Source of the DNA: an uncultured beta proteobacterium
GTDB taxonomy: Bacteria > Pseudomonadota > Gammaproteobacteria > Burkholderiales > Burkholderiaceae_C
Length of the DNA: 64,000 bases
Direction of reading: 5' to 3'
NCBI GenBank assembly: GCA_903838565.1
Contig: CAILZB010000056.1
Coordinates: 1 to 64,000, forward strand
A model generated the notes under the pieces. That model saw only the letters and a list, made by a program, of their open reading frames with translations, was not told where the DNA came from and ran no database searches. Below, in pieces: positions 1 through 64,000 of the stretch. Made by a program: the position numbers and the translations under genes. Position 1 is the first letter of the stretch. Each line of letters begins with the position of its first letter.

Positions 1-102
1 CCCGCCACCGCGCAGCAGGTGCATGGCCGGCCGGCTCCCTGAAGTGCCTTCACCCTCGCGGGCTTCGGTGCTGTGAGCCTTGGCAGCGGCCTGGCGACTC
101 AT
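1..102 (-). CDS. ABC exporter half, N-terminal fragment (cut by window edge)
   Basis: Only the first 34 codons are present, so the product itself is not identifiable. The ATG overlaps the stop of the upstream ABC exporter gene in an ATGA arrangement, so the two are translationally coupled. The visible part is a hydrophilic leader (MSRQAAAKAHSTEAREG...) before any membrane segment. Because the upstream protein carries a degenerate ATPase site, the natural expectation is that this gene encodes the partner half-transporter with the competent site, as in heterodimeric exporters. That role is inferred from context only. Confidence 0.6.
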   Translation of the reverse strand, partial: MSRQAAAKAHSTEAREGEGTSGSRPAMHLLRGGG

Positions 103-1850
103 GGCGCAGCGTCCCCTTCCTGCGAGGACTGCGAGGCGACGATTTCGGCGTAGGCCGGGCAACTGTGCAGCAGGTCTTCGTGCCGGCCGCTGCCGACGAC
201 GTGCCCCTGGTCCAGCACGACGATACGGTCGGCCTGTCGCAGGCTGGTCACGCGCTGGCTCACGACCACGGTGGCACCCTCGCGCCGCTCGGCCTTCAGG
301 GCCTCACGCAAGCGGGCGTCGGTGGCGGCGTCCAGTGCCGAGAAGCTGTCGTCCATCAGCAGCACCGCGGGTTGACACACCAGGGCGCGCGCAATCGCCA
401 GGCGCTGGCGCTGGCCGCCAGAGAAATTGCCACCGCCCTGGGCCACAGGGGCATTCAAACCTTCTGGCAGGGCGGCCACGAAGTCCCGCGCCTGGGCAAC
501 TTCCAGTGCGTGCCAGAGATCGGCCTCGCTGGCGCCTTCACGCCCGTAGCGCAGATTGGTGGCAACCGTACCCATGAACAGGAATGACTCTTGCGGCACG
601 ATGGCCACCGCGGCCCACAGCGCTTCCTGATCGAGATGGCGCAGATCCACCCCGCCCAGTGTGATGCGCCCGCCGCTGGGGTCGTGCAGCCGAATGGCCA
701 GACCCAGCAGTGTGGACTTGCCGGAGCCGGTGGCGCCGATCACGCCCAGCAGTTCACCCGGCCCGACCTCCAGGTCGATATCGCGCAGCACCGGTTCCTG
801 CGCCCCCGGAAAGCCGAAGCTGACGGCGTCGAAGCGCAACCGGGCCAATTGCTGCGGTGAGGTGGGCAATGCCAGTGGCCGGCTGGCGGGCACAACGCTG
901 GAGGGTGTGTTCAGCACCTCGGCGATACGGCGCGCACTGATGGCCGCGCGCGGCGCCATCAGGAACAGCATCGCGGCCATCATCACCGCGATCAGAATCT
1001 GCGCGTTGTAGGCCAGGAACGCGACCACGGTGCCGACAGACAGCGTGCCAGCGTGGATGCGCCCAGCGCCTGCCCACACCACCGCCACGCCGGTCAAGTG
1101 CAGCACAGCCATCACCGCCGGCATGTTCAGCGCCATCAAGCGCCCGGCGCGCAGCGCGGTGCCAGTGAGCTCGTCGTTGGCACTGGCAAAGCGCGCTCGC
1201 TCGGCGTCGTCGCGCACAAAAGCGCGGATGACGCGCAGACCGCTGATCTGCTCGCGCAGGATGCCATTGACGCGGTCGAGAAGGGCCTGCATGCGGCCGA
1301 ACAGCGGCATTGCGCGGGACATGAGCGAAGCCACCACCAGCGCCAGTATGGGCACAGCGACCAGCAGCAGGCCAGCCAGGCTTACATCCTGCCGCATGGC
1401 CATCGCCACGCCGCCAAGGCCCATCAGCGGCGCCAGCATGATCACCGTCAGGACCATGGTCAGCAAGGTCTGCAACTGCAACACGTCGTTGGTGCAACGG
1501 GTGATCAGGGACGGCACGCCAACGCGCTGCACCTCGACCAGCGAGAGCGAGTGCACGTGGGCGAAAATCACGCCGCGAAGGGCGCGCCCGGCGTCCATCG
1601 CGATGCGTGCGCCCAGCGCCAGCGCTGCTAGCGAAAAACCCAGTTGCACCAGCGCGGCCAGCAGCATCCAGCCGCCCAATTGCCCTATCAAGCGCAGGTC
1701 GTGCTGGGCGACACCCTGGTCAATGAGTTCGGCACTGAGGTGTGGCAACAGCAGGGCCGCCAGCGTCTGTCCACACTGGCAGGCCAGTACCAATGCAAGG
1801 CGCCAGCGGTATGGCCGAAGCATGCGCAACCAGGGGAGAATTCCTTGCAT
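99..1850 (-). CDS. ABC transporter half, fused permease and ATPase (degenerate-site half of a heterodimeric exporter)
   Basis: The 583-residue protein has an N-terminal six-helix transmembrane domain (about 1-310) and a C-terminal nucleotide-binding domain. Walker A is GATGSGKST near 372-380, the signature is FSGGQRQR near 476, and Walker B is VLLMDD near 497-501. The residue after the Walker B Asp is Asp501 where a competent site has Glu, the usual mark of the non-catalytic site in heterodimeric exporters (TM287/288, BmrCD type). The stop overlaps the start of a following gene by ATGA. Substrate is unknown; multidrug or lipid export are typical for the family. ATG is chosen at 1850 and the first helix starts near residue 16. 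Confidence 0.88.
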   Translation of the reverse strand: MQGILPWLRMLRPYRWRLALVLACQCGQTLAALLLPHLSAELIDQGVAQHDLRLIGQLGGWMLLAALVQLGFSLAALALGARIAMDAGRALRGVIFAHVHSLSLVEVQRVGVPSLITRCTNDVLQLQTLLTMVLTVIMLAPLMGLGGVAMAMRQDVSLAGLLLVAVPILALVVASLMSRAMPLFGRMQALLDRVNGILREQISGLRVIRAFVRDDAERARFASANDELTGTALRAGRLMALNMPAVMAVLHLTGVAVVWAGAGRIHAGTLSVGTVVAFLAYNAQILIAVMMAAMLFLMAPRAAISARRIAEVLNTPSSVVPASRPLALPTSPQQLARLRFDAVSFGFPGAQEPVLRDIDLEVGPGELLGVIGATGSGKSTLLGLAIRLHDPSGGRITLGGVDLRHLDQEALWAAVAIVPQESFLFMGTVATNLRYGREGASEADLWHALEVAQARDFVAALPEGLNAPVAQGGGNFSGGQRQRLAIARALVCQPAVLLMDDSFSALDAATDARLREALKAERREGATVVVSQRVTSLRQADRIVVLDQGHVVGSGRHEDLLHSCPAYAEIVASQSSQEGDAAP

Positions 1851-2056
1851 CCCTTATGGTGACACATGATCGCGCACGCCACAGTAAATCGAGAGACGCG
1901 CTGTACAAATCCGGTGCAGGACAGGACTTATCCCCTCTGGGGCAGGCTTCGGCAAGCGCAAGTCCACGACCGTTGGTTGAACGGTCTTAAAAATGATGAG
2001 ATTGGAATCCCCGGGAACACGCAGGCGTTCGCCGCAGCCGGCGCAACTCCAGACTT

Positions 2057-3109
2057 TCACGGCCGCATGGAATTCTGATCGGTGCCGGTGCTTTGCCGCA
2101 CCAGCAGCTCAAAACCCAAATCGACGCTGGGTTCGGGCACCGGCTCGCCGCGCATCAGCTGCAGCAGCATTTGCGCGGCGCGAACGCCGATCTCCCAGCG
2201 CGGCGTCTTGATGGTGGTGAGGCTGGGAACGAACTCGGCGCTCCCGGGCAGGTCGTTGAAGCCGGCGACCGATATCTGGCGCGGCACCTTGATGCCCATG
2301 CGCAGCGCCGCCAGCAAGCCGCCCTGGGCCAGGTCGTCGTTGCAGAAGAAGATGGCATCGACGCGTGGGCGCACGCTGAGAATCTGCTCGAACATCGCGC
2401 CCCCGACCTTCATCGAGGAGGGCGCCGGGTTCTGCCACTCCAGGGCCGGGTCGTACAACCCCGCGGCCTGAAGGCAGTCGCGATAACCCTGAGCCCGCTG
2501 CAGTGTGCGCGGATCCAGTTGCGCGGCGGCAAAGGCGATGCGGCGGCGGCCCGTGTCCAGCAGATGCTGGGTGATGGCGCGGGCCGCCTCGCGCTGGGAA
2601 AATCCCACGCTGTACATGCCGTCCTGGAGCGCGGTTTCCATCAGGTGCACGCAGGGGATGCCACTGGCGGCGATGAGCTGGCGGGTAGCGTCGGTGCGCT
2701 CGAGTCCGGTGACCAGCAGGCCCGCGGGTCGATGCAGCAGCTGACCCTTGAGCAACTGTTCCTCTTCGGCCGCATCGTAGTGGGTGACACCCATCAGCGC
2801 GTGGTAGCCCGCGGGCACCAGCGTGCGCTGCACGCCCTCGAGCAGGTCGACGAACAGTTGGTTCGACAGCAGCGGGATCAGTATCGCCACGTGCGAGCTT
2901 TTGCTCGACGCCAGTGCACGGGCGGCCGGGTCGGGCACATAGCCCAGGCGCTTGGCAGCCTGAATGGCGCGTTCGGCCAGCTCTGGCGCGACCTTGCGGT
3001 CGCCGCGCAGCGATCGCGAAACCGTGATCCGGCTCACGCCCGCGGCCAACGCCACATCGTCGAGCGTGACCCGCCCCGAAGACCTGCTTTGCCGCTTGTT
3101 GCTCACCAT
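2057..3109 (-). CDS. gntR: LacI/GntR-family transcriptional repressor of gluconate genes
   Basis: This 350-residue regulator has a LacI-type helix-turn-helix at about 14-38 (VTLDDVALAAGVSRITVSRSL) and a periplasmic-binding-protein-like effector domain from about 70. Sequence style resembles GntR, the gluconate repressor of the LacI family. It is divergent from gluconokinase and a TRAP transporter, which fits gluconate or a related sugar acid as inducer. The ATG is preceded by AGGA at a good distance. A near-palindromic operator lies 16-27 bases upstream of the start, and a matching perfect palindrome lies before gntK, suggesting autoregulation together with control of the kinase operon. Effector identity is inferred from neighbours. 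Confidence 0.87.
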   Translation of the reverse strand: MVSNKRQSRSSGRVTLDDVALAAGVSRITVSRSLRGDRKVAPELAERAIQAAKRLGYVPDPAARALASSKSSHVAILIPLLSNQLFVDLLEGVQRTLVPAGYHALMGVTHYDAAEEEQLLKGQLLHRPAGLLVTGLERTDATRQLIAASGIPCVHLMETALQDGMYSVGFSQREAARAITQHLLDTGRRRIAFAAAQLDPRTLQRAQGYRDCLQAAGLYDPALEWQNPAPSSMKVGGAMFEQILSVRPRVDAIFFCNDDLAQGGLLAALRMGIKVPRQISVAGFNDLPGSAEFVPSLTTIKTPRWEIGVRAAQMLLQLMRGEPVPEPSVDLGFELLVRQSTGTDQNSMRP

Positions 3110-3124
3110 TTGCGAATCCTATCA

Positions 3125-3136
3125 GATAACGCTATC
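3125..3136. promoter_or_regulatory. Candidate GntR operator, gntR side
   Basis: GATAACGCTATC followed by CCA, a near-perfect 12-bp dyad just upstream of the gntR ribosome binding site. It matches the site at 3272-3283 at 11 of 12 positions plus the trailing CCA. Binding by the adjacent LacI-family protein is inferred. Confidence 0.6.
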
Positions 3137-3271
3137 CCACCCTGAATCGAAGCGCACGGCAGGTTTCCCATGCAGCGCTGATGGCTGCCTATCGTTCATT
3201 CTGTCGGGAATGTGTGTCTTGATTTTGGTTCAGGGTAAACCCCTATCTGGAAATGAATTGACGGACCTTAA

Positions 3272-3283
3272 GATAGCGCTATC
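3272..3283. promoter_or_regulatory. Candidate GntR operator, gntK side
   Basis: GATAGCGCTATC is a perfect 12-bp palindrome 19 bases before the gntK start codon, again followed by CCA. Its offset from the first copy is 147 bp, about 14 helical turns, which would suit repression by DNA looping. No convincing -35/-10 pair could be fixed around it. Confidence 0.65.
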
Positions 3284-3302
3284 CCAAACGAATGCAAACC
3301 CA

Positions 3303-3872
3303 ATGTCTGTGACTGCCACGTCCGTCCCCAACCCCGCCAGCGCTTTCCAAAGTGAGGCCAGGTGGATCGTCGTGATGGGCGTCGCCGGCTGCGGCAAGTC
3401 CACGGTGGGCAAGCTGCTGGCCGACGACCTGGGATTGGCTTTCATCGAAGGCGATCAGTTCCATCCGCCGGAAAACCTGCGCAAGATGAGCGCGGGCATC
3501 GCATTGGATGATGCCGACCGCCAAGGCTGGCTGGACCGGCTTGGTGCGGAGCTGCAAAGTCACCCGCGCGGCGCAGTGCTGTCGTGCTCGGCGCTCAAGC
3601 GCGCCTACCGCGATCGCCTGCGCCAGGCCGTTCCCGAGCTGCGCTTCATCCATCTGAGCGTGGCGTCCGATCTCGCGAATGCGCGCGTGCACGCCCGGTC
3701 GGCCGAGCATCTTTTCCCCCCCAGCCTGGTGGCCAGCCAGTTCGCCGCGCTGGAGGATCCACGCGGTGAAGCGCTGGTCTTGCCACTGGACGGCGCGCTG
3801 CCACCCTCTGAGCTGAGCGAGCAGGCCAACGCCTGGCTTCTTTCCGCCCATCTTCCAACCCATGCCCACTAA
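3303..3872 (+). CDS. gntK: Gluconokinase (GntK family)
   Basis: Phosphorylates D-gluconate to 6-phosphogluconate with ATP, feeding the Entner-Doudoroff or pentose phosphate route. The 189-residue protein shows the P-loop GVAGCGKST at about 26-34, the family motif EGDQFHPPENLRKM and the SCSALKRAYRDRLR segment typical of GntK. The frame stays open far upstream, but similarity begins only shortly before the P-loop, so the ATG at 3303 is used although no strong Shine-Dalgarno precedes it. A start at 3375 is less likely. It is the first gene of a probable operon with the TRAP transporter genes 18 bases downstream, and the repressor is divergent. Confidence 0.92.
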   Translation: MSVTATSVPNPASAFQSEARWIVVMGVAGCGKSTVGKLLADDLGLAFIEGDQFHPPENLRKMSAGIALDDADRQGWLDRLGAELQSHPRGAVLSCSALKRAYRDRLRQAVPELRFIHLSVASDLANARVHARSAEHLFPPSLVASQFAALEDPRGEALVLPLDGALPPSELSEQANAWLLSAHLPTHAH

Positions 3873-3890
3873 AGAAGCGAGGACACGCCG

Positions 3891-4433
3891 ATGAATTTTC
3901 ATGTACCCAAGATCGAGCGCCTGGTGGAGAAGCTGATGGCACTGGCGCTGGTGCTGATCGTGTTGCTGATCTTTTCCAACGTCGTGGGCCGCTATGTGCT
4001 TGGCACCAGCTTCGCCGGCGCCGAGGAGCTGTCGCGCCTGCTGTTCGTCTGGCTGGTGTTCCTGGGTGCCATCCTGGCGCTGCGCCGGCGCGCGCATCTG
4101 GGCGTGGAACTGGTGCAGGCGCGTCTGCCGCGCTGGGCCCGAAAAAGCTGCGCCGTGATCACGCACGTGCTGAGCCTGTACGCGCTGTGGCTGTTCTTTT
4201 CGGGCAGCTGGACCCAGACCCAGATCGGCATGCACGTCTACTCCACGGTGCTGCACTTTCCGAATGCGCTGCTCGCCTCGGCCGGCCTGGTGTGCGCGGC
4301 TTCGATGATGTTGATCGTGGGCAACAACCTGCTGCGCATCGTCAGCAACCACCCCGATGCGGCCCTACCCGGAGACCCGCCGCGTGCCGTCGCCGAATCT
4401 GAGGCACTGGCCACCCAGGGAGCTGCGCCATGA
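3891..4433 (+). CDS. dctQ: TRAP transporter small permease (DctQ type)
   Basis: A 180-residue inner-membrane protein with four predicted hydrophobic helices and the DctQ pattern NVVGRYVLGTSFAGAEELSRLLFVWLVFLGA near 27-58. It forms the membrane complex with the large DctM-type subunit, whose ATG overlaps this stop as ATGA. GAGGA precedes the ATG. Between gluconokinase and the binding protein, its job is probably sodium- or proton-driven uptake of gluconate or a similar sugar acid. The substrate is inferred from the neighbouring kinase. Confidence 0.9.
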   Translation: MNFHVPKIERLVEKLMALALVLIVLLIFSNVVGRYVLGTSFAGAEELSRLLFVWLVFLGAILALRRRAHLGVELVQARLPRWARKSCAVITHVLSLYALWLFFSGSWTQTQIGMHVYSTVLHFPNALLASAGLVCAASMMLIVGNNLLRIVSNHPDAALPGDPPRAVAESEALATQGAAP

Positions 4434-5707
4434 GCATCGTCATTTTCCTCAGCACGCTGATTGTCCTCATGGTGATGGGCATGCCCATCGCCTTTGCGCT
4501 GATGCTCACCGGCGTGGCGCTGATGTATCAGCTCAATTTCTTCGACGCGCAACTGGTGGCGCAGAACATGGTGGCGGGCGCCGACATCTATCCCCTGATG
4601 GCCGTTCCCTGCTTCATCCTGGCGGGCGAGTTGATGAACGCCGGTGGCATCTCCAAGCGCATCATTGCCCTGGCGGTGAGCATGGTCGGGCACATCAAGG
4701 GCGGGCTGGGGTACGTGGCCATCGCCGCCACGCTGCTGCTGGGTGCCTTCTCCGGCTCCGCGCTGGCCGACACCGCGGCCGTGGCGACACTGCTGATTCC
4801 GATGATGCGCAACCACGGTTACCCGGTGGCGCGCTCCGCCGGCCTGATCGCCGCCGGTGGCGTGATCGCGCCCATCGTGCCGCCGTCCATGCCCTTCATC
4901 ATCTTCGGCGTCACGACCAATACCTCGGTGAGCGCGCTGTTCATGGCCGGCATCGTGCCGGCGCTGCTGCGCGCGCTGGGCCTGGTGATCGTGTGGGCGG
5001 TGCTGTCGCGCAAGATGGAAGTCACGCTGCAACCCAAGCGCAGCTGGTCCGAGCGCGCACGCGCGCTGGTCGACGCGCTGTGGGCGCTGGTGCTGCCGGT
5101 GATCATCGTCGGCGGCCTGCGCGGTGGCGTGTTCACGCCCACCGAAGCGGCAGCCGTGGCGGCGGTCTATGCCCTGTTCGTGAGCCTGTTCGTCTACCGC
5201 GAGGTGAAGGTCTCGCAGCTCACGGCGCTGGTGGTAAATGCCGGGCGCACCACGAGCACGGTGATGTTCCTGTGCGCGGCGGCCTTCGTGTCCTCGTACA
5301 TGGTGACGCTGGCCGACCTGCCGGCGCAGGTCACCGAGTTCCTGGGCCCGATGATCGAACACCCGCGCCTGCTCATGGGCGCCGTGATGCTGCTGCTGCT
5401 GGCCATCGGCAACGTGATGGACCTGACGCCGACGATCCTGGTGATGGGCCCGGTGCTGATGCCCATCGTCGTGATGGCGGGGATCGACCCGACCTACTTC
5501 GGCGTGATGTTCATCCTGGTGGGGACGCTGGGGCTGATCCACCCGCCGGTGTGCACCGTGCTCAACGTGGTCTGCGGCATCGCCAAGATCTCCCTGGAGA
5601 GTGCGACCCGCGGCGTCTGGCCGTTCCTGCTGGCCGAAGCGATCCTTGTGCTGCTGTTTGTTTTCTACCCCGGGTTCATCACCGTTCCGATGACCTGGTT
5701 TCATTAA
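4430..5707 (+). CDS. dctM: TRAP transporter large permease (DctM type)
   Basis: The 425-residue, highly hydrophobic protein has about 12 membrane segments and family motifs such as MAVPCFILAGELMNAGGI near 62 and GSALADTAAVATLLIPMM near 110. It is the transport-competent subunit of a TRAP system and works with the preceding DctQ and following DctP. Length is normal for DctM. The ATG overlaps the dctQ stop (ATGA), consistent with stoichiometric coupled translation. Confidence 0.93.
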   Translation: MSIVIFLSTLIVLMVMGMPIAFALMLTGVALMYQLNFFDAQLVAQNMVAGADIYPLMAVPCFILAGELMNAGGISKRIIALAVSMVGHIKGGLGYVAIAATLLLGAFSGSALADTAAVATLLIPMMRNHGYPVARSAGLIAAGGVIAPIVPPSMPFIIFGVTTNTSVSALFMAGIVPALLRALGLVIVWAVLSRKMEVTLQPKRSWSERARALVDALWALVLPVIIVGGLRGGVFTPTEAAAVAAVYALFVSLFVYREVKVSQLTALVVNAGRTTSTVMFLCAAAFVSSYMVTLADLPAQVTEFLGPMIEHPRLLMGAVMLLLLAIGNVMDLTPTILVMGPVLMPIVVMAGIDPTYFGVMFILVGTLGLIHPPVCTVLNVVCGIAKISLESATRGVWPFLLAEAILVLLFVFYPGFITVPMTWFH

Positions 5708-5731
5708 CCTGACCCTTAACCGAGACCCACC

Positions 5732-6736
5732 ATGAAAAAACTTGTTCAACTCCTCATCGCTGCCGCCGTCGTCAGCACCGCGGCAAGCGCCATCGCAGCC
5801 GACTACCAGACGCGCATCATCCGCTTCGGCTACGGCCTGGCAGAAGACAGCAACCAGGGCCACGCGGCCAAATTCTTTGCGGCCGACCTGGCCAAGCGCA
5901 CCGGCGGCAAGCTCAAGGCCAAGGGCTTTGCCAGCGCCAGCCTGGGCAACGACAACCAGATGCAGAACGCGCTCATCGGCGGCGCCCAGGAAATGACCGT
6001 GGTGTCCACGGCGACGCTGGTCGGAATCGAAGATTCCTTCGGCATCTATGACTTGCCGTTCGTGTTCCGCTCCGAGCAGGAGGCCGACGCCATCCTGGAC
6101 GGCAACTTCGGCAAGAAGCTCATCGCCAAGCTCGACGCCAAGGGCCTGATCGGCCTGGTCTATTGGGAAAACGGCTTTCGCAACCTGACCAACTCCAAGC
6201 GGCCGATCGCGAAGATGGAAGACATGCAGGGCGTGAAGCTGCGCGTGATGCAGAACCCGGTCTACATCGACATGTTCAACGGCTTCGGCGCGAACGCGAT
6301 TCCGCTGGCGTTCTCCGAGCTGTTCACGGCGCTCGAATCGCGCACCGTCGACGGCCAGGAGAATCCGATCAACACCATCCAGTCCAGCAAGTTCTACGAA
6401 GTGCAGAAATACCTGTCGATCACCAAGCACGTGTACAGCCCGTGGATCGTGCTGGCGAGCAAGAAGTGGTGGGATGGCCTCACTGCCGACGAGAAGAAGG
6501 CGATTCAGGAATCCGCCGTGGCCTCGCGCGACTTCGAGCGCAAGGACAGCCGCGAGAGCGGCGCCAAGGCGCTGGACGTGCTCAAACAAAAGGGCATGCA
6601 GGTCACGGTGCTGGCGCCCAAGGAGCTGGACCGCTTGCAGGACGCGGCACGTCCGGCCATCGCCAAGTTCGCCGCCAACGGCCACGCCGAACTGGTCAAG
6701 GACTTGCAGGCCGAACTGGCCAAGGTTCGCAAATAG
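5732..6736 (+). CDS. dctP: TRAP transporter periplasmic substrate-binding protein (DctP type)
   Basis: The 334-residue protein begins with a clear signal peptide (MKKLVQLLIAAAVVSTAASAIAA, cleavage near 23). The DctP core follows, including KLRVMQNPVYIDMFNGFGAN with the Arg that usually pairs with the substrate carboxylate, and the conserved SELFTALESRTVDGQENP. It captures a carboxylated ligand in the periplasm for DctQM. Operon context points to gluconate or a related aldonate, although the TRAP family also handles dicarboxylates and uronates. Its stop lies one base from the stop of the convergent GGDEF-EAL gene. Confidence 0.9.
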   Translation: MKKLVQLLIAAAVVSTAASAIAADYQTRIIRFGYGLAEDSNQGHAAKFFAADLAKRTGGKLKAKGFASASLGNDNQMQNALIGGAQEMTVVSTATLVGIEDSFGIYDLPFVFRSEQEADAILDGNFGKKLIAKLDAKGLIGLVYWENGFRNLTNSKRPIAKMEDMQGVKLRVMQNPVYIDMFNGFGANAIPLAFSELFTALESRTVDGQENPINTIQSSKFYEVQKYLSITKHVYSPWIVLASKKWWDGLTADEKKAIQESAVASRDFERKDSRESGAKALDVLKQKGMQVTVLAPKELDRLQDAARPAIAKFAANGHAELVKDLQAELAKVRK

Positions 6737-6737
6737 G

Positions 6738-9700
6738 CTAGTCGTCGTTGCTGACCCACGGCAGCCGGTACCACTCGGGTTCGGGCTGCCAGGCGGCGAC
6801 CCAGCCCGGCATCTCGCTGGCGGGCATGGGGCGCGCGATGCCGTAGCCCTGCGCCAGATCGCAGCCCAATTGCAGCAGCAGGCTGCCGTGTTCCACGGTC
6901 TCCACGCCTTCGGCGATGACCTGGCGCTTGAAGGCCGCGGCCATGCTGATCACGCCTTGCAGGATCGCCAGATCGTCAGGGTCGTCTAGCATGTCGCGCA
7001 CAAAGCTCTGATCGATCTTGAGCATCTTGACCTGGAGCCGCTTCAGGTAAGTGAGTGAGGAATATCCGGTGCCAAAGTCGTCCAGCGCAAAGCTGACGCC
7101 GAACTCGGCACAGGACTCGATCAAACGGGAGATTTGCGAGATGTCCTCCAGCGCCGTCGTTTCCAGTATCTCCAGCTCAAGGCAGGCGGGGTCCACCCGC
7201 GGATGCGCCGCCAGAATCGCGCGCAGTCGATCCACGAAGTCCGCCTGCTGCAGCTGGCGTGTGCCGATGTTGACGCTGACCGGAAGGTTCAGCCCGGCCT
7301 TGCGCCAGTCCTCGATCTGCGTCAGCGCCGTGGCGATGACCCACTCTCCCACAGCCACGGCCAGCGGATGATCTTCGATCGCCGGCAGGAACAGCGCCGG
7401 TGCCAGCAGTCCGCCCTCGGGATGCTGCCAGCGGATCAAGGCTTCCGCGCCGATGACCTGACCCGTTCGCATGTTCACCTTCGGCTGGTAATGCAGCACG
7501 AATTCGCGCTCGCTCAGACCGAGGCGGATGCGCTCCAGGCTTTCGTGATGGACGCGCAGACTGCTGTCCTTCTTGGCGTCAAAAATATGGTAACGCCCCT
7601 TGCCTGCCAGCTTGGCCTGGTACATGGCCTGATCGGCCTGGCGCAGCAACTGGTCCGCGTCGATGGACTGCGGCTGCGGGTAAAAGGTGACGCCGATGCT
7701 GGCGGAAACCTGCAGCTTCAGATCTCCAATGGATACCGGCAGCGCCGCTGACGCCAGCAAGCGGTTGAGCATGGGCACACAGGCGTCGCCATTGGCGAGG
7801 TCGCCCATCACGGCGACAAACTCGTCGCCACCGAGTCGGGCCAATGTGTCGCCCTCGCGCAAGGTCTGCTTCATACGGTCGGCCACGGCGATCAGCAGCT
7901 GATCTCCCGCTTCGTGCCCGCACTGATCGTTCACGGCCTTGAAGCCGTCGAGGTCCAGATAGATCACGGCCAGCGTCTGTCCGCGACGCTCGGCCTGAGC
8001 CAGCCCCTGGCGCAGGCGATCCGACAGCAGCAAGCGGTTGGGCAGATTGGTGAGCGCATCGAAGTGCGCCATGTGCTCCAGCTGGCTTTGATGTTCCCGG
8101 ATCGCGGTGATGTCGGTGAACAAGGCGACGTAGTGTTCGGTCTGGCCGTCTGCGCCGCGCACGGCCGTGATTGTCAGCGCCTCCACAAACAGCTCTCCGC
8201 TCTTGCGCCGGTTCCAGACTTCTCCGTACCAGTGACCTTTTTGCTTCAGCTCAGCCCACATGGCGGTGTAGAAATCCTTGTCCTGACGCCCCGAGCTCAG
8301 CAGGCGCGGGTTCTTTCCCAGGACTTCGTCCCGTGAATACCCCGTGATGCGCGTGAAGGCCTCGTTGACATTCAGGATCGCGCCGTTGGCGTGGGTGATC
8401 ATGATGCCCTCGCGGGCATAGGTGAAGACGCTTGCGGCCTGGATCGACTCCTCGGCTTTCTTGCGTTCGGTCACGTCGCGCGCCGCCGCAAAAACGCCCA
8501 GCACCCGGCCTGCGTCGTCGCGGTAGACGCTGGCGTTGTAGAGCACGTCGGTGATGCGGCCGCTGGTGTGGCGGATCGCCAGCGGGTAGTCGGTGACGAA
8601 GCCGTTGGCAAACACCTGCTGGTAGCCCTCGCGCGCCTGCACCGGGTCGGTGAAGTAGTCGGCGAAGTCGCTGCCGATCAGCTGCGTCCGCCCCACGCCC
8701 GTGACCTGCTCGGTGGCTTGGTTCACGTCGGTGATCTTGCCCTGGGTGCTGATCGTCACCAGCGGGTCCAGGCTGGCTTCGATCAGGCTGCGTGAATACT
8801 TGGACGCGGTCTGCTCGAGTTGCCGGCGCTGCTGTCGGGACCTGAAGACCAAGCCGCACGCCAGCAGCAGCGCGGCGAGGACGCCGCCGACCCAGGGCAT
8901 CCAGGGCGCGAGGCTCTCAAGGATCAGGGCCAGAGAATCCTGATGCAGGTGGATCCACTTGTCGGAAACGGCCTGGCGCTCCTGTTCGGGCAGGGAGGCG
9001 AGCGTCTTGGACAGTATGTCGCGCAGCACGGGCAGGTCCTTGCGCACGCCGAAACTCAGGTCGTAGCTGTAGTCGAAGGCCGAGAATATCTGCAGGTTGC
9101 TGAACTTCTCGCGCTCGATGAAGAAGGAGGCGCTGGCCACGTCCATGATGAGCGCGTCGACCTCGCCGAACGCGAGTTTTTGCATGCCGTCCAGATCGTC
9201 CGGGACCAGGGTCAGCGTGATCGTGGGGAACTTTTGTTCGAGAAACCCCTGCACGCCATAACCCTTGCCCACGGCCACGCGTTTGCCCACAAAGGCATCG
9301 GGCCAGCGCCCTGGGGAAAAACCGGACTTGACGATGATCGCCGTGGGCACGCTGATGTAGGGCTGGGTGAAGGCCAGATACTGCGCTCGCTCGGGCGTTT
9401 CCTTGAGCGACGTGACGACCTCGGCCCTGCCGCCCTGCACATTCGCCAGGATGGCGTTCAGGTTTTGCGCCGGCAGGACCTGAAACCGGGTGCCGAGCCG
9501 GGCCTGCAGCAATTGAATCATGTCGGCCGAGAGCCCATGCCAGGCGCCCGACTCGATGAAACTGAAGGGTGGATAGTTGCCCTCCGGTGCGAGGCGGATC
9601 TGGCCCGCGTGGCCATCCATCCATGCCAGCTCCTGCGCTGTCAGGAAGCCGTGTTGGACCTCGGTGGCCGGCGCGGCTGCAGCATAAAGGCCGAGCCACA

Positions 9701-9776
9701 ATGCCCCCGCGCTGGCAAGCGCTCTCAGCCAGGCGAGCCGGCAGCTTCTTCGGATTGGCGGTCCTCGCGGGTTCAT
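6738..9776 (-). CDS. Periplasmic-sensor PAS-PAS-GGDEF-EAL protein (cyclic di-GMP turnover)
   Basis: A 1012-residue membrane sensor. After a signal/anchor segment there is an SBP_bac_3-type periplasmic ligand domain (about 40-280), a membrane helix near 290-312, two PAS domains (about 325-565), a GGDEF domain (LARLGGDEFVAVMGD) and a C-terminal EAL domain (GAEALIRW; DDFGTGYSSL; IAEGVE). Active-site motifs of both catalytic domains look intact, so it could make and degrade c-di-GMP, with the direction set by a small periplasmic ligand, often an amino acid for this domain type. It is transcribed alone and convergent with dctP. The ligand is unknown. Confidence 0.92.
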   Translation of the reverse strand: MNPRGPPIRRSCRLAWLRALASAGALWLGLYAAAAPATEVQHGFLTAQELAWMDGHAGQIRLAPEGNYPPFSFIESGAWHGLSADMIQLLQARLGTRFQVLPAQNLNAILANVQGGRAEVVTSLKETPERAQYLAFTQPYISVPTAIIVKSGFSPGRWPDAFVGKRVAVGKGYGVQGFLEQKFPTITLTLVPDDLDGMQKLAFGEVDALIMDVASASFFIEREKFSNLQIFSAFDYSYDLSFGVRKDLPVLRDILSKTLASLPEQERQAVSDKWIHLHQDSLALILESLAPWMPWVGGVLAALLLACGLVFRSRQQRRQLEQTASKYSRSLIEASLDPLVTISTQGKITDVNQATEQVTGVGRTQLIGSDFADYFTDPVQAREGYQQVFANGFVTDYPLAIRHTSGRITDVLYNASVYRDDAGRVLGVFAAARDVTERKKAEESIQAASVFTYAREGIMITHANGAILNVNEAFTRITGYSRDEVLGKNPRLLSSGRQDKDFYTAMWAELKQKGHWYGEVWNRRKSGELFVEALTITAVRGADGQTEHYVALFTDITAIREHQSQLEHMAHFDALTNLPNRLLLSDRLRQGLAQAERRGQTLAVIYLDLDGFKAVNDQCGHEAGDQLLIAVADRMKQTLREGDTLARLGGDEFVAVMGDLANGDACVPMLNRLLASAALPVSIGDLKLQVSASIGVTFYPQPQSIDADQLLRQADQAMYQAKLAGKGRYHIFDAKKDSSLRVHHESLERIRLGLSEREFVLHYQPKVNMRTGQVIGAEALIRWQHPEGGLLAPALFLPAIEDHPLAVAVGEWVIATALTQIEDWRKAGLNLPVSVNIGTRQLQQADFVDRLRAILAAHPRVDPACLELEILETTALEDISQISRLIESCAEFGVSFALDDFGTGYSSLTYLKRLQVKMLKIDQSFVRDMLDDPDDLAILQGVISMAAAFKRQVIAEGVETVEHGSLLLQLGCDLAQGYGIARPMPASEMPGWVAAWQPEPEWYRLPWVSNDD

Positions 9777-9859
9777 GGCGGGAGGGGTGCTGGGTGAAAG
9801 TTGAGGCCTCTTGAGCGTGTGATGCTACAGCCCCACCGTCTTCATGGTCAATCTGTCGT

Positions 9860-10414
9860 TTACCCCGCCATCAGCTTGTGCACCAGATCTGCTGTGGTGC
9901 TGGCCTTGAACTTGCGCATCAGGCGCGCGCGGTAGATCTCCACCGTGCGGTGGCTGATGGCGAGCAGCTTGCCGATCTCCTTGGATGTCAAGCCGTCCAG
10001 CAGGCTGGCCGCGACCTCGCGTTCGCGCGGCGTGAGTTCAGCTTTCACCGGGCGGCGCGAGGACAGGTCTTCAAAGCTCCAGATGCCGCTTTCGTGCGGC
10101 GCTTCGCGGTTCACCGCGCGCCCGGTCACGTGACACCAGAAGGTCTCGCCCTTGAAGCGGCCGTCAACGCGCTTCATGATGCGGTCGTCGGCGTAGCTGC
10201 CGTTGCGGTTGAGCAGCGGCGCGATGCGCGCACCGGTGCGCTCGTACTCGGCTGCGCTGGGGTAGAGAATCTGGAACGATTGCCCCACCAGCTGTTCGCG
10301 CGAAGCGCCGAACATCTCGCACACGCGCTGGTTGCAGTCCACCATGGTTCGGTTGCGCGACAGCACCAGTCCCAGCGGGGCCAGATCGAAGGCGAGGCGG
10401 TAATCAATGTCCAT
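9860..10414 (-). CDS. PAS-LuxR transcriptional regulator, divergent to scoAB
   Basis: The 184-residue protein has one N-terminal PAS domain (about 5-115) and a C-terminal LuxR/FixJ-type helix-turn-helix (about 125-180; LTPREREVAASLLDGLTSKE, HRTVEIYRARLMRKF). There is no receiver domain, so the PAS domain probably senses a signal directly. It is divergent from the CoA-transferase operon, and the intervening DNA holds tandem TACGTAGTA repeats and an inverted repeat that are good candidates for its binding site. Control of ketone-body or 3-oxoacid use is inferred from position. Confidence 0.87.
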   Translation of the reverse strand: MDIDYRLAFDLAPLGLVLSRNRTMVDCNQRVCEMFGASREQLVGQSFQILYPSAAEYERTGARIAPLLNRNGSYADDRIMKRVDGRFKGETFWCHVTGRAVNREAPHESGIWSFEDLSSRRPVKAELTPREREVAASLLDGLTSKEIGKLLAISHRTVEIYRARLMRKFKASTTADLVHKLMAG

Positions 10415-10449
10415 AGAGGTATCGTTTAAGGGTTTCTACTTTAGGAAGA

Positions 10450-10480
10450 ACTACGTAGTACGTTACGTAGTATCGTAACG
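10450..10480. promoter_or_regulatory. Operator-like repeat cluster between luxR-type gene and scoA
   Basis: Within 31 bp there is the 10-bp palindrome ACTACGTAGT (10450-10459), a direct repeat of TACGTAGTA with a 12-bp period (10452 and 10464), and an inverted repeat CGTTACG/CGTAACG (10461-10467 and 10474-10480). It sits about 36-60 bp from both starts. Binding by the divergent PAS-LuxR protein is inferred. Confidence 0.6.
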
Positions 10481-10508
10481 CCATTGTTTGTTTCCAGGAG
10501 AACACCGA

Positions 10509-11228
10509 GTGAACAAGATTTACCCCAGCGCTGCCGCAGCGCTCGAAGGCATCGTGCACGACGGCCAGTTGCTGGCCGTGGGCGGGTTTGGCCTGTGCGG
10601 CATTCCCGAGGCGCTGATCGACGCGCTGCGCGACAGCGCGGTGAAAGACCTGACGGTCATTTCCAACAACGCCGGGGTCGACGGCTTCGGCTTGGGCAAG
10701 CTGCTGGAGACGCGCCAGATCAAGCGCATGATTTCCAGCTACGTGGGCGAGAACAAGGAGTTCGAGCGCCAGTATCTGGCGGGCGAACTGGAGCTGGAAT
10801 TCACGCCGCAGGGCACGCTGGCCGAGAAGTTGCGCGCCGGCGGCGCCGGCATTCCGGCGTTCTTCACGCGCACCGGCTATGGCACGCTCGTGGCCGAGGG
10901 CAAGGAAACGCGCGAGTTCGACGGTCACATGTATGTGATGGAACGCGCTTTGGTGCCCGATGTGTCGCTGGTCAAGGCCTGGAAGGCCGACAAGAGCGGC
11001 AATCTGATCTTTCGCCGCACCGCGCGCAACTTCAATCCGGCCGTGGCCATGGCCGGCCGCATCACGGTGGTGGAAGTGGAAGAGATCGTCGAGACCGGCA
11101 CGTTCGACCCGGATGCCGTGCATCTGCCGGGCATCTACGTGAGCCGCCTGGTGCTGAACGCGCATCCGGAGAAACGGATCGAGAAGAGAACACTGACTGA
11201 AACGTCGACTAAGAAAGCGGTAGTCTGA
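10509..11228 (+). CDS. scoA: 3-oxoacid CoA-transferase, subunit A
   Basis: The 239-residue alpha subunit transfers CoA between succinyl-CoA (or acetyl-CoA) and a 3-oxoacid such as acetoacetate. The CoA-binding glycine-rich stretch [13 protein letters not shown] lies near 25-37 and SNNAG near 56. The GTG at 10509 is preferred because CCAGGAG ends eight bases before it; upstream TTG codons lack this. The stop is two bases from the subunit B start, so the heterodimer genes form an operon. The divergent PAS-LuxR gene is the likely regulator. Confidence 0.92.
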
Positions 11229-11230
11229 TC

Positions 11231-11869
11231 ATGGCCTGGACACACGACCAAATGGCAGCCAAGGCGGCTGAAGAACTGCAGGACGGTTTCTACGTCAACC
11301 TCGGCATCGGCCTGCCCACGCTGGTGGCCAACTTCGTCTCGCCCGACATCGAAGTCTGGCTGCAAAGCGAAAACGGCATGCTCGGAATCGGACCGTTCCC
11401 TACCGAAGATGAGGTGGACGCGGATCTGATCAATGCCGGCAAACAGACCGTGACCACGATTCCCGGCTCCAGCATCTTTGGCAGCCACGACAGCTTTGCC
11501 ATGATCCGCGGCGGCAAGATCAACCTCTCGATCCTGGGCGCGATGCAGGTCAGCGCCAGCGGCGATCTGGCCAACTGGATGATCCCTGGCAAGATGGTCA
11601 AGGGCATGGGCGGCGCCATGGACCTGGTGGGCGGCGTGAAGAACGTGGTGGTGCTGATGGAGCACGTCGCGAAGAAGAAGGACGGCAGCATCGACCTGAA
11701 GATCTTGCCCGAGTGCACCTTGCCGCTGACGGGCGTGGGCGTGGTGGACCGCATCATCACCGACCTGGCCGTGATGGACGTCACGCCCCACGGTCTGAAG
11801 GTGGTGGAGATGGCGCCGGGCGTGACGCGCGAAGAGCTGCAGTCCAAGACGGGCGTGCCGCTGCATTGA
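11231..11869 (+). CDS. scoB: 3-oxoacid CoA-transferase, subunit B
   Basis: The 212-residue beta subunit carries the catalytic glutamate in [12 protein letters not shown] (Glu47), which forms the glutamyl-CoA thioester intermediate in this family, and the [10 protein letters not shown] motif near 23. Together with scoA it makes a complete bacterial SCOT-type enzyme for acetoacetate activation or short-chain acid exchange. Length is typical. It converges on the kinase gene that ends at 11895. Confidence 0.93.
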
Positions 11870-11894
11870 TGCCAGCGGCGCTGCCCGCGGTGCA

Positions 11895-14324
11895 TTAACT
11901 GTCGGGCATCTTTTCCGCGGTCTTGGCCGCAACCACTGGAACCGGGCGGCTCCAGGTGGACAGCTTGCCTACCAGCTCGCGGATTTCGCGCATCAGGAAA
12001 ACCATGGGCAGCAGCCGCCAGGCGGCGACCGTGAGAGCCAACGCGACGGGCAAGTAGCGCAAACTCTGTGGCAAGAACAAGGGTAGAAACAACACTGCCA
12101 GCGCCACAAAGATCGCGACTTCCCGGCTCAGCCAGCCCACATTCCGGGCGCGGTGTTCGATCAATTTTTCCACCCGTTGCCGGAGCTGGGTCAGCACCGG
12201 TTTCGCGCGCGCTACCGACTTGCTCATCTGCTGCCAGGGCAGGTCTGAACGCCCCGAGGCGATGATGCGCGCCACCAGATCGAAATAGCGCTCGATGCTG
12301 GCGGCCAGGTCACTGGCACCCGCGGCTGCGATCAAGCTGGCGCGACCGGCACTTTGAATTTGAGACAGTACATTATGGAACTCCGTGCCCATCGCCTTGC
12401 ATTCATCCGCCTGGGCTTCCAATGCGCGTGCGTTCGCTTGCCGTTGACGTTCCACCACCTTGCGCGCTTCGGGCAGCAGCGACTCCAGCACCAGCAGGTC
12501 TGCCGCTGCCATGGATTGCGGCTCACCCAGCTCGCCCAGCCAAGGGCAGTGCACAGTGAGGCTTGCCAGCTCCGCGGTCAGGCGTGAGCGCAGACGCTGC
12601 GCCCAGACCGCGTCGTAGGCGACGGCCAGCAAGCGCGCATGCATGCTGGCCAGGGCTGGGCGATCGGGGTCGCTCTTGCCGTAGAGCAGTTGATGCACAT
12701 CGGGATATTCGTTCGCAGCGGTCGCGGCCGCAGGCGCTTTCGCCTTGATGCGCGCCAAGCCCTGCTCCCAGGCCTGGTCGAACAGATCGGCGGCGTCGCC
12801 CCAGCGCTGCACGATGTCGGCGCACTCGCTGTTGCCCGCCTGCGCATAGGCTTGCAGCACGCGGTATTGGTGCAGCTGATGCAGCCAGTGCGCGGCGTCC
12901 AGGTCGCCATTCAAGGCTTCGTTGGCGTGCATCAACACCGCCCGCAAGCCCAGCGGCTCGCCGCGCCACACGGCAGGAATTCCGGGCGCCAGCTGCAGGA
13001 TCAGCTGCAGCAGTTGCACGTCCACCGGCATGCGGCTGTCGTGGCGCAGATCGATCAGCATGCGCACCACGTTCTGGTCGACCTGCACATCGCGAAACCA
13101 GGTCAGCAGCAGCCCGTTGCCGATGTCGGCCACGCCCGCGGCCCAGTTGCGCGCCAGCGCCACGGCGAGCTGCTCGGGGCTGTAGCAGACTTCCTGGCCG
13201 AGCCGATAGGGCTGCTCGAAACTGTGCGCCACGGCCTGATCCAGCGGCTCGGCCAGGCTGGGATCGTGTGCCAGCCAACGCTTGACCTCGCTGCCACCCC
13301 AGCGGTTCTTGGGGTCGCGGATCAACAGACCGCGCAGCAGCTTCTTGAAGCTCCGATCCGGGACTTCGGCGAGGTCGATGCCGCGCGTCGTCAGATGGTG
13401 CAGCACCACCGGCTCCGACAGTCCGGCAAAGGGGTGCTTGCCCAGAATGGATTCCAGAACGATGATGCCCAGGGCCCAGAAATCGGCCTTGACGTCGATG
13501 ACGCCGGACAGGCTCTCGGGCGAGGCGTAGGGCAGGGTGCGCGCCGTGCCGGTGAAGCGCTGCGTGGCTTCGAGCACCGAGGAGATGCCGAAATCGGTCA
13601 GCACCAGTTCCAGTGGCTGCAAGGCGCGTACCAGGATGTTCTCGGGCTTCAGATCGCGGTGCAGCAGGCCCACCGCGTGCACGGCCTCGATCGCCGCGGC
13701 CACCTGGCGAACCACCTCACGCATCGCCTCGCCAGGCAGCGGACCGGTGCGCAGCAGCTCGCGCAGCGAACCGCTCTCGCAGTACTCCATCAACTCGTAG
13801 GCATAGCCCTGTTGCGTGCCGGTCTGCAGCACCCGAACGCAGTATTTCGGATCCACGCGAGCCATGCGCTGCAGTACCTCGGCCTTGGGATGCACACCGT
13901 GCCGGTAGACCTTGGCCACGAACGTCGGTCCGCCGGACAGACTTTGCACCAGCAGCAGTTCGGCCTCGGCGCCTGACGTGGTCAAAGGCTGGAGGATGCG
14001 GTACTCGTCCTTCAACTTGCCCGGCAGGCTGATCAGGCTCTGCAGCTGATCGCCGGCGCCTGCAGACTGCGCCAAGGGGCGGTCGCAGTAGAGGCAGGTC
14101 TTGGAGCCCGGTGGATTGCTTTGGCCGCAGTCCGCGTGCCCACAGATGCTCGCTTGCGCCTGCGCCGCAACGTCGATCCGCGCTGCCGCAGCGCTTGCAA
14201 CAGCGTCGGCCTGGCGGCTCACCAGATCGACCCCGGCGAGCAAGGCGCCGCAGGCGCAGCGCATCACCTGCGGCTCGTTTTCGGTGCCGCAGCTCGGGCA
14301 GATGCGGTGGTAATTCGCGCTCAA
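11895..14324 (-). CDS. Zinc-ribbon Ser/Thr protein kinase with C-terminal membrane segments
   Basis: The 809-residue protein starts with two zinc-ribbon-like clusters (Cys9, 12, 23, 25 and Cys61, 66, 77, 80). A Hanks-type kinase domain follows (about 105-370) with the ATP-contacting Lys138 in FVAKVYR, the catalytic loop HRDLKPEN (222-229) and DFG (244-246). The glycine-rich loop is poorly conserved. A long helical region with no recognised fold follows, then two membrane helices near 735-785. The TTG start at 14324 is supported by GGAGGAG seven bases upstream. It is the last gene of a coupled four-gene operon with radical SAM and AAA+ genes. Substrates are unknown; the radical SAM, AAA+ and coiled-coil partners are candidates. 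Confidence 0.85.
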   Translation of the reverse strand: MSANYHRICPSCGTENEPQVMRCACGALLAGVDLVSRQADAVASAAAARIDVAAQAQASICGHADCGQSNPPGSKTCLYCDRPLAQSAGAGDQLQSLISLPGKLKDEYRILQPLTTSGAEAELLLVQSLSGGPTFVAKVYRHGVHPKAEVLQRMARVDPKYCVRVLQTGTQQGYAYELMEYCESGSLRELLRTGPLPGEAMREVVRQVAAAIEAVHAVGLLHRDLKPENILVRALQPLELVLTDFGISSVLEATQRFTGTARTLPYASPESLSGVIDVKADFWALGIIVLESILGKHPFAGLSEPVVLHHLTTRGIDLAEVPDRSFKKLLRGLLIRDPKNRWGGSEVKRWLAHDPSLAEPLDQAVAHSFEQPYRLGQEVCYSPEQLAVALARNWAAGVADIGNGLLLTWFRDVQVDQNVVRMLIDLRHDSRMPVDVQLLQLILQLAPGIPAVWRGEPLGLRAVLMHANEALNGDLDAAHWLHQLHQYRVLQAYAQAGNSECADIVQRWGDAADLFDQAWEQGLARIKAKAPAAATAANEYPDVHQLLYGKSDPDRPALASMHARLLAVAYDAVWAQRLRSRLTAELASLTVHCPWLGELGEPQSMAAADLLVLESLLPEARKVVERQRQANARALEAQADECKAMGTEFHNVLSQIQSAGRASLIAAAGASDLAASIERYFDLVARIIASGRSDLPWQQMSKSVARAKPVLTQLRQRVEKLIEHRARNVGWLSREVAIFVALAVLFLPLFLPQSLRYLPVALALTVAAWRLLPMVFLMREIRELVGKLSTWSRPVPVVAAKTAEKMPDS

Positions 14325-14327
14325 CGA

Positions 14328-14984
14328 CTAGCTCCTCCAGGAAACCTGGCTGAACGCCAGTCCGCGCTCCTGGCACGAGGCCTCGAGCGCCGCCATGTCG
14401 CCGCGCGCCGGAATGCCGACGTACCAGACGCGGTCGCCATCCACCATGGTCTGCATGCGCTTGTCCGAACCGTGCGCCAGCGCGTCCACTTGGGTTGCAT
14501 AACGCTGGCGGCCGCGCTCCGACAGCGGCAGCAAAGGCTGGTTGGACGAACCGCGCCAGACCTGTGTGAGCGGCCTGGCCTGGACAAAGGGTTCGGGGAT
14601 GAGCGCGTCGAGTTGCTGCAGCAATCCAGCGTGCTTCTTTCGCAGCGTGGTCAGCGCATAGCCGCTGTAGCACAGGATGTCGAAATCCAGTTTCTCCTGG
14701 CTGCGCCATTGCGCCAACCCGGCCAGCAGCGCGGCCAGCGCCTGGGGTTGATCGAAGGGCTCGCCACCCGTGATGGTCACGCCGTCGAGTACGCTGTTGG
14801 AAGTCTGGCGGCACCAGGACAGCAGCCGTGCCACGCTCATGTCGCGCCCCGGGTCCCGGTTCCAGGTGTCCTGCGACACGCAGCCCTTGCAGCCTATGCT
14901 GCAACCCTGAAGCCAGACGCCGATGCGCCGTCCCGGTCCCAGCACCGTCACCGGAAAGTGCGCCTTGTTGACGGAGATCTTCAT
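14328..14984 (-). CDS. Radical SAM protein of the activating-enzyme (NrdG-like) type
   Basis: The 218-residue protein has the iron-sulfur motif CSIGCKGC (Cys28, 32, 35; CX3CX2C) and TITGGEPFDQ, the SAM-contacting GGE motif. Its size and order resemble small activases such as anaerobic ribonucleotide reductase activator NrdG, but no glycyl-radical enzyme gene is nearby. The ATG at 14984 overlaps the AAA+ stop in an ATGA arrangement; a GTG two codons earlier is the alternative. The kinase gene starts four bases after its stop. The function within the operon is not known; protein modification or [4Fe-4S]-dependent sensing are possibilities. Confidence 0.85.
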   Translation of the reverse strand: MKISVNKAHFPVTVLGPGRRIGVWLQGCSIGCKGCVSQDTWNRDPGRDMSVARLLSWCRQTSNSVLDGVTITGGEPFDQPQALAALLAGLAQWRSQEKLDFDILCYSGYALTTLRKKHAGLLQQLDALIPEPFVQARPLTQVWRGSSNQPLLPLSERGRQRYATQVDALAHGSDKRMQTMVDGDRVWYVGIPARGDMAALEASCQERGLAFSQVSWRS

Positions 14985-16819
14985 GTGCACTGCAAGGTCA
15001 GCGTGATCACTTTTTCCATTTCGGCGAGACCGGTGATGGTCACCGTCTTGACGCCTTCCATCTCGGTCTCGAACAGCACGCGCGACAGCGGGTTGATGAA
15101 CACCGACTCCAGCTGGTTGCCGATGCCGCGCCCGCCGTTGTCCAGGTCGCGCGTGCAGCGCGTCAACAGCGCCTGGCGAAACTCTGCCGAGAGCGCGAGC
15201 TGGACTTTGAATTCCTCCTGCAGGCGCCGCGCCACGTTGCGCAGCATGCCGTCGAAAATGCGCTCGGCCACCTCGGCGCTGATGAAGTTGAAGACCACGA
15301 TGTTGTCGCCGATGCGGTTCAGCAGTTCGGGGCGCGAGAGCTTGAACTTGAAGTAGTTGCCGATGGCTTCGCGCACCCTGGCCTCGACCGTCTCGTAGGG
15401 GTCGCCGGGGCGCACGCTCTGCACGCGCTGGCCCTGGGCGTCTTCCACGTAGATCCCCAGGTTCGAGGTGAACACCAGAATCGTTTCCGAAAAATACGCC
15501 GTGTCGCCGCGGCCATCGGTCAGGCGCCCGTCTTCCAGAATCTGCAGGAATTTGTCCAGGATGCGCGGATGGGCCTTCTCGATCTCATCGAACAGCACGA
15601 CGGAGAAGGGCTTCTCGCGCACCGCGTTCGTGAGCTCGCCACCGGCGTCGAATCCGATGTAGCCGGGCGGCGCACCGAGCAGGCGTGCGCTCGTGTGCTC
15701 CTCGGCGAACTCGCTCATGTCAAAGCGCAGGTAGGCGCGCTCGTCGCCGAACACCAGCTGCGTCAGCGTCTTGGCCAGCTCGGTCTTGCCCACACCCGTG
15801 GGCCCGGCGAAAAACAGCACACCGCGCGGTCGGCTGCCGCCGGATCGGGCCTGCGCGCCGGTCAGGCCCATGACGGAGCGCTTGAGGATGTCCAGCGTCT
15901 TGACCACTGCCGGGTGCTGGCCCTTGACGCGATCTTCGATGAAGGGCTGTGCGTCGCGAATCTTCTGGCGCAGGTAATCCTTGCGCCAGGGGTTGTCCAG
16001 CGCGCCCACCTTGTAGCAGCGCACCGCGTCGTCAATGTCCTGTATGCCCAGATGCGCGCGATCCGCCAGTTCGGTGATGTCCGTGAGCGCGGTCAGCGTC
16101 AGGCCTTCCGTGCCCTCGGTGAAGTTCTTCACGAACTGGTCCCGCGCAGAGGCCGGCGCCTCGGCGAAGCCCTGAAACAGCGGCGCGAGTTGCGTCGCCG
16201 CGGCCTGGCGCGTCTCGAAATCTGGCTTGCCGATGATCAGGCTGGCAACGCGCTCGCTGTCCAGCGTGAACCACGAAGGCAGGTCCTGTGCGCGGTTCAG
16301 TAACCACAGCACCGGGTTGTATTGGGGCGAGCCGCCGCCCTCGCGCGGCACCATGGGCGCGGCGTTCAAGGACAGCTTTTCGGCGGCGACGAAGAAGCGG
16401 TGTTCGGCCTCGCCCAGGTGCTCGACCTGGCGCGTCATGCGCGAGGCGAAGTCCAGCACCAGGGCGCAACGTGCCTCGCGCTGCGCGCTCAATTTCTTCA
16501 TCACGCCGCTGAGCGTCTCCAGGCTCATCACCTGGCAGCCACCGGAGAGCTTGAGATCGAACAATCGCTCGGCCAGCTCGCGCGCCGCGGGCTCGTCCGG
16601 ATAGACGCGCAGGCCGTCGGCCGGGTCGAACACCAGGAAGAAGCGGTAGTCGCGAACTTTCAGCGTCTCCCACAGCGCGCGCAGCAGCGGCACCAGCGCC
16701 ACACCGGTCGCCAGCGGCGTGAGAAAGCTGTCGCGGATGGCGCCCGAGACGACAAATTGCGAGCGGATCGCGAGCAGGCGTTCCAGATCGGCGAGCCAGC
16801 GGGGTGCAGTGGTTTTCAT
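14981..16819 (-). CDS. AAA+ ATPase with ClpB-type second domain and degenerate first module
   Basis: The 612-residue protein carries a full Clp/Hsp100 D2-type AAA+ domain in its second half: Walker A GPTGVGKTE near 339, pore-loop-like PPGYIG near 384, Walker B VVLFDEIEKAHP near 407, sensor-1 TSN near 451, arginine finger in RPELLNRIGD near 502, sensor-2 GGRGIGN near 570. Residues 1-290 look like a first AAA+ module without a Walker A (LVLDF strand near 120 and a lid-like helical segment 240-290). No ClpP-binding loop was recognised. The ATG overlaps the upstream stop (ATGA). It probably remodels or unfolds a client of this operon; the client is unknown. Confidence 0.85.
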   Translation of the reverse strand: MKTTAPRWLADLERLLAIRSQFVVSGAIRDSFLTPLATGVALVPLLRALWETLKVRDYRFFLVFDPADGLRVYPDEPAARELAERLFDLKLSGGCQVMSLETLSGVMKKLSAQREARCALVLDFASRMTRQVEHLGEAEHRFFVAAEKLSLNAAPMVPREGGGSPQYNPVLWLLNRAQDLPSWFTLDSERVASLIIGKPDFETRQAAATQLAPLFQGFAEAPASARDQFVKNFTEGTEGLTLTALTDITELADRAHLGIQDIDDAVRCYKVGALDNPWRKDYLRQKIRDAQPFIEDRVKGQHPAVVKTLDILKRSVMGLTGAQARSGGSRPRGVLFFAGPTGVGKTELAKTLTQLVFGDERAYLRFDMSEFAEEHTSARLLGAPPGYIGFDAGGELTNAVREKPFSVVLFDEIEKAHPRILDKFLQILEDGRLTDGRGDTAYFSETILVFTSNLGIYVEDAQGQRVQSVRPGDPYETVEARVREAIGNYFKFKLSRPELLNRIGDNIVVFNFISAEVAERIFDGMLRNVARRLQEEFKVQLALSAEFRQALLTRCTRDLDNGGRGIGNQLESVFINPLSRVLFETEMEGVKTVTITGLAEMEKVITLTLQCT

Positions 16820-17877
16820 TTGAGCTCGCGTTGCAGCGGTTGAGTGAGCGGTGCGGATGCGTCTTCGTCGGCGAATGACGGCAGCTTGTCGGCATCGACC
16901 AACTGCACCGGCAGCTCGCCCGCGGCGAGACGGCGCGTGACATCGAGTTGCACGCCGCGCAGCTCCAGCGCCTTGAGCAGCGCGGGGAATTCGGCGCACC
17001 ATCGGTCCTCGGCCAGATGGTCGAGCACGCTGCGTTCGTTCTGGCCCTCGCTCACGGCGCGAACCACGTTGAAGTTGACGGAACTTGTCTGCGCGTTCAC
17101 CCGCATGCGGACCATGTACTTGCCCCAGGACTGGCGGCGAAAATGCACGACGCCGCCTTCGACAAACAGCGTGCTGCCAATCTCTTCCACCTGGTAACCC
17201 AGGTCCTTGAGCGACTGCTCGACGATGGTGGCCGTGGCTTGTTGCACCTGCTGTTGTTGCAGGGCTTCGATGTGGGCCTGGATGCGCGCGCGCAGTTCGG
17301 TGGCCAGCAGTTCGGCGCGCTCGCCCGGCAACTGGGCGTCGAGTTCGTGCGCCACGCTCTGGATGTTCTCAGGGACCGCCCCCAGCTCAGCAATGCGCAG
17401 CAGCAGGCGTTGCGCGAGCGAGCGCGGCGCGGCGGCGGGAACAGGCAGATCGACGGCCTGCTCGGCGAACTGATCGCTCTGACGCGCGGCTTCGGTCAAC
17501 AAAATGGCGCGCAGATCGGCGCTCAGTGCCTGCAATGCACGCACATAAGCCGCCAGTGCGTCGGCACTGTCAGCAAGCGGCGGTGCCGGGCGCGTGGCGC
17601 GTACCTGCTCGGTTAGCCCCAAGCGCTCGGCCAGACCCAGGAGTTGATCAAAGGCGATTTCCGCGCTTCGCGCTTCTTCTCCCAGCGCGGCCTGCCCTTG
17701 CTGCTGCGCGGCGCTTTGCACGGCGGTGCGGGTTTCGTTTTGTCGTTGATGCTGTTGTTGCAATGCAGCCGCATTGGCATAGCCCTGATACACGGCCTGG
17801 GCTGCCCGAATGGCCGCTGCAGAGAGCAGGGCGGCGATCGGGCTTGTCGTGATAACGACGGTGATGGGACCACTCAT
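16816..17877 (-). CDS. Unknown helical protein, first gene of kinase/radical SAM/AAA+ operon
   Basis: No family is recognised in this 353-residue protein. It opens with a short Ala-rich, moderately hydrophobic stretch (ITTSPIAALLSAAAIRAAQ), then a Gln-rich probable coiled coil (about 38-75) and long Ala/Leu/Glu/Arg-rich helices to about 210. A mixed alpha/beta segment at 215-300 (GYQVEEIGSTLFVEGGVVHF) could be a small globular domain. It leads the coupled operon and its stop overlaps the AAA+ start, so it may be the adaptor, substrate or scaffold of the ATPase. No strong Shine-Dalgarno precedes the ATG at 17877. Confidence 0.7.
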   Translation of the reverse strand: MSGPITVVITTSPIAALLSAAAIRAAQAVYQGYANAAALQQQHQRQNETRTAVQSAAQQQGQAALGEEARSAEIAFDQLLGLAERLGLTEQVRATRPAPPLADSADALAAYVRALQALSADLRAILLTEAARQSDQFAEQAVDLPVPAAAPRSLAQRLLLRIAELGAVPENIQSVAHELDAQLPGERAELLATELRARIQAHIEALQQQQVQQATATIVEQSLKDLGYQVEEIGSTLFVEGGVVHFRRQSWGKYMVRMRVNAQTSSVNFNVVRAVSEGQNERSVLDHLAEDRWCAEFPALLKALELRGVQLDVTRRLAAGELPVQLVDADKLPSFADEDASAPLTQPLQRELK

Positions 17878-17913
17878 GAGCGCAAGTATCGCAGGAAGTG
17901 GCGGGGCCAGACT

Positions 17914-18252
17914 TCAGCTGTCGGTGTCAAAAAGACTCGCCTGCGTAAACACCGCTGGCAGCTTTTTAGGTGCCCTGATGCGCAGTTGTTTGTTCACGTT
18001 CTCGCGACCAAACACCACCTCGATGTCGGCCACCGTGACGCCGAACAGCGGCGCCAGAAAGCGCAGCATGTGGTCGGTGGCTTTGCCATTCACGGGTGCG
18101 GCGGTGACGCTGACCTTGAGTTGCGTGCCCTTGGGTTTGCCGATGGCGTCCTTGGAGGCGCTGGGCTTGCCCAGGATGTTGACCACCAGCACCTCGCCCT
18201 CCCACGCGTAGAAGGAGTCACCCGTGGCGTTCTTCACCTGGCCGCGGCTCAT
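17914..18252 (-). CDS. DUF167 (YggU-type) family protein
   Basis: The 112-residue protein has the DUF167 core: GKPSASKDAIG, LKVSVTAAPVNGKATDHMLRFLA and FGV...VVFGRENVNKQLRI. These small alpha/beta proteins are widespread but biochemically undefined. The gene starts 12 bases after the stop of the murA-like gene and so is probably cotranscribed with it. An unusual C-terminal tail (PKKLPAVFTQASLFDTDS) extends past the domain. Confidence 0.8.
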   Translation of the reverse strand: MSRGQVKNATGDSFYAWEGEVLVVNILGKPSASKDAIGKPKGTQLKVSVTAAPVNGKATDHMLRFLAPLFGVTVADIEVVFGRENVNKQLRIRAPKKLPAVFTQASLFDTDS

Positions 18253-18264
18253 GGCAGAGGCGGC

Positions 18265-19542
18265 TTACGCCCGCCTGGAAATGCGCGCGCCCAGGCCCAG
18301 CAGCTTTTCTTCCACGTGCTCGTAACCGCGTTCGATCATGTTGGCGTTTTGCACCGTGGACTTGCCCGTGGCGCACAGCGCCGCACCCAGGAGCGCCATG
18401 CCGGCGCGGATGTCGGGCGAGCTCAGCGTGGTGCCGCGCAATTGCGATCTCCCGCTGATGACGACGCGGTGCGGGTCGCAGACCACGGCGTTGGCGCCCA
18501 TGGCAATGAGGCGGTCCACAAAGTACAGGCGCGACTCGAACATCTTCTCAAAGAACAGCACGCTGCCCTGCACCTGCGTGGCCAGCGTGATCATGCAGCT
18601 CATCTGGTCGGTGGCAAATTGCGGCCAGGGGCCGTCGCCGATCACGGGAATGGAGCCGTCGTAGTCGGGGTTGATGCGCAGCTCCTGGTCGGCGGGCAGA
18701 TGGATGTGATCCTTGAAGAGCTCGATCTTCACGCCCAGCGTGGCAAACACGCGCTTGCACATCCAGTAGGCGTGCAGGTCCGTGCCTTCGACCTTGATCT
18801 CGCCGCCGGTGGCAGCGGCCAGCGCGAGGTAGGACGCGGCTTCGATGTGGTCGTGGCAGACGCGGTGCGTGGTGCCGCGCAGCGAACTGACGCCATCGAT
18901 CTCGAGCTGGTTCGTGCCGATACCGGTGATCCTGGCGCCCATGGCGTTGAGCATGTGGGCCAGGTCCTGCACGTGCGGCTCGCACGCGGCGTTGCGGATG
19001 ATGGTGTGGCCCGCGCTCACGGCGGCCGCCATCAGGATGTGCTCGGTGCCGGTGACGGAAGGCTCGTCGAAGAAAAGGTCTGATCCGCTCAAGCCCTTGG
19101 GCACGGTGAAGTCGTAGGTGCTTCCCAGCTCCAGCGTGGCGCCGAGTTTTTGCAGCCCATAGAAATGCGTGTCCAGGCGCCGCCGTCCAATCACGTCGCC
19201 ACCGGGCGGGTAGAGCTTGGCCTTGCCCGTGCGGTGCAGCAGCGGCGCCACGCACAGGATGGAGGTGCGCACCTTGTTGCACAGCGCCTGCGAGATTTCG
19301 CTGCTTTTAACGTGCGCCAGGTGCACGCTCACGCGTTCGCCGCTGCGCTCGACCTTGCCGCCGAGCTCGACGATCACGTCCAGCATGTGGCGCACGTCGA
19401 TGATGTCGGGAACGTTCTCCAGGATCATTTCCTGATCCGTGAGGATGCACGCGGCAATCATGGGCAATATGGCGTTCTTGTTGCCCGAGACGCGGACCGT
19501 GCCGCGCAGCGGAACACCGCCTTCGATTTCAAAAATGGACAT
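18265..19542 (-). CDS. murA: MurA-like UDP-GlcNAc 1-carboxyvinyltransferase with Asp in place of catalytic Cys
   Basis: This enolpyruvyl transferase family member (425 residues from this ATG) keeps SGNKNA with Lys22 and Asn23, the segment after the active-site loop (GRRRLDTH), the ATDQM aspartate and the ERGYEHVEEKL arginine. The loop reads YPPGGDVIG, so residue 116 is Asp where E. coli MurA has Cys115. Cys-to-Asp is known in MurA of Mycobacterium and Chlamydia, where it gives fosfomycin insensitivity. Context (DUF167, no hisG or mla genes) suggests a paralogue of the housekeeping murA. A GTG start at 19584 behind GAGG would add 14 residues; the ATG fits the family start better. Confidence 0.88.
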   Translation of the reverse strand: MSIFEIEGGVPLRGTVRVSGNKNAILPMIAACILTDQEMILENVPDIIDVRHMLDVIVELGGKVERSGERVSVHLAHVKSSEISQALCNKVRTSILCVAPLLHRTGKAKLYPPGGDVIGRRRLDTHFYGLQKLGATLELGSTYDFTVPKGLSGSDLFFDEPSVTGTEHILMAAAVSAGHTIIRNAACEPHVQDLAHMLNAMGARITGIGTNQLEIDGVSSLRGTTHRVCHDHIEAASYLALAAATGGEIKVEGTDLHAYWMCKRVFATLGVKIELFKDHIHLPADQELRINPDYDGSIPVIGDGPWPQFATDQMSCMITLATQVQGSVLFFEKMFESRLYFVDRLIAMGANAVVCDPHRVVISGRSQLRGTTLSSPDIRAGMALLGAALCATGKSTVQNANMIERGYEHVEEKLLGLGARISRRA

Positions 19543-19605
19543 GGGAGGGGTTGAGTCAGAGAAAGGTGTGGGTGATTCTGCCACGTGACCTCAGGGGCTC
19601 GGGGT

Positions 19606-19914
19606 TCAGTGGTAATCGGATTCGCGCTGGTGCCGCAGGGCCAGCAGTGTGACGGTGCTGGCGTCTTCGATCTCAAACAGGGCGACGTAGCCGGAAGCGC
19701 CAAACGGGATCACCAGTTCGCGCAGCCGGGGACCGTGCTGGCCTTCCGCGGCTTTGCGGCAAGAGAAGGGAAACTGCTCCAGCAGTTTCAAGGCATTTTT
19801 GATGGTTTGCAGGGCATGCTCGGCTACCGTGACATCGTGCGCGAGCAAGAAATCGTACAGCCCCAGCAGGTCCTCTTCGGCCGCTGGCGTGAACCGGACC
19901 TGGTACCGAGTCAC
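19606..19914 (-). CDS. RelE/ParE-family toxin
   Basis: The 102-residue protein has the ParE-like pattern: VRFTPAAEEDLLGLYDFLL near the N-terminus, AL..IKNALKLLEQFP, then the strand region LRELVIPFGASGYVALFEIEDASTVTLLALRHQRESDY. ParE-type members poison gyrase and RelE-type members cut mRNA; the sequence is closer to ParE but activity cannot be assigned. The GTG start at 19914 overlaps the antitoxin stop (GTGA), the standard coupled antitoxin-toxin order. Confidence 0.85.
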   Translation of the reverse strand: MTRYQVRFTPAAEEDLLGLYDFLLAHDVTVAEHALQTIKNALKLLEQFPFSCRKAAEGQHGPRLRELVIPFGASGYVALFEIEDASTVTLLALRHQRESDYH

Positions 19915-20240
19915 TGGCCTGTGGCCCGGGTTGAGGGTCGTTTTCTGGGAGCGGTCGCGGTGGATGTGCTTGCCTTCAACTGCTGTTTGGCCGCGCTCAG
20001 CTTTTGTTCCATTTTGGCGATGACGGTGTCGGCCGGGATGTGCAGGTTTTGTTCCCTGGCTTGTTGTCCGCCACGCAGGCCGCGCGCGATGAAATCGTCC
20101 TCGGCCTGGCGGTGGGCGATAAAGCGTTCCAGCGAAGTCTCCATCAGTTTGGACAGGGTTTCGTGCGGACGCAGCGCACGTTCGGCCGATGCGCGCAGCG
20201 CCGGGCTGACGCGCAGGGCAGGAAGAGTGGCAGTTTTCAC
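19911..20240 (-). CDS. Antitoxin partner of the RelE/ParE toxin
   Basis: The 109-residue protein begins VKTATLPALRVSPALRASAERAL, which resembles the ribbon-helix-helix start of ParD- or YlcI/YnfO-type antitoxins, followed by a charged helical region and a Lys/Ala/Thr-rich flexible tail, as expected for a toxin-wrapping segment. The GTG start at 20240 has AGGAG six bases upstream. The gene is divergent from imuA and the shared 127-bp region holds an interrupted inverted repeat that could be its operator. Confidence 0.78.
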   Translation of the reverse strand: MKTATLPALRVSPALRASAERALRPHETLSKLMETSLERFIAHRQAEDDFIARGLRGGQQAREQNLHIPADTVIAKMEQKLSAAKQQLKASTSTATAPRKRPSTRATGQ

Positions 20241-20269
20241 GGTGGCTCCTATGATGTGATGCAATTGTA

Positions 20270-20315
20270 ATTCGCCTGCAAAGAAGCTCACAAACAGGCT
20301 TTGCAGGTGGCGAAT
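20270..20315. repeat. Interrupted inverted repeat between antitoxin gene and imuA
   Basis: ATTCGCC-TGCAAAG (20270-20283) pairs with CTTTGCAGGTGGCGAAT (20299-20315), leaving a 3-base bulge. The right arm contains the probable imuA -35 hexamer TTGCAG. It could be the antitoxin operator, which would place imuA partly under toxin-antitoxin control; this is inference. Confidence 0.45.
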
Positions 20316-20328
20316 CATGGCTCATAAT
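20301..20328 (+). promoter_or_regulatory. Probable imuA promoter (-35 TTGCAG, -10 CATAAT)
   Basis: TTGCAG at 20301-20306 and CATAAT at 20323-20328 are 16 bp apart. The LexA box begins two bases after the -10 element, a placement that would block transcription initiation. Confidence 0.55.
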
Positions 20329-20329
20329 A

Positions 20330-20345
20330 CTGTACAAATAAACAG
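20330..20345. promoter_or_regulatory. LexA (SOS) box before imuA-imuB-dnaE2
   Basis: CTGTACAAATAAACAG fits the LexA consensus CTGT-N8-ACAG exactly, with an AT-rich centre. It lies 22 bp before the imuA start, so the mutasome operon should be induced by DNA damage. Confidence 0.88.
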
Positions 20346-20367
20346 TATCATTTGTGATCTTGCTGCC

Positions 20368-21147
20368 ATGCCCCCCGCCCTTGCTCTTGCTTCTTCGGTC
20401 GACCCGTCCGCGTTTGCGGGAGCGGGCGTCTGGCGCGCCGACCAGTTGGCAGCAAGCGCTGGCAGCGTGCTGTCCAGCGGTCACCCGGCGCTGGACGCGC
20501 AATTGCCCGGCGGCGGCTGGCCGGTGGGCGCGTTGACGGAGTTGCTGCAGGTGCAGTCGGGTGCGGGCGAATGGGGGCTGTTGCTGCCCGCGCTGGCGCA
20601 ACGGCTGTCCAGCACTGCCTCGCCCAAGGCGAGGCTGGTGCTGGTGGGCGCACCGCATGTGCCGCTGGGTCCGGCGCTACAGGCGCGTGGACTGGACGCG
20701 CAGCGGCTGCTGTGGGTGCGAACCGATACGCCTGCGGCGCGCGCCTGGGCGTGCGAACAAGCCCTGCGCTGCGCCGACGTGGCCGCCGTGCTGGCCTGGC
20801 TGCCGCAGGTGCGCGCCGATGCGCTGCGGCGCCTGCATCTGGCCGCGCACGATCACGCCAAGCTGCTGTGGGTGTTGCGTCCGGCACAGGCGCAACACGA
20901 ATCTTCTCCTGCGCCGCTGCGCCTGTTGCTTGAGTCCGCGGCACAGGGCTTGGGCGCGCCGCACGAGAGCCACGTGAGCATCTTGAAACGTCGCGGCCCG
21001 CCGCTGGAGCAGGCGGTGTCACTGTGCCTGCACAGCGTTGCGCTACGGGCTTTGCTGGCGGCAGCGAAGGTGCGTGGCGAGCAACGCCGGGAAACGGTGG
21101 CTGCGCGGAGGGAGCATGCACTGGATCGCCTTGCAGTCGCTGTGTGA
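20368..21147 (+). CDS. imuA: ImuA, SOS mutagenesis accessory protein
   Basis: The 259-residue, RecA/SulA-related protein of translesion synthesis operons has a core of the form LSSGHPALDAQLPGGGWPVGALTELL near 30-56, typical of ImuA. It acts with ImuB and the polymerase DnaE2 in damage-induced mutagenesis. An in-frame ATG at 20317 lies upstream of the LexA box and inside the promoter, so the ATG at 20368 is chosen. The 3' end overlaps imuB by 32 bases. Confidence 0.87.
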   Translation: MPPALALASSVDPSAFAGAGVWRADQLAASAGSVLSSGHPALDAQLPGGGWPVGALTELLQVQSGAGEWGLLLPALAQRLSSTASPKARLVLVGAPHVPLGPALQARGLDAQRLLWVRTDTPAARAWACEQALRCADVAAVLAWLPQVRADALRRLHLAAHDHAKLLWVLRPAQAQHESSPAPLRLLLESAAQGLGAPHESHVSILKRRGPPLEQAVSLCLHSVALRALLAAAKVRGEQRRETVAARREHALDRLAVAV

Positions 21148-22462
21148 AGCCCCTGCGGGGCAGACCGTTTCAACGCAGGACGAAGCGGCGCAGCGCGCGG
21201 CCTTGGGTTGGTGGGCCCTGCAGTTCACACCGCGCGTGGCGCTGCTGGACGAGGCCGTGCTGCTGGAGGTGTCGGGCAGCGAGCGGCTGTTTGGCGGGCG
21301 CGCCGCCTTGTTGCAGCAGTTGTTGAAGCCACCACTGGAGCTCATGGGCTGGGCGCAGGGCGCGACCTCGTTGCTGGCGCTGGCCTGTCTGCGCACCGGT
21401 GTGGGTCAAGGGTCGGCGCCAACGCCGGACGCCTTGCCCTTGCACACCCTGAGTGCGGCGCGCGAACATCTGGCCACGCTCTCGCGCCTGGGCTGCAACC
21501 ACTGGGGCGAGTTGCGCGCGCTGCCGCGCGGCGGCGTGGTGCGACGCTTTGGCGCGGGCCTGCTCGACGCGCTCGATTGCGCCTACGGGCTCAAGCCCGA
21601 AGCCCATGCCTGGCTGGTCGCGCCTGAGGCGTTTGAGGTCAAGATCGAACTGCACGCGCTGGTGGAACAGGCGGGCGCGCTGATGTTCGTGGCGCAGCGT
21701 TTGTTGGCGCAGTTGCAGGCCTGGCTGCAGGCGCGGCAAAGCGGCGTGCTGGCGCTGCAATGGACCTGGTTTTTTGACGCACGGCGCAGCCATGCGCTGG
21801 GCGACGCTGCAGCCAGCGACGGCCTGCTGATCCGCACCGCGCAAGCCACGCGCGACATGTCGCATCTGGCGCGACTCACCGCCGAACAACTGGCGCGCTG
21901 CACCCTGGCCACGCCGGTGCACAGCCTGCGCCTGCAGTCGATCGAGGTGGTGCCACTGCCTACGGCCAGCGCCAGTTTGCTGATTGAGGAGCGCCTGCTT
22001 GGCGACAGCCTGCACCAGTTGATCGAGCGCCTGGGCGCGCGTCTGGGGCCGCAGCAGGTGGTGTGGCTGCAGCCTCAGGCCGAGCACCGGCCCGAGCACA
22101 TGCAAAGCCTGGAGCCGGCGGCGTCGTTCTTGCAGCGCACGGTGGAAAAGAAGCGAGCGGAAAAATGCTCAACCCGAGACGCCGTGCCCGACGCGGCGCT
22201 GTACCCGACCTGGCTGCTGGAGCGACCACTCAGGCTGGCGCTGCAGGGCAGCCGTCCGCTGTACCAAGGCGCGCTGCAACTGTTGGTGGGGCCGCAGCGT
22301 CTCGAAGTGATGGGTTGGGCGCAGATCGACGCGCCTGCGGCGGCGCTGCGCGACTACTTCATCGCGCTCAGTCCGCACGCCGGTCTGCTCTGGGTGTACC
22401 GCGAGCGGCTGCCTGCGGGCCAGGCCAGCGACCTGTGGTTTCTGCACGGGATTTATGCGTGA
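21116..22462 (+). CDS. imuB: ImuB, Y-family polymerase-like hub protein
   Basis: The 448-residue Y-family-like protein starts MHWIALQSLCEAP with GGAGGGAG immediately upstream. ImuB proteins keep the polymerase fold but lose the acidic catalytic residues and act as a hub linking ImuA, DnaE2 and the sliding clamp. The N-terminal part here lacks the DxD start of active Y polymerases. Conserved points include LEVSGSERLFGG and the downstream helix-hairpin region (LGCNHWGELRALPRGGVVRRFG). It lies between imuA (overlap) and dnaE2. Confidence 0.87.
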   Translation: MHWIALQSLCEAPAGQTVSTQDEAAQRAALGWWALQFTPRVALLDEAVLLEVSGSERLFGGRAALLQQLLKPPLELMGWAQGATSLLALACLRTGVGQGSAPTPDALPLHTLSAAREHLATLSRLGCNHWGELRALPRGGVVRRFGAGLLDALDCAYGLKPEAHAWLVAPEAFEVKIELHALVEQAGALMFVAQRLLAQLQAWLQARQSGVLALQWTWFFDARRSHALGDAAASDGLLIRTAQATRDMSHLARLTAEQLARCTLATPVHSLRLQSIEVVPLPTASASLLIEERLLGDSLHQLIERLGARLGPQQVVWLQPQAEHRPEHMQSLEPAASFLQRTVEKKRAEKCSTRDAVPDAALYPTWLLERPLRLALQGSRPLYQGALQLLVGPQRLEVMGWAQIDAPAAALRDYFIALSPHAGLLWVYRERLPAGQASDLWFLHGIYA

Positions 22463-22474
22463 TCTGAATTTCCA

Positions 22475-22571
22475 CCCTCACCCCAGCCCTCTCCCCGCAG
22501 GGGCGAGGGTGCAGGAGCGGGGTCAGGTATTCACCCCCTCGCCCGTTTACGGGAGAGGGCGGGGGTGAGGG
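22475..22571. repeat. REP/BIME-like nested hairpin between imuB and dnaE2
   Basis: The 21-bp outer arms at 22475-22495 and 22551-22571 are complementary with one mismatch (CCCTCACCCC... and ...GGGGTGAGGG). A second nested pair lies inside (GGGCGAGGGTG near 22501 and CACCCCCTCGCCC near 22532). This type of C/G-rich repeat is scattered in many proteobacterial genomes. The right arm ends in GTGAGGG seven bases before the dnaE2 ATG and probably serves as its ribosome binding site. Confidence 0.75.
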
Positions 22572-22578
22572 CTGCGCC

Positions 22579-25500
22579 ATGAACCACCCCGAACTGCCTG
22601 CCTATGCGGAGCTGCACTGTCGCTCCAACTTCAGCTTCGGGCTGGGCGCATCGCTGCCTGAAGAACTGGTGGCGCGCGCCCACGCCTTGGGCTACAGCGC
22701 ACTCGCGCTCACCGACGAATGCTCCGTGGCGGGACTGGTGCGCGCGCACACCGAGGCGAAAAAAATCGGGCTCAAGCTCCTGCCGGGAAGCGTGTTCAGA
22801 GTGCAGCAATCCGCCGGGGACAGCTTCGAGCTGATCGCCTTGCCTCGCAACCTGAACGGCTGGGGCAACCTGTGCGAGTTCATCACCGCGGCGCGCCGCG
22901 CCGCGCCCAAGGGCGAATACCGCGTGACGCTGGAACAGTCGGACTTCACGCTGCTGCACGACTGCGAACTGCTGTTCGTGCCGCAGCGCCGCCTTTACAG
23001 CGAGAGTGACGTACAAGCGCTCTGTGCGCTGTTGAAGCAGCTCGCAGTTCAGTTCGGCTCCAGCCTGTGGCTGGCGCTGGAGTTGCTGCACGGCATCGAC
23101 GACGCGCTGTGGCTGCAAACGCTCACGCAGGCCAGCGTGGACAGCGGCGTTGCGCTCGTGGCTGCGGGCGGCGTGCTCATGCATGTGCGCTCGCGCAAGC
23201 CGCTGCACGACGTGCTCACCGCCACGCGGCTGCACCTGCCGCTGTCGCAGTGCGGTCAGGTGGTGCAGCGCAACGCCGAGGCGCACCTGCGCCAGCGCGT
23301 GCGTCTCGGGCAAATCTATCCGCGCGCCCTGCTGGAGAACACGCTGGAGGTGGCGGCGCGCTGCGCCTTCAGTCTCGATGAAATCCGCTACCAGTACCCG
23401 ATGGAGACCGTGCCGCAGGGTCAGACCCCGACGCAGACGCTGGCGCGCCTCACCTGGGAAGGGGCGGGCGCGCGCTACCCGCAGGGCATACCGGCCAGCG
23501 TGCAGCAGCAGGTGGAACACGAACTGGCGCTGATCGCCGAGCTGAAGTACGAGATGTATTTTTTGACGGTGCACGACATCGTGCGCTTTGCCCGCAGCCG
23601 CCGCATCCTGTGCCAAGGGAGAGGCTCGGCGGCGAACTCGGCGGTGTGCTACTGCCTGGGCGTGACCGAGGTCGATCCGTCGCGCATGAACGTGCTGTTC
23701 GAGCGCTTCATCAGCCGCGAGCGCGACGAGCCGCCCGACATCGACGTGGACTTCGAGCACCAGCGGCGCGAGGAGGTGATCCAGTACATCTACGCCAAGT
23801 ACGGCCGCGAGCGCGCCGCCCTCACCGCCGTGGTGGTGAGTTACCGCCCGCGCAGTGCCTTGCGCGACGTGGGCCGGGCGCTGGACATCGACGCCGCACT
23901 GATAGCCGCGCTGTCGCGCGAACACCCCGGCATGTACAGCCGCGAAGTCTTGGCAGAGAGACTGCAATCGGCGCTGGAACAACTGGGCCCGGAGGCTGTT
24001 GTGCCTTCGCCAAAACGCCTGGCGCTGTGGCTGGACCTGTCGCGCCAACTCATGGGCTTTCCGCGCCATCTGGGCCAGCACGTGGGCGGCTTCGTGCTGA
24101 CCCAGGGCAAGCTCACGCGCCTGGTCCCCGTGGAGAACGCGGCCATGATTGATAGAAGCATCATCCAGTGGGACAAGGACGACCTGGACGCCATGGGGCT
24201 GCTCAAGGTCGACGTGCTGGCGCTGGGCATGCTCAGCGCGATCCGTCGCTGCCTGGACCTGATGAGTGAGCGACGCGGCCACGCCTTCGAGATGCAGGAC
24301 ATCCCGGCAGAAGACCCCGCCACCTACGACATGATCTGCGCCGCCGACACCGTGGGCGTGTTCCAGATCGAAAGCCGCGCCCAGATGTCGATGCTGCCGC
24401 GCCTGCAACCGCGCTGTTTTTACGACCTGGTGGTGGAAGTGGCGATCGTGCGTCCGGGCCCGATCCAGGGCGGCATGGTGCACCCCTACCTCAAGGCGCG
24501 CGCCAACCCGCAGGCCGTGGTCTATCCCAGCCCTTCGCTCAAGGAGGCTTTGAAGCGCACCCTGGGCGTGCCGATCTTTCAGGAGCAGGTGATGCAGATC
24601 GCGATGTTGGCCGCGGGCTTCAGCGCGGGCGAGGCCGACAGCCTGCGCCGCTCCATGGCCGCGTGGAAGCGCAAGGGCGGCGTGCACAAGTTCTACGACC
24701 GCATGGTGAGCGGCATGACCGAGCGCGGCTACACGCTGGAGTTCGCTCAAGGCATCTTCAAGCAGATCGAAGGCTTTGGCGAATACGGCTTCCCCGAGAG
24801 CCATGCCGCCAGCTTTGCGCTGCTGGTGTACGTGAGCTGCTGGCTGAAAAAGCACGAACCGGCTTGCTTTCTGGTCGCCATGCTCAACAGCCAACCCCTG
24901 GGTTTTTACAGTCCCTCGCAACTGGTGCAAGACGCCAAGCGCCACGGCGTCGAAGTGCGCGCCGTGGACGTGATGTGCAGCGAGTGGGATTGCACCCTCA
25001 AAGAATTGGGGTCAGATTCCAATTATTTGGTGGACGGCGGTGTTTCAAAACAATTGGAATCTGACCCCCATTCTTTTGTTCGACTGGGCCTGCACCTGGT
25101 CTCGGGTTTGAGCGCCGCCGCCGCACAGCGCATCGTCGACGCCAGGCAGCAGCAGCCCTTCACCAGCACCGAAGATCTGGCTCTGCGCGCAGCGTTGGAC
25201 CAGGGGGACTTGAAGGCGCTGGCGTCAGCCGACGCGCTGGCCGCGCTGTCGGGCCACCGGCGCCAGCAGGTGTGGGACGCGTCGGCCTTGAAACCCGCGC
25301 CGCCGCTGCTCAAGAGCGTACCGGTGGAAGAGGATTTTCTGGAACTGCCCGCAGCGCCCGAAGGCGAGGAAATCGTCTTCGACTATGCCTCCACCGGCCT
25401 GACGCTGCGGCGCCACCCATTGGCTCTGCTGCGCGAGACGCTGGCTAAGAAGAGGCTGCTCACGGCGCAGGCGCTGCGCGAGTTGCCCAGCGGCACCCTG

Positions 25501-25788
25501 GTGCGCGCCTGCGGCATCGTCACCGTACGCCAGCAGCCGCAGACCGCGCACGGCGTCACCTTCGTCACGCTCGAAGACGAAACCGGCACCGTCAATATCA
25601 TCGTCTGGAAGGCGCTGCGCGAACGCCAACGCAGCGAACTGCTGCACGCGAAACTCTTGGCTGTCTACGGCGTGTGGCAACGCGATGTGGACAGCGGCGG
25701 TCACGTTTGCCACCTCATTGCCAAGAGGCTGGTGGACCTGACGCCGCTGCTCGGCAGGCTGGCCACCGCGAGCCGGGATTTTCATTGA
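22579..25788 (+). CDS. dnaE2: Error-prone DNA polymerase DnaE2 (ImuC), with in-frame hairpin insertion
   Basis: The 1069-residue C-family polymerase alpha subunit has an N-terminal PHP domain (AYAELHCRSNFSFGLGASLPEEL) and a polymerase palm with PDIDVDFEHQRREEVIQYI near 391. A finger/thumb region, helix-hairpin-helix repeats (LVSGLSAAAAQRI) and an OB fold near 970 follow. It extends past lesions in SOS mutagenesis with ImuA and ImuB. The normal junction WDCTL...VRLGLHLV is split by about 26 residues encoded by a 77-bp palindrome (residues about 808-833), apparently without loss of frame. The insertion lies before the helix-hairpin-helix region, not in the catalytic core, so the enzyme could still work. 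Confidence 0.92.
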   Translation: MNHPELPAYAELHCRSNFSFGLGASLPEELVARAHALGYSALALTDECSVAGLVRAHTEAKKIGLKLLPGSVFRVQQSAGDSFELIALPRNLNGWGNLCEFITAARRAAPKGEYRVTLEQSDFTLLHDCELLFVPQRRLYSESDVQALCALLKQLAVQFGSSLWLALELLHGIDDALWLQTLTQASVDSGVALVAAGGVLMHVRSRKPLHDVLTATRLHLPLSQCGQVVQRNAEAHLRQRVRLGQIYPRALLENTLEVAARCAFSLDEIRYQYPMETVPQGQTPTQTLARLTWEGAGARYPQGIPASVQQQVEHELALIAELKYEMYFLTVHDIVRFARSRRILCQGRGSAANSAVCYCLGVTEVDPSRMNVLFERFISRERDEPPDIDVDFEHQRREEVIQYIYAKYGRERAALTAVVVSYRPRSALRDVGRALDIDAALIAALSREHPGMYSREVLAERLQSALEQLGPEAVVPSPKRLALWLDLSRQLMGFPRHLGQHVGGFVLTQGKLTRLVPVENAAMIDRSIIQWDKDDLDAMGLLKVDVLALGMLSAIRRCLDLMSERRGHAFEMQDIPAEDPATYDMICAADTVGVFQIESRAQMSMLPRLQPRCFYDLVVEVAIVRPGPIQGGMVHPYLKARANPQAVVYPSPSLKEALKRTLGVPIFQEQVMQIAMLAAGFSAGEADSLRRSMAAWKRKGGVHKFYDRMVSGMTERGYTLEFAQGIFKQIEGFGEYGFPESHAASFALLVYVSCWLKKHEPACFLVAMLNSQPLGFYSPSQLVQDAKRHGVEVRAVDVMCSEWDCTLKELGSDSNYLVDGGVSKQLESDPHSFVRLGLHLVSGLSAAAAQRIVDARQQQPFTSTEDLALRAALDQGDLKALASADALAALSGHRRQQVWDASALKPAPPLLKSVPVEEDFLELPAAPEGEEIVFDYASTGLTLRRHPLALLRETLAKKRLLTAQALRELPSGTLVRACGIVTVRQQPQTAHGVTFVTLEDETGTVNIIVWKALRERQRSELLHAKLLAVYGVWQRDVDSGGHVCHLIAKRLVDLTPLLGRLATASRDFH
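25000..25076. repeat. Palindromic (REP-like) insertion inside dnaE2
   Basis: Two 25-bp arms (25000-25024 and 25052-25076) are complementary with one mismatch and enclose a 27-base loop. The core is GGGGTCAGATTCCAATT on one side and its complement on the other. GGGGTCAG-core palindromes are familiar from REP-type elements mobilised by Y1 (RAYT) transposases. No transposase gene is present in the window. Confidence 0.8.
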
Positions 25789-25816
25789 GCGTCGCGGGAC
25801 CGCGCAGACGGCATGC

Positions 25817-26521
25817 TCAGGCGTAGTACCGGTTGCGCATGCGCTCGCAATACGCCTGTAACTGGGGGTATTGAGTGGCGTGGTGTTTCAGGCCAGACTC
25901 CACCGGTGCACAGAGGATGTTGGCGATGAACGCGTAGGCGGTCGCGTCCAACGAGCAGGGCTGGGAGCCCATGAAGTAGGGCTTGTCGCCCAGGAAATTG
26001 GCGAGTGCCGTGGTATCGCGATTGCCGATGGCCATGATCTCGTCGCGGCTGTGACGCCCCATGCCGTGCCCGTGCAGTTCCTTGATCAGGCCGCGTCGCG
26101 CCAGGCCGGGCACGAACCATTTCAGCGGCGCCGACAACTGTGCAAAGAACGCGGGCCGCATCTTCTCCCAGCCCTGTGGTTCCACCCAACGGGTGTAGAC
26201 CACGGCCCAGTAAAGGTCCTCCTCCATGAGCCGCTGAAACGCCAGCGCCGTGGCCCGTTGCGTCTCATCCAGCCAGCCGTCGAGCCGATCGCCGTAGGCC
26301 GACTTCAGGTAGTCGATGATCAGCGTCGAGTCGGCGACGACCTTGCCTTCATCCTCGATGTACGGCATCTTGCCCAAGGGCGCCCGCTGAAGCTGCTGCA
26401 GTGTCGCTTGCGGAACCTCGAATGGCAGTTCGGCCATGCGCAGATAGGTCTCCAGCTTCATGCAAAACGGACTTGCGTTGGGCAGACCGAAGGCCGGTGC
26501 AAATTGAAAGAGCTTGATCAT
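25817..26521 (-). CDS. Glutathione S-transferase family protein
   Basis: The 234-residue protein has an N-terminal thioredoxin-like domain (IKLFQFAPAFGLPNASPFCMKLETYLRMA; GKMPYIED; VADSTLIIDYL) and an all-helical C-terminal domain with CSLDATAYAFIANIL. The pattern is closer to the metaxin/failed-axon-connection-like branch than to classic detoxifying GSTs, and the usual catalytic Ser/Tyr/Cys is not obvious apart from SPFC. GGAGGG precedes the ATG. Substrate is unknown. It converges with dnaE2. Confidence 0.85.
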   Translation of the reverse strand: MIKLFQFAPAFGLPNASPFCMKLETYLRMAELPFEVPQATLQQLQRAPLGKMPYIEDEGKVVADSTLIIDYLKSAYGDRLDGWLDETQRATALAFQRLMEEDLYWAVVYTRWVEPQGWEKMRPAFFAQLSAPLKWFVPGLARRGLIKELHGHGMGRHSRDEIMAIGNRDTTALANFLGDKPYFMGSQPCSLDATAYAFIANILCAPVESGLKHHATQYPQLQAYCERMRNRYYA

Positions 26522-26604
26522 GTTGCCGCCCTCCGTGTGAAATTTACAGTCTTAGGTTCACAGCATACCCGCTGCCGGGTCGCGGTCAGCGCGCCCGTGA
26601 GCGT

Positions 26605-26720
26605 CTAGCCGAACTTGCCCGTGTCCCAGGAGTTGCGGATCAGCAAGGCACTGGTGGTGGCGCCGGCTGCCGTGTTATTGATCACGAGGCTGTCGTGGTA
26701 GCGGACGACCCCAGACGGGC
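26605..26720 (-). pseudogene. Remnant of a C1-type cysteine peptidase (copy 1, internally deleted)
   Basis: Read on the minus strand up to a TAG at 26605, the frame gives VVRYHDSLVINNTAAGATTS, then ALLIRNSWDTGKFG. It matches the fragment at 32183-32398 at both ends but lacks about 35 residues in between. The R-N-S/T-W pattern is the conserved Asn region of papain-like peptidases. No start codon or upstream catalytic Cys region is present; it abuts the histidine kinase stop. Confidence 0.65.
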
Positions 26721-26722
26721 GG

Positions 26723-28093
26723 TCAAGCACCAGATCCGCCACTATGCAACAAGGCAATGCGCACGGCAAAGCAGCAGCCACGCCCCTCCAGCCCGGTGCT
26801 CAAGGAAACATCCCCGCCCATGGCCCGCGCCGCTTGCCTGACGATGGCCAGCCCCAAGCCTGAACCCGATTCATCGGCCGATTGTTCGCGATGGAAGCGG
26901 TCGAACACGCTCTCCCATTGCGCAGGCGCAATACCCGGGCCGTCGTCCATCACGCGAATCGTCACCGCCCCCGGCTCGGAATGCACGGTCACTTCGATCC
27001 TGCCCGGCTGCGGGCCGTAGCGCAAGGCGTTGTCCAGCAGGTTATCGATCACGCACTGCAGTGCCTGTGCGTCGCTCTCGCAGGGGAGTTGTTCCGGGCC
27101 GTCCAGCGTGACTTCCACGCCACGCTCGGTCGCTCGCTCTGTGGTTTCGGCAATCGAGTCGCGCAACAGGTTCATCACATCCAGCGCTTGATGCCGCTGC
27201 TCTCTGCCCTCAAGTTGTGCCAACTGCAGCATCTGGCGGGTCAGGTGCGAGGCCCGAACCAGCGCTCTTTCCAGCCGACGTGCCGCATCACTCCGCGCGG
27301 TGGGGGTGTCGGCTGCAACCAGCACATGGCCTTGCGCCAGAATCACCGCCAAGGGGGTGCGCAACTCGTGCGCCGCATCCTGGATGAACGCCTTCTCGCG
27401 GGCCAGCGCTTCGCGCAAACGGGTCAGCAAACTGTTCAGCGCATCGTTCAGCGGCTGCAAATCGTCGTAGCGCACGCGGTCGGACACCGGGGAGAGGTCG
27501 TTTGCGCTGCGCTGGCTAATCTCATCGGTCAAACGCCGCAAGGGCCTCAATCCGGTGCGCACCGCCCACCACACGGGCGGCAGCAGGATGGGCGCCAGCG
27601 CAATCAAGATCAGGGCGAATTCGATCGCCGTCTTCAACAACCTCCAAATTAGCCGGGTCTCATCTATCACCGCCACGGTGCGCCAGCGCTTCCCCTGCGC
27701 CGAAAACGTGAGGAACTGCCGATCCCCGAGCGTAACCTGTCCGCTTCCGAGCGCCACTTCACGCAGGTTCTGCCACGGCAATTCTCCCGTAGCGTCGAGC
27801 AGAGAATTGTCATTGTCAAACACGGCGATTCCGCTCGGGTTCTCTGCCTCCAGCAACTCTTCCTGATTTCTCATGGCTCGAACGAAAGCGAGAACATGCT
27901 TGACAGCGTCGGGCTCGTTGACGTCGGCGAGACTCTTGTCCACCGCATTCGCGTAGCCCTGCAATCTGTCCCTTGCAGTGGACTTCGTGGAATATCGTTC
28001 GGTCACTATGATGCAGAGCCAAAGCACGTAAATCGTCCCCAAGAAACCCAGCAGAATTCTGCGCGCCAGTGTGCGCCGCATTAACCACTTCAT
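26723..28093 (-). CDS. Two-component sensor histidine kinase (QseC/TctE type)
   Basis: The 456-residue sensor has a membrane helix near 13-31, a periplasmic domain of about 120 residues, a second helix near 153-175, a HAMP-like linker, a dimerisation domain with phospho-acceptor His242 in DAAHELRTPL, and an ATPase domain (NLLDNALRYG; DDGPGI; GSGLGLAIV). The ATG overlaps the response regulator stop (ATGA). The signal is unknown. The divergent gene is an exported S41 protease, so cell-envelope sensing is plausible. Confidence 0.92.
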   Translation of the reverse strand: MKWLMRRTLARRILLGFLGTIYVLWLCIIVTERYSTKSTARDRLQGYANAVDKSLADVNEPDAVKHVLAFVRAMRNQEELLEAENPSGIAVFDNDNSLLDATGELPWQNLREVALGSGQVTLGDRQFLTFSAQGKRWRTVAVIDETRLIWRLLKTAIEFALILIALAPILLPPVWWAVRTGLRPLRRLTDEISQRSANDLSPVSDRVRYDDLQPLNDALNSLLTRLREALAREKAFIQDAAHELRTPLAVILAQGHVLVAADTPTARSDAARRLERALVRASHLTRQMLQLAQLEGREQRHQALDVMNLLRDSIAETTERATERGVEVTLDGPEQLPCESDAQALQCVIDNLLDNALRYGPQPGRIEVTVHSEPGAVTIRVMDDGPGIAPAQWESVFDRFHREQSADESGSGLGLAIVRQAARAMGGDVSLSTGLEGRGCCFAVRIALLHSGGSGA

Positions 28094-28746
28094 GGCCGGA
28101 TCAGGTAGCCCACGCCGCGCACGGTGCGCAAGCAGTCGGCGCCCAGTTTGCGCCGCAGGTTGTGCACGTGAACTTCCACGGCATTGACATCCATGGTCTC
28201 GCCCAGCGGGGAGAGCATTTCAGTGAGACGGTGCTTGGGAACGGCCCTGCCTGGGTTGCGCGCCAATGCCACCAGCAGATCGTATTCGCGCGGGGCCAGG
28301 TGCACCGCCTCGCCTCCCTGGCGCACCTCGTGCGCGGCCGTGTCAATTTCGAGATCCCCGACCGTCCATAAGGCGCTGGCTTGTTGGGCAGAACGGCGGG
28401 TCACTGCACCCAAGCGCGACAGCAACTCGGCTACAACAAAGGGCTTGAGGATGAAGTCGTCGGCCCCGCCATCGAGTCCGGCCAGCCTTTCGCCCAGACC
28501 CGCACTGGCGGTGATGATGATGACCGGCAGCTTCAGACCTTCGGAGCGCCATTGCCGCAACAGGTCCATACCGTTGCCATCGGGCAAAGAGAGGTCCAGC
28601 AGCACGCAGTCGAAGCCCTTTTCCCTTCCGATGACCTGGCCCTGGCGCGCGCTGCGCAGCCACTCGCTGGTATGCCCTTCGCCGCGCAGCGCTTGTTGCA
28701 GGCTGGTTCCCAGGTCGAGGTCGTCTTCGATCAATAGCAGATGCAT
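28090..28746 (-). CDS. OmpR/PhoB-family response regulator (QseB type)
   Basis: The 218-residue regulator starts MHLLLIEDDLDLG. The receiver domain has the phosphorylated Asp51 in CVLLDLSLPDGNG and the conserved Lys in ILKPF. The winged-helix DNA-binding domain runs from about 125 (LAPREYDLLVALARNPGRAV; VEVHVHNLRRKLG; VRGVGYLI). Frames open further upstream, but the receiver begins directly at this ATG. AAGCTGA direct repeats in the upstream divergent region are candidate binding sites. Confidence 0.92.
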   Translation of the reverse strand: MHLLLIEDDLDLGTSLQQALRGEGHTSEWLRSARQGQVIGREKGFDCVLLDLSLPDGNGMDLLRQWRSEGLKLPVIIITASAGLGERLAGLDGGADDFILKPFVVAELLSRLGAVTRRSAQQASALWTVGDLEIDTAAHEVRQGGEAVHLAPREYDLLVALARNPGRAVPKHRLTEMLSPLGETMDVNAVEVHVHNLRRKLGADCLRTVRGVGYLIRP

Positions 28747-28775
28747 GGCACAAGCATAACAAGACTCTGGCGCCC

Positions 28776-28851
28776 AAGCTGAGCGCGCGCTGAATGCGAC
28801 TCTGGTTTTCGATGCGCGCATTCAGCAAACCCAAAGCTGAGCTTAAGCTGA
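28776..28851. promoter_or_regulatory. Direct and inverted repeats in response-regulator/S41 protease divergent region
   Basis: AAGCTGA occurs at 28776, 28834 and 28845; the last two are 11 bp apart, the spacing OmpR-family dimers favour. GCTGAATGCG (28789-28798) and CGCATTCAGC (28817-28826) form a perfect 10-bp inverted repeat. Binding by the adjacent response regulator is inferred. Confidence 0.5.
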
Positions 28852-28948
28852 TACAAAGGTATTCATTTCTAGAATTCAGGTTCCATGATTGTGGAGTGCT
28901 ACTCCCCTGGCAATGCTCCCGACGAATCTCAAGTAAAGGTGAAATGAA

Positions 28949-30325
28949 ATGAAGAAGCGATTGCGTATATTGGCCTGCGTCGCCGCGGTCTTGCTCGCAG
29001 GCTGCGGCGGTGGAGGAGGGTCGACCACTCCTGTGCCACCCCCCGCCACCGTCTACCCGGCCCCCAACGCCCTGGCCAACATCTGCACGCCCGAAGGCGA
29101 GAAGGCCTGGGTCCGCTCCTATATCGACGACGTGTATCTCTGGTACAACGAGATCGTCGATGTGAATGCCGCCAGTTACGCCACGCCGAGCGACTATTTC
29201 GACGCGCTGCTCGTCAAGTCGAAGGACAAGTTCAGCTTCTCTTTGCCCAAGGCGCAGATGGACGCGGTGCTGAGCGGCGCAGGCGAGGTGAGCTACGGCG
29301 CAAGCTTCACGGTGAGTCCCGACAACCTGCGGCTTTTGGTTGCCTACTCGGACCCGAACACGCCGGCCAGCGCTGCGGGTTTGGTGCGCGGTACGCAAAT
29401 CGTTCATGTCAACGGTGCACCCCTGACGACCACCACTGCGAGCGCATGGACCGCAGCTTTGCAGCCCACTGCGGTCGGACAAACCAACAGCTTCGACGTA
29501 CTGGATCCGGGTGCCAGTGTGACCCGCGGTGTGACGCTCACTTCGGCCCTGGTGACGGTCACGCCCGTGCCGCAAACCCAAGTCATCACCCAGAGCACGG
29601 GGAAAAAGGTCGGCTACCTGGTGTTCAACGAGCATATCGCCAGCGCCGAAGCACCGCTGAGCGCAGCCATGGCGCAATTTGCGCTCGCCCAGATCGACGA
29701 CCTGGTGCTGGACCTGCGCTACAACCCAGGCGGCGAAGGGTCAATCGCTGCCGAGCTCGGAGCCATGATCGGAGGTGCACCGGTGACGGGCAAGGTGTTT
29801 CTGAAAGAGACGTTCAACGCGAAACACCCTGAGAAAACCAACGACCCCAGCAGCACGGTGGCGTTCCCCAGTGTCGACAGCACGGGGAAGCTTTTGCCAA
29901 CCCTGGGATTGCCGCGGGTGTTTGTGCTGACCAGCGGCGAAACGTGTTCTGCCAGCGAACTCGTCATCAACGGCCTCAAACCCTTCGTCACCGTCATCAC
30001 CATTGGCGGTACCACCTGCGGCAAGCCCTACGGTTTCAACGCCGTAGCCAATTGCGCAACGAGTTACGCCGCGATGGAAGCAAGCGCGACAAACTCCTTG
30101 GGTCAGGGCAACTACGTCAATGGATTTGCACCCACCTGCGCCGCAGTCGACAACTTCGATATGCCGCTGGGCCAGACGAATGAAGTCCTGCTGAATGCTG
30201 CGTTGACCTACCAGACTTCAGGTGCCTGCCCCGCGAGCTCGGCACAGGCCAAACAGCAGATCAGACTCCCTGAGGACGGGCCACTGTCCGACATGCGCAA
30301 GAGATTGGCTCAACCGCGCCGCTGA
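28949..30325 (+). CDS. S41-family (C-terminal processing type) protease lipoprotein
   Basis: The 458-residue protein has a lipoprotein signal ending in LLAGC (Cys19) and a Gly/Pro-rich linker. An N-terminal helical domain (YIDDVYLWYNEI), a PDZ-like segment near 110-190 and an S41 catalytic domain follow, with DLRYNPGGEG and the nucleophile region TSGETCSASELVINGLKP. The nucleophile is presumably a Ser in SASE. It is likely anchored to an envelope membrane and cleaves periplasmic proteins or peptides. It is divergent from the two-component system and may be its target. Confidence 0.88.
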   Translation: MKKRLRILACVAAVLLAGCGGGGGSTTPVPPPATVYPAPNALANICTPEGEKAWVRSYIDDVYLWYNEIVDVNAASYATPSDYFDALLVKSKDKFSFSLPKAQMDAVLSGAGEVSYGASFTVSPDNLRLLVAYSDPNTPASAAGLVRGTQIVHVNGAPLTTTTASAWTAALQPTAVGQTNSFDVLDPGASVTRGVTLTSALVTVTPVPQTQVITQSTGKKVGYLVFNEHIASAEAPLSAAMAQFALAQIDDLVLDLRYNPGGEGSIAAELGAMIGGAPVTGKVFLKETFNAKHPEKTNDPSSTVAFPSVDSTGKLLPTLGLPRVFVLTSGETCSASELVINGLKPFVTVITIGGTTCGKPYGFNAVANCATSYAAMEASATNSLGQGNYVNGFAPTCAAVDNFDMPLGQTNEVLLNAALTYQTSGACPASSAQAKQQIRLPEDGPLSDMRKRLAQPRR

Positions 30326-30395
30326 ACTGTGTCCAGCCAAAAGTGCAACACCAATCCTGCTGAGAAACTGACACTGATTTTCTTTGGAGAACATC

Positions 30396-30784
30396 ATGAA
30401 ATTAACTACATTTATCGTCGCCGTCGCCGCAATTGGCTGCTTGGTGGCTGTGCGACCTCCGGCAACGAGCACATGAAAGATCAAACGTCTTCGACGATCC
30501 GGGACTCGATCTTTGAAGGCGTCACCACCAAGGACTTGATTCGCGCAAACATGGGCGAAGCGACGACGGTCACGTTTACCGATGGGGGCAACGAAGTTTG
30601 GACTTATCGCTACGACCGCTCCGTGCCCCAACTCCACAGCTTCATTCCGTATGCGAACCTGGTCAGCAGTGTTGCGGACGTCAAGACCAAGGAACTGGTC
30701 GTGATGTTCGATAAGAACAATGTGGTGGAAAAGTACGTCATGCGTGAGGTGAGCTCGGTCAAGAAAGTCGGCCTCGCGTACTGA
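30396..30784 (+). pseudogene. Small BamE/SmpA-like lipoprotein split by a one-base frameshift
   Basis: The ATG at 30396 has TTTGGAGA seven bases upstream and encodes a lipoprotein signal start (MKLTTFIVAVAAIG), but this frame ends near 30476. The downstream frame carries the continuation LLGGCATSGNEHMKDQ and a mature domain to 30784 (GVTTKDLIRANMGEATTVTF; VMFDKNNVVEKYVMRE). Adding one C in GGC-TGC near 30437 restores an uninterrupted lipoprotein with lipobox LLGGC. The mature part resembles small outer-membrane lipoproteins of the SmpA/BamE fold. It is either a recent pseudogene or a sequencing or assembly error. Confidence 0.7.
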
Positions 30785-30801
30785 ATTTGGCCTGCAGAAC
30801 G

Positions 30802-30845
30802 AACTTTCATGACTCGGTGCGGTTCGCCGCCGAGGCATGAAAGTT
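30802..30845. terminator. Hairpin after the small lipoprotein gene
   Basis: Arms at 30802-30817 and 30830-30845 (AACTTTCATG/CATGAAAGTT plus six more pairs) form a 16-bp stem with one mismatch and a 12-base loop. No T-run follows directly; TTTTT occurs about 15 bases later. It is a terminator or REP-like element. Confidence 0.4.
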
Positions 30846-30942
30846 GGCGTCTGAGCTTGATTTTTGGGATTTGGTTTGTCGATGCGACATTCCCGCCTGA
30901 GCTGCTGGCATGATCTGGATCTGATTACATTTGCAACTTCAA

Positions 30943-32130
30943 ATGCGTTCTCATTGTTGGGCCGTGCGGTTTGTGTTTGGGATGGCGCTTCTGGCCAGCG
31001 CCGTTCTGGGTGGCGTTGCCCTTGCGCAATCCCAAGTCGATGGTGCGAGCCAAAACACGGTTGCATTGCCGCGGGTCGAGGTGAGCGGCCTGTCGGCCGT
31101 GCCCCGAGAGTTGAAAACACTCAACCAATTTGTGTACACACAGATTCATTTTGATCGCCACCACAAGCTCGCGCCCCAAGCCGAACTCAAGTTCAAGGTC
31201 TTTGCACGCAAGTCTGAACAGGACTTGGACCAAGCGGCGTTGACCTTGATTGGAAAGTTCGAACGCACGCCGGTGGTACTGGATCAGCAACATCGCTTCG
31301 CGCTCGACCCGGCTTGGCGCCGGTTGGATGGCAATACGGAGTTGCGCAGCCGCCTGCCCGAAGGGCGTCTGGCTTGGCGCACGGACATTCGAACGCCCGG
31401 CTTGCCGCCCAACACCCGGCGGCTTGGCGATTTGCGGCTGGAATGCATGACTGCGGGTGTCGGTGGTCTAGCGCGACGGGCAGGGGGACGGTATGACCCT
31501 GAGGTCCCGATTTTGGAGACGCGGCAGCCCTGCCTTTTGACGCCCCAAATAATGAGCTATATCGCCGAGCGCCCCGTGTTTGGCATTACCCTGGTGCACG
31601 GGGAGCGCCGCGTCAGCTTGAACTACTTCCAGTTGCACGGGACCGGCGACGGCAGATATTCACAGGCCGATCTGAATAATTATGATTGGGGCCATTTGCT
31701 GCGCAATCACATGTTCCGGCTGCCGGAATTTTCTGCTTCGTGGCCCGATGACGCCTTGGTGGTGCTGGAATTCATGGACTCGCCTGATGCACCGACCCGA
31801 CTCTTGGGATCGGCTGCAAGTGCTATGGCCGCCGATGGAGTTGCTGGGAAATACGCCCGCTGTGCGCAATCGCTGGTGATTGGAACTACGCGTCGCTCTG
31901 AAGTGGAGAAACAACTCGGCCGTGCGCGCGTGCTTCGGTTTCAGGACGGAAGAGAGACCTGGCACTATTTTCAATTCCGCGATGGGTCCAGGGTTGAAAA
32001 TCTCTTCAACGTCGCGCCGATGATCTACAGTTTGCGAGCCGATGCGATCGAGTTACTGCTGTTGTTCAATGCCGACGGCGTACTTGAGAAGTTTGCGCTG
32101 CGTGAGGACGCCGCCGTCCCAATTGACTAG
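30943..32130 (+). CDS. Exported protein of unknown function with SmpA/BamE-like C-terminus
   Basis: The 395-residue protein has a signal peptide (FVFGMALLASAVLGGVALAQS). Residues about 30-290 match no family I recognise. The C-terminal 90 residues (LVIGTTRRSEVEKQLGRARV; GRETWHYFQFRDG; LLLFNADGVLEKFALRE) align by eye with the mature part of the frameshifted lipoprotein just upstream, so the two genes share a domain. Four cysteines in the exported part could form disulfides. ATG at 30943 is preferred over a TTG four codons earlier. Confidence 0.68.
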   Translation: MRSHCWAVRFVFGMALLASAVLGGVALAQSQVDGASQNTVALPRVEVSGLSAVPRELKTLNQFVYTQIHFDRHHKLAPQAELKFKVFARKSEQDLDQAALTLIGKFERTPVVLDQQHRFALDPAWRRLDGNTELRSRLPEGRLAWRTDIRTPGLPPNTRRLGDLRLECMTAGVGGLARRAGGRYDPEVPILETRQPCLLTPQIMSYIAERPVFGITLVHGERRVSLNYFQLHGTGDGRYSQADLNNYDWGHLLRNHMFRLPEFSASWPDDALVVLEFMDSPDAPTRLLGSAASAMAADGVAGKYARCAQSLVIGTTRRSEVEKQLGRARVLRFQDGRETWHYFQFRDGSRVENLFNVAPMIYSLRADAIELLLLFNADGVLEKFALREDAAVPID

Positions 32131-32182
32131 CCGTGCGTCCACGCGCACGAGCTGCGACGCGGGCTGCCTGAGTTATTTTCCC

Positions 32183-32398
32183 TCAGCCGAGCTTGCCCGT
32201 AGCCACATATTCTTTCGAGATCAGCGACCACCAGTCTGTGGTCAGACCATTCAGCACGCAAGGGTAGGGAAGCCAGCCATAACCGCCGCCGCGCCAGCTC
32301 GTGCCCCAGGTGTTGCGAATCAGCAAGGCATCGGTGATGGCGCCGGCGCCGGCAGCGGTGTTCTTGATCACGAGGCTGTCGTTGTAGCAGACTGCCAT
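32183..32398 (-). pseudogene. Remnant of a C1-type cysteine peptidase (copy 2)
   Basis: The 71-codon frame holds only the C-terminal part of a papain-like peptidase: LVIKNTAAG, then IRNTWGTSWRGGGYGWLPY, corresponding to the conserved N-S-W-G-x-x-W-G-x-x-G-Y/W-W-L-P region with the active-site Asn. The Cys and His parts are missing and no partner gene lies upstream. A shorter relative is at 26605-26720. The rest of the 32131-32573 gap shows no gene, only AT-richer DNA before the next start. Confidence 0.65.
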
Positions 32399-32573
32399 GA
32401 ATAGAAATTACCAAAAGAGCAATATCAGCGCAGCAGACATCATCACCTATGCTGGTTCGACGCGGCTGGCTCACGCCGCGCCAAGGCACCTCACATTCCC
32501 TTAGACTTCGTCACACCGTTCAATGCCCATGACGCGCCAGAAATCAACCCCCATCCATTGACTTGGATCCGCA

Positions 32574-34697
32574 ATGAAAATATCCGTCCTGCTTGCCTGC
32601 GCTGTGGCGCTGGGCGCAACACTTGGCTCGCCCCATATGACACTCGCTCAAACCGCCGCAAATACCGAGGACGCCTACCGCTGGCTGGAAGACGTGCAGG
32701 GAGAGCGCGCGCTCACCTGGGTGCGCGAGCGCAACGCCGTCAGCCTCAAAGCGTTGCAGGCAAGCCCGAATTACGCGCCGCTGCGCCAGGAGCTGCTGGC
32801 CGTGCTGAACAGCCGCGACCGCATTCCGCAGGTGCGCCGCTTCGGCCCCTGGCTGTACAACCTGTGGCAGGACGAGCAGCACCCGCGTGGCCTGTGGCGC
32901 CGCACCAGCCTGGCCGAGTACCGCAAGCCGGCACCGCGGTGGCAGACCGTGCTCGACTTGGACGCCCTGGGCGCGGCCGAAAAAGAGAGCTGGGTGTTTG
33001 GCGGCGCCACCTGCCTGGCGCCGGAATACCGCCTTTGCCTGCTGTCGCTGTCGCGCGGCGGCGCCGATGCGCATGTGGTGCGCGAGTTCGATACGCAGAA
33101 CCTGAAGTTTGTCGACGGCGGCTTCCAATTGCCCGAAGCCAAGAGCGAGGTCGACTGGATCGACGCCGATCACGTCTACGTCGGCACCGATTTCGGCCCC
33201 GGAACGCTTACCGACTCGGGCTATCCGCGCGTGATCAAGCGCTGGCAACGCGGCAGTGCGCTGGCGCAAGCCACGACCGTGTTCGAAGGCGAGGCCAAGG
33301 ACGTTGCGGTATCTGTCCACGTGGACCGCACGCCCGGCTTTGAGCGCACGCTGTTCAGCCGCGCGCTGGACTTCTACAACCAGACCTCATTTTTGCTGCT
33401 GGGCGAAGGCCTGCAAAAGCTGGATCTTCCCAGCGACATGAAAGAGCAGTTCTGGGGCGCGCGTCTGTTGTTGCAGCCACGCAGCGATTGGCAGGCCGGC
33501 GCCGAAAAATACCTTGCGGGTTCGCTGCTGTTGACCGATGCCGCCGCCTACCTGCGCGGCGAGCGCAAGTTCAAGGTGCTGTTTCGCCCGACGGCCACGC
33601 GCTCGCTGGCCGGCTACACGCTCACCCGCGAGCACGTGATCCTGAACATCAGCGACCAGGTCGCCAGCCGGCTGGAGGAGTGGGATCTGTCCGGCGCCAC
33701 GCCGCTGCACCGCAGCGTGCAAGCGCCGTTCCCCGGCACCCTGAGCTTGGGCGGCCTGTTTGACAGCGAACTGCCGCAGGATGAGCTGGCCGATCGCTAC
33801 CTGGTCAGCTATGCCGATTTCCTCACGCCCGACACCCTGTCCCTGGCGCGGGCGGGCAGCGATGCGCGCGAGGCGCTCAAGAGCCGCGAGCCCCAGTTCA
33901 AGGCCGACGGCATGCGCGCCGAGCAGTTCTTCGCCACCAGTCGCGACGGCACACAGGTGCCGTATTTCGTCGTCTGGCCCGCAGGCTCAAAGCCCGACGG
34001 CCAAAACCCGACGCTGCTCTACGGCTACGGCGGCTTCGAGGTCTCGATGCGGCCCTGGTACTCGGGCGGGTTCGGCAGGGCCTGGTACGCGCGCGGCGGC
34101 GTGCTGGTGCTGGCGAATATCCGTGGTGGCGGCGAGTTCGGTCCGACCTGGCATCAGGCGGCGGTGAAGGCCGCAAAGCAGCACAGCTACGACGACTTCG
34201 CCGCCGTGGCCGAGGACCTGATTGCGCGCAGGATCAGCACGCCCAGGCATCTGGGCATCATGGGCGGGAGCAACGGCGGACTGCTGGTAGGCGCCACATT
34301 CGTGCAGCGCCCCGAACTCTTCAACGCCGTCGTCTGCCAAGTGCCGCTGCTCGACATGCGCCGCTACCACCGCCTGCTGGCGGGTGCCTCCTGGATGGCC
34401 GAATACGGCGACCCGGATCAGCCCGATGAATGGGCCTTCATTTCGAAGTACAGCCCCTATCAGAACGTCAAGCCGGGCGTGAGCTACCCCAAAGTGCTGT
34501 TCACCACCTCGACGCGGGACGACCGCGTGCACCCCGGGCACGCTCGCAAGATGGCTGCCAGGATGCTGGAACAGGCGCACGACCTGCTGTACTACGAGAA
34601 CATCGAAGGCGGCCACGGCGGCGCTGCCGACAACGAGCAGCGCGCCACCTTGCAGGCGCTGGAATACAGCTATCTGTGGCAGCAACTGGGACGCTGA
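32574..34697 (+). CDS. Prolyl oligopeptidase-family (S9A) serine peptidase, exported
   Basis: The 707-residue protein has a signal peptide (ACAVALGATLGSPHMTLAQT), a beta-propeller domain (about 60-430) and a C-terminal alpha/beta hydrolase domain. The Ser is in GIMGGSNGGLL, the Asp in TSTRDDRVHPGHARK and the His in EGGHGG. It cleaves short peptides, classically after proline, here in the periplasm. LLYGYGGFEVSM and LANIRGGGEFG are family hallmarks. The following gene starts four bases after the stop. Confidence 0.92.
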   Translation: MKISVLLACAVALGATLGSPHMTLAQTAANTEDAYRWLEDVQGERALTWVRERNAVSLKALQASPNYAPLRQELLAVLNSRDRIPQVRRFGPWLYNLWQDEQHPRGLWRRTSLAEYRKPAPRWQTVLDLDALGAAEKESWVFGGATCLAPEYRLCLLSLSRGGADAHVVREFDTQNLKFVDGGFQLPEAKSEVDWIDADHVYVGTDFGPGTLTDSGYPRVIKRWQRGSALAQATTVFEGEAKDVAVSVHVDRTPGFERTLFSRALDFYNQTSFLLLGEGLQKLDLPSDMKEQFWGARLLLQPRSDWQAGAEKYLAGSLLLTDAAAYLRGERKFKVLFRPTATRSLAGYTLTREHVILNISDQVASRLEEWDLSGATPLHRSVQAPFPGTLSLGGLFDSELPQDELADRYLVSYADFLTPDTLSLARAGSDAREALKSREPQFKADGMRAEQFFATSRDGTQVPYFVVWPAGSKPDGQNPTLLYGYGGFEVSMRPWYSGGFGRAWYARGGVLVLANIRGGGEFGPTWHQAAVKAAKQHSYDDFAAVAEDLIARRISTPRHLGIMGGSNGGLLVGATFVQRPELFNAVVCQVPLLDMRRYHRLLAGASWMAEYGDPDQPDEWAFISKYSPYQNVKPGVSYPKVLFTTSTRDDRVHPGHARKMAARMLEQAHDLLYYENIEGGHGGAADNEQRATLQALEYSYLWQQLGR

Positions 34698-34701
34698 AAA
34701 A

Positions 34702-35556
34702 ATGGACCCACTTTCAATTCAACACCAAGCGGACCAAGGCCGGTTCTGGGCCGAGGTCGACGGTCACGCCCTGGAACTGGACTACCAGTGCCGCGGCGAT
34801 CAACTCATCTTCCACCACACCGGCACGGCGCCGGCGTTGCAAGGGCGCGGTCTGGCGGGCCAGTTGGTGGAGCACGCGCTGCAATGGGCGGCGCCGCTGG
34901 GCCTGCAATTGGTGCCGGCCTGCAGCTACGTCGCCGCTTATCTGCAGCGCCATGCGCGCTGGCAGCGGCTGCTCGAACCGTTACTGGTGCAGAAGGTGTT
35001 GAACTACTGGTTCGGACCGTTGGGCAGCGAGACCGACGGGCAGATTCGCGCGCTCTGGTTCGAGAAGAACGACGCCACCGACGCCGAGATCAGAGAGCGC
35101 TTTGGCGCACTGATTGAGCAAGCCCTGGGCCGCGGTCTGAGCGGTTGGGAGACCACGCCGCTGGGTCGTCTGGCGTTGATCATCGTGCTGGATCAGTTCA
35201 CGCGCAACGTTTTCAGGGACAGCGCACGTGCCTTCGCCGGTGACGCGCAAGCGTTGCAAGCGGCGCTGGTTCTGCTGGAGAGCGCTGCCTTCGCGCAGCT
35301 CGAGCCGCTGCAGCGCTGGTTCGTGCTGATGCCGCTGGAGCATGCCGAAGACCTCGCCATGCAGCAGCGCTGCGTCGCTGAGTTCGAGGCGCTGACGGCG
35401 CTTGACGCCCGGCTGGCAGGTGCGCTCGATTACGCGCGCCGCCACCTGCAAGTGATCGAGCGCTTTGGCCGCTTCCCGCACCGCAACCAGGTGCTCGGTC
35501 GGCCTTCAACGGCGCAAGAGTTGAGCTATCTGGCGCAGCCTGGCTCGGGATTCTGA
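34702..35556 (+). CDS. Fusion of a GNAT (NATD1/YjdJ-type) acetyltransferase domain and DUF924
   Basis: Residues 1-90 are a short N-acetyltransferase-like domain (ELDYQCRGDQLIFHHTGTAP; LQGRGLAGQLVEHALQWA; CSYVAAYLQRH). Residues 95-284 are a DUF924 domain (VLNYWFG; RALWFEKNDATDAEIRERFG; LALIIVLDQFTRNVFR; LMPLEHAEDL; RFGRFPHRNQVLGR). These are usually separate genes, and the frame runs through without interruption. It follows the S9 peptidase by four bases and is probably cotranscribed. Function is unknown; the GNAT part may acetylate a small molecule or protein. Confidence 0.82.
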   Translation: MDPLSIQHQADQGRFWAEVDGHALELDYQCRGDQLIFHHTGTAPALQGRGLAGQLVEHALQWAAPLGLQLVPACSYVAAYLQRHARWQRLLEPLLVQKVLNYWFGPLGSETDGQIRALWFEKNDATDAEIRERFGALIEQALGRGLSGWETTPLGRLALIIVLDQFTRNVFRDSARAFAGDAQALQAALVLLESAAFAQLEPLQRWFVLMPLEHAEDLAMQQRCVAEFEALTALDARLAGALDYARRHLQVIERFGRFPHRNQVLGRPSTAQELSYLAQPGSGF

Positions 35557-35754
35557 GGCCGAACTGCGTTGGCCGGGTTGGCGGCCCGCCCGCCGCTGCC
35601 GGGAAAACCCTTGCCGTTCAACCCGCCTCACGACGGGCGCGGGGCTGGTGCTTGTTGTCAAAATGAGATAGAGTTCGCGCCGACCCGACTCCGATTGAGT
35701 GAACCCGAGGCGGGATCAGCGCGCTTTGGACAACGAATCGCAGGGAGAAGCACC

Positions 35755-36642
35755 ATGTCGAACATCCATCTGGTTTCCATTTCGCCGCGCCAACTCGACC
35801 CCGCCAGCTTGGGTGGCCTGTATGACCTGGAGCGCTTTGAGAAGAAGTACCTGGCTCAGGGCGATTCATGGTTTTCCATCGGGCATATGCCGCCATGGGC
35901 CACAACCAATGTCTTGCAGCAGATGGCACTCTCGCGCTCGGCCGTGGTGGTCAATTGCGCGCATCCCGGCATGGAGTTGTCGCACATGGCTGACACCAGC
36001 ACCGAGCCGACCTTTCTCAATCTGCTCAACGGCAGCGGCAACAAATTGCTGGCGTGGAAATGGGATGCCATTCTGATGTCCGGCGGTGGCAACGACTTGA
36101 TCGACGCGGCTCAGGCCGATCCCAAAGCTGAACCCAAAGCTCGACTGCTGCGCAGGGCCGATGAATGGCCTGCCGATGGCGGCGTCGAGGGCTACGTCAG
36201 CGAACCTGGGTGGCAGGTGTTTGCCGACCACCTGGACTTGGTGCTTTTCAACCTGCTGGAGGAGCGCGACCGCAACGTCAACCAGGGTGTGCCGTTGTTG
36301 CTGCACACCTACGACTACGTGACCGTGCGCAACGCTCCAGCCGGGTCGGGCCTGGGGCCCTGGCTGTACAGGGCCATGAAGGATATCTATCGTATTCCCG
36401 CAGCGGACTGGGACGCGCTTTCCGATACGCTGATTCGCAGACTGCAAACCCTGATGAGAGGCCTGGGGCAAAAGTACGCGGGCCGAAACGTGGTCGTGGT
36501 CGACTCCGTGGGCACGCTCACGCGCGCCGAACCGGGAACGTCGGGCGTGAGTGGCGACTGGGAGAATGAAATCCACCCCACACCGCACGGCTACTCGCTG
36601 CTGGCGCAAGTCTGGCGTGGTCCTTTGGACGCCCTGGCGTGA
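35755..36642 (+). CDS. SGNH/GDSL-type hydrolase-like protein
   Basis: The 295-residue protein has the block order of SGNH hydrolases: GDSWFSIG near 40, MSGGGNDLID near 107 and NEIHPTPHGY near 278, supplying candidate Ser, Gly/Asn and His residues. No signal peptide is seen, so it is probably cytoplasmic. Ester hydrolysis is likely but the substrate is unknown. The frame is open further upstream, but the ATG at 35755 has AGGGAGA seven bases before it. The preceding 198-bp gap holds no recognised element. Confidence 0.75.
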   Translation: MSNIHLVSISPRQLDPASLGGLYDLERFEKKYLAQGDSWFSIGHMPPWATTNVLQQMALSRSAVVVNCAHPGMELSHMADTSTEPTFLNLLNGSGNKLLAWKWDAILMSGGGNDLIDAAQADPKAEPKARLLRRADEWPADGGVEGYVSEPGWQVFADHLDLVLFNLLEERDRNVNQGVPLLLHTYDYVTVRNAPAGSGLGPWLYRAMKDIYRIPAADWDALSDTLIRRLQTLMRGLGQKYAGRNVVVVDSVGTLTRAEPGTSGVSGDWENEIHPTPHGYSLLAQVWRGPLDALA

Positions 36643-36777
36643 TCGCCATGAGCGACCGCCTGTTCGGCAAGCTTGTCAAATCGATGGCATCATCTGGCGC
36701 CGCCGGCGCTCGTCTGCACACGGGCGCATGCCGGACGTGATCCAGGAACTTTCGAATACCAGCACAAGGAGATTGCC

Positions 36778-37710
36778 ATGCACCTCATCCGACCCGACGC
36801 CTTGCGCGCGCCGCGATCCTTCCTCAAACCCTTCTGGGTCGCGCTCTGTGCCTGCGCGCTGCTTGCGGCCTGCGGCAGCGTTCCGCCCAAGGAGGACCAC
36901 ATCGCGAGTCAGAGCGCCGCCCCCCCGGTGACTGCGACCGAAGTGATGTTCATCCACGGCATGTTCGTCACCGCCGGCTGCTGGGACCAGTGGCTGCCGC
37001 TGTTCGAGAAGGCCGGCTACAAAGTGTCGGCACCCGCATGGCCGGCGCATCCGGTGCCGCCGCAGCGCGTGCGCGACCCTGAGAACATGAAGGCGCTGGG
37101 CCAGTTGCAGTTGGCGCAGGTGCTGGACCACTTCAGAAAGATCCTCAAGGACAAGCCCGTTAAGCCGATACTGGTGGGCCACTCCATGGGCGGGCTTGTG
37201 GCTCAAATCCTGTTGCAGGAGGGCTTGGCCCAGGCGGCTGTGGTGATCGACTCTGCGCCGCCCAAAGGCATCCTGTTTGTCAGCGGACCGTTCCTGAAGT
37301 CCAATTGGAAGCTGATCAATCCATTTGCCGATTCCGACAAGCCGGTGGCGATGACGCGTGAAGAATTTGCCTACGCGTTTGCCAACCAGCAGACCGACGC
37401 GGTGGTGGACGCGGGCTTTGCCACCCAGGTGGTGCCCGAGTCGCGCCATCTGGGCAAGGACGCGTTGACCGATGTGGCGGCGATCGACACCAGCAAGGCG
37501 CGCGGGCCGCTGCTGCTTATCGCCGGCGAGATGGACCACATCATCCCAGCGGCGTTGAACTACAAGAACTTCGAGATCTACCGCAGCACGCCGGCCAGCA
37601 CCGACTTTCAGATGTTCCCCAACCGCGACCACTGGCTGATTGCCGGCGCGGGCTGGGAGGATGTGGCCCAGCAAACGCTGGCGTGGATCGACAAGCAGAA
37701 CCGCCGCTGA
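36778..37710 (+). CDS. Alpha/beta hydrolase lipoprotein
   Basis: The 310-residue protein has a lipoprotein signal ending in ALLAACG and an alpha/beta hydrolase fold: oxyanion motif MFIHGMF, nucleophile elbow VGHSMGGL, acid in LIAGEMDHI and His in NRDHWL. It is likely an envelope-attached esterase or lipase-like enzyme; the substrate is unknown. AAGGAG lies before the ATG. It converges with ycaO and shares a hairpin terminator with it. Confidence 0.85.
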   Translation: MHLIRPDALRAPRSFLKPFWVALCACALLAACGSVPPKEDHIASQSAAPPVTATEVMFIHGMFVTAGCWDQWLPLFEKAGYKVSAPAWPAHPVPPQRVRDPENMKALGQLQLAQVLDHFRKILKDKPVKPILVGHSMGGLVAQILLQEGLAQAAVVIDSAPPKGILFVSGPFLKSNWKLINPFADSDKPVAMTREEFAYAFANQQTDAVVDAGFATQVVPESRHLGKDALTDVAAIDTSKARGPLLLIAGEMDHIIPAALNYKNFEIYRSTPASTDFQMFPNRDHWLIAGAGWEDVAQQTLAWIDKQNRR

Positions 37711-37717
37711 TTTTCAC

Positions 37718-37747
37718 GTGAGAGTGCGCCGTGTGGCGCGCTCTCAC
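37718..37747. terminator. Bidirectional hairpin between hydrolase and ycaO genes
   Basis: GTGAGAG...CTCTCAC closes a 13-bp stem with one mismatch around a GTGT loop. The ycaO stop codon lies inside the right arm. TTTT just left of the stem gives an A-run/T-run for the minus-strand side. Confidence 0.55.
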
Positions 37748-39471
37748 ATGCTGGCGTGCACTTTGTCGTAGGCCGCCAGCAGCTTGCGGTGCATCTCGCA
37801 GCCTTCCAGCGTCAGGCTCGGGGCCGAGATGCCCATGAAGCGGTCGGCCTGCATGATGAGGGCGTGGGCCTGGGCCACGGCGCCCGCGCCATAGAGCTGA
37901 CGCAGCGCGTCCAGGTACGGGCCAGTGTCGCCCATGTCGGTGAGCTTGATCAGGCTCTCGATGCAGGCGTAGACTGCGCGCCGCTGCGGATTGATCTGGC
38001 CGAAATGGCGGATCCAGTCGCAGCCTTCGAGCGTCGCGGCTTCGTCACCGATGGCCAGCGCCAGCAGCGTCTTGAGTTCGCCCACGCGCAAATCGGCCCA
38101 GAAGGTGCCCGCATCCGCCGCCAGGCCGATCACGGCCGCCACCGGGCGCTGGTCCGCCAGCGCGGATTCGTTCAGCGCGTCCAGCAGGTCCGAGCATTCC
38201 TCGTCGTCCAGGTCGGTGAGGTTGAGGATGGCTTCGCGCATGTCGTTGCCGACCGAATTGTTCTCGAAGTCCAGGTCGTCCACCGGGTAGATCTCGGACA
38301 TGCCGGGCACCAGGATGCGGCAGGCGTAGACGCCCAGATGCGTGAAGTCGGCGATGTAGATGTCACGCCCGTCCTGGTGGATGCGCTCCACCGCCCAGGC
38401 ATAGTCTTCGGCTGTGGTGTTGCTGAAGTTCCAGTCGCAAAACGGATGATCGGGCTCGTCGCCCAGGAACTTCCAGTGGATCACGCCGCTGGAGTCGACA
38501 AAGTGGATTTCGATGTTGGTGGAGCTGGCCACTTCTTCCAGGTCGAAGCCCGGCGCAGGAAAGCCGCCGAGCGAGTCCAGCGCACGGCCCTGCAGCAGTT
38601 CGGTCAGCGCCCGTTCCAGCGCGATCTCGAAGCGCGGATGCGCGCCGAAGCTGGCGAAGCAGCCCTGGTCCTCGGGGTGCAGCAGGGTCACGTTCATCAC
38701 CGGGTACTGGCCGCCCAGGGAGGCGTCCTTCACCAGGATGCCGAAGCCCGCTGCGCGCAACGCCGCAATGCCGGCAGCGATGCGCGGGTAGCGCGCGATC
38801 ACGGCGTCTGGCACGTCGGGCAGGCAGATGCCCTCGCTGATGATGCGGCCCTTGATGTGGCGCTCGAAGATCTCCGACAGCGCTTGCGTGCGTGCCTCCG
38901 CCTGGGTGTTGCCGGCCGACATGCCGTTGCTTACGTACAGGTTGCCGATGATGTTGACCGGGAAATAGGTGAGGGCGCCATCGCGCTGGCGCACATAAGG
39001 AATCGCGCAGATGCCGCGTTCGGCGTTGCCGGAATTGAACTCCACCAGCGCGCTGGCGTCGATGCTGCGTTCAGGGTTGTAGAACTTGTGCAGTTCGGCG
39101 TTCAATACTGCCGATGGCCAGCGTCCATCTTCGCCCGCGGCAAACCAGCGCTCCTGCGGGTAGTGCACGTGCTCGCGGTTCGCGACGTCGGGCCCAAGGT
39201 AGTAGTGGGTCCAGAAATAGTTGGTGGAAAGGCGCTCGAAGAACTCGCCCAGGGCGCTGGCCAGACACGCCAGCCGTGTGGCGCCCTTGCCATTGGTGAA
39301 GAGCAGCGGGCAGTCGCGGTCGCGGATGTGCACCGACCAGATCCCGTCCACGGGATTCAGCCAGGATTTCTCCTCGATATGAAAACCCAGGGCCTGCAGC
39401 TTGGTCTGCAGCGTGTTGATGGTGGATTCGAGCGAGGCGTCTTTGCCGGGGATGAAGTTTTCGGTGGTCAT
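37744..39471 (-). CDS. ycaO: YcaO, ATP-dependent cyclodehydratase-like S12 methylthiolation accessory factor
   Basis: The 575-residue protein follows E. coli YcaO almost throughout: FIPGKDASLE, SWLNPVDGIWSVHIRD, FTNGKGATRLACLASALGEF, FERLSTNYFW, NIIGNLYVSNGMSAGNT, SLGGQYPVMNVTLL, FASFGAHPRFEIALERALTE, DWNFSNTTAED and ADFTHLGVYACRILVPGMSE, then a TPR-like C-terminal part. E. coli YcaO supports RimO-dependent methylthiolation of ribosomal protein S12. The frame extends upstream, but the family start matches the ATG at 39471. No precursor peptide or thiazole/oxazole cluster gene is nearby, so this is the housekeeping type. Confidence 0.93.
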   Translation of the reverse strand: MTTENFIPGKDASLESTINTLQTKLQALGFHIEEKSWLNPVDGIWSVHIRDRDCPLLFTNGKGATRLACLASALGEFFERLSTNYFWTHYYLGPDVANREHVHYPQERWFAAGEDGRWPSAVLNAELHKFYNPERSIDASALVEFNSGNAERGICAIPYVRQRDGALTYFPVNIIGNLYVSNGMSAGNTQAEARTQALSEIFERHIKGRIISEGICLPDVPDAVIARYPRIAAGIAALRAAGFGILVKDASLGGQYPVMNVTLLHPEDQGCFASFGAHPRFEIALERALTELLQGRALDSLGGFPAPGFDLEEVASSTNIEIHFVDSSGVIHWKFLGDEPDHPFCDWNFSNTTAEDYAWAVERIHQDGRDIYIADFTHLGVYACRILVPGMSEIYPVDDLDFENNSVGNDMREAILNLTDLDDEECSDLLDALNESALADQRPVAAVIGLAADAGTFWADLRVGELKTLLALAIGDEAATLEGCDWIRHFGQINPQRRAVYACIESLIKLTDMGDTGPYLDALRQLYGAGAVAQAHALIMQADRFMGISAPSLTLEGCEMHRKLLAAYDKVHASM

Positions 39472-39517
39472 GCGGGGAGCATATCGCACCGCCGTGTCGC
39501 GCCTGCGTGGGTTAGGG

Positions 39518-39612
39518 GTAGGTCGGGTTAGCGCAGCGTAACCCGACAACTTCTGTGCCGTTGCTTCATCCGGCATTTGTCGGGTTACGCCCGGTGGGCT
39601 AACCCGACCTAC
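39518..39612. repeat. Pair of inverted REP-like elements (GTAGGTCGGGTTA type)
   Basis: The element at 39518-39548 runs from GTAGGTCGGGTTAGCGC to GTAACCCGACA; that at 39578-39612 is its inverted relative, ending GGCTAACCCGACCTAC. Each is itself a dyad (GTCGGGTTA/TAACCCGAC). The arrangement is like a BIME. This repeat type is common between genes in beta- and gammaproteobacteria. Confidence 0.75.
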
Positions 39613-39624
39613 GACTTATTGTTT

Positions 39625-39661
39625 TATCCGGGTGTAATTGTGTTATATTAATACCCGGATA
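39625..39661. promoter_or_regulatory. Wide dyad around the promoter of the DUF2239 gene
   Basis: TATCCGGGT (39625-39633) and ACCCGGATA (39653-39661) are perfect inverted 9-mers separated by 19 bp. Between them is AT-rich DNA with a -10-like TTATAT. The right arm lies three bases before the first ATG, so a bound dimer would block expression. The regulator is unknown. Confidence 0.5.
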
Positions 39662-39664
39662 TAA

Positions 39665-40360
39665 ATGATGTCATCGACTGGCTTTGGAAAACACTCAATG
39701 AACCACTGGACACACGCTCAATGCACCGCCTTTGAAGGCAGTCGCCGTATTGCCTCGGGCGCGCTCAAGGAAGTGGCGCTGGCGGCCAAGCTGGCCCATG
39801 ACCGCTCGACGCACAGCGCTTCGCCGCCGCCGGTTCTGATCTTCGACGACGCCACGAGCGAGGTGATCGAGCTCGATTGGCGCGGCTCCAGCGCCGCTTT
39901 CGCAGCCCGGCTTGACGACATGCTGCTGCAGTGCTCGGCCATGGCGGCACCGGAGCCGAACGAGGCGCAAGAGGCTTCGCAGGCGCAGCCAGCGCTGCGC
40001 GGCCCGGGTCGGCCCAAGCTGGGTGTGGTGGCACGCGAGGTGACGCTGCTGCCACGCCATTGGGAATGGTTGAGCCGCCAGACCGGTGGCGCTTCGGTGG
40101 CGCTGCGCAAACTGGTGGACGCAGCGCGCCGCGCGTCGGAAGTCAACGACCGGGTGCGTCACGCCAGCGCCATGGGCTACAAGTTCATGGCCACGCTCGC
40201 GGGGCATGAACCCGGCTTTGAAGAAGCCAGTCGCGCGCTGTTTGCCGGGGACAAGGCGCAGTTTGAAGCACAGATCGCCGCCTGGCCGGTCGATGTCCAG
40301 ATGCACCTGAAAAAGATACTCGTCGACGCCTTTGCGGCGCCGTCTGCCAGCCCCAACTGA
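39665..40360 (+). CDS. DUF2239 family protein
   Basis: The 231-residue soluble protein matches the DUF2239 pattern: CTAFEGSRRIASGALKEVALAAK, LIFDDATSEVIELDWRG, then GRPKLGVVAREVTLLPRHWEWLSRQTGGASVALRKLVDAAR and a helical C-terminal end. The middle PRHWEWL...ASVALRKLV segment looks like a ribbon-helix-helix or HTH-like unit. No function is known. Translation may start instead at 39698 (MNHWTHAQ), where GGAAAA precedes. MATE-family gene starts two bases after its stop. Confidence 0.78.
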   Translation: MMSSTGFGKHSMNHWTHAQCTAFEGSRRIASGALKEVALAAKLAHDRSTHSASPPPVLIFDDATSEVIELDWRGSSAAFAARLDDMLLQCSAMAAPEPNEAQEASQAQPALRGPGRPKLGVVAREVTLLPRHWEWLSRQTGGASVALRKLVDAARRASEVNDRVRHASAMGYKFMATLAGHEPGFEEASRALFAGDKAQFEAQIAAWPVDVQMHLKKILVDAFAAPSASPN

Positions 40361-40361
40361 A

Positions 40362-41750
40362 ATGCCCATGAGCAAGAATTCAACCGCTCCCGAAGCTGGC
40401 GCCAAGCCCGCTCCACCCATCCTGTGGAAAAGCTATCTGGCGTTTCTGGCGCCGATGATCCTGAGCAACTTCCTGCAGTCCATCTCCGGCACGGCGAACA
40501 ACATCTATCTGGGGCAGATGCTGGGCGTGCGGGCCATGGCTTCGGTCTCGGCCTTCTTCCCGGTGCTGTTTTTCCTGATCGCCTTCATGATCGGACTGGG
40601 GTCGGGTGCGTCCGTGCTGATCGGCCAGGCATGGGGTGCGAAGGAGCGGGACCGCGTCAAGGCCATCGCCGGCACCACGCTCATGATGGGCTTGAGTGCG
40701 GGTTTGCTGGTGGCGGTGTTTGGCGGTTGGTTTGCCGACGTGATGCTGCGCGCCCTGGGCACGCCGGCGGACATCCTGAGCGGCTCAACGGCCTATGCCC
40801 GCGTCATGCTGTTGGCCGCGCCGCTGATCTTCACATTTTTGTTGACGACCTCGATGCTGCGCGGCGTGGGCGACACGACGACGCCCTTGCTGACGCTCCT
40901 GATCGCCATCGGCGTGAGCCTGCTTCTGACACCGGCGCTGATCCAGGGGTGGCTGGGTTTGCCGAAAATGGGCGTGGCCAGCGGCGCCTATGCCGCAGCG
41001 ATTTCCTACGCGATTGCGCTGGCCTGGTTGGCGTGGTATCTGCGGCGCAAGAAACACGTGCTGGCGCCCACCGCCACGTCGCTGCAATACCTCACCATCA
41101 ACCGCGCCTTGATGCAAAAGGTGCTGCGCATCGGCCTACCCACGGTGCTGTCCATGACCACCGTGTCGATCGCAGAAATTGCCGTGCTGTTTCTGGTGAA
41201 CCGCTATGGCTCCCAGGCCACGGCCGCCTACGGTGCGGTGAATCAGATTGTGTCCTACGTGCAGTTCCCCGCGATCTCGATTGCCATCACAGCCTCCATC
41301 CTTGGAGCGCAAGCCATCGGCGCGGGCAGGGCGCAGACGCTGGGGCATATCGCGCGCACCGGCATCGCGCTGAACCTGGCGTTGACGGGCTCGCTCGTGC
41401 TGCTGGGCTACCTGTTTTCGCGCAGCATTCTGGGTTTGTTCATCACCGAAGCGGCGGTCGTGGACCTGGCGCAGACGCTGCTGCACATCATGCTGTGGAG
41501 CAGCGTGATCATGGGCATGTCGATGGTGCTGTCGGGCCTGATGCGCGCCAGCGGCACGGTGCTGGCGCCCACCGCGATTGGAATGCTGGCCATTGCCGGC
41601 ATAGAGGTCCCCCTGGCCTGGGCGCTGAGCAACCGGTACGGCCTCAACGGCATCTGGGCCGCGTACCCTGTGGCCTTCCTGTCGATGCTGGCGATGCAAA
41701 CCGCCTACTACCGGTTGGTGTGGAAAAAGAAGCCGGTTCGCCGGTTGTAA
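40362..41750 (+). CDS. MATE-family multidrug/sodium antiporter
   Basis: The 462-residue inner-membrane protein has about 12 helices in two related halves: APMILSNFLQSISGTANNIYLGQMLGVRAMAS at the start and GLPTVLSMTTVSIAEIAVLFLVNRYG at the second half. The pattern is that of NorM/DinF-like MATE exporters, which expel cationic drugs with Na+ or H+. The ATG is immediately after the DUF2239 stop; a second ATG two codons on is equally possible. Both genes probably share the promoter with the wide dyad. Confidence 0.9.
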   Translation: MPMSKNSTAPEAGAKPAPPILWKSYLAFLAPMILSNFLQSISGTANNIYLGQMLGVRAMASVSAFFPVLFFLIAFMIGLGSGASVLIGQAWGAKERDRVKAIAGTTLMMGLSAGLLVAVFGGWFADVMLRALGTPADILSGSTAYARVMLLAAPLIFTFLLTTSMLRGVGDTTTPLLTLLIAIGVSLLLTPALIQGWLGLPKMGVASGAYAAAISYAIALAWLAWYLRRKKHVLAPTATSLQYLTINRALMQKVLRIGLPTVLSMTTVSIAEIAVLFLVNRYGSQATAAYGAVNQIVSYVQFPAISIAITASILGAQAIGAGRAQTLGHIARTGIALNLALTGSLVLLGYLFSRSILGLFITEAAVVDLAQTLLHIMLWSSVIMGMSMVLSGLMRASGTVLAPTAIGMLAIAGIEVPLAWALSNRYGLNGIWAAYPVAFLSMLAMQTAYYRLVWKKKPVRRL

Positions 41751-41867
41751 AAGGGCGGAGTGCACCGCAGCCGTTGCAAGGACGCCACGAAATTCAACGA
41801 TCTGGCGCATCCTAGGGATTGTCCGGATAAGACCTGGATTTCTCCGATGCTACATTCCAACCATCGA

Positions 41868-41883
41868 TTGGGAACGATTCCAA
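41868..41883. promoter_or_regulatory. Candidate LacI-family operator before the TonB receptor gene
   Basis: TTGGGAACGATTCCAA is a 16-bp near-palindrome with the central CG pair typical of LacI-family sites. It resembles the site at 50429-50444 in the same locus. An additional TTCCAA half-site lies 8 bp upstream. The regulator at 49311 is the proposed ligand. Confidence 0.55.
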
Positions 41884-41975
41884 TTTGATGACCGCCAAAG
41901 TACTTCAGAGCTGCGCGTCATGGTCGTGACATGTTCACGCAGCATTTTTATACCGAGCCCCGTAGGAGACACCCC

Positions 41976-44855
41976 ATGAAGAGTTCCGCCCCCCAGCGTA
42001 GCCAGAACACCGTTCGGCAACGTTCCTCACTGCGCATCAGCCCCATCGCTGCGGCGTGCTCCACCCTGGTGTTCGCCATGGGTGCTGCCTATGCGCAGAC
42101 CGCGACGGCCCCGGCTGCCGCGCTGGATACGGTGGTTGTGACAGGTTTCCGTCACGCCATCGAATCGTCTATCGAGGGCAAGAGGAATGCAGACTCCATC
42201 GTCGAGGTCGTCACGGCAGAAGACATTGGCAAGTTGCCGGATGTGTCGATCGCCGAATCCCTGGCTCGTCTGCCGGGTGTTGCCGGCATCCGCGGGCAGG
42301 ATGGTCGCGTGCAGACGATTTCAATCCGTGGTCTTCCGCCGCAATTTGCGACCACAACGCTGAACGGGCGCGAAATGGTTAGCTCGGGCGATAACCGCTC
42401 GGTCGAATACGATCAATTCCCCTCTGAACTCTTCAGTTCGGTCGTGGTGTACAAGACCCCAACGGCCACCCTGGTCGGCCAGGGCCTGGCGGGTACCGTG
42501 GATCTGCGTACTGTCAACCCGCTGTCTTTCGCTGGTCGCCAACTCGCCGTCAACGTCCGTGGTGAGTCCAACTCCAATGGCGAGGCGATTGCTGGTGTCG
42601 CGAGCAAGTTTGGCAAGCGCCTCAGCCTCTCGTATATCGACCAGTCGGCTGACAAGACCCTCGGTTGGGCCTTGGGTTTTGCCCATCTCGACACGCCAAC
42701 CCAAGTGCGCCAGAGCCAGATGTGGGACTGGGCCGCGCCAGCGAACGACTGGGGTTCAAATACGGTCGTCGGACTACCCAAGGCCACGAACGGTGGCAAC
42801 GCGCTCATGCCGATGGGGATGGAGGTGACGGCCGATTCCAAGAGCAATCAACGCGATGGACTGATGGCCGTTCTGGAGTTCAAGCCGAACAAGGATCTGC
42901 ATAGCCAGGTTGATCTGTATTACTCCAAGTTCAAAGCAGCAGATCAGGGATTCAAGTTTGAAATCAGCAACTGGGGATTGTGGAATGGCCCGTCCACGAT
43001 GCCATTCCTGAGCAATACCAAGACGACTGATGTTGGTGCCAATACCTTCGTGACCAGCGGGACGAGCAACAACAGCCAGACGGTGCTGCAAAGTTTCAAC
43101 AGCAGCCGCACCGACGAGATCGCCTCGCTGGGCTGGAACACTACCTACAAATTCAACAAGGACTGGAAGCTGACCGGTGACGCGAGCTATTCGAAGGATA
43201 CCCGCGACGAGAAATACCTTGAAACCTTCTCCGCCCCCTATGCGGCTGGCGCGTGGACTCCGGGCGCATTCAACTTTGTGGCTGACCCGGTCGGAAGGAA
43301 TCTGATCCAGCTCAGCCCGGCGGGGGGTACCTCGTTCGCTCCTTCGAGTCTGCGTATCGGTGACCCCATGGCGTGGGTCGGTGATGACCACGGATTTGCC
43401 GGCAATATCAATAAGCCACATATCACGGATGAAATGAAGACCCTGCGTCTGTCGGCCACACGGTCGCTGGACGGCATCTTCAGCGAAGCAGATTTTGGTG
43501 TCAATTACACCGCGCGCGACAAAGCGGTGACGATGAATCGTTATCGCCTGAATATTGCCAATCCAACGTCCATCCAGGGTGACGGTCGCTACACCGCAGC
43601 CATTCCCAACAGTGCCGTACTGGGGTTGGTGAACCTTGACTTTGCCGGTCTGTCTGGCATGCCACGCCTGGATGTGCAAAACCTGGTAAACAATAATGTC
43701 CTGGTTCCGCAGAATGTCTTCTGGGGCAAGGGGGGCGATGATTCGACGGTGCACGAGAAAGTCAGCACGGGTTATGCCATGGCCAAGATCGATACCGATA
43801 TGGGCAGCGTGCCGGTTAGCGGCAACGTGGGTGTGCAGGTGGTGCATACCAATCAGTCCTCCGAAGGCTGGATTTACTCGGGCGATTCGCTCAACCCTAA
43901 TCCGGCCCAACTGCTTGCGGTCTCGGGCGGCACGTCTTACACCGACGTCCTGCCAAGTCTGAACCTGAAATTCGATCTGCCGGAACAAACCGTGGTGCGC
44001 ATGGGTATCGGCAAGCAGATGGCGCGTCCAAACATCAACGACATGCGTGCCGGTGTCAGTAACCCCAGCGTGGGCGGCACCCCCGCCACTTGGTCGGGCG
44101 GCGCCGGTGGCAACCCGGCGCTGCAGCCTTGGCGCGCCCTGGCCTTTGACTACTCGCTGGAAAAGTATTTTGGCAAGCGCAGCTACATTGCCGTCGCAGC
44201 GTTCAATAAGCAACTGGATTCCTGGGTCTACAACGAAGGGGTGAAGTATGACTTTTCGGCAGTCCCGCTGCCTACCAGTGTGACAACACGTCCTGCTTCG
44301 CCCTTCGGTTTCTTCACGCATCCGGCCAATGGCCATGGCGGATCAATGCAAGGCTTGGAACTGTCGGCCTCGCTCGACGCTGGACTCATCAGCAAGTCGC
44401 TCGACGGCATTGGTGTGATCGCCAACAGAACGCTTGCATGGAGCAACCTCCATGATGCCAGTGGCCTTCTGGTCACTCCCGATGGCATGTCGGGTGGCTC
44501 GACCAACCTGACGCTGTACTTCGAACAGCACGGTTTCTCGGCACGGATCAGCGAGCGCATGCGTTCGCCCTTCACCACGACCTATCGCAGCGTGACGTTC
44601 ACGGACACGGCGACCACGATCAATTCGGATAAGGTGATTGACGCGCAAGTGGGCTATGCCTTCGAGCAGGGTTCGCTTAAGGGTCTGTCGATGACGCTCC
44701 AGGCGAACAACTTGACCGACAGCGCAACGCAACAGTTGGCCTCGATCAACTCACTTGGTGGGAACAACCCAACGCCGGACCCTAAGCAGATGATCACGAA
44801 GTGGGTCAATCACTTCGGTCGTCAGATTCTGTTTGGCGTGAACTACAAGTACTAG
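41976..44855 (+). CDS. TonB-dependent outer-membrane receptor (carbohydrate type)
   Basis: The 959-residue protein has a signal peptide (IAAACSTLVFAMGAAYAQ), a TonB-box-like LDTVVVTGFR, a plug domain (AEDIGKLPDVSIAESLARLPGV; GRVQTISIRGLPPQFATTTLNGRE) and a long beta-barrel ending in an aromatic residue (VNYKY). The pattern fits the Xanthomonas/Caulobacter-type receptors (TIGR01782) linked to sugar uptake. It probably imports beta-glucan oligomers for the adjacent glycosidases. AGGAG precedes the ATG at 41976. Codon and base use look less GC-rich than the flanking housekeeping genes, which may reflect transfer. Confidence 0.9.
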   Translation: MKSSAPQRSQNTVRQRSSLRISPIAAACSTLVFAMGAAYAQTATAPAAALDTVVVTGFRHAIESSIEGKRNADSIVEVVTAEDIGKLPDVSIAESLARLPGVAGIRGQDGRVQTISIRGLPPQFATTTLNGREMVSSGDNRSVEYDQFPSELFSSVVVYKTPTATLVGQGLAGTVDLRTVNPLSFAGRQLAVNVRGESNSNGEAIAGVASKFGKRLSLSYIDQSADKTLGWALGFAHLDTPTQVRQSQMWDWAAPANDWGSNTVVGLPKATNGGNALMPMGMEVTADSKSNQRDGLMAVLEFKPNKDLHSQVDLYYSKFKAADQGFKFEISNWGLWNGPSTMPFLSNTKTTDVGANTFVTSGTSNNSQTVLQSFNSSRTDEIASLGWNTTYKFNKDWKLTGDASYSKDTRDEKYLETFSAPYAAGAWTPGAFNFVADPVGRNLIQLSPAGGTSFAPSSLRIGDPMAWVGDDHGFAGNINKPHITDEMKTLRLSATRSLDGIFSEADFGVNYTARDKAVTMNRYRLNIANPTSIQGDGRYTAAIPNSAVLGLVNLDFAGLSGMPRLDVQNLVNNNVLVPQNVFWGKGGDDSTVHEKVSTGYAMAKIDTDMGSVPVSGNVGVQVVHTNQSSEGWIYSGDSLNPNPAQLLAVSGGTSYTDVLPSLNLKFDLPEQTVVRMGIGKQMARPNINDMRAGVSNPSVGGTPATWSGGAGGNPALQPWRALAFDYSLEKYFGKRSYIAVAAFNKQLDSWVYNEGVKYDFSAVPLPTSVTTRPASPFGFFTHPANGHGGSMQGLELSASLDAGLISKSLDGIGVIANRTLAWSNLHDASGLLVTPDGMSGGSTNLTLYFEQHGFSARISERMRSPFTTTYRSVTFTDTATTINSDKVIDAQVGYAFEQGSLKGLSMTLQANNLTDSATQQLASINSLGGNNPTPDPKQMITKWVNHFGRQILFGVNYKY

Positions 44856-44891
44856 ACCGCAAGGTGAACAGATGGATTCCCGGCGTCTGCG

Positions 44892-44910
44892 GGCCTGATA
44901 ACGTCAGGCC
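44892..44910. repeat. Small perfect hairpin after the receptor gene
   Basis: GGCCTGA-TAACG-TCAGGCC forms a 7-bp perfect stem with a 5-base loop, 28 bases before the strong terminator hairpin. It may be an RNA-stabilising stem. Confidence 0.4.
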
Positions 44911-44937
44911 GTCGGGAGAATGCTAGTCTGAACAATA

Positions 44938-44969
44938 GAAACAGCGGCGACTTCGGTCGCCGCTGTTTC
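44938..44969 (+). terminator. Strong hairpin with UUCG loop after the receptor gene
   Basis: GAAACAGCGGCGAC and its exact complement enclose a TTCG tetraloop closed by C-G, a very stable fold, with ATTTC following. It separates the receptor transcript from the halogenase-like gene, or attenuates between them. Confidence 0.75.
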
Positions 44970-45026
44970 ATTTCAGGCGTTTGATGGCAGACTCCCGTTG
45001 ACCCATGCACTCCTGTAAGGACTTCT

Positions 45027-46541
45027 ATGTCAGTTCAATACGTTCGTGATGTCGTCATTGCCGGTGGGGGCACGGCCGGCTGGATGACGGCAGCACTTTT
45101 TTCGCGGGTTCTGGGAAGCAAATGCCGGATTCATCTCGTCGAGTCGGACGAAATCGGTATCGTTGGCGTGGGCGAGGCGACGATTCCGCATATTCGTGTC
45201 TATAACGAGCTGCTCGGCATCGACGAGAACGACTTCCTGAAGCACTGCCAAGGCAGCTTCAAACTCGGCATCGAGTTTGTCAACTGGGGACGGATGGGTG
45301 ACCGCTACACCCACGGTTTTGGTCCGGTCGGCTCCCCCCTCTCTGGCATACCGTTTCACCATTATTGGCTGAGACAGCGCGCGACCAGCGGTGTTGCCGA
45401 TCTGGATGCGTTTTCATTGAACTGCAGTGCCCCGCGTGCGGCGAAATATCTCAATTCGCAGCCGCAGATGCAGGGCTCGCCTTTGGCGGACTTGCCCAGC
45501 GCCTACCATTTTGATGCCAAGCTGTATGCCGCTTATCTGCGCAAGTACGCTGAGGCCCGTGGTGTCAAGCGCACGGAGGGCAAGATTGGTTCAGTCGATT
45601 TTCACCCGCAGTCCGGCCACATCCGCGCGCTGGTGATGGAAAGCGGCCAGCGCATTGAAGGTGATTTCTTTATCGATTGCACCGGCATACGCGCCCTTCT
45701 CATCGAGGGAGCCCTTGAATCAGGCTACGAGGACTGGCGGCACTGGCTGCCGTGCGACCGGGCGCTTGCCGTGCCCTGCGAATCGGTCGAGCCGCTGCTT
45801 CCGCTGACGCGCTCGACGGCCCACAGTGCGGGCTGGCAATGGCGCATTCCGCTGCAAAACCGCATCGGCAACGGCCATGTCTATAGCAGCCCCTATATCT
45901 CCGACGACGAAGCCGCATCGGTGTTGATGAACAACCTTGACGGCAAGCCTCTGGCCGAGCCGCGGCTCATCAAATACACCACGGGGCGACGCAAGACGTT
46001 CTGGAAGAAAAACTGTGTGGCCGTTGGGTTGTCGAGCGGCTTTCTGGAACCACTCGAATCGACCAGCATCCACCTCATCCAGACGGCGGTGATGCGAATA
46101 CTGTCCAATTTTCCGGACCTTGGTTTTGCCCAGGCGGATATCGATCATTACAACCGTGAAACCCGGCTGGAATACGAAGGGGTTCGGGATTTCATCATCA
46201 CGCACTACCACGTCACCGAACGAATCGATTCGCCGTTCTGGAATTATTGCCGGACGATGAAGATTCCCGACTCTCTGGCGCAGCGCCTGGAACTGTTCCG
46301 CAGCAAGGGTCGGGTTTCGCGCGAACTCTTCATCCAGCTATTTGCCGAATCGAGTTGGGTTCAGGTTTTGCTGGGTCAGCGGTTCATCCCGCAAGGATGG
46401 CACGTGCTGGCGGGCTTGATTCCTGCCGAGGAGTTGAGCGCCTTTCTGAGCGATGTAGAGAAGGTGGTCGACAAGTGCGTTGACGTCATGCCCACGCATA
46501 AAGAGTTCATCGCGGCCCATTGCGCTGCCAGCGGCACGTAG
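45027..46541 (+). CDS. Tryptophan-halogenase family flavoprotein
   Basis: The 504-residue protein has the FAD-binding GGGTAGW near 13-19, the active-site Lys at residue 79 (GSFKLGIEF), the WxWxIP motif as WQWRIP at 270-275 and a Glu344 in EPLESTS. These match Lys79, the WxWxI block and Glu346 of PrnA/RebH-type halogenases. Homologues are often found beside TonB receptors in sugar loci of Xanthomonadales and Caulobacterales, where their substrate is unknown. AAGGA precedes the ATG. A true halogenase needs a flavin reductase, and none is present locally. Confidence 0.9.
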   Translation: MSVQYVRDVVIAGGGTAGWMTAALFSRVLGSKCRIHLVESDEIGIVGVGEATIPHIRVYNELLGIDENDFLKHCQGSFKLGIEFVNWGRMGDRYTHGFGPVGSPLSGIPFHHYWLRQRATSGVADLDAFSLNCSAPRAAKYLNSQPQMQGSPLADLPSAYHFDAKLYAAYLRKYAEARGVKRTEGKIGSVDFHPQSGHIRALVMESGQRIEGDFFIDCTGIRALLIEGALESGYEDWRHWLPCDRALAVPCESVEPLLPLTRSTAHSAGWQWRIPLQNRIGNGHVYSSPYISDDEAASVLMNNLDGKPLAEPRLIKYTTGRRKTFWKKNCVAVGLSSGFLEPLESTSIHLIQTAVMRILSNFPDLGFAQADIDHYNRETRLEYEGVRDFIITHYHVTERIDSPFWNYCRTMKIPDSLAQRLELFRSKGRVSRELFIQLFAESSWVQVLLGQRFIPQGWHVLAGLIPAEELSAFLSDVEKVVDKCVDVMPTHKEFIAAHCAASGT

Positions 46542-46646
46542 CTCGACTTGTGGGTGGGGTGATGTGGCGCGTGCCGCTGATGTGCCAGGGCGAGTGCGCC
46601 GCTTCGGAACGCGGTCTGTGCGCAGACCCATCTTTTGGAGAATTTC

Positions 46647-46892
46647 GTGTCCATCGTGCCCGTGAAAGATATTGTGATCGTCGGTGGAGGCACCGCCGGC
46701 TGGATGACGGCGGCGGCCTTTTCGAAGCTGATGGGCAATGCCTGCCGCATACGCCTGGTCGATCTGCGCTCCAAGCAGGAGATCCGCGAGTACCTTGGCA
46801 ATATCGAGTCCGTCATCCAGAAGTGTGTGGACCTCATGCCCACGCACGAGCAATACATCGCCCAGCACTGCTCGTCGAAGGCCCGGGAATGA
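46647..46892 (+). pseudogene. Mini tryptophan-halogenase: both ends kept, centre deleted
   Basis: The 81-codon frame begins with GTG behind TTTGGAGA. Its first 35 residues (VKDIVIVGGGTAGWMTAAAF...) match the N-terminus of the preceding halogenase-like protein. Its last 33 (YLGNIESVIQKCVDLMPTHE...) match that protein's C-terminus. About 420 residues between are gone, yet the frame is intact and the stop overlaps the GH5 start (ATGA). It is probably a relic of a second halogenase gene, retained perhaps for translational coupling. Catalysis is impossible without Lys79 and the WxWxIP region. Confidence 0.75.
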
Positions 46893-48208
46893 CGTTCGGT
46901 CTGAAGTTTGCGTTGAAGCGATTGCGCGCCCTTGCCTGGTTGGCGCTGGGGTTCATTTGTGTCGCCTCAGGGGCATCAACCCCTGCGCCCTCGACCCAGT
47001 TGCCCATGCTGCACACCGAGGGGACGCGATGGTTGCGCTCCGACGGCAGCCCGATTGACCTCAAAGGCGTGAACCTTGGCAACTGGCTGATTCAGGAGTT
47101 CTGGATGATGGGCCAGAGCACCAAGGCCATGAATGACCAGTGCACTCTGGAGGCGACCCTGGACCAGCGCTTTGGCTATGCCGAGCGTGAACGCTTGATG
47201 AAGCTGTTTCGGGACAACTGGATGAGTCAGCGTGATTGGGATCTGCTGCCCAGGTTCGGCTTGAATCTGGTGCGCCTGCCGTTTCTCTGGAGCGTGATCG
47301 AAGACGAGAAGAATCCGCGTCATCTGCGCGCCGATGCCTGGCACTATCTCGACCAGGCGATCAACCAGGCCGAGGCGCACGGCATGTACGTCATTCTCGA
47401 TTTGCACGGCGCCGCCGGCAACCAGAGCCTGGAGCATCACAGTGGCTGCGTCGGCAGGAACCTGTACTGGACCACGCCCGAGTACCAAGAGCGCACCACT
47501 TGGCTCTGGCAGCAGATCGCTGCACGCTACAAGGATCGCTCGGCCGTCGCTGGCTACAGCCTGCTGAACGAGCCCTGGGGAACGACCGAAGGCCATATGG
47601 CGGCGGTCATGAAGAACCTGTACGTCAACGTGCGCGCGGTCGACCCCAACCACGTCATCATCCTGCCCGGTTACCACAGCGGCATCGATGCCTATGGCGA
47701 CCCTGCCAAACAGGGGCAGACCAACGTGGCGTTCGAGATGCACTTTTATCCCGGATTTTTCGGTTTTGGCAAGCCCGAGGCGAAGGTGCACCGCGACTGG
47801 CTGCTGTGCGCTCCGACGGGCCGCAACGTGTGCGAGTGGTACGCGCGCATGATGGCGCTGGACGCCGCTTTCTATATCGGCGAATTTCAACCCTGGGCCG
47901 AGCTCGGCCCCGAGCTTGGAGGGCAGATCACCCGCGTCAGCTACGACACCTACGCCAAATACGGCTGGGCCGCCACCAGTTGGTCCTACAAGGTGTTCAA
48001 TAACCGGGGCGGGCAGGGCAAGGGCACCTGGGGTTTGGTCACCAATGCCGACAGCGTGGCAGTGCCCCTGGTCGACTTTGCAGCGGCGCCAAAGAGCGAG
48101 ATCGAGGGCCTGTTCAGTCTCTTCGGCAGCGCGGCCTACGAGCCGCAGCAGCAAGTCATTGATTGGATGAACAAGCGCGTTGCGCCAGATCCGTTTCATT
48201 TGCGTTGA
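46889..48208 (+). CDS. Glycoside hydrolase family 5 (beta-glucanase type), exported
   Basis: The 439-residue protein has a signal peptide (LAWLALGFICVASGAS) and a GH5 (beta/alpha)8 domain: LKGVNLGNWLI, FGLNLVRLPFLW, VILDLHGAAGNQ, the acid/base Glu228 in SLLNEPWG and the nucleophile Glu332 in FYIGEFQPW. The GVNLGNWL start and overall look resemble exo-beta-1,3- or beta-1,6-glucanase branches of GH5, but linkage cannot be fixed. The frame opens upstream, but the ATG at 46889 overlaps the mini-halogenase stop. GH16 follows 27 bases later. Confidence 0.9.
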   Translation: MTFGLKFALKRLRALAWLALGFICVASGASTPAPSTQLPMLHTEGTRWLRSDGSPIDLKGVNLGNWLIQEFWMMGQSTKAMNDQCTLEATLDQRFGYAERERLMKLFRDNWMSQRDWDLLPRFGLNLVRLPFLWSVIEDEKNPRHLRADAWHYLDQAINQAEAHGMYVILDLHGAAGNQSLEHHSGCVGRNLYWTTPEYQERTTWLWQQIAARYKDRSAVAGYSLLNEPWGTTEGHMAAVMKNLYVNVRAVDPNHVIILPGYHSGIDAYGDPAKQGQTNVAFEMHFYPGFFGFGKPEAKVHRDWLLCAPTGRNVCEWYARMMALDAAFYIGEFQPWAELGPELGGQITRVSYDTYAKYGWAATSWSYKVFNNRGGQGKGTWGLVTNADSVAVPLVDFAAAPKSEIEGLFSLFGSAAYEPQQQVIDWMNKRVAPDPFHLR

Positions 48209-48235
48209 CACATTCTCTCCATCACGAGCACCCTC

Positions 48236-49099
48236 ATGCGAAAAACCCATTGGACTTTGATCCTGTTGTTGGCATCGTCTTTGTGCCTGTCGTCCTGCGG
48301 CGGTGGCCAAGGTGGCACCGCGCCCCAGCCCCCCGCATCACCTGCGCCCGCATGGCAGTTGGTCTGGTCAGACGAATTCAATGGCACCAGCCTGGACGCC
48401 GCCAATTGGACGCTGGAAACCGGCGGCGCCTGGTTCAACAATGAGCTGCAGTACTACACAGCGGGCGACAACCTCGCGGTGCAAGGAGGCGTTTTGACCA
48501 TCACGGCGCGCCAGCAGGCCTATGGCGGGCGCCAGTACACGTCGAGCCGGATGATGACCAAGGGCAAGGCGTCGTGGACCTATGGAAAAGTGGAGGCGAG
48601 GATCAAGTTGCCCTATGGTCAAGGGATGTGGCCGGCGTTCTGGATGCTGGGGGACAACATTGACACGGTGCAGTGGCCGCAATGCGGTGAGATCGACATC
48701 ATGGAAATGGTTGGAGGAACAGGTGCGGGCGGCGTCAACCGGAATGCAGTTGCCGTGGGCAGCCTGCACCGGCCCAACTCGAATCCGGCCCAAAGCTCGA
48801 TTCCCAAATCCTTGACCGCCCAGTACCTCAATCCTGGCAACGTCAATCTGGGCGATGACTTTCATGTGTTTACGGTGGAATGGGACTCCAGCTCGATGAA
48901 GTATCTGGTCGACGGTAACCTCTATCAGACCATTGACATCTCCAGTAACGCTGACGGTTTTGAGGTGTTTCGCAAACCCTTCTTCATCGTGTTGAATCTG
49001 GCTGTGGGAGGCGACTGGCCAGGCGCGCCAGATCAGACCACGGTCTGGCCCCAGACGATGCAGGTCGACTGGGTGCGCGTTTACCAGCCATCCAAGTGA
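48236..49099 (+). CDS. Glycoside hydrolase family 16 lipoprotein (laminarinase-like)
   Basis: The 287-residue protein has a lipobox LSSC (Cys21), a Gly/Pro linker and a GH16 jelly-roll domain: LVWSDEFNGTSLD, YTSSRMMTKGKASWTYGKVEARIKLP, the catalytic GEIDIMEMVG (Glu152, Asp154, Glu157) and ending FRKPFFIVLNLAVGGDWPG and MQVDWVRVYQ. The extra Met in the EIDIME motif is typical of laminarinase-type members, so endo-beta-1,3-glucanase activity is likely. It is probably surface-attached and makes the oligomers imported by the TonB receptor. Confidence 0.92.
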   Translation: MRKTHWTLILLLASSLCLSSCGGGQGGTAPQPPASPAPAWQLVWSDEFNGTSLDAANWTLETGGAWFNNELQYYTAGDNLAVQGGVLTITARQQAYGGRQYTSSRMMTKGKASWTYGKVEARIKLPYGQGMWPAFWMLGDNIDTVQWPQCGEIDIMEMVGGTGAGGVNRNAVAVGSLHRPNSNPAQSSIPKSLTAQYLNPGNVNLGDDFHVFTVEWDSSSMKYLVDGNLYQTIDISSNADGFEVFRKPFFIVLNLAVGGDWPGAPDQTTVWPQTMQVDWVRVYQPSK

Positions 49100-49310
49100 G
49101 TGGCATGAATCCCAATCGGTGGGGTGTGCCGGCGATGTCGCCGGCTCCAGTCACCCCTGCGCTTCGTCCGCGGGGGGGCTATCGCTGTGGTAACGTGGCG
49201 CCCAATTGCGGGGGCGCTCTGCCCTGTCCAACCCCACCGATGCAACCCAAATCGCGGATGCGCTCACCTTTGTCCGGCGCTGAGCTCGGATCCTGAATAG
49301 GAAATTTTCC

Positions 49311-50339
49311 ATGGCAACCATCAAAGACGTCGCACGCCTGGCCGGTGTCGGTGTGGGCACAGCGTCGCGCGTCGTCAGTGGCAAGGGCTCGGTGGCGCTG
49401 GCCACGGCCGAGCGCGTGCGCAAGGCGATCAACGAGCTGGAGTTCAGGCCGTCGCACGCGGCGCGCTCGCTGCTGTCCGGGTCGTCGCAGATGATCGGCG
49501 TCTACATACCGGTGCTCAAGGGCACTTTCTATACGCCGATTCTCGGTGCGATCGACACCGAATTGCGCGCTGCGGGGCGCCACATGGTGGTGGCCTTCGG
49601 TTGCGGCGACGGCGACGCGCGCCAGCAGGCGATCGAGGGCATCGACTTCTTGATCGAACGTGGCTGCGACGGTCTGGTGGTGATGAGCAACGTGCTGCTC
49701 GATGCCGACATCGAAGCCCTGGGGCCGAAGCAGAGCAAGCTGGTGGTGGTGAACCACCGCTTTGACGGCATCGCCGACCAATGTTTCCTCGCCGACCATC
49801 CTCTTGGGGGCGCGCTGGCGGCGCAAACCCTGCTGAAGCTGCAGCATCGGCACTACGCCGTGATCACAGGGCCCAGCTCTGCGCCTGACAACGTCGCGCG
49901 GATCGCCGGTTTCATGGCCGAACTGGCAAAGGGTGGAATCGACCCGGCAAACGTGATGACGCTGCAGAGCGACTTCTCGCCCGAGGGCGGTTGGGCTTCG
50001 GCCCGCACCTTGCACGCTTCCGGTCATGAGTTCACCGCGCTGTTTTGTGCCAACGACGAAATGGCCGTGGGCGCGCTGTCGTATTTTCAGCAGGCCGGCA
50101 TCTCGGTTCCAGGGGATGTTTCGGTGCTGGGTTATGACGATACGCCCAGTGCAGAGTATTCGGCGCCGCGCCTGACCTCGGTGCATATCCCCTGGACCGA
50201 CGTCACGCTCAACGGCCTGCGCTGGCTGCTCAACGAGTGCTACGGCACCTCGCTGCCCGTGGTTCGCGACTTTCCCTTGAGCGTGACCTGGCGCGCCTCG
50301 GTGGCCATCGCCCCGGGCGAGGTGGTGCACGCTTCCTAA
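49311..50339 (+). CDS. LacI-family transcriptional regulator of the beta-glucan locus
   Basis: The 342-residue protein has a LacI helix-turn-helix (IKDVARLAGVGVGTASRVVS, then the hinge RPSHAARSLLSG) and a sugar-binding-type effector domain (IGVYIPVLKGTFY; FCANDEMAVGAL; VLGYDDTPSAEYSAPRLTSV). Its position between GH5-GH16 and the GH1-ABC operon, and two similar dyads at 41868 and 50429, suggest it represses the locus until a beta-glucoside is present. AGGAAA precedes the ATG. The 211-bp gap upstream holds one short palindrome (49128-49145) and no other signal. Confidence 0.9.
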   Translation: MATIKDVARLAGVGVGTASRVVSGKGSVALATAERVRKAINELEFRPSHAARSLLSGSSQMIGVYIPVLKGTFYTPILGAIDTELRAAGRHMVVAFGCGDGDARQQAIEGIDFLIERGCDGLVVMSNVLLDADIEALGPKQSKLVVVNHRFDGIADQCFLADHPLGGALAAQTLLKLQHRHYAVITGPSSAPDNVARIAGFMAELAKGGIDPANVMTLQSDFSPEGGWASARTLHASGHEFTALFCANDEMAVGALSYFQQAGISVPGDVSVLGYDDTPSAEYSAPRLTSVHIPWTDVTLNGLRWLLNECYGTSLPVVRDFPLSVTWRASVAIAPGEVVHAS

Positions 50340-50428
50340 GTGCTCGCGCTGACCCGGCCCGCGCGTTCATTTCTTTACAAAAAGTACGGGTCTGCACCGA
50401 TGCATTGGCGCGTTCGATGACGCTAGAA

Positions 50429-50444
50429 TTGGAATGCTTTCCAA
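50429..50444. promoter_or_regulatory. Candidate LacI-family operator before the GH1-ABC operon
   Basis: TTGGAATGCTTTCCAA is a 16-bp dyad, related to the 41868 site by shared TTGG...TTCCAA ends. It begins at the last base of a -10-like TAGAAT (50424-50429), where a bound repressor would stop initiation, and lies 27 bp before the GH1 ATG. Confidence 0.6.
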
Positions 50445-50470
50445 TTTACTCGACGCCGGATCGAAAGAAT

Positions 50471-51841
50471 ATGAATAACACGCGACCTGACCACCTCCCG
50501 CAATTGAAGCGGTCCGACTTTGCGAGCGACTTTCGCTGGGGTTGCTCCACGTCGTCGTACCAGATCGAGGGCGGCGCCAATCTGGATGGGCGTGGCGAGT
50601 CGATCTGGGACCGCTTTTGCGCGACGCCGGGTCACATCCGCGATGGCTCCAGCGGCGCCGTGGCCTGCGACCATTACCATCTCTGGCCGCAGGATCTGGA
50701 TCTGGCGCGCGAGTTGGGAACCAACGCCTACCGCTTTTCCATCGCCTGGCCGCGCATCTTCGCCCAGGGTCGCGGCAAGACGCCGAACCCTAAGGGACTT
50801 GATTTCTATTCGCGCCTGGTCGACGGCATGTTGGAGCGCGGGCTCGAGCCCTGGGTCACGCTCTACCACTGGGATTTGCCGCAGGCACTGCAAGAGCAGG
50901 GCGGCTGGGCGAATCGCGACACCATTGACGCGTTTGTCGAATACACGGACGTGGTGAGCCGCCATTTGGGCGACCGCATCCAGAACTGGATCACGCACAA
51001 CGAACCCTGGTGCACGGCGTTCCACGGCAACTACGAGGGCGTGCACGCGCCCGGCCTGAAGGACTTCAAGACGGCGCTGCAGGTGAGTCACAACGTGCTG
51101 GTGTCCCATGGCCTTGCCATCCCGGTGATCCGTCGCAACGTGCCGAATGCCCGCATCGGTGCCGCCTTGAGCCTGCATCCGCTCAAGGCGGCGTCGGACA
51201 GTGCCGCAGACATCGCGGCAACGGCGCGGCACGACGGCTTGCGCAACCGCTGGTTTCTGGATCCGCTGCATGGCAGAGGCTATCCGGCCGACGTCTGGGC
51301 GATTCTGGGAGACAGCGCACCGGCGGTGCAGGACGGTGACCTGAATGCGATCGCCACGCCCACGGATTTCCTGGGCGTGAACTACTACTTCCCCGAGATC
51401 GTGGCCGACGCGCCCGGCGTGGGTGTGATGTCAACGCGGGTCATCGAGACCAAAAACGTGGAGCGTACGGCTTTTGGCTGGGAGGTCTCGCCCGAAGGCA
51501 TGGTGACGTTGCTCGAGCGCGTGGCCCGCGACTACAAGCCTGCTGAAATCTATTTGACCGAGAACGGCTCCACCTACGACGACGTGGTGGGCTCGGACGG
51601 CCAGATCGACGATCAGCAGCGGCGCAGTTATCTGGTGCGCCATCTGGCGGCAGCACGAGAAATCGTAGCCAAGGGCATCCCGGTGAAGGGCTATTTCGCC
51701 TGGAGCCTGCTGGACAATTTCGAATGGGCCGAGGGCTATATTCGTCGCTTCGGTCTGACGCATGTGGACTTTCAGACCCAGCAGCGCCGACTCAAGGCCA
51801 GCGGCAAGTGGTACCGGGAGTTTTTGCGAGGAGACAAATGA
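50471..51841 (+). CDS. Glycoside hydrolase family 1 beta-glucosidase, cytoplasmic
   Basis: The 456-residue protein is of typical GH1 length: FRWGCSTSSYQIEG at the start, LYHWDLPQAL, acid/base Glu178 in THNEPW and nucleophile in IYLTENG near 365, ending GYFAWSLLDNFEWAEGY. There is no signal peptide, so it hydrolyses imported beta-glucosides in the cytoplasm to glucose. It is the first gene of a compact operon with the ABC transporter; its stop overlaps the binding-protein start. An upstream extension of the frame lies within the regulator gene and is rejected. Confidence 0.94.
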   Translation: MNNTRPDHLPQLKRSDFASDFRWGCSTSSYQIEGGANLDGRGESIWDRFCATPGHIRDGSSGAVACDHYHLWPQDLDLARELGTNAYRFSIAWPRIFAQGRGKTPNPKGLDFYSRLVDGMLERGLEPWVTLYHWDLPQALQEQGGWANRDTIDAFVEYTDVVSRHLGDRIQNWITHNEPWCTAFHGNYEGVHAPGLKDFKTALQVSHNVLVSHGLAIPVIRRNVPNARIGAALSLHPLKAASDSAADIAATARHDGLRNRWFLDPLHGRGYPADVWAILGDSAPAVQDGDLNAIATPTDFLGVNYYFPEIVADAPGVGVMSTRVIETKNVERTAFGWEVSPEGMVTLLERVARDYKPAEIYLTENGSTYDDVVGSDGQIDDQQRRSYLVRHLAAAREIVAKGIPVKGYFAWSLLDNFEWAEGYIRRFGLTHVDFQTQQRRLKASGKWYREFLRGDK

Positions 51842-53076
51842 TGTTGACTTTGAAAAGATGTGCGCTCGTTGCGGCGCTCACACTGACCTTGGGCGCCACC
51901 GCGCAGGCCGCGGCACCCAAGGCCGAGGTGATTCACTGGTGGACTTCGGGCGGCGAATCCGCTGCCGTGAAGGTGTTTTCCGAGGCCTATACCGCCACCG
52001 GCGGTGTCTGGGTGGACACGGCCGTCGCCCTGGGCGAGCAGGCGCGCTCCGTGGCGATCAACCGCATCGTCGGCGGCAACCCACCGACGATGGCGCAGTT
52101 CAATACGTCCAAGCAATTCCTGGACGTGGTCGAGCAGGGCATGCTCAACAACGTGGACGAAGTCGCGATCCGCGATGGCTGGGACAAGTTCCTCCCCGAG
52201 ACCGTGCTCAACGTGGTGAAGGTCAAGGGCCACTACTACGCGGCTCCGGTCGACATCCACATGCCGACCTGGATCTGGTACTCCAAGGCCGCGTTCAAGA
52301 AGGCCGGCATCGCCACCGAGCCCAAGAGCATGGACGAATTGTTCGCGGCTCTGGACAAGCTCAAGGCGGCGGGGCTGATAGCGCTGGCGCATGGCGGCCA
52401 GCCCTGGCAGGAGAACACCGTCTTCACGGCCGTGCTGGCGAATGTGGGCGGGACCGACCTGTACCTGAAGGTGTTGCGCGACCGGGACCCGAAGGTGATT
52501 CTTGGCGATGATTTCAAGAAGGTGCTGCTCGCGTACAAGCGTCTGCAGTCCTACGTGGACAAGGGCTCACCCGGGCGCAACTGGAACGACGCCACGGCGC
52601 TGCTGATCACGGGCAAGGCGGGTGTGCAGATCATGGGCGACTGGGCCAAGGGCGAATTCACGTTGGCGCACCAGGTGCCGGGCAAGGACTACGGCTGCAT
52701 TGCGGGCTTCGGTGCCAAGTCGCCCTACATCATCCAGGGCGACGTGTTCGTCTTTCCCAAGACCACGAACCCTGAGCAGATCAAGGCGCAGAAGGTGCTG
52801 GCCGGTCTGATGCTCGCGCCCGCGACGCAGGTGGCGTTCAGCAACAAGAAGGGTTCCATCCCTGTACGCACCGATGTCGATTCTTCAAAGATGGATATCT
52901 GCGCTCAGCAGGGTTTGGCCATCATGAAGGACAAGTCGCGCCAGCTCGGCAACGGCGAGGTCTATTTGAACCCGGACCAGAACGGCTCCATGGCTGACAT
53001 CCTGACCACCTACTGGAACAAGGCTGTTCCGGTGGAAAAGGTGCAGAAGGACATTGCCGCTGCGCTGAAGAACTGA
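51838..53076 (+). CDS. Sugar ABC transporter periplasmic substrate-binding protein
   Basis: The 412-residue family-1-type binding protein has a signal peptide (LKRCALVAALTLTLGATAQA) and motifs such as VIHWWTSGGESAAVKVF and GKAGVQIMGDWAKGEF. It probably captures glucose, cellobiose-like or laminaribiose-like sugars for the two permeases that follow. Two consecutive ATGs occur; the first overlaps the GH1 stop (ATGA) with GAGGAG upstream. Order and spacing show one operon with GH1, permeases, ATPase and GH30. Confidence 0.92.
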   Translation: MMLTLKRCALVAALTLTLGATAQAAAPKAEVIHWWTSGGESAAVKVFSEAYTATGGVWVDTAVALGEQARSVAINRIVGGNPPTMAQFNTSKQFLDVVEQGMLNNVDEVAIRDGWDKFLPETVLNVVKVKGHYYAAPVDIHMPTWIWYSKAAFKKAGIATEPKSMDELFAALDKLKAAGLIALAHGGQPWQENTVFTAVLANVGGTDLYLKVLRDRDPKVILGDDFKKVLLAYKRLQSYVDKGSPGRNWNDATALLITGKAGVQIMGDWAKGEFTLAHQVPGKDYGCIAGFGAKSPYIIQGDVFVFPKTTNPEQIKAQKVLAGLMLAPATQVAFSNKKGSIPVRTDVDSSKMDICAQQGLAIMKDKSRQLGNGEVYLNPDQNGSMADILTTYWNKAVPVEKVQKDIAAALKN

Positions 53077-53092
53077 GCTTTTCACGCTGTCC

Positions 53093-53989
53093 ATGAAGAT
53101 CAAACCCAAACAGCTGCTGCGCCAGCTTATCACCTGGACCGCGCTGTTGCCCATGGCGACCACGGTGCTCGTGGCCTACCTGGGAACGGTGCTGTGGTCG
53201 CTCAGGGTGTCGATGAGCAATTCGCGCACCTTTCCCTCGGACGACTTTGTGGGACTGGCGCAATTCGAGCGCCTGTTCGACAACGAGCGCTGGATCCTGT
53301 CGCTGCAGAACCTGGCACTGTACGGCGTGCTCTTCATCCTGGCCTGCATGACCATCGGCTTCCTGCTGGCGGTCTTCATCGACCAGAAGGTGATGGCCGA
53401 AGGCGCGCTGCGCACGGTCTTTCTCTACCCGTACGCGATGTCGTTTGTCGCCACCGGCCTGGTCTGGCAGTGGATGCTCAACCCCGGTAACGGCATCCAG
53501 CAGGCGGTGCGCCTGATGGGCTATCCGGACTTCACTTTCGACTGGATCATCGACCAGGAGATGGTGATGTACACGATCGTCATCGCCACCGTTTGGCAGG
53601 CCTCGGGCCTGGTGATGGCGCTGTTGCTCGCCGGGTTGCGCGGCATCGACGAGGAGATCTGGAAGGCGGCGCGCATCGACGGCATCCCCACCTGGCGCGT
53701 TTACCTCTCGATCGTGCTGCCGATGCTCGGGCCGTCTGTTGCGACGGTGTTCGTGCTGCTCTCCACCGCCGTGATCAAGCTCTTTGACGCCGTGGCGGCG
53801 ATGACGCAGGGCGGTCCGGGAACGGCGAGCGAGGTGCCAGCCAAGTTCATCATGGATTACCTGTTCGGCCGCGCCAACATCGCGCTGGCCTCGGCTGCGT
53901 CGATCGTGATGCTGCTCACGGTGCTGGCCCTGCTGGCGCCGCTGTTGTACGTGCGCAGCCGCTCCAACCGTCAGGAGGCGGACAAATGA
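53093..53989 (+). CDS. Sugar ABC transporter permease (MalF/UgpA type)
   Basis: The 298-residue inner-membrane protein has six predicted helices and the EAA loop EEIWKAARIDGIPTWRVYLS near 187, which docks the ATPase. It pairs with the next permease. The stop overlaps the start of that gene (ATGA). Substrate is inferred from GH1 and GH30 neighbours as a beta-glucan-derived sugar. Confidence 0.93.
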   Translation: MKIKPKQLLRQLITWTALLPMATTVLVAYLGTVLWSLRVSMSNSRTFPSDDFVGLAQFERLFDNERWILSLQNLALYGVLFILACMTIGFLLAVFIDQKVMAEGALRTVFLYPYAMSFVATGLVWQWMLNPGNGIQQAVRLMGYPDFTFDWIIDQEMVMYTIVIATVWQASGLVMALLLAGLRGIDEEIWKAARIDGIPTWRVYLSIVLPMLGPSVATVFVLLSTAVIKLFDAVAAMTQGGPGTASEVPAKFIMDYLFGRANIALASAASIVMLLTVLALLAPLLYVRSRSNRQEADK

Positions 53990-54879
53990 ACCACGCCGCC
54001 ACACTCCCGCGCGCCGCCCGGCGGCCCTGGCGTTTCAGCCCGGCGCGCGTCGGCGTCTATGCCTTTCTGATCACGGCGGCCGCCTTCTTCCTGATGCCGC
54101 TGTACATCATGCTGGTGACCTCGTTCAAGACCATGGACGAGATCCGTCTCGGCAATATCTTTGCGTTCCCGGTGGCGATCACGGTCGAGCCCTGGGTCAC
54201 GGCCTGGACCTCGGCCTGCACCGGCGTTTCGTGCGAAGGCATTCGTGGCGGCTTCTGGAACTCGGTATGGATCGTGATCCCCAGCACCATCCTGCCGATC
54301 CTGCTGGGCGCGCTCAACGGCTACGCGCTGTCGTTCTGGAAGCCGCGCGGTGCGAATGCCTTGTTCGCCGTCCTGATGCTGGGCGCCTTCATTCCGGTGC
54401 AGGTGATGATGTTCCCGCTGGTGCGGATTCTGGCCACGCTGGGCCTGTTCAGCTCGCTGCCGGGCATCGTCGTGATCCACATCATCTTCAGCATGCCGGT
54501 GATGACGCTGCTGTTTCGCAACTACTACCAATCGATTCCGCAGGAGCTGTTCAAGGCCGCGCGCATCGATGGCGGCGGCTTCATCCGCATCTTTGTGCAA
54601 TTGATGCTGCCCATGTCCACGCCCATCATCATCGTGGCGGCCATCATGCAGGTCACGGGCGTGTGGAACGACTACATCCTGGGCCTGGTGTTCGCAGGGC
54701 GCGACAACCTGCCGATGACGGTGCAGCTCAACAACGTGATCAACACCACGACCGGCACGCGGCTTTACAACGTGAACATGGCGGCCACGATCCTGACTTC
54801 GCTGGTGCCGCTCACGATCTATTTTGTTTCCGGGCGCTGGTTTGTGCGCGGTATTGCCGCCGGTGCGGTAAAGGGGTAA
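53986..54879 (+). CDS. Sugar ABC transporter permease (MalG/UgpE type)
   Basis: The 297-residue inner-membrane protein has six helices and the EAA motif QELFKAARIDGGGFIRIFVQ near 185. It completes the membrane channel with the preceding permease. An unusual short Cys-containing periplasmic segment (SACTGVSCEGIRGGFWNS) lies near 72-90, a feature also seen in glucose-type transporters of proteobacteria. Confidence 0.93.
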   Translation: MNHAATLPRAARRPWRFSPARVGVYAFLITAAAFFLMPLYIMLVTSFKTMDEIRLGNIFAFPVAITVEPWVTAWTSACTGVSCEGIRGGFWNSVWIVIPSTILPILLGALNGYALSFWKPRGANALFAVLMLGAFIPVQVMMFPLVRILATLGLFSSLPGIVVIHIIFSMPVMTLLFRNYYQSIPQELFKAARIDGGGFIRIFVQLMLPMSTPIIIVAAIMQVTGVWNDYILGLVFAGRDNLPMTVQLNNVINTTTGTRLYNVNMAATILTSLVPLTIYFVSGRWFVRGIAAGAVKG

Positions 54880-54881
54880 GC

Positions 54882-55955
54882 ATGTCTAGCGTCGGTATTC
54901 GCAATCTATGTATCCGCTTTGGCGACAACGAAGTCATCAAGGACCTCAATCTGGACGTGGTCGAGAGCGAGTTTCTGGTGTTGCTCGGGCCTTCGGGCTG
55001 CGGCAAGTCCACGCTGTTGCACAGCATCGCCGGCCTGATCGACGTGGCCGAAGGCAGTATCGACATCGGCGGCACCGACATGACCTGGGCCGACCCCACG
55101 GACCGCAACATCGGCATGGTGTTCCAGTCGTACGCGCTTTATCCGACGATGAGCGTGGAGCGCAACATGTCCTTCGGGCTGCGCATCAAGGGTCTGCCCA
55201 AGGCCGAGATCGAGCGCCGCGTGAGCCGCGTGGCCGAGATGCTGCAACTGCAGCCGCTGCTGAACCGCAAACCCTCGCAACTCTCGGGTGGCCAGCGTCA
55301 GCGGGTGGCGATTGGGCGCGCGCTGGTGCGCGAGGCTGGCGTCTTTTTGTTCGATGAGCCGTTGTCGAACCTGGATGCGAAGCTGCGCGCCGAGCTGCGG
55401 CGCGAACTCAAGCTGCTGCACAAGAAGCTGCGCTCCACCATGATCTATGTGACGCACGACCAGGTCGAAGCCATGACGCTGGCCACGCGCATCGTGGTCA
55501 TGCGCGCCGGCAAGATCCAGCAGATCGGCGCACCCGATCTCGTGTACGAAAGACCGGAGAACCTGTTTGTCGCCGGCTTCCTCGGTTCGCCGGGGATGAA
55601 TCTGTTGAACGGGCGGCTCAAGGCCGCTGGCGATTCGTTCCAGTTCGTCTCGGACAACCTGACGCTGGATCTGGCGGCCTACGCCTTTGGCGCACCGCAC
55701 GGCGCCGGGGTGGATGTGGTCCTGGGGATTCGACCGGAGAATCTGCTGATCCACGCCGCCGGCGAACTGCAGGGAACCGTGTCGCTGATCGAACCCATGG
55801 GCAACCACCACGTGGTGTGGGTGGATTTCGGCGGCCATCTGCTGTCTTCGGTGGTTTCGGGCGCGCTCGAATGCCGCGTGGATGAGCGTGTCAATTTCAG
55901 CATCGACCTGGGTCGGATTTCGCTGTTCGAGCGGGCATCCGAGCAGCGTTTGTGA
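54882..55955 (+). CDS. Sugar ABC transporter ATP-binding protein (MalK/UgpC type)
   Basis: The 357-residue ATPase has Walker A GPSGCGKST near 37-45, Q-loop VFQSYALYP, signature LSGGQRQR, Walker B VFLFDEPLSNLD and switch His in VTHDQ. A C-terminal TOBE-like regulatory domain spans 240-357. It energises the two permeases upstream. MalK-type ATPases are often shared by several sugar transporters. The start is two bases after the permease stop; GH30 follows eight bases after this stop. Confidence 0.94.
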   Translation: MSSVGIRNLCIRFGDNEVIKDLNLDVVESEFLVLLGPSGCGKSTLLHSIAGLIDVAEGSIDIGGTDMTWADPTDRNIGMVFQSYALYPTMSVERNMSFGLRIKGLPKAEIERRVSRVAEMLQLQPLLNRKPSQLSGGQRQRVAIGRALVREAGVFLFDEPLSNLDAKLRAELRRELKLLHKKLRSTMIYVTHDQVEAMTLATRIVVMRAGKIQQIGAPDLVYERPENLFVAGFLGSPGMNLLNGRLKAAGDSFQFVSDNLTLDLAAYAFGAPHGAGVDVVLGIRPENLLIHAAGELQGTVSLIEPMGNHHVVWVDFGGHLLSSVVSGALECRVDERVNFSIDLGRISLFERASEQRL

Positions 55956-55962
55956 GGAAGCC

Positions 55963-57414
55963 ATGAAATACAAGGACAAGGGAATTCTGGCGCGCTGGTT
56001 TTCTTTGCTGGCGCTGCTGACGGTGACCAGCGCCATGGCACAGCCTGTGGCGCGCCCGGAGGTGGCAGTTCAGGCTTGGGAAACATGGACCGATCAGAGC
56101 AAGCTGCTGTCGCCGGTGGCTGGCATTTCGTTTGGCAACAAGGCGCCTTTGCCGCTGGACATCACGGTGGATGCGAGCCGGCGCTACCAGGAGATGGTGG
56201 GTTTTGGCGCGAGCATCACCGACGCGTCGGCCTGGTTGATCCAGAACCGCATGAGCGCAGCGCAGCGCCAGGCGCTGATGCAGGATCTTTTTGGCAAGTC
56301 GCCGGGACTGGGGTTGAGCTTCACGCGCCTGACCATAGGCGCGTCCGACTTTTCGATGAAGCACTATTCGCTGGACGACATGCCCAAGGGCCAGACCGAT
56401 GAAGCGCTGACGCATTTTTCCATCGATCCCATGCGCGCCGACGTGCTGCCGGTGGTCAAGAGCGCGCTGGCGATCAATCCCCAACTCAAGATCATGGCTT
56501 CGCCCTGGAGCGCTCCGGGCTGGATGAAGACCAGCGACAGCCTGATCCAGGGACGGCTGCGGCCGCAGGCCTACGACGCCTTTGCGCGTTACCTGGGCAA
56601 GTTCGCCGACGCCCTGGAGGCCGAAGGCTTGCCGCTGTTTGCGCTGACCTTGCAGAACGAGCCGAACGACGAGCCCGGTGACTACCCCGGCATGCGGGTC
56701 GATGCGGCCAGCCGGGCCCAGTTCATCGGCGGCCATCTGGGGCCGGTGCTGGCGCAACGTGCCAAGCCGGTGCGCATCCTCGACTGGGACCACAACTGGA
56801 TCGACCCCCAGTCGCCGCTGGACGTGCTGGCGGACCCGAAGGCGAGGGCGTTTGTGTCCGGTGTCGCCTGGCACTGCTACATGAGCGACGATGTCGCCGC
56901 GCAGTCCCGGGTGCACGACGCCTATCCTGACAAGGAAACCTATTTCACCGAATGTTCGGGCGGCGAGTGGAAACCGCATTGGCGCGAGACCCTGCCGTGG
57001 TTCATGCGCTACCTGATCATTGGTACTACCCGCAACTGGGCCAAGGGCGTGCTGCTGTGGAACCTCGCGTTGGACGAGAACTATGGCCCGCACCTGGGCG
57101 GCTGCAACGATTGCCGCGGCGTGGTCACCATCAACTCCAAAACCGGCGAGGTGACGCGCAATTTTGACTACTACGCGCTGGCGCACGCCAGCCGCTTTGT
57201 GCGGCTCGGGGCACACCGCATCGCGTCCAGCTCGGGCGAGGGTCGACTGGAAAGTGTCGCTTTCCAGAACGCCGACGACAACTCGATCGTGCTGATCGTG
57301 GCGAACCTGGCGGCGAACACGCGCCAGTTCTCGGTGAGCATGGGTGGGCGCAGTTTCGCGCACGAGATGCCCGGTGCCAGCGTCGCCACCTTCGTCTGGA
57401 ACGCGCCTCGCTGA
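55963..57414 (+). CDS. Glycoside hydrolase family 30 (beta-glucosidase/beta-1,6-glucanase type), exported
   Basis: The 483-residue protein has a signal peptide (WFSLLALLTVTSAMAQP) and a GH30 domain: MVGFGASITDASAWLI, LSFTRLTIGASDFS, ASPWSAPGWMKTS, acid/base Glu233 in LTLQNEPNDE and nucleophile Glu330 in YFTECSGG. A C-terminal beta-sandwich follows (about 400-483). GH30 members of this type hydrolyse glucosylceramide or beta-1,6-glucan; with GH16, GH5 and GH1 in the locus, beta-1,6 side chains of laminarin-like or fungal glucan are a reasonable target. GAGGAAG precedes the ATG. It ends the operon. Confidence 0.92.
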   Translation: MKYKDKGILARWFSLLALLTVTSAMAQPVARPEVAVQAWETWTDQSKLLSPVAGISFGNKAPLPLDITVDASRRYQEMVGFGASITDASAWLIQNRMSAAQRQALMQDLFGKSPGLGLSFTRLTIGASDFSMKHYSLDDMPKGQTDEALTHFSIDPMRADVLPVVKSALAINPQLKIMASPWSAPGWMKTSDSLIQGRLRPQAYDAFARYLGKFADALEAEGLPLFALTLQNEPNDEPGDYPGMRVDAASRAQFIGGHLGPVLAQRAKPVRILDWDHNWIDPQSPLDVLADPKARAFVSGVAWHCYMSDDVAAQSRVHDAYPDKETYFTECSGGEWKPHWRETLPWFMRYLIIGTTRNWAKGVLLWNLALDENYGPHLGGCNDCRGVVTINSKTGEVTRNFDYYALAHASRFVRLGAHRIASSSGEGRLESVAFQNADDNSIVLIVANLAANTRQFSVSMGGRSFAHEMPGASVATFVWNAPR

Positions 57415-57446
57415 AGCCTGCCTGCGGTTGCGATGACAATAGCGCC

Positions 57447-58199
57447 ATGCAACTGCAAGAAGTTCTCTACAGCCAGGGTTTTGGCACGCGCCGGGTCTGC
57501 GCCGGTCTGATCCAGCAGGGCCGGGTTCAGGTCTATCCGGGCCCCTCGGACAGCGCGCCTGTCACCGTCACCGACGCCGCCGCCGAAGTGGTCGCGCCGG
57601 GTCTGCGCTTCACGGTGCAGGGCGTGCCCTGGGAATACCACGAATACGCCTACCTGATGCTGCACAAGCCCGCTGGGACGGAATGCTCGCAAAAGCCTTC
57701 CACCTATCCGGCGATCTACACCTTGCTGCCGCCACCGCTGCGCCAGCGCCCGCAAAAGGGGCCGGTGCAGGGCGTGCAGGCGGTGGGGCGGCTGGATCAG
57801 GACACGACCGGACTGCTGCTGCTGACCGACGACGGCAAGTTCATCCATCGCCTGAACTCGCCGCGCCACCATGTGCCCAAGGTGTACGAGGTCACGACCA
57901 AACATGCGCTGGATGCGAGCCAGGTGCAAAAGCTGCTCGACGGCGTGGTGCTGGACGACGACCCGAAGCCAGTGCGCGCCGCCGCCTGCGAGGCGGTTGG
58001 GGAGCATCACCTGCGCCTGACCCTGACCGAGGGCAAGTACCACCAGGTCAAGCGGATGCTGGCAGCGGTGGGCAACCGGGTCGAGGGACTGCACCGGTCG
58101 CAGATCGGCTCGCTGTTGCTTCCCGCCGACCTGGCGCCGGGGCAGTGGCGCTGGCTGGGCGCTGTGGATCTGCAAGCTGTAGGGTATGCGGCGGGATGA
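57447..58199 (+). CDS. rsuA: 16S rRNA pseudouridine synthase, RsuA type
   Basis: The 250-residue protein has an N-terminal S4-like RNA-binding segment and the catalytic domain: YLMLHKPAGTECS, catalytic Asp in AVGRLDQDTTGLLLLTDDG, NSPRHHVPKVYEV and LTEGKYHQVKRMLAAVGNRV. E. coli RsuA, which modifies U516 of 16S rRNA, is the best match by eye. The stop overlaps the next ATG (ATGA). Confidence 0.9.
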   Translation: MQLQEVLYSQGFGTRRVCAGLIQQGRVQVYPGPSDSAPVTVTDAAAEVVAPGLRFTVQGVPWEYHEYAYLMLHKPAGTECSQKPSTYPAIYTLLPPPLRQRPQKGPVQGVQAVGRLDQDTTGLLLLTDDGKFIHRLNSPRHHVPKVYEVTTKHALDASQVQKLLDGVVLDDDPKPVRAAACEAVGEHHLRLTLTEGKYHQVKRMLAAVGNRVEGLHRSQIGSLLLPADLAPGQWRWLGAVDLQAVGYAAG

Positions 58200-59026
58200 G
58201 ATCGTTAAGCCTGATGCATGAGCCCGCGCGGCGCGCCATCTGCGCAATCCTTTTACTGAGTCTGGGCGTTAACTGGGCGCTGGCTGCGTCCTGTTCGAAG
58301 CCGCTCTATTTGACCTTCGACGCAGGCCACATGGATGCCGCACCGCTCGTGGCCGAGGTGCTCAAGCGCCAGCAGGTCCAGGTCACTTTTTTTGCGTCGA
58401 ACGAAGCGACACGGGAAGGCGGAGGTGCCTTGAGCAACCATTGGGCACCCTGGTGGAAAGAGCGCGCCGCCGAAGGCCATGAGTTCGCCTCCAATACCTA
58501 CGATCAGGTGGTCTGGCGCGCCGACGAGCGCAGCGTCGAGCCGCGCTTTCGCGTGCAGCCCATGGTGGGAGCGTTTGCGCACCGCGAATTCACCTGGGAT
58601 GCAAAGAAGTATTGCGCCCAGGTGGCGTACGCGAACGAGCGTTTGGAGGATTTCACCGGCAAGAAGGCGCTGCCGCTGTTTCGTGCACCTCAGGGCAAGA
58701 CGTCGCGCAAGCTGCTGGCGGCCACGCAGGCCTGCGGCTTTGCGCACGTGGGCTGGTCCGCGGCGGGCCTGCTGGGCGACGAGCTGCCGAGCGAGCGCTT
58801 CAGCAATGAGGCGCTGCTGAAGAAGTCACTGCGCGACATCCGATCGGGCGATATCCTGATGGCCCATCTGGGTGTCTGGACGCGCAAGGACGCCTGGGCG
58901 CCAGCGGTGCTGGAGCCGCTGATCGTGGGCTTGAAGGAGCGGGGATTCTGCTTCGAGACATTGCGCCAGCACCCGGCCTACCGGGACTGGATCGCACAGT
59001 CCGAGCATTTGCCGGCCAAACCGTGA
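58196..59026 (+). CDS. Polysaccharide deacetylase-family protein with altered metal motifs, exported
   Basis: The 276-residue protein (270 from the alternative ATG at 58214) has a signal peptide (ICAILLLSLGVNWALAAS) and a NodB-like fold: LYLTFDAGHMDAAPLVAEVLKRQQVQVTFF near 40, LPLFRAPQGKTSRK near 165 and GDILMAHLGVWTR near 225. Motif 1 is TFDAG rather than TFDDG, and motif 2 reads GHEFASNTYDQ where active enzymes have H-S/T-x-x-H, so the metal-binding histidines seem absent. It may be a divergent or non-catalytic member. The ATG at 58196 overlaps rsuA's stop. Confidence 0.78.
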   Translation: MRSLSLMHEPARRAICAILLLSLGVNWALAASCSKPLYLTFDAGHMDAAPLVAEVLKRQQVQVTFFASNEATREGGGALSNHWAPWWKERAAEGHEFASNTYDQVVWRADERSVEPRFRVQPMVGAFAHREFTWDAKKYCAQVAYANERLEDFTGKKALPLFRAPQGKTSRKLLAATQACGFAHVGWSAAGLLGDELPSERFSNEALLKKSLRDIRSGDILMAHLGVWTRKDAWAPAVLEPLIVGLKERGFCFETLRQHPAYRDWIAQSEHLPAKP

Positions 59027-59068
59027 CAGCCTGAGCATGACTGCGTTGGACCCGCTATCCTTGGCTGC

Positions 59069-59953
59069 ATGAGCAAGCTTCTCGATTCCTTCTGGCGCGC
59101 GCTGGTCTACTGCCTGCATCCGCGCGTGATGCTGCTCTCGCTCGTTCCGCTGCTGCTGATGGCGCTGCTGTGCGTCGGCCTGGGTTACTTTTTCTGGGAC
59201 AGCGCGCTCGACAGCGTGCGTTCGGCCCTGGAGTCCTCGCCCTGGCTGCAGACCCTGTGGCACTGGTTCGAAAGTCTGGGCATCGGCGCTCTCAAGACCG
59301 TGATGGCGCCGCTGATGGTGATCTTTGTGGCCACGCCCGTGATCGTCATGCTGACGCTGGTGGTGGTGGCGGGGCTGATGACGCCTGCCGTCGTGTCGCT
59401 GGTGGCCAGTCGCAGGTTCCCGGCGCTGCAAAGGCGCCGTGGTGCCTCCTGGTTTGCCTCCCTGCTGTGGTCCCTGGGATCGGTGGCGATGGCCGCACTG
59501 GCGCTGATCATTTCGCTGCCGCTGTGGCTGGTGCCGCCGCTGATTCTGGTGCTTCCACCGCTGATCTGGGGCTGGCTGACGTATCGCGTGATGGCCTTCG
59601 ATGCGCTGGCTGACCATGCCAGCCAGGACGAACGACGCGAGATCTTCAAACGCCATCGCCTGACATTGCTGGCCATGGGCCTGCTCACCGGCACCCTGGG
59701 CGCAGCGCCCGGCCTGGTGTGGGCCTCGGGCGCCATGTTCGCGGTCTACTTTGTGCCGCTGCTTCCGGTGGCGATCTGGATCTACATCCTGGTCTTTTCC
59801 TTTTCCTCGCTCTGGTTTGCGCACTACTGCCTGGATGCTCTGCAGGCATTGCGCACGCAAGGCGCCGCGTTGCCAGGCGGCGACGTCATCGACATTTCAT
59901 CCACGGAAATCCTTCATGAACCCCCATCAGCCGCTTCCCTTTCAGCCCCTTGA
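59069..59953 (+). CDS. EI24/CysZ-type integral membrane protein
   Basis: The 294-residue inner-membrane protein has about six hydrophobic segments and the EI24-domain features (SFWRALVYCLHPRVM; PVIVMLTLVVVAGLMTPAVVSLVA; WGWLTYRVMAFDALADHAS). CysZ of this family imports sulfate, but no cysteine biosynthesis gene is here, so the substrate is open. Its end overlaps the next gene by 38 bases. Confidence 0.83.
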   Translation: MSKLLDSFWRALVYCLHPRVMLLSLVPLLLMALLCVGLGYFFWDSALDSVRSALESSPWLQTLWHWFESLGIGALKTVMAPLMVIFVATPVIVMLTLVVVAGLMTPAVVSLVASRRFPALQRRRGASWFASLLWSLGSVAMAALALIISLPLWLVPPLILVLPPLIWGWLTYRVMAFDALADHASQDERREIFKRHRLTLLAMGLLTGTLGAAPGLVWASGAMFAVYFVPLLPVAIWIYILVFSFSSLWFAHYCLDALQALRTQGAALPGGDVIDISSTEILHEPPSAASLSAP

Positions 59954-60770
59954 AACGCCGCCTCGCTTTGGCATCATCATCATCGGCGACGAAATCCTCT
60001 CGGGCAAGCGCGCCGACAAGCACTTGCCCAAGCTGATCGAATTGCTGGGCGCACGCGGCCTGCAGCCCGACTTCGCCGACTACGTTGGGGATTCCCCGGC
60101 GCGCATCACGGCCACGCTGCAGCGCGCCTTTGCCTCCGGTGATGTGGTGTTTTCCTGTGGCGGCATCGGCGCCACGCCCGACGACCACACGCGCCAATGC
60201 GCCGCCGCGGCGCTGACGCGGCCGTTGCAATTGCACCCTGAGGCGGCCGCGCTGATCCGCCAGCGCATGCAGGAGCTGGCTCTGGAAAAAGGCATCGCCT
60301 ATGAGCCCGAGCGCGATGACAACCGGCATCGACTGAACATGGGCGTGTTCCCCGAAGGCGCCAGCATCATCCCCAACCCCTACAACCGAATAGCGGGCTT
60401 TTCCTGCGCCGGTCCGAACGGCGGCGGCGTCCATTTCGTCCCGGGATTTCCCGTCATGGCTTGGCCCATGATGGAGTGGGTGCTGGACACCTACTACGCC
60501 CATCTGGCTCAAGAAAAGGCTTACGTGGAACGTTCGGTGATCGTTTTCGGCGCCATGGAAGCGGCGCTCACGCCCTTGATGGAGGCGATCGAGGCCAACT
60601 TTGCGGGTGTGCGCATCTTCAGCCTGCCCAGCGTGGACCACCCCGAATTCGGGCGCCACATCGAGTTGGGCGTCAAGGGCACGCCCGCCGTGACGACCGA
60701 GGCCTACACGGCGTTGCTGGCCGGGCTGAGGCAAGTGGATGCGAAGCTTGGCCCTGAATTGGTGCGGTGA
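59916..60770 (+). CDS. Molybdopterin-binding (CinA N-terminal-like) protein
   Basis: The 284-residue protein begins with the MoCF-biosynthesis-type domain: FGIIIIGDEILSGKRADKHLPKLIELLGARGL, FSCGGIGATPDDHTRQCAA, and RHRLNMGVFPEGASIIPNP. It resembles the N-terminal domain of CinA and stand-alone homologues, without the C-terminal nicotinamide-nucleotide amidase domain. Exact role is unknown. The ATG lies within the 3' end of the EI24 gene. Confidence 0.85.
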   Translation: MNPHQPLPFQPLETPPRFGIIIIGDEILSGKRADKHLPKLIELLGARGLQPDFADYVGDSPARITATLQRAFASGDVVFSCGGIGATPDDHTRQCAAAALTRPLQLHPEAAALIRQRMQELALEKGIAYEPERDDNRHRLNMGVFPEGASIIPNPYNRIAGFSCAGPNGGGVHFVPGFPVMAWPMMEWVLDTYYAHLAQEKAYVERSVIVFGAMEAALTPLMEAIEANFAGVRIFSLPSVDHPEFGRHIELGVKGTPAVTTEAYTALLAGLRQVDAKLGPELVR

Positions 60771-60777
60771 TGCATGC

Positions 60778-60815
60778 GCACCTAAATGATGCAATTGACT
60801 GCCGTGTTTTGGTGC
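60778..60815. promoter_or_regulatory. Two NtrC-type enhancer sites upstream of glnA
   Basis: GCACCTAAATGATGC (60778-60792) and GCCGTGTTTTGGTGC (60801-60815) resemble the NtrC consensus GCACYAN3TGGTGC; the first has good half-sites, the second a good right half. They lie about 150-175 bp upstream of the predicted start site, the usual enhancer distance. Confidence 0.6.
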
Positions 60816-60931
60816 ATCCAAGCGGTCTTTGATATTTATTTTTCTGGCGCATGGTGGCCGCCAAGTGCCGAACAGGGCACAAGTCGAGGCAAAATACGGG
60901 GCTTTTCGGGAAAGCAGAGCCGCGGCAGCAT

Positions 60932-60946
60932 TGGCATAAATCGTGC
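60932..60946 (+). promoter_or_regulatory. Sigma-54 promoter of glnA
   Basis: TGGCATAAATCGTGC has GG and GC at the required -24/-12 spacing and differs from TGGCAC-N5-TTGC at two positions. It is 54 bp upstream of the glnA ATG. Confidence 0.72.
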
Positions 60947-61000
60947 GTTCTTTGTTCCCGTGCAAGTTTTCAATCAGTTTCATTTAACCAGGAGTATTTG

Positions 61001-62416
61001 ATGGCAAAGACCGTCGCAGACGTGATGAAGATGGTGAAGGAAAACGAAGTCAAGTTTGTTGACTTCCGCTTTACCGATACCCGTGGCAAGGAGCAGCACG
61101 TGACCGTGCCGGTCTCGCATTTTGACGAAGACAAGTTCGTTTCGGGCCACGCCTTTGACGGCTCCTCGGTTGCCGGCTGGAAGGGCATTGAAGCCTCGGA
61201 CATGCAGCTCATGCCTGATCCCAATACCGCCAATCTGGACCCGTTCTTCGAAGAGACCACGCTGTTCATGAGCTGCGACGTGATCGAGCCCAGCGACGGC
61301 AAGGCCTACGACCGCGATCCGCGCTCCATCGCCAAGCGCGCCGAAGCCTATCTGAAGGCTTCGGGCATCGGCGACACGGCTTACTTCGGACCCGAGCCCG
61401 AGTTCTTCATCTTCGACGACGTGCGCTGGAACACCGACATGTCGGGCACTTTCTTCAAGATCGAAGAATACGAAGCGCCCTGGAATTCGGGCAAGAAGCT
61501 CGAAGGCGGCAACCGCGGTCACCGCCCCACCGTGAAGGGTGGCTATTTCCCCGTGCCCCCGGTCGACAGTACGCAGGACATGCGCGCCGAAATGTCGCTG
61601 ATCCTCGAATCCCTGGGCATTCCGGTCGAAGTGTTCCACCACGAAGTGGCAGGCGCTGGCCAGAACGAAATCGGCACGCGTTTTTCCACGCTGGTCGAGC
61701 GCGCTGACTGGACCCAGGTGCTGAAGTACGTGGTGCAGAACGTCGCCAATGCCTACGGCAAGACCGCGACCTTCATGCCCAAGCCCATCGTTGGCGACAA
61801 CGGTTCCGGCATGCACGTGCACCAGTCGATCTGGAAAGACGGCAAGAACCTGTTCGCCGGTGACGGCTATGCCGGTCTGTCCGACTTTGCGCTGTACTAC
61901 ATCGGCGGCATCATCAAGCACGCCCGTGCCCTGAATGCCATCACCAATCCCGGCACCAACAGCTACAAGCGTCTGGTGCCAGGCTACGAAGCCCCGGTGA
62001 AGCTGGCTTACTCGGCCAAGAACCGCTCGGCCTCGATCCGCATTCCCTACGTGGCGAACCCCAAGGGCCGGCGCATCGAAGCGCGTTTCCCCGATCCACT
62101 GATGAACCCTTATCTGGGTTTTGCCGCCTTGATGATGGCCGGTCTGGACGGCGTGGAAAACAAGATCCATCCGGGCGAAGCCGCCTCCAAGGATCTGTAC
62201 CATCTGCCTCCCGAAGAAGACGCGAAAGTGCCGACCGTGTGCCACAGCCTGGATCAGGCACTGGACCACCTGGACGCCGGCCGCAGCTTCTTGACGAAGG
62301 GCGGCGTGTTCACGGATTCGATGATCGACGCGTACATTGAACTCAAGATGACCGAAGTCACGCGCCTGCGCATGGCGACGCACCCGATTGAGTTCGAAAT
62401 GTACTACTCGCTGTAA
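61001..62416 (+). CDS. glnA: Glutamine synthetase type I
   Basis: The 471-residue enzyme makes glutamine from glutamate, ammonia and ATP. Hallmarks: [47 protein letters not shown], the catalytic [44 protein letters not shown] and the adenylylation site Tyr in [17 protein letters not shown] precedes the ATG. The sigma-54 and NtrC-like sites show nitrogen control, and glnL lies two genes downstream. Confidence 0.97.
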
Positions 62417-62444
62417 ATCCGCCTCGCGGCTGGATTTCAGACAT

Positions 62445-62472
62445 AAAAAGGACGGCGCAAGCCGTCCTTTTT
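62445..62472 (+). terminator. Rho-independent terminator after glnA
   Basis: AAAAAGGACGGC-GCAA-GCCGTCCTTTTT is a perfect 12-bp stem with a GCAA tetraloop and a T-run, so most glnA transcripts end before the next gene. Confidence 0.92.
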
Positions 62473-62588
62473 CATTGGAGATGGAGCCGAGGTTTTGCAT
62501 TGGCGAGCGTTTGGGACATACTTGAGACTTTGCGGGACAGTCCGCAGCTACGCAGAGCGAGCCAGCTCTGTCCTCAATAAATTGGGTT

Positions 62589-63065
62589 ATGAAAAAAGTC
62601 TTCTTCACCGTGCTGGGCAGTTTCGCCTTGCTCCATCCTGCTGCGGCGCAGGATGGCGCTATTTACCGCTGCGGCAACGAATACACCAACACCGCGACCG
62701 CGGAGCAGATGAAGAATTGCAAGCTGGTCACCGGCGGCAATGTGACCGTGGTGCAAAGCCCCAAGCCTGCGCCCAAGGCGTCGGGCAACGCCAAGCCTGC
62801 GGCCGCTGCGCCGTCTTCCGTCCAGCGTGAGCGCGACGCCGAGTCGCGCTCCATCCTCGAGTCGGAATTGCGCAAGACGCAGGCTCGCTTGGACGAACTC
62901 CACAAGGAATACAACAACGGCGAACCGGAAAAGCGCGGCGACGAAGCGCGAAACTTTCAGAAGTACCTCGATCGCGTGGCCGAGATCAAGGCCAGCATTG
63001 CGCGCGCGCAAAGCGATATCGACGGCCTCAAGCGCGAGATCTCGCGCCTGCCGGTGAACAATTGA
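62589..63065 (+). CDS. Small exported coiled-coil protein between glnA and glnL
   Basis: The 158-residue protein has a signal peptide (MKKVFFTVLGSFALLHPAAAQ), a short Cys-containing N-terminal segment (GAIYRCGNEYTN...KNCKL) resembling DUF4124-like domains, a Pro/Ala linker and a charged coiled coil (about 80-155; ERDAESRSILESELRKTQAR). Function is unknown. The glnA terminator lies upstream, so it probably has its own promoter and may be cotranscribed with glnL, whose GTG is five bases after its stop. Confidence 0.75.
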   Translation: MKKVFFTVLGSFALLHPAAAQDGAIYRCGNEYTNTATAEQMKNCKLVTGGNVTVVQSPKPAPKASGNAKPAAAAPSSVQRERDAESRSILESELRKTQARLDELHKEYNNGEPEKRGDEARNFQKYLDRVAEIKASIARAQSDIDGLKREISRLPVNN

Positions 63066-63070
63066 CGGGT

Positions 63071-64000
63071 GTGAGTACGCCCCTTTCTCCCTCATCCGAT
63101 TCGAACCCGTCGCTGCGCTTTCAGGCCTTCGATCTGCTGGCGACGCTGGTGGCCGTGGTGCACCACGATGGCGTTGTCGTTTTTGCCAACGCGGCGCTGG
63201 AAGACGCTCTGGGAATCTCGCGCCGCGCCATTCAAGGCAGTCCTTTCTGCGAATTCTTCTCCGAACCTGCGGTGCTGCAGACCGCCCTGGCCGGTGCTGG
63301 CAGCAACGAGTTCGCGGCCATGCGCTACGACGCCCGGCTCAATCGCGTGAATCTGGAGCCGCTGCCGGTGCACGTGGTGCTGGCCCAGTCCGATCTGCAG
63401 GGAGAGGTCATCATCGAACTGCTGCCGCTGGAGCAGCAGGAGCGCCAGGACCGCGAGGAGCGCCTGCTGGAGCAGGCGCAGACCAACAAGGAACTGATAC
63501 GCAACCTGGCGCATGAAATCAAGAATCCGCTGGGCGGAATTCGAGGCGCGGCGCAGTTGCTGGAGATGGAGATGGATTCGCGCGAGCTCAAGGAGTACAC
63601 GCAGGTCATCATCCACGAGGCCGATCGATTGCAGACGCTGGTGGACCGTCTGCTGGCGCCGCACCGGCGCCCGCATGTGGTGGGCGACGTGAACATCCAC
63701 GAGGTCTGCGAACGTGTGCGTTCTCTGATCCTGGCCGAGTTTCCCAGGGGCTTGAAGGTGCAGCGGGACTACGACATCTCGATCCCCGAGTTTCGCGGCG
63801 ACCGTGAGCAGCTGATCCAAGCGCTGCTCAACATCGCGCACAACGCGGCCCAGGCCTTGGCCGAGCGCATCGCGCAGGACACGGCGCAGCTCACCTTTCG
63901 CACCCGGATTGCGCGCCAGACCACATTCGGCAAGAAGCGCTATCGATTGGCACTGGAATTGCATGTCATAGACAACGGGCCCGGCGTACCGGACTCCATC
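63071..64000 (+). CDS. glnL: Nitrogen regulation sensor kinase NtrB (GlnL), cut by window edge
   Basis: The first 310 residues are present. A PAS domain (about 15-110) is followed by the dimerisation domain with phospho-acceptor His148 in RNLAHEIKNPLGGIRGAAQLL, the EADRLQTLVDRLL helix, and the ATPase domain (N-box LLNIAHNAAQAL, G1 box VIDNGPGVP). The soluble, PAS-headed layout is that of NtrB, which phosphorylates NtrC under nitrogen limitation under PII control. The GTG at 63071 is the first good start after the preceding stop; the gene runs off the right edge, with glnG (ntrC) expected next. Confidence 0.93.
   Translation, partial: MSTPLSPSSDSNPSLRFQAFDLLATLVAVVHHDGVVVFANAALEDALGISRRAIQGSPFCEFFSEPAVLQTALAGAGSNEFAAMRYDARLNRVNLEPLPVHVVLAQSDLQGEVIIELLPLEQQERQDREERLLEQAQTNKELIRNLAHEIKNPLGGIRGAAQLLEMEMDSRELKEYTQVIIHEADRLQTLVDRLLAPHRRPHVVGDVNIHEVCERVRSLILAEFPRGLKVQRDYDISIPEFRGDREQLIQALLNIAHNAAQALAERIAQDTAQLTFRTRIARQTTFGKKRYRLALELHVIDNGPGVPDSI

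Follow-up and report, generated by a model that had tools for sequence, protein, structure and literature searches.

Sequence evidence for a co-inherited module of a coiled-coil protein, an Hsp100-type AAA+ protein, a radical SAM protein and a Hanks-type kinase in an uncultured beta proteobacterium

The window analysed, a 64,000 nucleotide stretch of contig CAILZB010000056.1 from an uncultured beta proteobacterium, carries four minus-strand open reading frames between positions 17877 and 11895. They encode a coiled-coil protein (CC, 16816..17877, 353 residues, recognised as an open reading frame from the sequence), an Hsp100-type double AAA+ protein (AAA, 14981..16819, 612 residues), an NrdG-like radical SAM protein (RSAM, 14328..14984, 218 residues) and a Hanks-type Ser/Thr kinase (KIN, 11895..14324, 809 residues). 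The AAA start codon overlaps the CC stop codon in the sequence ATGA, the RSAM start overlaps the AAA stop in the same way, and KIN uses a TTG start three bases downstream of the RSAM stop. Promoter and terminator scans gave nothing above chance level. An earlier note on this DNA had described this coupling and the absence of a PP2C gene, and the coordinates and gene content of the window agree with it on both points. It had also characterized the products as a protein of no known family, an Hsp100 with a degenerate first module, a CX3CX2C radical SAM protein with no glycyl-radical enzyme nearby, and a kinase with two zinc ribbons in front and membrane helices behind; all four descriptions withstand the analyses given below.

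CC has the sequence MSGP at the N-terminus, long coiled-coil helices and an alpha/beta domain at the C-terminus. No meaningful match was obtained in Pfam, NCBIfam or PADLOC, the best Pfam E-value being 0.83. The AlphaFold2 model has a mean pLDDT of 87.8, with values below 50 at residues 131-152, and Foldseek searches with it returned neither a PDB nor a viral-model match at E ≤0.001. The CC profile gave a best E-value of 0.026 against PDB sequences. A known fold was considered and rejected, the best PDB matches being KA1-like domains (Z 7.8, rmsd 2.8 over 89 residues), within the stated noise of the tool. A DUF1257/Ycf35-like origin was considered, and a search for it, limited to the protein's own genome, gave no match. 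The family alignment has a mean column identity of 25%, yet two residues are near-invariant: Cys294 (codon 16996..16998, minus strand) and Gly320 (codon 16918..16920, minus strand) are each kept in all 53 rows with letters at that position, out of 54 rows.

AAA matches Pfam AAA_2 and ClpB_D2-small. A Walker A motif is absent from the first domain (D1) in all 45 aligned family members and present in the second (D2) in all 45; in the window it reads GPTGVGKT and is encoded at 15782..15805 on the minus strand. The best conserved cysteine column of this family is kept in 37 of the 45. The model of AAA (mean pLDDT 88.3, with residues 378-391 below 50) superimposes on ClpB (6oax_E 181-857) over 514 residues with Z 28.1 and rmsd 6.5. 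The protein thus shares the D1-D2 fold and the D2 motifs of the ClpB/Hsp100 disaggregases, but differs in that ClpB-type proteins have two active AAA+ domains. Since the alignment begins at ClpB residue 181, AAA has no N-domain. As to a coiled-coil M-domain, the model displays no long pair of helices separating D1 from D2. The score against the ClpB model, 249 bits, lies below the cut-off of 1232, and that against TssH, the ClpV of type VI secretion, is 213.6 bits with a cut-off of 884.95. The PADLOC models PDC-M37B and DolB match over D2 only. Matches in phage records, the best 20 of 149 considered, are likewise limited to D2, as for other Clp proteins, and none spans 80% of the query.

RSAM matches Pfam Fer4_12 (3e-27), and its CX3CX2C motif is encoded at 14903-14880. 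The motif is present in 79 of 80 relatives, the best 80 of at least 526, and the exception (L079) is truncated by a contig end. The radical SAM core, CX3CX2C, GGEP and GSxNQ are shared with NrdG and the pyruvate formate-lyase (PFL) activases; the family profile matches PFL-activase chains at 1.6e-18 and the NrdG model is matched with 89.5 bits (2e-25). The latter score is nevertheless under the equivalog cut-off of 126.1, the C-terminus is longer than in those activases, and a glycyl-radical enzyme was not found in the genome: searches of the assembly (97.9% complete) for Gly_radical and NRDD gave no matches, the same searches being positive in 3 and 6, respectively, of 14 control genomes. When monophyly was tested against relatives from phage contigs, the smallest clade containing all 76 module-linked RSAM sequences had 99 members and a support of 0.116. 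The 23 additional members comprise 12 genome loci with neither AAA nor CC found beside RSAM and 11 viral-contig sequences.

KIN (Pfam Pkinase, 4e-34) carries eight cysteines ahead of the kinase domain in two zinc-ribbon-like clusters (residues 9, 12, 23, 25 and 61, 66, 77, 80) and ends with two hydrophobic stretches that start at residues 729 and 758. The Gly-rich loop is divergent; the catalytic lysine, the HRD aspartate and the DFG aspartate are all present. Across an alignment of 49 short-form kinases these residues are kept in 46/47, 47/48 and 47/47, respectively, of the rows with letters. The match to the BREX type 2 PglW model is restricted to the kinase region and scores 43 bits, with a cut-off of 990.

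Do these four genes belong together? Linkage was assessed at loci from public genomes with RSAM as the sole query, using the best 80 of at least 526 relatives, and 50 of these 80 loci had sufficient flanking DNA to be counted as full context. In this set the same two-domain Hsp100 adjoins RSAM at 45 loci, CC lies beside it at 46 and a Hanks-type kinase domain at 49; AAA, CC and a kinase domain are all present at 43. Where operons are broken up the components mostly remain in the genome. AAA was located on another contig in all five Zoogloeaceae-type genomes with an AAA-less RSAM-KIN contig, although in one of them (L072) the contig ends just upstream of RSAM and the split may not be genuine, and CC was found elsewhere in six of seven genomes lacking it at the RSAM locus. 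There are exceptions. One genome (L116) has RSAM, CC and kinases and no AAA match, and in the phylum survey two genomes (L200, L201) have AAA with no RSAM match nearby while two others (L198, L199) have AAA and RSAM with no CC match.

The trees of the four proteins are congruent. Pairwise distance correlations over 58 loci are 0.87-0.94, the best of 500 permutations reaching 0.15, and within 20 loci of a fusion type described below they are 0.74-0.88 against best permutations of 0.42-0.61; both sets of values are inflated by common descent and class structure. That the genes are chance or hitch-hiking neighbours with no joint function is a reading to which we give hardly any credence. Operons of unrelated genes do exist and congruent trees can arise from co-inheritance alone, but complete sets occur in six phyla, as judged by record titles, with the gene order altered, and are retained even when their members are dispersed among two or three contigs. 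The linkage of the genes, their joint retention in broken operons and the agreement of their trees strongly support one functional unit, as the earlier note had supposed; rare adjacency was not what the examined loci showed. On this comparative evidence the four are one co-inherited module.

Partial correlation of the trees gives the largest value for CC and RSAM (0.59) and about zero for AAA and RSAM (-0.07), which points to CC as the hub of the module and to RSAM-CC as its tightest pair. This pairing also bears on an explanation that makes CC itself a glycyl- or thiyl-radical protein of minimal size, with RSAM placing a radical on Gly320, with the use of Cys294, outside the known glycyl-radical barrel fold. 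The resemblance of RSAM to the activases, the lack of a recognised glycyl-radical partner in the genome and the retention of a Cys and Gly pair in CC, whereas no AAA cysteine is comparably kept, would all fit. Against it, the CC model does not display a known glycyl-radical fold, many of the hosts are probably aerobic, and the third gene of a diverged plasmid type (F5) retains a cysteine with no invariant glycine behind it. This last point carries a qualification, as the homology of F5 to CC is unsupported: with five F5 rows, hhalign gives a probability of 2.3 for whole profiles, and 14.3 local and 0.9 global for the C-terminal parts. Overall we consider a radical-bearing CC very unlikely, and favour CC as the putative substrate and hub of the module.

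The relatives fall into three types. In the first, that of the window, the kinase is intact and there is no nuclease. In the second, the catalytic kinase residues are lost and the pseudokinase forms a single fused protein with DUF4011, SF1 helicase and restriction endonuclease (REase) domains; an Aristaeella operon has the helicase-REase as a separate gene. The third, diverged type pairs a helicase gene with a PIN gene and lacks a kinase, its CC counterpart being unproven. Replacement of an active kinase by a pseudokinase-helicase-nuclease fusion points towards a role in conflict with invaders. Methylocaldum has type III Cmr genes immediately downstream of the module, and inspection of positions 16900-19839 of locus L076 revealed no CRISPR array behind the Cmr genes. 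Ten PADLOC models were matched among 118 of 279 proteins neighbouring the window's type and 20 among 118 neighbours of the fusion type, counts that are small and include several generic models.

No description of the module as a system, under a name or otherwise, was found in the family libraries or in the literature searched, which took in few subscription papers and no bioRxiv. PADLOC has no model that matched CC, or RSAM of either the window or the fusion type. There are, however, points of contact with known systems. The helicase-REase part of the fusion matches PDC-S37 (4e-149), Hhe (9e-68) and MkoA (4e-47) in PADLOC, and the plasmid-type helicase matches MkoA of Mokosh at 8e-93; the SF1 helicase and nuclease domain of Mokosh, Hhe and PDC-S37 are present in the fusion type but absent from the four window genes. 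The FtsH ternary conflict systems (eLife 2020, PMC7159879) are centred on an FtsH-type AAA+ protein and MoxR-vWA. In the section consulted they have, as here, a double AAA+ protein whose first domain is dead and whose second is active and, in a subset, a radical SAM protein, but no mention is made of an Hsp100 or of a protein like CC. At core defence hotspot 1 (cDHS1) of Pseudomonas aeruginosa, genes of the second type match those at the right edge of the hotspot. The portions of the report consulted (PMC10250203) treat the DUF4011 and radical SAM genes there as flanking core genes, a boundary rather than a system, and make no mention of the AAA or kinase; the window's type differs in having no helicase-nuclease. 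One genome (G755) of the family of a Pseudomonas strain has a PheT-length open reading frame, IhfA, MerR and tRNA-Pro, followed some 7-8 kb on by CC, a kinase-DUF4011-helicase-REase type protein, RSAM and AAA. Given the published treatment of these genes as flanking core genes, and the tRNA-Pro beside the site in G755, their hotspot position may be incidental.

The module, its domain content, its catalytic residues and its co-inheritance, as documented at the level of sequence, lead us to infer a four-step scheme and a biological role. We offer the scheme tentatively, as a reasonable possibility that falls short of probable. CC, RSAM and the Hsp100 would form a sensing and remodelling core with the kinase as output. 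RSAM would modify CC, probably at or near Cys294/Gly320. The D2 motor of the Hsp100 would then grip and remodel either CC or the complex held together by CC. The remodelled state would switch the kinase which, anchored in the membrane, would phosphorylate targets and so slow growth or protect the cell. The core found in relatives would instead control the pseudokinase-DUF4011-SF1 helicase-REase fusion and, in the diverged version, for which a CC counterpart is unproven, would pair with a helicase and PIN nuclease. If so, the original function was probably to defend the cell from DNA or RNA invaders. The earlier note's suggestion that an AAA+/coiled-coil complex is the target of both the kinase and the radical SAM protein is plausible. 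The core would most likely sense and remodel, with kinase signalling in some types and attack by a nuclease in others as the outcome.

A role in stress signalling, and not defence, is possible though on balance rather unlikely. Redox or protein-folding stress would be reported through RSAM, by way of its oxygen-labile Fe-S cluster, or through the state of CC; the Hsp100 would have aggregates or CC as its target, and the kinase, joined in other phyla by PP2C and FHA proteins, would relay the signal. Among 101 loci examined by BLAST clustering, 11 have PP2C-like genes within the operon (three of these were checked with Pfam, one of which fell just under the cut-off) and 8 have FHA-like genes, a typical phosphosignalling set. 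CC is present in all five genomes searched within the genus, and the neighbours of the module in the window look like housekeeping genes. Yet the core associates repeatedly with nucleases and SF1 helicases, and its distribution is patchy (among 300 genomes from the order it occurs in 10, the window's own included) and extends to plasmids, a pattern commoner in conflict systems. Plasmid carriage was seen for relatives of the module; tblastn with the window's CC gave no plasmid match, and blastn with Moellerella or Xenorhabdus genes found no E. coli carriers.

Defence remains our preferred reading of the ancestral role. A further reading, which we think unlikely, is that the module represents an unrecognised class of immune or signalling machine, in which an RSAM with no glycyl-radical enzyme modifies a conserved Cys/Gly pair in CC, the Hsp100 reads the mark, and the result goes either to a catalytically active kinase in the membrane or, via a dead kinase fold, to a helicase-nuclease. 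These questions are directly testable in tractable bacteria. Were it true, at least six phyla would share a machine in which protein radical chemistry is coupled with an unfolding motor and with either phosphosignalling or the cutting of nucleic acids. A function would then be at hand for orphan 'activase-like' radical SAM proteins, and there would be a natural output switch between kinase and pseudokinase. It would also suggest that core genes flanking a known Pseudomonas defence hotspot themselves form a system.

The four genes lie on the minus strand at 17877-11895, as the earlier note had placed them, and encode a coiled-coil protein (CC, 353 residues), an Hsp100-type double AAA+ protein (AAA, 612 residues), a radical SAM protein (RSAM, 218 residues) and a Hanks-type Ser/Thr kinase (KIN, 809 residues). 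The tight coupling it described, two ATGA overlaps and one gap of three bases, is also present. With Pfam the second half of AAA scores above cut-off against AAA_2, ClpB_D2-small and related models, RSAM against Fer4_12 and KIN against kinase models; CC, for which the earlier note knew no matching family, has no meaningful match in Pfam, NCBIfam or PADLOC. An ORF of 112 residues (17914-18252, minus strand), which we take to be DUF167-like, precedes CC, and upstream of it a second ORF running toward CC on that strand (18265-19584, minus) is presumably MurA. Only 36 bases separate the 112-residue ORF from CC, so transcription from murA may continue into the operon. A comparable 112-residue ORF is found ahead of CC in two relatives (loci L027 and L029). 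Two plus-strand ORFs at 20317-22462 are assumed, from resemblance, to be ImuA and ImuB of the SOS mutagenesis cassette.

The AlphaFold2 model of AAA (mean pLDDT 88.3) aligns over residues 3-611 with ClpB D1-D2, giving Z 28.1 and rmsd 6.5 for 514 residues. The first AAA+ module is degenerate, as suspected: among 45 aligned family members Walker A occurs in D1 in none and in D2 in all, and 43 have GY[VI]G as pore motif. RSAM is NrdG-like and the CX3CX2C motif reported for it recurs in 79 of 80 relatives; a glycyl-radical enzyme was looked for in the host genome and not found. The CC model (AlphaFold2, mean pLDDT 87.8) shows a first strand (residues 5-11), long helices that form coiled coils, and an alpha/beta domain at the C-terminus. 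Cys294 and Gly320 are conserved in all 53 rows of the family alignment that carry a residue there, and the motif MSGP is found in 53 of 63 CC ORFs and only three others among ORFs over 300 residues (1104 such ORFs in all). In KIN the catalytic residues are intact, the Gly-rich loop is divergent, and there are two Cys clusters and a hydrophobic C-terminal end.

CC–AAA–RSAM–KIN is a real, conserved module. Genome contigs were searched with RSAM only, and among the best 80 of at least 526 relatives a same-strand AAA lies within 2.5 kb of RSAM in 65 loci; with the limit set at 8 kb, CC is found in 62 and a kinase domain in 71. The expectation that the genes stay together is borne out by the 50 of these loci whose flanks reach 4 kb or more upstream of RSAM and 8 kb or more downstream: AAA is present in 45, CC in 46, a kinase domain in 49 and all in 43. 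As a control, 65 viral-contig loci from the same query gave one AAA (locus L151, helicase type) and no CC. Complete sets occur in hosts that we assign to Pseudomonadota, Actinomycetota, Verrucomicrobiota, Bacteroidota, Chlamydiota and Acidobacteriota. Of 56 loci measured, 35 have CC and AAA in this order, and 24 of those keep the 4-base CC–AAA overlap. CC is present in 5/5 searched genomes of the genus and 10/300 of the order (both including the window's own), and in 1/35 of the other relatives searched. RSAM adjoins AAA in seven of eight fetched plasmid regions with AAA homologues (Rhizobium, Caballeronia, Moellerella, Photobacterium, Acinetobacter, Polaromonas and Aristaeella); in the eighth, from Geminocystis, no RSAM gene lies beside AAA.

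Missing parts were sought genome-wide in nine genomes without AAA or CC close to RSAM. AAA was recovered in eight of nine and CC in six of seven tested. Among the nine are five MAGs of the Zoogloeaceae type in which RSAM and KIN are paired; AAA (5/5) and CC (4/5) lie on other contigs. In four of these (L069, L070, L071 and L078) other genes precede RSAM and the splits are real; the contig of L072 ends 0.9 kb before RSAM, so that its split may be a mere assembly break. The genome of L078 has RSAM–KIN, AAA and CC on three contigs, and in that of L069, which has no CC match, the AAA contig stops at the expected CC position. In two Actinoallomurus genomes KIN–CC is separate from AAA–RSAM. The one genome of the nine that gave no AAA match with the AAA-N profile is an Opitutia MAG (L116:1-11909), which has three kinase matches, CC, RSAM and FHA-like and PP2C-like genes; in an Akkermansia MAG, stop codons interrupt the AAA gene (L095:5039-6355), which lies next to genes for CC, a kinase and RSAM. 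Further loci lack some part (for example L048, L055, L059-L062, L075, L079, L090, L093, L107 and L109), many at contig ends. Across the phylum the AAA-N profile matched 10 of 398 genomes, including the window's own. The survey regions include three weak matches without partners, one match at a contig end, and two stronger ones (L200 and L201) with no RSAM match found nearby. In three of the other new loci AAA and RSAM occur together with a kinase match but without a CC match: L197 ends at the expected CC place, in L199 an unmatched ORF of 422 residues occupies it, and L198 has no ORF there.

The output genes vary. Type A, that of the window, is CC–AAA–RSAM–KIN and mostly betaproteobacterial. 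Type B, 20 of the best 80 of at least 526 relatives, is ordered AAA–RSAM–giant–CC, the giant being a fusion protein of about 2100 residues; the domains in the one scanned with Pfam (L099) are kinase, DUF4011, SF1 helicase and MTES_1575 REase. None of 22 giants retains the catalytic Lys (T stands there in 20) and only one retains the DFG Asp, while the HRD Asp is retained in 21, so that the kinase domain is a pseudokinase. Type C, from Actinomycetota, Verrucomicrobiota and others, carries PP2C-like genes, present in 11 of all 101 loci examined, and FHA-like genes, present in 8 of the 101, among which some places are counted twice; families were defined by BLAST clustering with representatives checked in Pfam. 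Type D, on four plasmids, comprises helicase, PIN, a third gene (F5), AAA and RSAM without a kinase, as identified by annotation and our own profiles, with the Photobacterium plasmid checked with Pfam. Profile comparison does not support homology of F5 to CC, and F5 is CC-like in position only. An IMG/VR contig (L151:415-10564) has a type D-like row of helicase, a 718-residue ORF in the PIN position, F5, AAA and RSAM; plasmid type D may ride on a virus here, or the contig may be misplaced. On an Aristaeella plasmid (L020:57-16029) one operon holds a separate helicase–REase gene, two kinases, FHA, RSAM, AAA and PP2C-like genes, with no recognisable CC.

For 58 loci with all four parts, pairwise correlations of tree distances are 0.87-0.94 (best of 500 permutations 0.15), and for 20 fusion-type loci 0.74-0.88 (best permutations 0.42-0.61), raw values that are inflated by shared descent. 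The fusion type forms a single clade in all four midpoint-rooted trees despite hosts from four phyla; the set therefore moves as a unit. Partial correlations are 0.59 for CC–RSAM, 0.46 for AAA–KIN, 0.42 for CC–AAA, 0.35 for RSAM–KIN, 0.18 for CC–KIN and -0.07 for AAA–RSAM, and in this exploratory comparison CC is central among the four.

A link to defence was considered for type B. CC occurs in 9 of 298 genomes of the family of one type B Pseudomonas strain (L112), six matches being strong, and L112 and five fetched genomes of that family are all type B. One genome in this family (L243:8410-19899) has the order CC–giant–RSAM–AAA at a site like the published core defence hotspot cDHS1 and beside a tRNA-Pro, some 7-8 kb from a PheT-length ORF, IhfA, MerR and the tRNA-Pro; PheT, IhfA and MerR are presumed names, in line with the gene list of the hotspot paper. 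That paper reports a small hypothetical gene, a large DUF4011 gene and a radical SAM gene at the right flank of cDHS1, finds merR and DUF4011 flanks in every P. aeruginosa isolate, and treats these genes as core flanks (PMC10250203). The type B set matches this right flank. The match supports a link between type B and defence, which may be positional only. PADLOC models (E 1e-15) number 20 near type B as against 10 near type A, with 118 neighbour proteins each, those of type A being 118 of 279; we regard this excess as weak evidence for defence. In Methylocaldum sp. 14B (L076:9204-16922) type III-B CRISPR (Cmr) genes lie directly downstream of the module, on the RSAM strand and about 0.2 kb after RSAM; no CRISPR array was found in 16900-19839 of this locus.

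No description of the module was found in the family libraries or in the literature within reach of our searches. Its novelty rests on these and falls if it is described in literature beyond that reach. We infer a mechanism in which a core of CC, AAA and RSAM would sense and remodel, and would drive a kinase or nuclease output.
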